Source: a virus
Reading direction: 5' to 3' (one strand)
DNA length: 20,336 nt
Virus record (IMG/VR): IMGVR_UViG_3300045995_000759
Span: 1 to 20,336 of that record
Within the stretch, counting starts at the first letter, position 1. Each line of letters starts with the position of its first letter. Shown piece by piece: positions 1 through 20,336 of the stretch. Under the pieces are notes generated by a model that was not told the origin of the DNA, did not search any database, and saw only the letters and a list, made by a program, of their open reading frames with translations. The position numbers and the translations under genes were made by a program.

Positions 1-13
1 TGTTAATTATGTT

Positions 14-2689
14 ATGAATAAAACTTCTAATTCAATTTATTTATATACTGGTAATAATAATAAAATAGAAACAATTGAAAAACTATTAATAAGCGGTAAT
101 TCTTATTTCAGTAAAATAACGTCATTACCAAGAGACATATTAAATCATAGATTTTATAATATTATTGATGTATGGGTAGATCAATTATCAAAACATGACA
201 ATGATATTGCCAATGATATTATTAATAGCAAATCAAAATTAGGTGCATTATTATATTTATCGAATTTTGGATATACATTAAGTCCTTTTAATAAATATCC
301 AAATAATTTAAACGAAACGATGTTTAATCTTTCAGCAGAAATTAATATTCCTATGTATTTACCCGCATATATCGGTGCATTGGTATATGCAATTGAAAGC
401 GGTGATACAAATTTTACGGAACAAAAAATAAAAGATTTTTTTACAATTGGTGCTGGAAAAACATTAGATAGTTCTGGTGTGTTTATTTTTGCAGATATTT
501 ATGATATTAAAAATTATTTATCTAAAAAAGATAAAGAAACATTTAAAACCGCATTTGATGAATTTTATTCTCATACATCACAATCAGTAAATTTTTTATA
601 TGATAATATATTTGCTGAAATTCAAAAATTATATAATAACATTAAAGATAAAACATCAATAGAAAAAGAAAAATTATATAGATCATATTTAAAACCAGAT
701 AATAATGAATACTATTCTAATATAATTCAACCATTAATTCAAAGAACAAATATTTTAAATTTAAGTGAAATAACCTTTGATATGAATCCAGTAGTTCCAA
801 CACACATTGGTTATCAATCATTAAAATCATTAAACGATAAAACAAATTTGAAAAACATTAATACTAATTATTTTACACAATTTTTTTCAAAATTACTTGT
901 AGAAATTACAACAGAAGAAAATAGAATAAAAGAACTTAAAAAAGAACAAGAAAAATCAGGAAATGATAAAGATATTGTAACAGAAACATATTATTCATTT
1001 AAAAACATTAATGATAAATGGCTTTCAAGTCCAAATTATACAAATATTGAAGGTTATCCATTTAACGAACCTAATAAAAGTTTAATCAATTCATTTGTTT
1101 TTGTCGATAGAGCAATGAATCCTATTGGCGATACAATACTTAATGCAGAATGTTTAATAGACATGTTTGATGATCCAAATGTTTCTGTATTTACCGCATT
1201 ATCACAATTATTATCATTAAATGGATTTGAATTTTTTCCTTTACAAAATTTTATGTCATATGGTGAAGGTGCTTGGAGAGACACATTTAAAATTGATACA
1301 AGTGGTAATATTAAATCAAGTCCAGCATATGTTTGTATGTATATTGGTGGAACATCAAGTTATCCATCAACAGGTGGTAATGGTTTTATTAATGATGGTA
1401 TCATTGATTTAAGTACTGCAGATTCAAAAGATTTTAATACTGTAAAACCAAATAAAAATGCTCTTTCTGATGATGAAAATGCATATCCTGAATTTCCTTT
1501 CAGACAAGTAAGGGCATTTAAAGTGAGATTTGGCGAACAAAATCAGTCAATGTTTACTGATATAAAAATTGAAAGTAAAGAATATCCTGATACAAATGAA
1601 TCAATTCAAATATTATCAAGATTAGCGGGTGATAATAATAATGTACCAGTACCAAAAGGTCAAAATTTATATAATTTATATGAAAACAGGGCATATAGAG
1701 CAACAATTACAGGATTAGGTAATGCAATGATTCAACCAACACAATATTTTCAATTGGAAAATGTACCTATTTTTAATGGTGCATACATTATATTATCAGT
1801 TGAACACACAATTGAACCAAATAAAATGATGACAAATTTTTCTGGAACTAAAATTTTAAGATATCCTGTTCCAAGAGTAGTTGATGCTGCATCAATTTAT
1901 GGTTTTGAAGGTTCAAGTGCTGGTGATGTTGTGTCACATGTTACACCGGGAACAACAGGAACTGGAACAGAAGCAATAACAATATCACAACCAAGATTAG
2001 AAAAATTGAAATCAGTTTTTGGTATTGATGTTTCTTATGCTCAAATTAATCTTAATTGGAATAAATACAAAGGCGATTCTACCGATCCCGGTTTCCCAAA
2101 TCCTAAATTTGTATTAATAAAAGTTAGTCAAGGAGATTTTGTTGATCCCGTAAGAATAAAAAATATTAATGGTGCAAAATCAATAAATTTAAAAATTGGT
2201 TACTATCATTATGCTGAACAATATGCCGATTCGAATGTTTCTGCGAATATTGTTGCTAACGCAACAGCACAAGCTCAATTTTTTATAAACACAGTAAAAG
2301 CATTACCAGTCCCTAATTTTCCGCTTATATTAGATATGGAAGATCGTGAAGAAAAAAATAAATATTGGTCAAAAATTAAGGATAATAATGATTTATGGAT
2401 CGATACATTTATTACTGAATTAAAAAAGAATGGATATAATACAATTCTTTATGCCAATCATAATTTTATTACCAATAAAATGAATGGTAATAAATTTGCT
2501 TCAATTCCATTATGGCATGCAAGATATTTATTACCACCACTTTCTCCAGAATCATATAATCCAAATCCTTCAAATGGATGGAAAGATTGGACTATTTGGC
2601 AATTTAGTAGTTCTAATAATCATCTTGATTTAAATATAATGAAAGAAAGTTTCTTTGAGTCAGCTAAACCATATTTAAATTCAACATAA
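14..2689 (+). CDS. Baseplate hub-like protein fused to a C-terminal GH25 lysozyme
   Basis: Probable tail-tip protein that cuts peptidoglycan during infection. Residues 1 to about 630 look like a baseplate hub; around 563-605 the segment with ITGLGNAMIQPTQYF and VPIFNGAYIILSVEH resembles gp27/gp5-type hubs of large myoviruses. A Gly/Thr/Ser-rich linker (about 632-660) leads to a glycoside hydrolase family 25 muramidase at about 668-891, with GIDVS (Asp672), KVSQGDF, GYYHYAE, the catalytic LDMED (Asp774, Glu776) and IWQFSSS near the end. All expected catalytic acids are present. T4 gp5 also carries a lysozyme, but of a different family and not at the C-terminus. The start is the first ATG in the window; no stop precedes it in frame, so the protein could begin further upstream. 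It converges with the next gene with a two-base gap and no visible terminator. Confidence 0.85.
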   Translation: MNKTSNSIYLYTGNNNKIETIEKLLISGNSYFSKITSLPRDILNHRFYNIIDVWVDQLSKHDNDIANDIINSKSKLGALLYLSNFGYTLSPFNKYPNNLNETMFNLSAEINIPMYLPAYIGALVYAIESGDTNFTEQKIKDFFTIGAGKTLDSSGVFIFADIYDIKNYLSKKDKETFKTAFDEFYSHTSQSVNFLYDNIFAEIQKLYNNIKDKTSIEKEKLYRSYLKPDNNEYYSNIIQPLIQRTNILNLSEITFDMNPVVPTHIGYQSLKSLNDKTNLKNINTNYFTQFFSKLLVEITTEENRIKELKKEQEKSGNDKDIVTETYYSFKNINDKWLSSPNYTNIEGYPFNEPNKSLINSFVFVDRAMNPIGDTILNAECLIDMFDDPNVSVFTALSQLLSLNGFEFFPLQNFMSYGEGAWRDTFKIDTSGNIKSSPAYVCMYIGGTSSYPSTGGNGFINDGIIDLSTADSKDFNTVKPNKNALSDDENAYPEFPFRQVRAFKVRFGEQNQSMFTDIKIESKEYPDTNESIQILSRLAGDNNNVPVPKGQNLYNLYENRAYRATITGLGNAMIQPTQYFQLENVPIFNGAYIILSVEHTIEPNKMMTNFSGTKILRYPVPRVVDAASIYGFEGSSAGDVVSHVTPGTTGTGTEAITISQPRLEKLKSVFGIDVSYAQINLNWNKYKGDSTDPGFPNPKFVLIKVSQGDFVDPVRIKNINGAKSINLKIGYYHYAEQYADSNVSANIVANATAQAQFFINTVKALPVPNFPLILDMEDREEKNKYWSKIKDNNDLWIDTFITELKKNGYNTILYANHNFITNKMNGNKFASIPLWHARYLLPPLSPESYNPNPSNGWKDWTIWQFSSSNNHLDLNIMKESFFESAKPYLNST

Positions 2690-2691
2690 AA

Positions 2692-3462
2692 TTATAATAT
2701 ACTCTTTTTTAATTCATGTAAACCGATAATGTCGTCATCTACAGTCTGCAGATTAAATTTCATTTCTTTTATTTTTTGAATTGCTTTTGCAATATTTTCT
2801 TTAGCGGTTTCTTTGTTTATGCTTTCTAATATAATTAAATTTTCAGATTTGTATTTTTCAAGAAGTTCTGATTTTTCATCATCGTTTGCTTTAACAAGTT
2901 CATTAAATAAATTTCTATCATTTTCTTCTAATGATTCATATCTTTCATTAAATTTATTAACTGCAATTTCAATAACATCATCATTTATCATATCAACACT
3001 TTCTGTAAGGCTTTGTTTAGCGTTTTTAACATGATTTAAAACCAATGTAAATGATTCATGAATATCATCAACATCAATTTTATCATAACAGCTTAAAGAT
3101 TCTCTGATTAAGTTACCGATAGCAATATATAAATTAACTTTATTATCATCAACTTGAATATCTTCAGTAAGAAATGATTTTAAATTTTCATGTTCTTTTT
3201 CAATTTCATCAAGAGTGTAAACATCAAATAATTTAATGTTATTATCAATATAGCGTGTTGCTGCCAAATCATTTTCAATATGTTTATTTTCAATATTATT
3301 GAAAACTTTAAATTCTAATTGTAAAATCGGAGATTTTTTTACAATAAATAAAAAATCATTTGTTAATTTTTTTGACTCTTCAACTAAAGCATTATTAAAA
3401 TAAGCATCCTTTAATTTTTTGGAAACCACTAAATTAACAATTCCTATATTGATATTTTCCAT
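2692..3462 (-). CDS. Hypothetical helical protein downstream of the portal gene
   Basis: A 256-residue protein that I do not recognise. It is rich in Glu, Lys, Asp and Asn, has no signal peptide or membrane segment, and its second half (about 150-245) looks like long charged helices, possibly coiled coil. It lies directly after the portal gene, where T4-like phages carry small prohead core and scaffold genes; a head-assembly role is therefore a positional guess only. The ATG at 3462 is 9 bases after a perfect copy of the promoter motif, which itself begins right after the portal stop codon. No Shine-Dalgarno sequence is present. It meets the hub/lysozyme gene tail to tail. Confidence 0.8.
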   Translation of the reverse strand: MENINIGIVNLVVSKKLKDAYFNNALVEESKKLTNDFLFIVKKSPILQLEFKVFNNIENKHIENDLAATRYIDNNIKLFDVYTLDEIEKEHENLKSFLTEDIQVDDNKVNLYIAIGNLIRESLSCYDKIDVDDIHESFTLVLNHVKNAKQSLTESVDMINDDVIEIAVNKFNERYESLEENDRNLFNELVKANDDEKSELLEKYKSENLIILESINKETAKENIAKAIQKIKEMKFNLQTVDDDIIGLHELKKSIL

Positions 3463-3471
3463 ATTATTAAA

Positions 3472-3486
3472 TTTATTATAAATACT
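3472..3486 (-). promoter_or_regulatory. Late-promoter-like motif for the gene at 2692-3462
   Basis: Reads AGTATTTATAATAAA on the minus strand, the best match to the shared motif. It fills the gap between the portal stop codon (3488) and the ATG at 3462. The identical sequence stands before the gene at 7797-8285. Confidence 0.6.
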
Positions 3487-3487
3487 A

Positions 3488-5512
3488 TTATGATTCAGTT
3501 AATTCTATATTTTCAATATCATCAATTACAATATCTTCTGTTTCATTAATTTCTCGTTGAGCGTTGATACTTTCACTACCTTCCAATAAAACATTAATTT
3601 CATCAATCATATTTTGAGCATTTTTATTTAAATTTGTATTAATTTTATCATTTTCATTAATTGCTTCTTTATGACCATTTTTCTTTTTAACTTCAGGTTT
3701 GGCAGTATCACCATATACTAATTTTTCAACATGTGTATTATATTCTTTTTCAGTTAATCGAGATTTGTTTTCAGCCATTGGTGGTAATCCACCAGCAGCA
3801 GGAGCACCACCAGCAGGAGCACCACCAGCAGGAGGCATTCCACCACCAGCAGGAGCACCACCAGCAGGAGGCATTCCACCAGCACCACCAGCAGGTGGAG
3901 CACCACCTCCTTCAGTTGCACCACTTTGTGCACCCAATAATGCTGCTTCAGGTTCACCAAATCTATTATCAATATCAGTAAATAAACCTGATTTTTTAAT
4001 AACAACTGGAGAATCTTGAAGTTCTTGCATGACAACTTTTTCCATTTTTTGTTGTTTCAAGTCATCAACAATTTCTTTATCACTCATATTAAATATACTT
4101 CTTTTAGCATTTGTATGTGACATTGCAGCAATACCGCCTTCAGCACGAGTTAATTCAGTATATGTTTGTGCTTTATCACGCATTAATTCAGATTTTTGTA
4201 ATTCAGCCTGTGTTGATGGATTTGTAAGTGTTAATGTAAAACTACTTAAATCTTCACCACTATAACCCAATAAATATAAATGTACCATTGCCATTTTATT
4301 GAGTTCCTGAATCATTGACTGTTGAATACGATTTATTTTTTTAGAAAATCTGATATCATATTGTGCCATTGTTTTTCCAGCACCCGCAGCATCCTGAAAT
4401 GATAAAAAAGGTTTCGGAATTCCAAGTCCAATAAAAAGATTATCACGAAGATACTCTATATCATGAATTTGATCCAAATTCGATGCTCCGGGTAATGTTT
4501 CAATACCAGTTTGAGTATTTGCATTTCTTACTGGTAAAAAATAATCTTCATCATTGCCAAGAATATTAAAACGATAATCGATTTGTCCGTCATTTGGTGC
4601 TATTTGTGCAGTTTTTTTAAACTTGGTAGCAACTTTGTAGATATATTCTTCAATATCATCTTCATCAATATTTCCAACATCAATTTTAAACACTTTTTTC
4701 TCACCTGCACGAATAATACGATATGTTAACATAGCATCTTCTGCCATAACAAGTTGTCTGAAAACTCTACGCACTTTATTTAAAACAGATGATCCATAAG
4801 GAAGATATTTATCATCTCCCAAAAGTCTGAAATGTGCAATTTCAAATACGTTAAATTCATCACCTGTCATTCTTTCTTTAAATTTCACAAGTGGTTTACC
4901 GTTTTGAATTCTTTCAAATCTTTCAATTTCGTAATTAACTAATTGTTTAATGTGAGTAATACCTTTTTTTCTTTCACCATATATAAGTACGAAATTATCA
5001 CCATATTTTGTTGTATTTCTTACCCAAAATGGTAAGTTAACATTTACATTGACAATATCATAAAAAAATTCTTCTAATAATGTTTTTATTCTTTCTTTAT
5101 TTGAATATATATTTAGCATTTTACCATTCATGCCAATTGTAGTTGATTCTTCCATTAATAGGTCTAATGCGCTTGAAATAATGGGGTAATATTCCATGCC
5201 TTCATAATCTATGTATGCAGGTAATCTGGCTGCTTCATATTGAAGTGCTTTTTGGAATCCTCTATCAGTAGTTCTGAAGAATTTATTTTGAAGGTCTCTT
5301 TTTTGTTGTAACTCCAAACCCTTTTTTTGTATTTCTTCAGGAGTATTACCTTTAATAATAACTTTATTTTCTTTTGCGGGAGTACTTGCAGATATAATTG
5401 TTGGTTGTTTTTCTGGTGAATCAAAACCACCAAGATTTAAGAACTGATTTAATTGTTGATATACAGTTCCTCTTTTTTCTTTATCACTTCCTGTTTTTTC
5501 GTTGTCAGCCAT
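3488..5512 (-). CDS. Portal protein, T4 gp20-like
   Basis: Dodecameric vertex protein through which DNA enters the head and to which the tail attaches. The 674-residue protein has gp20-type stretches: a region with LPYGSSVL followed by RRVFRQLVMAEDAM, then TYRIIRAGEKKVFKIDVGN, and later EYLRDNLFIGLGIP with a helix rich in Gln and Met. T4 gp20 is somewhat shorter (about 520 residues); the excess is mostly a disordered tail after about residue 510. Residues about 536-577 form a Gly/Pro/Ala repeat (units such as MPPAGGAPAGG), followed by a charged C-terminus. It lies 72 bases downstream of the terminase stop. The ATG at 5512 follows a motif copy and an A/T-only leader. Confident from the fold-specific blocks and the terminase neighbour. 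Confidence 0.88.
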   Translation of the reverse strand: MADNEKTGSDKEKRGTVYQQLNQFLNLGGFDSPEKQPTIISASTPAKENKVIIKGNTPEEIQKKGLELQQKRDLQNKFFRTTDRGFQKALQYEAARLPAYIDYEGMEYYPIISSALDLLMEESTTIGMNGKMLNIYSNKERIKTLLEEFFYDIVNVNVNLPFWVRNTTKYGDNFVLIYGERKKGITHIKQLVNYEIERFERIQNGKPLVKFKERMTGDEFNVFEIAHFRLLGDDKYLPYGSSVLNKVRRVFRQLVMAEDAMLTYRIIRAGEKKVFKIDVGNIDEDDIEEYIYKVATKFKKTAQIAPNDGQIDYRFNILGNDEDYFLPVRNANTQTGIETLPGASNLDQIHDIEYLRDNLFIGLGIPKPFLSFQDAAGAGKTMAQYDIRFSKKINRIQQSMIQELNKMAMVHLYLLGYSGEDLSSFTLTLTNPSTQAELQKSELMRDKAQTYTELTRAEGGIAAMSHTNAKRSIFNMSDKEIVDDLKQQKMEKVVMQELQDSPVVIKKSGLFTDIDNRFGEPEAALLGAQSGATEGGGAPPAGGAGGMPPAGGAPAGGGMPPAGGAPAGGAPAAGGLPPMAENKSRLTEKEYNTHVEKLVYGDTAKPEVKKKNGHKEAINENDKINTNLNKNAQNMIDEINVLLEGSESINAQREINETEDIVIDDIENIELTES
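3788..3904 (-). repeat. Tandem Gly/Pro/Ala-coding repeats in the portal C-terminus
   Basis: Degenerate tandem units built on CCACCAGCAGGAGCA and GGAGGCATTCCACCA (plus-strand reading) encode PPAGGAPAGG-type repeats at about residues 536-577. The patch is much more GC-rich than its surroundings. Such repeats can change in copy number by slippage. Confidence 0.8.
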
Positions 5513-5529
5513 TTTATAAAATTTTATAT

Positions 5530-5544
5530 TTTTTTATAAATACT
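5530..5544 (-). promoter_or_regulatory. Late-promoter-like motif for the portal gene
   Basis: Reads AGTATTTATAAAAAA on the minus strand, 17 bases before the portal ATG at 5512. Confidence 0.55.
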
Positions 5545-5567
5545 TTGATTTTATTAAAAAAATCATT

Positions 5568-5582
5568 TCAAATATAAATACA
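5568..5582 (-). promoter_or_regulatory. Second, variant promoter-like motif upstream of the portal gene
   Basis: Reads TGTATTTATATTTGA on the minus strand and sits directly after the terminase stop codon. It keeps the GTATTTAT core. The same stretch contains TATATTTG, which fits the TAnnTTTG -7 box known for Bacteroides promoters, but no clear -33 box was seen. Confidence 0.4.
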
Positions 5583-5584
5583 CA

Positions 5585-7669
5585 TTAACTTCTCTTTTTT
5601 CCATCTATACCATTAAACAACCACTTATTTATTAAATATGGATTCAGTGGTGATACACTATTAGGTGAAATCATTGGTTTATATGTTTTTGTATTACCAC
5701 TATTCATTCTTTTTCCAATTTCATTCATTGTATTATTAGTAATAATTGCATTAAGCATTTTTTCAGTGATGCCTTTACTTTGTTTATATCTTACCATATC
5801 ATAATTAAGTACATATAATCCAATTGATAGTCCCATAACAGAATCATCATGAAATGAACGTTTATGATCAGCAACACGATTACCGGGAACAGTAACAAAT
5901 GTTTTTAATTCGTTTAATAATCTGACAGACCTGATTATAATATCTTCCAAATGAATTGCTCTTTGTAATTCAAGAAGAACTGAAGCACGATTACTGCCAA
6001 TATAAAATCCGGGGATTAAATCCACATTAATAACAGTACCATCATTCATTGTTTTTTGTCCTTTTTTAATATATCCCTGTAATCTATCTCTTGATGGTTT
6101 ATGTGTTACTTCAGCATAATGAACATTTTCATAACCAAATTCCAGCATTTTTTCAACACTTTGTACACCATAACCACCAGTAATATCTATAACACAATAT
6201 GAATTATTATATTTTTTTCCATATTGATATGCTATTTCGGCAAGCATTTGTGGTACTATTTTACCATAATATTCAGCAACTTGTTCAATTTTATGCCTTC
6301 TTATTTTAACTTTTTTAATTTTACCGTTTTTATTTATTATTTTTTCTTCAATAACTTCAACAGTTTTTAAAATATTTATTGTTGAAAAATCTTCACCATG
6401 TCCGGGTGAAGCATCTAATCCCATAATATAATCCTCACCCGCAATTGGGTCTTCAAAAATCCACATATTTTTATCAACAAATTCTTGACGAATCGGAACT
6501 TTTACTTCATTATCTTGAATACGTTTTAAATATTCTTCAGCAATAAAATTATCACCTGATCCAAGGAAACTACATAATAATTCCTGTGCAATTTTACGCA
6601 TATCACCGTTTGCATTACGAACTTGTTCTTCGAACCAAGGTGAACTGGCTTCCCAACCATCAGCCATCATATTCATTTTTTTATTTTCATCCCAATTATC
6701 GGGAGTTATACTAATTTCAGTTTCTTTTCCTTTATTTTTTAACCATACCAAATCTTTATTATAACGAGGATCATTAAACCACCATAATTCAACAGGAACA
6801 AAATTATTTTCTTGATTTTTTGCACCCATAAATGTTTTATAAAAAACAGCGTCTAAACCACTTGGTGTACTTACCATTATGGTTGCACCACCAGTTTGCA
6901 TTGTTGGTTGTGCTGATGTCCAGAAATTATCACCTTTTTCTGTCCAAGCAGTTTCATCCCAAAATAATAATGTTGGTGTATAACCACGAAGTCCCTTTGA
7001 TGAAAAAGCACCTAATGATGAATTATTATTATATCTTTTTAATTTTTGGGTATCTTTAAAATTTCTTTTTTCAGTATCTCTACCAGTTTTCGGTCTTAAC
7101 CAATCAGGACAATTATCAATAAAATCAACAACATCATTCATTAATTCATCACGAGCAATTTCCAATTTATCTGCAACAATTGCCACACTTCTATTCGGAT
7201 TAAACATTACGTACCAAGAAATAAAAGCACAAGTTGCAGTTGATACACCCGCCTGACGATATTTATTTACAATAACAAATCTTTCATCCAAATAAGTTTT
7301 TATTAAATTTCTTTGAATATCAAATAATAAGAACGGTACTATTTGACCTGCTTTACCTTTTGTTTGGTCGAATACTGTTAAATAAGTTTCAATAAAATAT
7401 ATTGGATTTGTAGCACAACGAACAATTTCATCTTCTTGTTCAAAAACGGTTAATTCACTTGTTTTTTTTGATTTACCTTCTTTAGTAATAACAATTGTTT
7501 CACGTCTACCATATTTTTTTCTAAGTTCCTTTGCAATTCTTCTCGTTTCTTCTTTTTCTCTTTCTTTTTGTACATCAAGAGGTACAACGGGAATATGTTC
7601 TGGAGCTTCTTCTTCTATTTTTTCAAATTTTTCTTTTTCTTTTTCTTCGTCAGACAAATATCTTCTCAT
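5585..7669 (-). CDS. Terminase large subunit (DNA packaging ATPase/nuclease)
   Basis: Motor that pumps DNA into the prohead and cuts the concatemer. In the 694-residue protein the ATPase motifs are a deviant Walker A, KYRQAGVST (136-144), Walker B LLFWDE (D238, E239) and coupling motif STPSG (267-271). The C-terminal RNase H-like nuclease has its acidic residues at D419 (MGLDASPG), D494 (CVIDITGG) and D608/D609 (FHDDSVMG). The first ~75 residues are a highly charged extension. Length is usual for T4-like TerL (T4 gp17 is 610). The canonical Walker A lysine is replaced by valine, as in other terminases where a lysine at the N-terminal end of the loop takes over. It lies upstream of the portal gene. 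No small subunit gene is recognisable nearby. Confidence 0.93.
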   Translation of the reverse strand: MRRYLSDEEKEKEKFEKIEEEAPEHIPVVPLDVQKEREKEETRRIAKELRKKYGRRETIVITKEGKSKKTSELTVFEQEDEIVRCATNPIYFIETYLTVFDQTKGKAGQIVPFLLFDIQRNLIKTYLDERFVIVNKYRQAGVSTATCAFISWYVMFNPNRSVAIVADKLEIARDELMNDVVDFIDNCPDWLRPKTGRDTEKRNFKDTQKLKRYNNNSSLGAFSSKGLRGYTPTLLFWDETAWTEKGDNFWTSAQPTMQTGGATIMVSTPSGLDAVFYKTFMGAKNQENNFVPVELWWFNDPRYNKDLVWLKNKGKETEISITPDNWDENKKMNMMADGWEASSPWFEEQVRNANGDMRKIAQELLCSFLGSGDNFIAEEYLKRIQDNEVKVPIRQEFVDKNMWIFEDPIAGEDYIMGLDASPGHGEDFSTINILKTVEVIEEKIINKNGKIKKVKIRRHKIEQVAEYYGKIVPQMLAEIAYQYGKKYNNSYCVIDITGGYGVQSVEKMLEFGYENVHYAEVTHKPSRDRLQGYIKKGQKTMNDGTVINVDLIPGFYIGSNRASVLLELQRAIHLEDIIIRSVRLLNELKTFVTVPGNRVADHKRSFHDDSVMGLSIGLYVLNYDMVRYKQSKGITEKMLNAIITNNTMNEIGKRMNSGNTKTYKPMISPNSVSPLNPYLINKWLFNGIDGKKRS

Positions 7670-7681
7670 TTAATATAAATA

Positions 7682-7696
7682 TTTACAATAAATACT
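7682..7696 (-). promoter_or_regulatory. Late-promoter-like motif for the terminase gene
   Basis: Reads AGTATTTATTGTAAA on the minus strand, 12 bases before the terminase ATG at 7669. A second partial copy (ATATTTATATTAA) follows at once and runs into the start codon. Confidence 0.55.
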
Positions 7697-7710
7697 CTTA
7701 CCATATAAAA

Positions 7711-7780
7711 CCGCAAAGCTCGGCACATATCTTGACGTGTCGAGCTTCGAATTTCCTTCCTCCTAATTTGGCAGGATGAA
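7711..7780. other. GC-richer two-hairpin element between genes, possible structured RNA
   Basis: An 11-pair stem (7716-7726 with 7737-7747, loop 7727-7736) is followed by a second stem in which TCCTCC pairs with GGCAGGA (one bulged base) around loop TAATTT (7759-7777). The long stem has one G-U wobble if read on the plus strand but an A-C mismatch on the minus strand. On the minus strand it would be the leader of the terminase transcript from the motif at 7782-7796, and would carry AGGAGG, the only strong Shine-Dalgarno-like string I saw in a gene-upstream gap, with no start codon at a useful distance. On the plus strand a weak sigma70-like pair (TTTACA 7682, TATAAA 7704) precedes it. Strand and role are unresolved. 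Confidence 0.4.
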
Positions 7781-7781
7781 C

Positions 7782-7796
7782 TCTATTATAAATACA
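7782..7796 (-). promoter_or_regulatory. Variant promoter-like motif before the two-hairpin element
   Basis: Reads TGTATTTATAATAGA on the minus strand. It touches the stop codon of the gene at 7797-8285 and faces the hairpin element and the terminase gene, giving terminase a second, longer-leader promoter. Confidence 0.45.
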
Positions 7797-8285
7797 TTAA
7801 AATTTTATAGAAGAAGTTTCAACAAATTCATTATTTTTTAATATTATTTTTCTTGCATTTAGCATATCTTTAATTTTTGCCAATGTCATACCATAGTGAA
7901 ATACTAATAATGGAACATCATCACCAACATTTTCAAACATTTGTTGATAATCACTATTACCATTATTATTACCATCATCTTGTTTTTCTTTTTCATATGC
8001 TAAAGCATGTATTGTATAATAACCATGCATATATGGTCTATCAACCGCTTCATGCAAACAAAATAAATCAAAAGAATCTGTTTTTAAACTAAAAACAGCA
8101 TTAACATATTCTTCAGTTGGTGGTTGTGCGTTATTACAAGCAGGAACTAAATCCCAACACCAGCCTTCAACATCAATATTAGTTTCATCAAGGGAAAAAA
8201 TAAATTCGTATAATCCTTCATATTTTGAATTATAACCAACTTTTAAAATATAAATTAGTTTTAGTTTATCCTCTTCGTAAGTCAT
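7797..8285 (-). CDS. Hypothetical phage protein, 162 residues
   Basis: Not recognised. A soluble-looking acidic protein with no signal peptide or membrane segment. Two stretches look constrained and aromatic-rich: GWCWDLVPACNNAQPP (about 41-56) and FDLFCLHEAVDRPYMHGYY (about 73-91), together holding several Cys, His and Trp that could form a metal or ligand site. A Gly/Asn/Asp-rich loop follows at about 102-112. The ATG at 8285 is 8 bases after a perfect promoter motif copy, so it is probably a late gene. It lies upstream of terminase in the same direction. Coding is supported by length, promoter and tight packing; function is unknown. Confidence 0.75.
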   Translation of the reverse strand: MTYEEDKLKLIYILKVGYNSKYEGLYEFIFSLDETNIDVEGWCWDLVPACNNAQPPTEEYVNAVFSLKTDSFDLFCLHEAVDRPYMHGYYTIHALAYEKEKQDDGNNNGNSDYQQMFENVGDDVPLLVFHYGMTLAKIKDMLNARKIILKNNEFVETSSIKF

Positions 8286-8293
8286 AAGATAAC

Positions 8294-8308
8294 TTTATTA
8301 TAAATACT
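8294..8308 (-). promoter_or_regulatory. Late-promoter-like motif for the gene at 7797-8285
   Basis: Reads AGTATTTATAATAAA on the minus strand, identical to the copy at 3472-3486, with an 8-base gap to the ATG. Confidence 0.6.
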
Positions 8309-8317
8309 GATAAACTT

Positions 8318-8770
8318 TTATTTAATATCAGGAAGATTTAATCCAAATTCTTGTTTAATAGAATTATTTGTTAATTTAATGATTGCATCATAATTAATAA
8401 TATTTCTTTTTTCTTCATATTTGAAGTAATTAAAAAATATTTGTGATATTATTGCCAAACTTAAACAAATAAAAAATAGTGTAATTAAATTTAATAATAT
8501 CATACAAAATGATAATCCTAAAAATAAAAACGATAATTTTTTAAAAATAAGTTTACGTGAAAAAATAACATGTATAATATCTTCAAAATTTATTATTACC
8601 AATCTTCTAAATTCAAACCAATCAATATGTAAATCTTCATGATTTATAATACCCTTTTTAATACCTTGAGCATCTAAAAAGATTCTTAATTCTTCTTTTT
8701 TTGAACCGCCAATATAAGTTCTTAATAATTTAAGATGTGTATAGTCTCTTTCTATATTTATATTTTCCAT
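8318..8770 (-). CDS. Small membrane protein of unknown function
   Basis: The 150-residue protein has one long hydrophobic block at about 79-115, best read as two membrane helices with a tight turn, so both termini would face the same side. The N-terminal ~75 residues are charged and amphipathic; the C-terminus is soluble. I do not recognise a family. A holin or a host-modifying membrane protein are both possible but unsupported. Unlike most neighbouring genes it lacks the AGTATTTAT promoter motif. It sits just after a strong terminator and behind a sigma70-like TATAAT, so it may be transcribed at another stage of infection, perhaps by host RNA polymerase (inference). Confidence 0.7.
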   Translation of the reverse strand: MENINIERDYTHLKLLRTYIGGSKKEELRIFLDAQGIKKGIINHEDLHIDWFEFRRLVIINFEDIIHVIFSRKLIFKKLSFLFLGLSFCMILLNLITLFFICLSLAIISQIFFNYFKYEEKRNIINYDAIIKLTNNSIKQEFGLNLPDIK

Positions 8771-8786
8771 AATTTTTATTTTGTCA

Positions 8787-8817
8787 ATTATACGAAAAAC
8801 AAATGAAAATGTTACAA
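8787..8817 (-). promoter_or_regulatory. Possible sigma70-like promoter for the membrane protein gene
   Basis: On the minus strand a TTGTAA (8812-8817) and a perfect TATAAT (8787-8792) are separated by 19 bases, ending 16 bases before the ATG at 8770. The -35 part overlaps the tail of the preceding terminator. The spacer is long and the region AT-rich, so chance is possible. Confidence 0.3.
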
Positions 8818-8843
8818 AAAAACCTGAAAATATTTTCAGGTTT
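8816..8843 (-). terminator. Intrinsic terminator of the large acidic protein gene
   Basis: A perfect 22-base inverted repeat (8821-8842; AACCTGAAA stem, ATAT loop) stands 25 bases after the stop codon of the 8868-11903 gene. On the minus strand it is followed by a run of seven or more T. On the plus strand the following bases are T-rich but interrupted, so the minus orientation is favoured. Confidence 0.8.
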
Positions 8844-8867
8844 CTTTTATTAATCGTTATTTATCAA

Positions 8868-11800
8868 TTAAAAATGTTCAAATTCTGTGTTTCCTGTTCC
8901 TCTTCCACCACCACTGAATTGACTATTGGTTGCATTGTTTTTAACAGATTGTGGTGCATATTTTAAATTACCGTTTTCAGTTCTGAGTGTTCCTTCACCA
9001 TTGGAATCAACATATTGTTTTAATAATTGATATTTTACTTGTGTTGGAGTTACTCTTCTTGCTTTATCCATAGCACCTTTAAAATTTGGATTATTTAATA
9101 TATCAAATGCCATTGGTAATAATTTTTCAATACCAGCAGCATCATTTGGGTCTAAATTTTTAAAAGCATCAAAAACTTTTTCTTTATTACTAAATCCAAA
9201 CATTTCATTTACATTACCCTTTTTTTTTACAACAGATTCATATAATTTAAATTGTCCATCAATTAATGAATCAAGTTTTTTCAACGTTGTTGATTTTTTA
9301 CTTTCATTAAGAGTACTTTTTCTTAAACCAGCTTTTTCTTCAAGACGCATACGAACATATTTTCTAAGTTTCTGTTCAGATTCGCTCATTATTTCTATAG
9401 GTTTTGTAAATTTTTTGGTATGACCAATTGGTTTTGCAAGATATTTACTTCCACCTTGTTTGCCAATATCTTTACCTTTTCCTGTTTTATTTACAACATT
9501 ACCAGTTTTTTCCGTTTTTCCTGTTGTTGTTTTTGCTTTATTTACAATTAAACTTTTATTTTTTGATATTTCGTTCATATAACTATTTACACCTTCAGCA
9601 ATTTGTTTAATTAATTTTCTTTTTGCTTCATTCATTGTAATCTGAACGGTTTTATCAGGATCAATTGTAATGTCAACACCTGTTGTTGGAGCACCATCTG
9701 GTTTAACAACACCACCACCTAATGATTGAGAATCACGAGCAAAACTAAAATCACCAGTTCCAGTTTTTTCAGGTTCATCTATTTCAATATCATCTGTTTC
9801 AGGTTCGTCAAATTCAACATTATCTGTTTCAGGTTCGTCAGTTCCAACTTCTTTATCTGTTTCAATTTCTTCAGGTTCATCAGATTTTTTATTGAAATTA
9901 AAATCTTTTTCATCTTCGTCTTCTTCTTCTCTTAACATATTAGGTTGAACTTCAACATTACCAGCATCAACCATACCAGATTCAGCAACATTTTTTAATC
10001 CACCAAATTTACCAACTTGTTGTTTTGCGTTTTTACCAAGTTTCCATGCATCTGTTGCAGCAGGATTATTTTTTATATTTGCTGGAACTTCAGGAGTACC
10101 CAATTGCTGTGTAATTTGTGATAATATGTCTTGAACATTAATTGGAGTTTGTCCCGCTTTTTGCAATCTGCTATTTAATGCTGTAATTTGTTTACCTAAA
10201 TTATTAGCAATTCCTTCAAGTTTTTTTACTTCAGGATTTACTTCACCTTGATTATATGTTTTACTAATTGCCTGTCCTGCATTACCAACCGCTTGTTTTA
10301 CTGCTTGTCCTGCTTGTCCCATAGCTTGTCCAGCACCTTTAACAGCACCGCCAACAGCATTATATGCACCTTTAGCAGCACCACCAATTGCATTACCAGC
10401 AGCACCAGCAGCTTTACCAATACCTTTACCAGCAGCACCAACACCTTTAGCAATACCTTTAGCACCAGCTTTAGCTAAATTACCCATACCGCCCCAAAAC
10501 TCATTAAGTTGAGCCATTTTATCTTCTTCAGATGTTTCATTCATTGAATCAGCATACGGTGATAATTTTTCAGCATAATCTTCATGACCATATTCACCTT
10601 TTAATTTTTCAAGAATTTCAGGAGTTATAACAATAGCAATTGTTTTAAAATCACCATCATTCATACCATCATTATGAGCATTTGCATAACCACTAATTAC
10701 ATTTGTTTTTTCATCATCATCACATTCCATAAATGATTCTGGACTGTTATAACCACGAGATTCAGCATAACCACCAAAACTACCACATTCTGCACATGGT
10801 TGTTCTTCACCTTCAGCAGCTATACCCATTTCTTTTTCATTACCCATTTCATCATCATCTTGTGGTATATCATCTCCCAAACTATCAATATCATCTTGAT
10901 TAACAATTTTAATAAGTTTGTTTGCAATTTCTTTTCTATCTTCAATTTCAATATCAGGAAGTTTATCTTTAAAAGCAACAATAAATGAATTTAAATAAGA
11001 TTTAACTTGAGCATCAGTCATTTCAGTTTTCCTAATTTTATTAGTTAATTTACCGACAACTTTTTCAATTTCTTTATTTGGTTCATCGGTTTCTGCACCA
11101 GCATCTAAACCACCACCTTCAGTACCACCTTCTACTCCAGATACATCTTCTTCACCACCACCTTCTGGTGGCATACCTTCTGCATCACCACCTAAATCTT
11201 CACCATTACCTTCTGGTGGCATACCTTCTGCACCACCACCTAAATCTTCACCATTACCTTCTGGTGGCATACTTTCTGCACCACCACCTAAATCTTCACC
11301 ACCACCTTCTGGTGGCATACCTTTTGCTCCACCTTCTGGTGCAGCAGCTTCTGGAGGTGTTTCGGCATCTAAACCAGCACCCAAATCTTCTTCACCACCG
11401 CCTTCTGGTGGTACATCTGTATCTGTAGGCATGCTTTCTACGCCAGCAGCCATTTCTTTTTCACCAGCAGTTGCATTATCTAAATCACCCAATTTACTTT
11501 CAGCATTATCAATTTCGTCTTTTGCTTTATCTTCATTAAGTTTTTTCTTTTTACTGCCATTCTTATCTGGTTTTAAAGAAACTGCTTCATTAATAGTACG
11601 AAACATCATATTTCTTTGTTTATCAGCCTCTGATAATTTTTTATATTGAAATTCAGTAATATTTTCTTGTCCACCAATATATGCAAAATCGGCAATATCA
11701 GGGTCTTGTTTCAAACCTGCCTTTTTAATATAATAATTATGGCTTTCTTTTATAATGCCATATGCAACGCCATCTGCTGCTCTTTTATAATCAATCAAAG

Positions 11801-11903
11801 TACCTAAATTATGATTTTTAGATTCCTTTAATGCAGGTTTATTTACTTCTGCCAATTCTTGAAGCCTTTCATAAAATGCTTCTTTTGTTGCATGTCTTTT
11901 CAT
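8868..11903 (-). CDS. Large acidic, repeat-rich presumed virion or head-assembly protein
   Basis: No enzymatic domain is recognisable in the 1011 residues. In order: an ordered N-terminal part (about 1-110; GTLIDYKRAADGVAYGI, AYIGGQENITEFQYK); Pro/Gly/Glu repeats (about 165-270) with four 16-residue units of type MPPEGNGEDLGGGAEG; a helical acidic part; a short Cys segment (CAECGSFGG); a Gly/Ala-rich stretch (about 469-549) with glycine-zipper spacing; an acidic DEPETD repeat (about 687-712); and a basic C-terminal third with RKYVRMRLEEKAG and TLNESKKS. Many LxE tripeptides would suit a T4-type prohead protease. Length, charge and place beside portal and terminase suggest a virion or head-assembly protein, which is inference. 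The only ATG near the 5' end is used; the promoter motif lies 36 bases upstream. A terminator follows the gene. Confidence 0.8.
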   Translation of the reverse strand: MKRHATKEAFYERLQELAEVNKPALKESKNHNLGTLIDYKRAADGVAYGIIKESHNYYIKKAGLKQDPDIADFAYIGGQENITEFQYKKLSEADKQRNMMFRTINEAVSLKPDKNGSKKKKLNEDKAKDEIDNAESKLGDLDNATAGEKEMAAGVESMPTDTDVPPEGGGEEDLGAGLDAETPPEAAAPEGGAKGMPPEGGGEDLGGGAESMPPEGNGEDLGGGAEGMPPEGNGEDLGGDAEGMPPEGGGEEDVSGVEGGTEGGGLDAGAETDEPNKEIEKVVGKLTNKIRKTEMTDAQVKSYLNSFIVAFKDKLPDIEIEDRKEIANKLIKIVNQDDIDSLGDDIPQDDDEMGNEKEMGIAAEGEEQPCAECGSFGGYAESRGYNSPESFMECDDDEKTNVISGYANAHNDGMNDGDFKTIAIVITPEILEKLKGEYGHEDYAEKLSPYADSMNETSEEDKMAQLNEFWGGMGNLAKAGAKGIAKGVGAAGKGIGKAAGAAGNAIGGAAKGAYNAVGGAVKGAGQAMGQAGQAVKQAVGNAGQAISKTYNQGEVNPEVKKLEGIANNLGKQITALNSRLQKAGQTPINVQDILSQITQQLGTPEVPANIKNNPAATDAWKLGKNAKQQVGKFGGLKNVAESGMVDAGNVEVQPNMLREEEDEDEKDFNFNKKSDEPEEIETDKEVGTDEPETDNVEFDEPETDDIEIDEPEKTGTGDFSFARDSQSLGGGVVKPDGAPTTGVDITIDPDKTVQITMNEAKRKLIKQIAEGVNSYMNEISKNKSLIVNKAKTTTGKTEKTGNVVNKTGKGKDIGKQGGSKYLAKPIGHTKKFTKPIEIMSESEQKLRKYVRMRLEEKAGLRKSTLNESKKSTTLKKLDSLIDGQFKLYESVVKKKGNVNEMFGFSNKEKVFDAFKNLDPNDAAGIEKLLPMAFDILNNPNFKGAMDKARRVTPTQVKYQLLKQYVDSNGEGTLRTENGNLKYAPQSVKNNATNSQFSGGGRGTGNTEFEHF
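9767..9842 (-). repeat. 30-base tandem repeat coding DEPETD units
   Basis: TTTCAGGTTC (plus-strand reading) recurs at 9767, 9797 and 9827 with a 30-base period. It encodes acidic ten-residue units of type DEPETDNVEF in the large virion-associated protein. Confidence 0.75.
11161..11340 (-). repeat. 48-base tandem repeat coding MPPEG(G/N)GEDLGGG units
   Basis: CCTTCTGGTGGCATAC (plus-strand reading; the third copy has CATACT) starts at 11161, 11209, 11257 and 11305, an exact 48-base period; the last unit decays. It encodes 16-residue acidic Pro/Gly units. The near-identity of copies at the DNA level suggests recent expansion. Confidence 0.88.
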
Positions 11904-11939
11904 GTGAATATTTTTAATATACGTATTATTTATTTAACA

Positions 11940-11954
11940 TTTTTTATAAATACT
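11940..11954 (-). promoter_or_regulatory. Late-promoter-like motif for the large acidic protein gene
   Basis: Reads AGTATTTATAAAAAA on the minus strand, as at the portal gene. It lies 36 bases before the ATG at 11903, the longest motif-to-start distance among the directly served genes. Confidence 0.5.
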
Positions 11955-11980
11955 TAATTAAGAGTGAAAAAATACAATAT

Positions 11981-12229
11981 TTACATAATTTCATAATTTT
12001 CATTAATAATTTTATGTTTAATTAGCATTTCAAATACTCTTGGTGTTATTAGATTTTTTCTTTTATAATTTTCAATTACAGATAAATTTGCTTTCTCATG
12101 CGAAATATTTTCATTTAAAAATTTTACATTTTTATGTAATTCTTCCAATATGTCATAAAAAATTTTTTCTGATTTTTTTCTCTCAACATATTCATTTAAT
12201 TGTGCGTCTGTTAAAATAATTCTTTTCAT
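11981..12229 (-). CDS. Small hypothetical helical protein
   Basis: The 82-residue protein is mostly charged helix, beginning MKRIILTDAQLNEYVERKK, with LITPRVFEMLIKHKIINE near the end. It has no membrane segment or known motif. Its ATG overlaps the stop codon of the nucleotidyltransferase gene by one base (TAATG), so the two are probably translationally coupled. It is the last gene of the run read from 14451 downward. I do not recognise a family and assign no function. Confidence 0.7.
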   Translation of the reverse strand: MKRIILTDAQLNEYVERKKSEKIFYDILEELHKNVKFLNENISHEKANLSVIENYKRKNLITPRVFEMLIKHKIINENYEIM

Positions 12230-13038
12230 TATACAAATTCATTTAAACTTAATTCCTGAGTTAAATATTCATTTTTAAATTCAATCATTTTTCCCAAATA
12301 ACCAGTATTTCTTAATATTTTAAAAACTAAATTTTCAACAGAATATTCACCACCAGTATCAAGTCCTGTTTTTCTATATTTTTTTATTTTATTTTTTAGT
12401 TGTTCGTGTTTTTTTAAAAAATCAGTTTCATTTTTATTATTATCCAAATCATCAATTGCATTCATTATATCAGCAGATTTTAATTGAACATCAGCCGAAT
12501 CAATATTTACAATTTTTTTTATTGGTTTTCTAACCCATTCGTCTTTAACCAAAGAATATACTCCTGATGAATGATGTGGTTCAGCACTGTCTTGAAAATA
12601 CATTTCAACATCATGTCCTTTTACCTGTATCTTGAGTTGATCTGCCCATAATTGTTTTTTTAATTTTAAAAAAGCACCAATAAATTCTTTATTTTCTGAA
12701 ATCTGACTAAAATCAAGAACAATATGAACATCTAAATCAGATTGTTCATTATAATTATAATTAGCCATACTACCTGTCAATATAATATCACTGAAACTTA
12801 ATTTTTCAACATCAGAAAATTCAATAAATTTTTTTGCGTTTTTTAATAATACTTTTCTAACATCAGGTTTCATTTTTTCGTCAGATTCCCAAATAAGCGG
12901 ACATAACGTATCATTCATCTTTATTGATGTTACGTCAACAGTATCTGGTTCAATAACTTCTTTTAAAATATCTGAAATATTATTTTTTGACCAATACTTA
13001 CTTGACCAATATCTTGGTTTTTTTTCGCCTTCAATCAT
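12229..13038 (-). CDS. Predicted nucleotidyltransferase (Pol beta-like fold)
   Basis: Residues 84-107 carry the superfamily signature: IILTGS (G89, S90), then SDLDVHIVLD with D101 and D103, and a plausible third acidic residue at D143 or E145 in GHDVEMYF. This is the metal-binding triad of minimal nucleotidyltransferases. Downstream PHHSSGVYSLVKDEWVRKP (154-172) is typical of phage-borne members as I recall them. The 269-residue protein has a C-terminal helical part (about 190-269). The substrate is unknown: relatives in this fold modify tRNA, antibiotics, proteins or act in toxin-antitoxin pairs. The small downstream gene overlaps by one base, so a toxin-antitoxin-like pairing cannot be excluded, but the small protein shows no antitoxin hallmark. 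The gene follows its upstream neighbour by three bases, so it is an operon member without its own promoter motif. Confidence 0.82.
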   Translation of the reverse strand: MIEGEKKPRYWSSKYWSKNNISDILKEVIEPDTVDVTSIKMNDTLCPLIWESDEKMKPDVRKVLLKNAKKFIEFSDVEKLSFSDIILTGSMANYNYNEQSDLDVHIVLDFSQISENKEFIGAFLKLKKQLWADQLKIQVKGHDVEMYFQDSAEPHHSSGVYSLVKDEWVRKPIKKIVNIDSADVQLKSADIMNAIDDLDNNKNETDFLKKHEQLKNKIKKYRKTGLDTGGEYSVENLVFKILRNTGYLGKMIEFKNEYLTQELSLNEFV

Positions 13039-13041
13039 TTT

Positions 13042-14064
13042 TTAATTAAGATATGCAGTTAATTCATATTTACCACTATCCATTCTGTAAATTGCAATTG
13101 TAACACTTCTTCTTTTATCTGGAATACCATTTCTTAATAAAGGAATTGTTGCTCTTTTGGTTTCACCATAATTAATACCACCAGTTCCAAACTGAGTAAA
13201 CATATCATCTTCATCAACAGTAAATCCTTTTTTTTCAACCCTTTCTCTTACAGCATCTAATGCTGCTGATAATGTTTCAAAATATGTATCATTTTGAGGT
13301 TTTCCAGCAAATTCATTCATTCCTGTTTCAGAATTCTTCTCTTTTGGAGAAAATTTTGTCATGATATTATCAATTTTGTTAATAGTATCATAATTATTAT
13401 TATCAAACAAAAAATTAACTTTTTCTTTAATTAATTCTGCTTTTTTCTGATATTCCTGTGTATTATCTTCATTAACATTTTGAGATAACCCAATTTTTTT
13501 TGTTTTATTAATTAATAATCTATATAAAGTATCTAATACATCAAATTCTTGTTTATTAAATAAATCATCAATTGCATTTTTTATTTTATCCACTTTAATT
13601 CTTTCTTCTTCTGGATTATTAACATTACTTAAATTAAGTTCTTCATCAATACCTTTTTTAAATCTTTTAGCCAATGCTTTCCTTGCAGGTGTACAAGTTG
13701 ATTTGGTCATTGGAGTACAATAACCTTTATGCTTTGGATTTACGGCTTTTTGAATCCATTTATCATCTTCATTCATTCCAGATTTTCCAAGAAGACTTTT
13801 TACTTCATCCCAAGGATTATTCGCATATTTCATTGCATATTGTTCTGCGATATTATCTGGAATTCCGAGCTTAACAAGCATTTTATATCTTATATGAAAA
13901 GCACCGTTTGACCATGCATCGTTAGCATCTTTAAAAATTTGTCCTGTTCTTTCGTGAAAAGAATCATGAAAATTGCCAATGCCTTCTTTTAATTTGAAAT
14001 CTGGATTTAATTTAACCATATTTTCAAAAAGAAGCAATTTTGTATCTTTTTGTAATTTTTTCAT
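13042..14064 (-). CDS. LFE-tagged protein with KWIQKA motif and conserved C-terminal domain
   Basis: The 340-residue protein has three parts. Residues about 9-24 are the shared N-terminal tag (LLLFENMVKLNPDFK). Residues 102-138 are a basic motif starting KWIQKAVNPKHKG with two TCTP-like cysteine turns (C116, C124) and ending in a Lys/Arg cluster; such KWIQKA motifs recur in structural proteins of large phages as I recall, without assigned function. Residues about 250-340 form a compact domain (ALDAVRERVEKKGFTVDEDD, FGTGGINYG, then VTIAIYRMDSGKYELTAYLN), which I recall only as a conserved phage domain of unknown role. Packaging into the head is an inference from the tag. It is 24 bases after the charged-protein gene and three before the nucleotidyltransferase gene. 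Confidence 0.8.
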   Translation of the reverse strand: MKKLQKDTKLLLFENMVKLNPDFKLKEGIGNFHDSFHERTGQIFKDANDAWSNGAFHIRYKMLVKLGIPDNIAEQYAMKYANNPWDEVKSLLGKSGMNEDDKWIQKAVNPKHKGYCTPMTKSTCTPARKALAKRFKKGIDEELNLSNVNNPEEERIKVDKIKNAIDDLFNKQEFDVLDTLYRLLINKTKKIGLSQNVNEDNTQEYQKKAELIKEKVNFLFDNNNYDTINKIDNIMTKFSPKEKNSETGMNEFAGKPQNDTYFETLSAALDAVRERVEKKGFTVDEDDMFTQFGTGGINYGETKRATIPLLRNGIPDKRRSVTIAIYRMDSGKYELTAYLN

Positions 14065-14088
14065 AAATCACAATATTAAAAAATCAAT

Positions 14089-14451
14089 TTATTTTTTACC
14101 AACTTTTGCTTTGTCCCATTGTGTAACGGGTACTTTAGTTTTAGGTTTGGCAGTGTCTTCTTCTTTTAATTCTTCTTTATCTTCATGCTCTTCTTTTTCT
14201 TCTTCAGGAGTTTCAGAATCTTCATGTTCTTTAGATTCTTTATCTTCCTTTTTTTCGAAGTTCCATTTCTTTTTTCCAGAAGTTTCTTTTTTATCTTTTT
14301 TATCTTCTTTATCGTCATCATCTTTATCTTCACCTTTTTTCTTATCAAAATTCCATTCTGTAAGAAGTTCAGCTTTAGGTTTAAATGTTTTATCGAGTTT
14401 GCTCATGACTTCGAAAAGTCTTGCCCTGTTGTCATTATTGTCTTTTTTCAT
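14089..14451 (-). CDS. LFE-tagged, highly charged disordered protein
   Basis: The 120-residue protein begins with the shared tag at 11-25 (RLFEVMSKLDKTFKP). The rest is almost entirely Lys, Glu and Asp and must be disordered. Two copies of WNF(D/E)KK (about residues 33-38 and 61-66) and a late VTQWDKAK are the only non-charged landmarks. Composition resembles internal head proteins or nucleic-acid condensing peptides carried in phage capsids, though no homology can be claimed. Two overlapping frames are also open here because of the low-complexity sequence; this frame is chosen for its promoter motif, ATG and the tag shared with neighbours. It heads the run of genes down to 11981. Confidence 0.75.
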   Translation of the reverse strand: MKKDNNDNRARLFEVMSKLDKTFKPKAELLTEWNFDKKKGEDKDDDDKEDKKDKKETSGKKKWNFEKKEDKESKEHEDSETPEEEKEEHEDKEELKEEDTAKPKTKVPVTQWDKAKVGKK

Positions 14452-14466
14452 AATCTTGATTATTAA

Positions 14467-14481
14467 TTTTATATAAATAGT
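14467..14481 (-). promoter_or_regulatory. Variant promoter-like motif for the 14451-11981 gene run
   Basis: Reads ACTATTTATATAAAA on the minus strand, one mismatch in the core. It starts just after the stop codon of the GP88-like gene and lies 15 bases before the ATG at 14451. The next three genes have no motif, so it may serve all four. Confidence 0.45.
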
Positions 14482-14482
14482 T

Positions 14483-15607
14483 TTAATGTTGTAATAAAAA
14501 CGTTCTTTTTACATCTTTTCTTTGTGCAGCAACATCACCTTCGCCTTTTGGCATTATAATAACATTCAAATTTCTTTCACCACCAACAGGTATTTTTAAC
14601 ATTTCATCATATGTTAATAATGTTTTAATGTCAACGCCAAATTTGTCTGAAATTCTTTGTTTTAAAGTAGTAATGCTATTATTAGCAATCGGTATTAATT
14701 TACCATTATCATCAACTTTTAAATGCATTTTATCTTTAACGAACAAATCTTTAAATAACGTAGTAGGTACAATTTCAGATGTTTTTGCGGTAGATAAATC
14801 TATTTTACTTTTTTCTTTTTCGTTTGCATTAGTAGAAAAATTTAATGTCATATTGGGATTGTTTAAATTATAAACATCTCCTATTTTAGTATGAGCATAT
14901 GATTCAAAATTATAACCATTATTTTTCAATTCTTTTGTTATTTTTACTGCAATTTCAAAATATTTTTTTGTAAAAAAATCTCCAGCGTCATTCCATCTGA
15001 ATATTATTTTCTTATCTTCGTTTTTATTTGCCAACATCTCTAATTCATGTTTTAATATTTTTTCGAATTTATCTGGATAGTTAAGTAATAAATTTAATAT
15101 TCTTGTTTGTTTAACAAAAATATTTGGTTGAATAACATATCTTCCACGTCTTGCATAACAAACTTTTGCACATGCACCAGCACCGGGACAAGTATTAACA
15201 ATATAAAATTCCTTATTTTCAATATCATAAACCAATCCTTGTAAAGCTGGAATACCAATATTAAAAGTTATTGAATCTTCCGATCCAGATTTTTCCATTT
15301 TTGTATTTTGACTGTAAATTTGTGGTGGATTTTTTGTTATATCATTAATAAATGTATCAACATCAATTTCACCATTTTCATCAAATGGAATTGCTTTATT
15401 ATGCACTAATAATGTTGATTTTGTTCTTTTATTTTGAGCTAATTCGTAATTTAAAAGTATTTTATTAAAATATTTTTTTAGTTCTTCAGTACTAATACAT
15501 TCTTTTGATACATCACTAAAATCACCCTCCCAATCAACTTCGTCTAATGACATACCAGTAACTTTGTTCATCATTTCAAAAAGCTGTTGTTTGGTATTTC
15601 TAATCAT
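14483..15607 (-). CDS. GP88-like cysteine-motif protein with LFE tag
   Basis: A 374-residue protein. The core resembles the phage GP88 family (named for a mycobacteriophage gene product): CPGAGACAKVCYARRGRY has cysteines at 140, 146 and 150, then a FRWNDAGDFFTKKYFEIA block (about 203-220) and SYAHTKIGD. The cysteine cluster suggests a metal or Fe-S site; the biochemical activity of the family is not known to me. An ATG at 15625 would add six residues, but it lies inside the promoter motif at 15618-15632 and would probably not be transcribed. The ATG at 15607 leaves a 10-base gap and places the shared tag (QLFEMM) at the same distance from the start as in the other tagged proteins. Transcribed divergently from the tail-protein gene at 15681. 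Confidence 0.82.
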   Translation of the reverse strand: MIRNTKQQLFEMMNKVTGMSLDEVDWEGDFSDVSKECISTEELKKYFNKILLNYELAQNKRTKSTLLVHNKAIPFDENGEIDVDTFINDITKNPPQIYSQNTKMEKSGSEDSITFNIGIPALQGLVYDIENKEFYIVNTCPGAGACAKVCYARRGRYVIQPNIFVKQTRILNLLLNYPDKFEKILKHELEMLANKNEDKKIIFRWNDAGDFFTKKYFEIAVKITKELKNNGYNFESYAHTKIGDVYNLNNPNMTLNFSTNANEKEKSKIDLSTAKTSEIVPTTLFKDLFVKDKMHLKVDDNGKLIPIANNSITTLKQRISDKFGVDIKTLLTYDEMLKIPVGGERNLNVIIMPKGEGDVAAQRKDVKRTFLLQH

Positions 15608-15617
15608 TTGTAAATCA

Positions 15618-15632
15618 TTTTTCATAAATACT
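15618..15632 (-). promoter_or_regulatory. Late-promoter-like motif for the GP88-like gene
   Basis: Reads AGTATTTATGAAAAA on the minus strand. The ATG contained in it (15625) is in frame with the gene, but ATGs at the same place in other motif copies are not in frame with theirs, so it is probably incidental. Confidence 0.55.
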
Positions 15633-15653
15633 CAATTATATTCAATTTCAATT

Positions 15654-15668
15654 AGTATTTATTATAAA
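15654..15668 (+). promoter_or_regulatory. Late-promoter-like motif for the tail/surface protein gene
   Basis: Reads AGTATTTATTATAAA on the plus strand, 12 bases before the ATG at 15681. With 15618-15632 it forms a divergent promoter pair 21 bases apart. Confidence 0.6.
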
Positions 15669-15680
15669 ATCTTGTAGAAA

Positions 15681-17765
15681 ATGAATTTAGAATGCCTTAA
15701 TGATATAATCACAGATAATTTAGCAATATATATTGACATAACAAACATTAAATCATGGAATTTAAATACAGGTTTTACATCTGTTAGTTTAACTAAATGG
15801 AGTGGTGCTTTTTCAGATAACATAAATTTAATGGATTTTGGGTTAACAGCTTTTGATAATGGAAGAACCAATATTATGTGGAGTGGAATTACATTAACAC
15901 CGCAAGATGCTTATTTATCAATGTATAGAGTTGGTTATAATAATATTATAAATCCAACAACGGGAGAAACAAGTGGGGTTACTGCAACAACACAATATGA
16001 TATATATCCAATGAGTGCTGTTACATTAACATCTGGTACAACTGGAAATTATTTTGAATTAAATGGTGGTTATTTACAAGGATTTTTTAAATTAAAAGAT
16101 TATAATTATTCAATATTTTCATCACGATATAACGGTATTACAATTGAAACATTGCTATATCTTCATCCAGATTCTCATGGTATTTTCTTTATGATGGGTG
16201 CACGTGCGGAAGATAAATATAATTCATATTTTTCTGGTGAAACAATAACAGGTGTTACAACAACTGGTGTTGTGACAAGTCTGGACAATCATTTAGAAGC
16301 ACTTACAAAAACTGAAGTACTAAAAAGTGGTTTTATTAATTTTGAAGATAGATTTAGAACAGATTATATTGAAGAACCTGCAATTAATAATATTAATAAT
16401 AATGTAATTGCATTTGAAATAACAGAAGATAAAAGAATTGTATATAAATATGTTGATAATAAAGGACATGTTATAACAAACACATCATCAATTGTTATTA
16501 ACGGAACAGGTTTTACAATGATTGACATTACATATTTGCCAAATAATATTATTTTAGACCCAATATCTTTAGATTGTTCATTACAAAGAACAGGTAAATT
16601 AATTATATATGTCAATGGTCGTGCTGTTTGGATAATTTATGATTTTCCAGAATTTTATTTTAAATCATTTAATAATGATAAAGAAAAACAATTGGGTGTT
16701 CCATATTCAATAAGTTGGGGTGGTGGTTCGTTTGGATTAAAACATTCGTGGCATTATGATTATCAAACATACATAATTTATAATGGTCAAGATTCTAATT
16801 ATGTTAAGAGCAAATTTTTTGTTCAAGGCAATCCAATTTCAACTGAATGTATTTCTGCCAATGACAATTATTTAGCTGGTTTATCGTTAAGTGCCGATAC
16901 AACCACATTTGTACTCAAAGACAAATGTGATTCTCTTATTGATGTTCCATATACAATAATGCGTATTGATTATACTGGTGAAACAAGCACAACAACAGGC
17001 AAAACATATTTTATAAAATTCAACCAACCAGTTTCTGTATTATCAAACAGAGATTATGAAATAGATTTATCAATATTTGATGGAGGATTTTTTAAAAATG
17101 TTGATATTAATAGTAATACAATAACAAATAAAATTTCTTTATTGGTTTATAGTGACACTGTTGATGTTAATATTATTAATGATATTGAATATAGATATCC
17201 AATAAGTGCATCATATCTTTCAGAATTAGCAAATCTTGGTTTATATCCATTTCCAGACAGACAAGAATATCAATATCTTAGAAATGGTATTATGTATTAT
17301 GGAGCAACAGGTTTTCCTGTAATTAGTGATGAATTTTCATATCTATATATTTATGATTTCAATAATATGTTGTTACATCAAACAATACGTGGTGCAATTG
17401 TAACAGGTCAAAATGGTTGGAAACCATTAAAAACCGTTTTTAGAATTCCTGATAATATTGGTCAACAATTTGTAAATATTGGTTTGTTAATTGAAACCGA
17501 TGATTCATTTAATTTAAATAAACCTTTATTTGTAACAAATTTTACATATACTGCTGCAGATATTTTAGTACAAGATGCAAGAAAAGATAATTTAACTATT
17601 GAACAGAATTTTAATAATTCTTTTATTGGTGGAATTCAAAAATTAAGAATTTATGATAAAGCATTAACATATTCTGAAATTATTCATAATGTTTCAATAG
17701 AAGCAAAAAATTATCCCGCATTAAATTTAAGTGTAAGTAAAGGTGGAAGAATCATATATAGATAA
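15681..17765 (+). CDS. Large tail or virion-surface protein with LamG-like C-terminus
   Basis: The 694-residue protein is rich in Asn, Thr, Ile and Tyr, strongly beta-type, without signal peptide or membrane segment. Near its end, IGGIQKLRIYDKALTYSEIIHN (about 658-679) resembles the last strands of concanavalin/LamG-like jelly rolls, which bind glycans in tail and surface proteins. A central part (about 310-365; GKLIIYVNGRAVWIIYDF, GGGSFGLKH) has the same jelly-roll character. A tail or receptor-binding role fits composition and phage context, but no specific family was recognised. The downstream zinc-ribbon gene starts inside its last codons, so both are probably on one transcript from the motif at 15654. 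Confidence 0.75.
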   Translation: MNLECLNDIITDNLAIYIDITNIKSWNLNTGFTSVSLTKWSGAFSDNINLMDFGLTAFDNGRTNIMWSGITLTPQDAYLSMYRVGYNNIINPTTGETSGVTATTQYDIYPMSAVTLTSGTTGNYFELNGGYLQGFFKLKDYNYSIFSSRYNGITIETLLYLHPDSHGIFFMMGARAEDKYNSYFSGETITGVTTTGVVTSLDNHLEALTKTEVLKSGFINFEDRFRTDYIEEPAINNINNNVIAFEITEDKRIVYKYVDNKGHVITNTSSIVINGTGFTMIDITYLPNNIILDPISLDCSLQRTGKLIIYVNGRAVWIIYDFPEFYFKSFNNDKEKQLGVPYSISWGGGSFGLKHSWHYDYQTYIIYNGQDSNYVKSKFFVQGNPISTECISANDNYLAGLSLSADTTTFVLKDKCDSLIDVPYTIMRIDYTGETSTTTGKTYFIKFNQPVSVLSNRDYEIDLSIFDGGFFKNVDINSNTITNKISLLVYSDTVDVNIINDIEYRYPISASYLSELANLGLYPFPDRQEYQYLRNGIMYYGATGFPVISDEFSYLYIYDFNNMLLHQTIRGAIVTGQNGWKPLKTVFRIPDNIGQQFVNIGLLIETDDSFNLNKPLFVTNFTYTAADILVQDARKDNLTIEQNFNNSFIGGIQKLRIYDKALTYSEIIHNVSIEAKNYPALNLSVSKGGRIIYR

Positions 17766-17976
17766 AATCGATGTTTTATTAGAAATTTATGAAGGTTGGA
17801 AAAATTTTGCGTTTCCAAGTCCAAAAGTAGAAGAATTAGCTACAAGAAGAATTGCAATTTGTGTTAAAAATAATTGTGGAAAATTTCAAACAAATAAATT
17901 TTGTTCATTATGCGGATGTTACATGCCCGCAAAAACAAGAAATCCTAAGTCTCATTGTAGACTAAAAAAATGGTAA
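17743..17976 (+). CDS. Small zinc-ribbon-like phage protein
   Basis: The 77-residue protein has an N-terminal helix (IYEGWKNFAFPS) and then a cysteine-rich part: RIAIC-VKNNC (C40, C45), FCSLCGC (C54, C57, C59), MPAKTR and a final C72 before the terminal KKW. The pattern C-x4-C-x8-C-x2-C-G-C fits a small zinc ribbon of a type seen in many large phages; partner and role are unknown. No ATG is available in frame: the start is a GTG at 17743, overlapping the end of the tail-protein gene by 23 bases. It ends exactly where the convergent gene at 17977 ends. Confidence 0.75.
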   Translation: MEESYIDKIDVLLEIYEGWKNFAFPSPKVEELATRRIAICVKNNCGKFQTNKFCSLCGCYMPAKTRNPKSHCRLKKW

Positions 17977-18594
17977 TTAGCAATACGGTACATTTCGAAC
18001 ATTAACGTTTGAATCAGGTGTTCTAATTTCTACACTTGTATATGCTCTAATATAACTTTCAGTATATTCTCTGATAAATAACATTTTTATTTTTGGCGGT
18101 GCTTTTTTAAATGCTAAAAAATCAATTTCATCACCTTCTTTAGTATTTAAAGTTGCGTTAATATCGCTCCAATCAAATTCATTAAACCATTCATTACCTG
18201 ATGGTGCAATATCGCTATCGGTTGTACCACCAAGTCTTCCTTTATCATAATCATCACGTTTGCTTATGGTAATACCATCACTATAAAAATCTAATCCAAA
18301 TTTAAGTGCATCTTTATTCTGATCATATTTATATTCAACATTAAGAAAATATTCAAGAGTAAGTTTTGAAGCATCTTCCGTATCGTTTTCCCAATTACCA
18401 CCAATATTTGATTCAGAAATAGTAGTTTTAATTTTATTTTTATTTAAAAGTGAATCACAAATAAATTGTTTTTGAAAATCTTCATTTTTCAATAAATCAA
18501 CAATTTCTTGTTCTTTTGAATATTTTTCATTACCCAAAAAATCAAATTCTGAAATCTCTTCATTAATGATTTTTATAAAATCTTTATTTCCCAT
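17977..18594 (-). CDS. Hypothetical phage protein, 205 residues
   Basis: Not assignable to a named family. The N-terminal 60 residues are a charged helical part (EQEIVDLLKNEDFQKQFICD); the remainder is beta-rich and acidic (LTLEYFLNVEYKYDQ, LKFGLDFYSDGITIS) and ends in a basic-aromatic strand segment (YIRAYTSVEIRTPDSNVNVR). There is no membrane segment. The ATG at 18594 follows the promoter motif by 9 bases. Its stop codon directly abuts the stop of the zinc-ribbon gene on the other strand, with no terminator between them. Confidence 0.78.
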   Translation of the reverse strand: MGNKDFIKIINEEISEFDFLGNEKYSKEQEIVDLLKNEDFQKQFICDSLLNKNKIKTTISESNIGGNWENDTEDASKLTLEYFLNVEYKYDQNKDALKFGLDFYSDGITISKRDDYDKGRLGGTTDSDIAPSGNEWFNEFDWSDINATLNTKEGDEIDFLAFKKAPPKIKMLFIREYTESYIRAYTSVEIRTPDSNVNVRNVPYC

Positions 18595-18603
18595 TGATTT
18601 GAA

Positions 18604-18618
18604 TTTAACATAAATACT
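18604..18618 (-). promoter_or_regulatory. Late-promoter-like motif for the gene at 17977-18594
   Basis: Reads AGTATTTATGTTAAA on the minus strand, 9 bases from the ATG at 18594. The ATG contained in the motif is not in frame with this gene. Confidence 0.55.
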
Positions 18619-18658
18619 AAAAATTTTATATAAATGATAATAAAATTTACAATTTCAA

Positions 18659-18673
18659 AGTATTTATGTATGA
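18659..18673 (+). promoter_or_regulatory. Late-promoter-like motif for a predicted small RNA
   Basis: Reads AGTATTTATGTATGA on the plus strand. No plus-strand gene follows before the terminator at 18791, apart from a doubtful 27-codon frame (18670-18753). Confidence 0.5.
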
Positions 18674-18829
18674 AAAATCATTGCTTAATTATTTATATTA
18701 AGTTAGGTCTGGTTAAAGTCAGGAATGATTTTAGAATTTTAATCGCCAAATAGTGGTTATGTAAAATTTTAATCCTTGACTGAACTTTATAATAATTGCA
18801 CCATTTTAATCTGGTGCAATTATTTTTTT
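18674..18829 (+). ncRNA. Predicted structured small RNA with own promoter and terminator
   Basis: About 155 bases between a promoter motif and a strong terminator. Three foldable parts follow each other. A short hairpin pairs CTTAAT (18684-18689) with ATTAAG (18697-18702). A long imperfect hairpin runs from 18717 to 18781: AGTCAGGA (18717-18724) pairs with TCCTTGACT (18773-18781) with one bulge, and its upper part pairs 18735-18748 with 18754-18768 (one mismatch, one bulge, one G-U) around loop AATAG. The terminator hairpin comes last. A 27-codon frame starting 18670 is possible but has no recognisable product and overlaps the stems. Function unknown; it does not resemble a tRNA. Predicted from sequence alone. 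Confidence 0.5.
18791..18829 (+). terminator. Intrinsic terminator of the predicted small RNA
   Basis: A perfect 13-pair stem, AATAATTGCACCA (18791-18803) with TGGTGCAATTATT (18812-18824), an 8-base loop and a T run to 18829. The other strand has no T run after the hairpin (ATAAAG), so it terminates plus-strand transcription. Its tail overlaps the stop codon of the minus-strand aminomutase gene. Confidence 0.85.
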
Positions 18830-20030
18830 ATATCGGATATTCATATTCTTTATCCAAATAATTGGTTAAAATAATCTTATCGTCTTTTATTTCTTTTACA
18901 TAATTTGGTAAAAGTGGAATTTTACCACCACCACCGGGAGCATCAATTACATAGTATGGTACAGCATATCCCGATGTAAATCCTCTAAGTCCTTTCATAA
19001 TTTCTAATCCTTTTGAAATTGGTGTTTCAAAATGATTTCCACCCAAAATTTTATCCATTTGATAAATATAATATGGCTTTACTCTGATAGTTAGTAAAAG
19101 ACGATTTAGTTTTTTAAATATTTCAACATCATCATTAATTCCTTTTAAAAGCACACTCTGTGAACCTAATGGTATTCCAGCATCAGCTAACATATTACAT
19201 GCTTTTTGTGTTTCTGGAGTAAGTTCATCAGGATGCGTAAAATGTATACTTATATATAAAGGATGATATTTTTTTAATATATTTATTAATTCTGTTGTTA
19301 TTCGCATAGGTAATACAACAGGAACTTTAGTTCCAATACGTATTATTTCCACATGTTCAATACTTCGTAATCTTTTTAAAATATACTCAATTTGATCATC
19401 TCTTAAAGTAAGCGGATCACCACCCGAAATAATGACATCTCTGATATTTTTATTATTTTCAATATATTTAAAACCTTTTTCCCATTCATTTTGTGTGGCA
19501 ATAATATGATTTTCTTTTGAAACTAAATGACTTCTCGTACAAAATCTGCAATAGGTACTACAGAAATTAGTTACTAAAAATAATGCTCTATCAGGATATC
19601 TATGCACAATATTTGGTACAGGTGAATTTTTTTGTTCATCAAGCGGATCGTCTTGTTCTCCTTTAATTGAAATTAATTCATCAACTGTTGGAATTATAGT
19701 TTTATAAAGAACATGATCGTTTGGAAGTATATTTAAAAGATAAGCAAAATAAGGCGTTATTCTAAATGGTAAATGATTTTTTGGCATATTGATAATTGTA
19801 CCGTTTTTTTTCTTTCCCAATAACTTAATTAATTTTTCGGTACTGGTTATACTGTTTTTTATTTGCCATATCCAATTATTCCAATCTTCAATGGATGTTC
19901 CAGTATAATTTTCTTCAATGAAATTCTTTAGTTTAATATTTATTGGCAAGGATGAGTCCTTGCCCCCCGCAGGAGGTAAATCAGAGTCTTCTGATTCGAT
20001 TTGAATTGATTGTAAAATCCGTTCGTTCAT
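18828..20030 (-). CDS. kamA: Lysine 2,3-aminomutase-like radical SAM enzyme
   Basis: Members convert L-lysine to L-beta-lysine with S-adenosylmethionine, a [4Fe-4S] cluster and PLP. The 400-residue protein matches the family throughout. DWNNWIWQIKNSI (49-61) is the family N-terminus, SPVPNIVHRYPDRALF the entry to the barrel, C157-x3-C161-x2-C164 the radical SAM cluster, SGGDPL (202-207) the SAM contact, and PGGGGK (365-370) holds the PLP lysine K370. D326 and D363 match the two aspartates that bind the substrate amino group in the clostridial enzyme (D293, D330), favouring lysine over glutamate. Residues 1 to ~38 are an extension with a GC-rich hairpin patch at 19945-19978. In a phage this would be an auxiliary metabolic gene; beta-lysine can serve as osmolyte, in fermentation or in EF-P modification. 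The exact substrate is unproven. Confidence 0.9.
   Translation of the reverse strand: MNERILQSIQIESEDSDLPPAGGKDSSLPINIKLKNFIEENYTGTSIEDWNNWIWQIKNSITSTEKLIKLLGKKKNGTIINMPKNHLPFRITPYFAYLLNILPNDHVLYKTIIPTVDELISIKGEQDDPLDEQKNSPVPNIVHRYPDRALFLVTNFCSTYCRFCTRSHLVSKENHIIATQNEWEKGFKYIENNKNIRDVIISGGDPLTLRDDQIEYILKRLRSIEHVEIIRIGTKVPVVLPMRITTELINILKKYHPLYISIHFTHPDELTPETQKACNMLADAGIPLGSQSVLLKGINDDVEIFKKLNRLLLTIRVKPYYIYQMDKILGGNHFETPISKGLEIMKGLRGFTSGYAVPYYVIDAPGGGGKIPLLPNYVKEIKDDKIILTNYLDKEYEYPI
19945..19978 (-). repeat. GC-rich palindrome inside the aminomutase 5' coding region
   Basis: GGCAAGGATGAGTCCTTGCC is an 8-pair stem with a 4-base loop, followed by CCCCGCAGGAGG. In a very AT-rich gene this codes LPPAGGKDSSLP with codons rare around it (GCG, GGG, GGC, GAC, TCC). 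It lies in the non-conserved N-terminal extension, before the family fold starts, and may be an inserted palindromic repeat that kept the frame open. Confidence 0.5.
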
Positions 20031-20041
20031 TTAAAAATTTA

Positions 20042-20056
20042 TTTCATATAAATATA
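20042..20056 (-). promoter_or_regulatory. Weak variant promoter-like motif for the aminomutase gene
   Basis: Reads TATATTTATATGAAA on the minus strand, 11 bases before the ATG at 20030. Two core mismatches make it the poorest copy, and AT-richness could explain it. Confidence 0.3.
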
Positions 20057-20130
20057 AGAAAAACATAAAAAAGTCGAACAAATATATATCTTTTTTTAAT
20101 AAAAACAAATAATAAAATTTTTATTTTTTT

Positions 20131-20140
20131 GAACATGTTC
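20131..20140. promoter_or_regulatory. Perfect 10-base palindrome in a divergent intergenic region
   Basis: GAACATGTTC stands between the divergent genes at 20030 and 20215 and could be a binding site for a dimeric regulator. The rest of this 184-base gap is A/T runs and two promoter-like motifs. Confidence 0.25.
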
Positions 20141-20190
20141 TTTCATACATAATTATAAAAAAATAATAATTGTTTTTTAAATATATTTAT

Positions 20191-20205
20191 AGTATTTATG
20201 ATAAA
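20191..20205 (+). promoter_or_regulatory. Late-promoter-like motif for the gene starting at 20215
   Basis: Reads AGTATTTATGATAAA on the plus strand, 9 bases before the ATG at 20215. Confidence 0.55.
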
Positions 20206-20214
20206 ATTATTATT

Positions 20215-20336
20215 ATGAAAGATAATAAACAAAGACTTTTCGAAGTCATGGAAAGAGTTGTTCCAAATTTTAAACAACCAGAAAAAGAAAATTTAAAAGA
20301 AATAGCACCTGTTGCTGCTACCAGTACTGCAACACA
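20215..20336 (+). CDS. Start of an LFE-tagged protein (3' end outside window)
   Basis: Only 40 codons are visible. The product begins MKDNKQRLFEVMERVVPNFK, an unmistakable copy of the N-terminal tag seen in the proteins starting at 14451, 14064 and 15607, followed by a Lys/Glu stretch (ENLKEIAPVAA) with a second LxE tripeptide. The body of the protein lies beyond the window, so its function cannot be judged. The start is fixed by the promoter motif 9 bases upstream and by alignment of the tag. It is on the opposite strand from the other tagged genes and far from them, so the tag is not simply the product of a local tandem duplication. Confidence 0.75.
   Translation, partial: MKDNKQRLFEVMERVVPNFKQPEKENLKEIAPVAATSTAT

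Follow-up and report, generated by a model that had tools for sequence, protein, structure and literature searches.

Tagged genes in a T4-like phage fragment

The window, that is, the entire 20,336-base stretch of IMG/VR virus record IMGVR_UViG_3300045995_000759 (28% G+C), encodes a T4-like portal protein, which marks the record as T4-like, a gp17-type large terminase, and four proteins that share an N-terminal tag. A further protein begins with a second recurrent N-terminal type (IINEEI), and a short promoter-like element precedes several of these genes. By position, the features were as follows:

3477..3486, minus strand: promoter-like element AGTATTTATA, in front of the gene following the portal gene
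3488..5512, minus strand: T4-like portal gp20 (PF07230, E 3.9e-63)
5535-5544: promoter-like element, before the portal gene
5585..7669, minus strand: T4-like (gp17-type) large terminase, the query used to fetch relatives
13042..14064, minus strand: tagged KWIQKA protein, 340 aa
13984..14064, minus strand: tag of the KWIQKA protein, MKKLQKDTKLLLFENMVKLNPDFKLKE, predicted cut after LKE (KLKE)
14089..14451, minus strand: tagged low-complexity K/E-rich protein, 120 aa
14356..14451, minus strand: tag of this acidic/lysine-rich protein, MKKDNNDNRARLFEVMSKLDKTFKPKAELLTE, predicted cut after LLTE
14472..14481, minus strand: promoter-like element ACTATTTATA, one mismatch, before 14451
14483..15607, minus strand: GP88-family protein (PF17338, E 2.3e-21)
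15539..15607, minus strand: tag of the GP88-like protein, MIRNTKQQLFEMMNKVTGMSLDE, predicted cut after SLDE
15623..15632, minus strand: promoter-like element AGTATTTATG, exact, before the GP88 gene (15607)
17977..18594, minus strand: protein with the IINEEI-type N-terminus, MGNKDFIKIINEEISEF, with the element in front
18609-18618: promoter-like element, exact, before the gene at 17977..18594
20191..20200, plus strand: promoter-like element AGTATTTATG, exact, before 20215
20215..20301, plus strand: tag of a protein truncated where the contig stops, MKDNKQRLFEVMERVVPNFKQPEKENLKE, predicted cut after LKE (NLKE)

All four tags were present where the first-pass annotation had placed them, at 14451(-), 15607(-), 14064(-) and 20215(+), the last in a gene that runs off the contig, and the tag profile matched window proteins at E of about 1e-7, so the resemblance is not a chance one. 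The low-complexity protein had relatives that were also tagged (the WNFDKKKGEDK family). The product of 14483-15607, which had been described as a GP88-like cysteine protein, scored 77.1 bits against a Pfam gathering cut-off of 24.4 (PF17338) and carried a conserved C-x5-C-x3-C. Its proposed start at 15607 is likelier than the first ATG chosen by the ORF caller (15625), because the latter lies inside the promoter-like element at 15623-15632; additionally, the majority of relatives begin at the Met equivalent to 15607, and the tag was kept in 14/14 aligned relatives. An AlphaFold2 model of the GP88 protein (14 relatives) had a mean pLDDT of 84, with the tag modeled as a lone helix at residues 11-23 (numbered from the 15625 start; pLDDT <50) and a confident fold from near residue 31. 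A helical tag outside the predicted fold is as would be expected for a removable extension, although low confidence alone proves little. Foldseek searches with the model returned no match below E 0.001, only weak barrel-like matches.

Among 50,697 phage records, none closely matched the window as a whole. A search with the terminase recovered 18 viral contigs at 54-80% identity and four distant ones, and 15 terminase-fetched records, the largest of 246,768 bases, were searched in overlapping pieces. The tag-bearing records are uncultivated T4-like phages, with a gp20-type portal, gp17-type terminase, gp23-type capsid protein and S77 protease, of which the portal and terminase were seen in the window and the capsid and protease in the relatives (at 54-80% terminase identity).

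Distribution and anatomy of the tag

Searches of relatives, which the first-pass annotation had suggested, exposed a tag far commoner than the four copies first seen, and the claim that it is modular and sits on unrelated proteins was borne out. Across dozens of phage records, we counted 161 distinct N-termini with the tag, attached to about 37-41 unrelated protein bodies. This total combines the relatives with 94 stretches, many containing two or three tags, found by searching viral_contigs with a degenerate DNA pattern that encodes QRLFE[VIM]Mx[KR]; clustering of the bodies gave 41 groups, several singletons of which were the same low-complexity K/E protein, leaving about 37 families. The profile matched 2-11 genes per record in 19/19 large records, and across 1,586 ORFs from 16 records its matches above 10 bits were exclusively N-terminal. 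When the first 45 residues of 911 proteins were compared all-against-all, ignoring related bodies, this tag ranked first, followed by signal peptides, and its group comprised 36 members from 27 body families, a few links being spurious. One profile match fell at residue 60 only because the start of that ORF had been placed too early.

The tagged cargo consisted mostly of unknowns, and included GP88, AAA_33 kinases related to phage polynucleotide kinases, cupin, DUF5661, DUF3293 and DUF4313 proteins, and an HExxH protein that weakly matched a family of phage metallo-proteases. For one tagged protein that is possibly ADP-ribosyltransferase-like (L083:9505-9975), the search for relatives returned only itself, and there was no Pfam match. 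Kinases and a GP88-like protein were also found without the LFE tag.

Beyond these phages, a search of bacterial and archaeal genomes (257 Gb) with the tag DNA pattern gave 19 matches, where about 30 were expected by chance. Just two of the 19 were real N-terminal tags, and they came from a single Bacteroidota bin in which S77 genes were present as well. These are the only genomic copies found; the hosts of the tag-bearing phages are probably Bacteroidota. A tblastn search of the 50,697 phage records with the 26-residue tag consensus gave no match, the proteins detected by mass spectrometry in half of the genome of Pseudomonas phage PA5oct had no LFE tag of this kind, and a literature search of open-licence papers found none with the string RLFEVM.

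The tag follows the consensus M-x(4-8)-KQRLFE[VM]Mx[KR][VL][DN]xxF-x(1-6)-[LI](N/K/T)E, with LFE usually eight residues after the first Met, at about residues 9-11. Aligned on LFE, information content was about 1-5 bits per position to +17, with high values as far as +11, and at background after +18. Conservation past LFE involved M+4, [KR]+6, [VLI]+7, F+11 (100/130) and then a second [LI]xE, with about 1 bit each at +15, +16 and +17 (L in 54, N in 57 and E in 56 of 130); since the search pattern spanned only -2 to +7, conservation beyond +7 is independent of the search. It is at this second [LI]xE, 12-20 residues after LFE, and not at LFE itself, that conservation ends. The tripeptide was present at +10 to +20 in 128/161 tagged proteins, and, weighted by body family, in 69%, compared with 11% in windows taken further downstream in these proteins (Wilcoxon p 1.5e-6); for [LI]NE the weighted values were 42% and 0.5%. 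About a fifth of tagged proteins had no [LI]xE in this interval, some having V/M variants and many kinase-type members none.

In seven divergent tags, found through their bodies, LFE was replaced by FLE, and every one of the seven kept [LI]NE. Because FLE breaks the T4 protease rule while LNE is retained, and because conservation runs past LFE, the second tripeptide is the likely cut site, rather than LFE, at which cleavage had been proposed in the first-pass annotation. LFE also fits the cut rule, and double cutting at LFE and the second site may occur.

We also considered whether the conserved unit might be a DNA-level element rather than a peptide, and rejected this, given that synonymous codons drift apart from an over-used GTC at V+3 and CTT at L0. 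Among tags at the same locus, codon identity at shared residues was 0.62, compared with 0.59 expected from codon usage, and this nearness to expectation indicates that selection acts on the peptide. The GTC codon at V+3 was used in 49/85 cases against a 5% background, an excess that points to copying of an ancestral sequence.

Promoter-like element, prohead protease and capsid protein

Portal, sheath and tube genes, along with many tagged genes, typically had the element AGTATTTAT(A/G) 15-35 bases 5′ of their start codons. The element was found within 100 bases upstream of 79/160 tagged, 30/62 structural, and 1/16 replication or nucleotide genes, and on the opposite strand for 22/160 tagged genes. 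Gene classes rest on similarity to two references, the annotation of phage immuto and the head and tail proteins of the clade itself, and among the 16 genes classed as 'replication', G012:24795 is in fact a wrongly assigned tagged gene. The difference between tagged and replication genes had a p of 9e-4, a value that is only a guide since tagged genes include related copies that are not independent. Over the whole window, with one mismatch allowed, there were 18 occurrences of the element against 11.5 by chance, only a modest excess. We interpret it as a putative late promoter, under which tagged genes would be controlled like late virion genes.

An S77 (gp21-type) protease was above cut-off in 13/15 terminase relatives and in 19/22 tag-bearing records, which excludes for the relatives the absence of a prohead protease, a finding that would have spoken against capsid loading; the window is a fragment without the gene. 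The capsid protein gp23 was detected in 14/16 tag-bearing records tested, and S77 in all but one of those 14, the sole exception being a contig that ends just beyond gp23, where the S77 gene would lie. The two tag-bearing records without gp23 were also without S77.

By the T4 rule L/I-x-E (PMC9026906), from which the cut positions were derived, the clade capsid protein (...CAQLFENQLSYMINE|STDSAS...) has a predicted maturation site at MINE|S, and the clade protease has predicted sites at LVTE|S and ILTE|S. These share their tripeptide class with the second site of the tag. A separate idea, that the tag was copied from the capsid propeptide (QLFENQLSYMINE, in which LFEN resembles the tag), was not significant, because 56/500 shuffled propeptides scored as high, and we therefore make no claim of common origin.

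Models of tag function

The explanation that we consider probable is that the tag is a modular capsid-targeting propeptide, analogous to the T4 internal-protein leader, and that it is lost through a cut behind the second [LI]xE. As a short N-terminal helix, KQRLFExMx[KR][VL] would attach to the inner core or scaffold while the prohead assembles, and any protein bearing the tag would become trapped inside. During head maturation, the S77 (gp21-type) protease would cut after the Glu of the second [LI]xE, usually LNE or LKE at about residue 22-32, and the mature cargo would thereby be freed in the head and ejected with the DNA. The observations themselves comprise the modular tag, the [LI]xE at which it ends, the protease gene of the relatives, the late-type promoter-like elements and, in one model, a flexible helix lying outside the fold; core binding, cleavage, virion location and ejection are inferred. 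The original proposal of a capsid-loading tag was thus right in kind, as to a modular tag, protease-bearing phages and late-type control, and wrong as to the cut site, since conservation ends at the second [LI]xE.

It is unlikely, though the strongest of the rival accounts, that the tag instead docks proteins on another phage structure or compartment, such as the tail, a replication factory or a membrane, and stays uncut, the second [LI]xE being part of the docking peptide. The roughly 20% of tags without a clean second [LI]xE would fit such docking, as would the enzymatic appearance of some cargo (AAA_33 kinase, cupin, HExxH), which could act in late infection. Against docking, conservation ends at a tripeptide fitting the prohead protease rule, [LI]NE or [LI]KE also occurs in other, unrelated N-terminal types of these phages, and the S77 gene was present wherever head genes were.

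Two further readings appear very improbable, to a similar degree. Capsid targeting with the cut after LFE draws on the fit of LFE to L/I-x-E and on its location at about residues 9-11, like the IPIII cut of T4, but leaves unexplained why residues to +17 are conserved on unrelated bodies if they are part of the mature proteins, and is at odds with the seven divergent tags in which LFE became FLE while [LI]NE was kept. The other holds that recombination copied a promoter and start region before different genes, with the peptide itself having no function. The promoter-like element shared by many tags and the over-use of the rare codon GTC, a trace of common DNA origin, are as this would predict; against it, codon identity is close to expectation, the peptide being kept while synonymous sites drift, and the hydrophobic core and terminal LNE are maintained across many genomes.

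The capsid-targeting propeptide finds its closest parallel in the T4 leaders of IPI, IPII and IPIII, which comprise 10-19 residues, direct proteins to the core of the prohead and are cleaved by gp21; for IPIII, ten residues suffice (PMC9026906). T-even internal proteins share only this leader, through which many of their genes were found, and three inhibit restriction enzymes (PMC12373910). Like these, the tag is a short N-terminal leader on otherwise unrelated proteins, ends in L/I-x-E, and occurs in phages that encode an S77/gp21-type protease (PMC9026906, PMC12373910); unlike them, it is 22-32 residues long, has many more cargo families, is known here from sequence, and by eye has no evident likeness to the T4 leader MKTYQEFIAE. 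T4 Alt, likewise, is an enzyme that is packaged in the head with a short propeptide that gp21 cleaves (PMC9026906), whereas the folds of tagged cargo are for the most part different (GP88, AAA_33/PNK-like kinase, cupin, HExxH protein and many unknown). The gp23 propeptide resembles the tag in its predicted end at [LI]xE (MINE|S in the clade, LTE|A in T4), but is much longer, and the similarity between the two is statistically unsupported. Finally, in Flavobacterium phage immuto, a cultivated T4-like phage with a prohead protease, one leader (MENFDLKKFLVENKLTTNSK[LI].E) of putative function stands on four proteins that differ beyond it, most copies ending in [LI]xE; its sequence differs from that of the tag, and our literature search found no report of it.

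Since internal proteins lack a shared fold, little is known of what large T4-like phages inject besides DNA. A recognizable leader would provide a list of about 40 candidate injected families, including GP88, polynucleotide-kinase-type kinases and the HExxH protein, and, as T4 proteins found via such a leader inhibit restriction enzymes (PMC12373910), the families listed offer candidates for counter-defence proteins.

The IINEEI type comprised 14 proteins in nine body families among the fetched loci, and 9/14 of the genes lay behind the late-promoter-like element. More tentatively, and at somewhat less than an even chance, there could be a general, swappable N-terminal packaging code, in which LFE, IINEEI, LRKFI..LNE and EQIxRMK..LNE leaders, each with [LI]NE or [LI]KE, bring dozens of different enzymes and anti-host proteins into a single head, and phages swap bodies from one leader to another; if so, N-termini would suffice to read out the complete set of proteins that an uncultivated phage group injects. 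Homologous bodies do occur behind differing N-termini: the C-terminal domain of the KWIQKA protein is found behind EQIDRMKHISKYRLKE in L069:18577-19608, and another body follows LRKFIATTIREYLNE in L064:16054 and IVDIIKEEI in L107:2330.

Late-promoter-like elements and genes in the window

The element AGTATTTATA/G was located upstream of structural genes and of tagged genes, whose otherwise unrelated products share the N-terminal LFE tag. Reverse-complementing its core, TATTTATA, gives the T4 late-promoter core, TATAAATA. Additionally, this phage contig encoded a lysine 2,3-aminomutase-like radical SAM protein and a protein in which a long uncharacterised N-terminal part precedes a terminal GH25 lysozyme domain.

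Features in the window
3477-3486, 5535-5544, 8299-8308, 11945-11954, 15623-15632, 18609-18618 (-): AGTATTTATA/G element
20191-20200 (+): AGTATTTATA/G element
14-2689 (+): protein of 891 residues ending in GH25 lysozyme domain
17977-18594 (-): protein with [IVL]x[KE]IINEEI N-terminus
18828-20030 (-): radical SAM protein (PF12544, PF04055)

Protease inserts and tagged proteins in related phages

The gene for the S77 (gp21-type) prohead protease often contained an in-frame insert of ~400 residues in related records, including the uncultivated phages G006 (C1:93591-95498) and G008 (C1:16787-18685), and in further tag-bearing records the S77 open frames with the insert were 598-653 aa long. With C as its first residue, HN at its end, and a position after the EADHPD motif, the insert is an intein-like element.

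Two tagged proteins from related loci (L083:9505-9975 and L154:7855-8319) contained a YLHTT...NAxSIC.NG pattern reminiscent of ADP-ribosyltransferases, such as T4 Alt, a likeness without Pfam support.

Other recurrent N-termini

A second N-terminal type, [IVL]x[KE]IINEEI, recurred in related loci (14 proteins), preceding bodies from nine families. In Flavobacterium phage immuto (MW353176), four proteins (1803-2318, 103762-104310, 117587-118588, and 118588-118887), two of which adjoined the terminase gene, carried a leader of the phage's own, MENFDLKKFLVENKLTTNSK[LI].E. This phage offers a cultivated system in which the leader idea could be tested.
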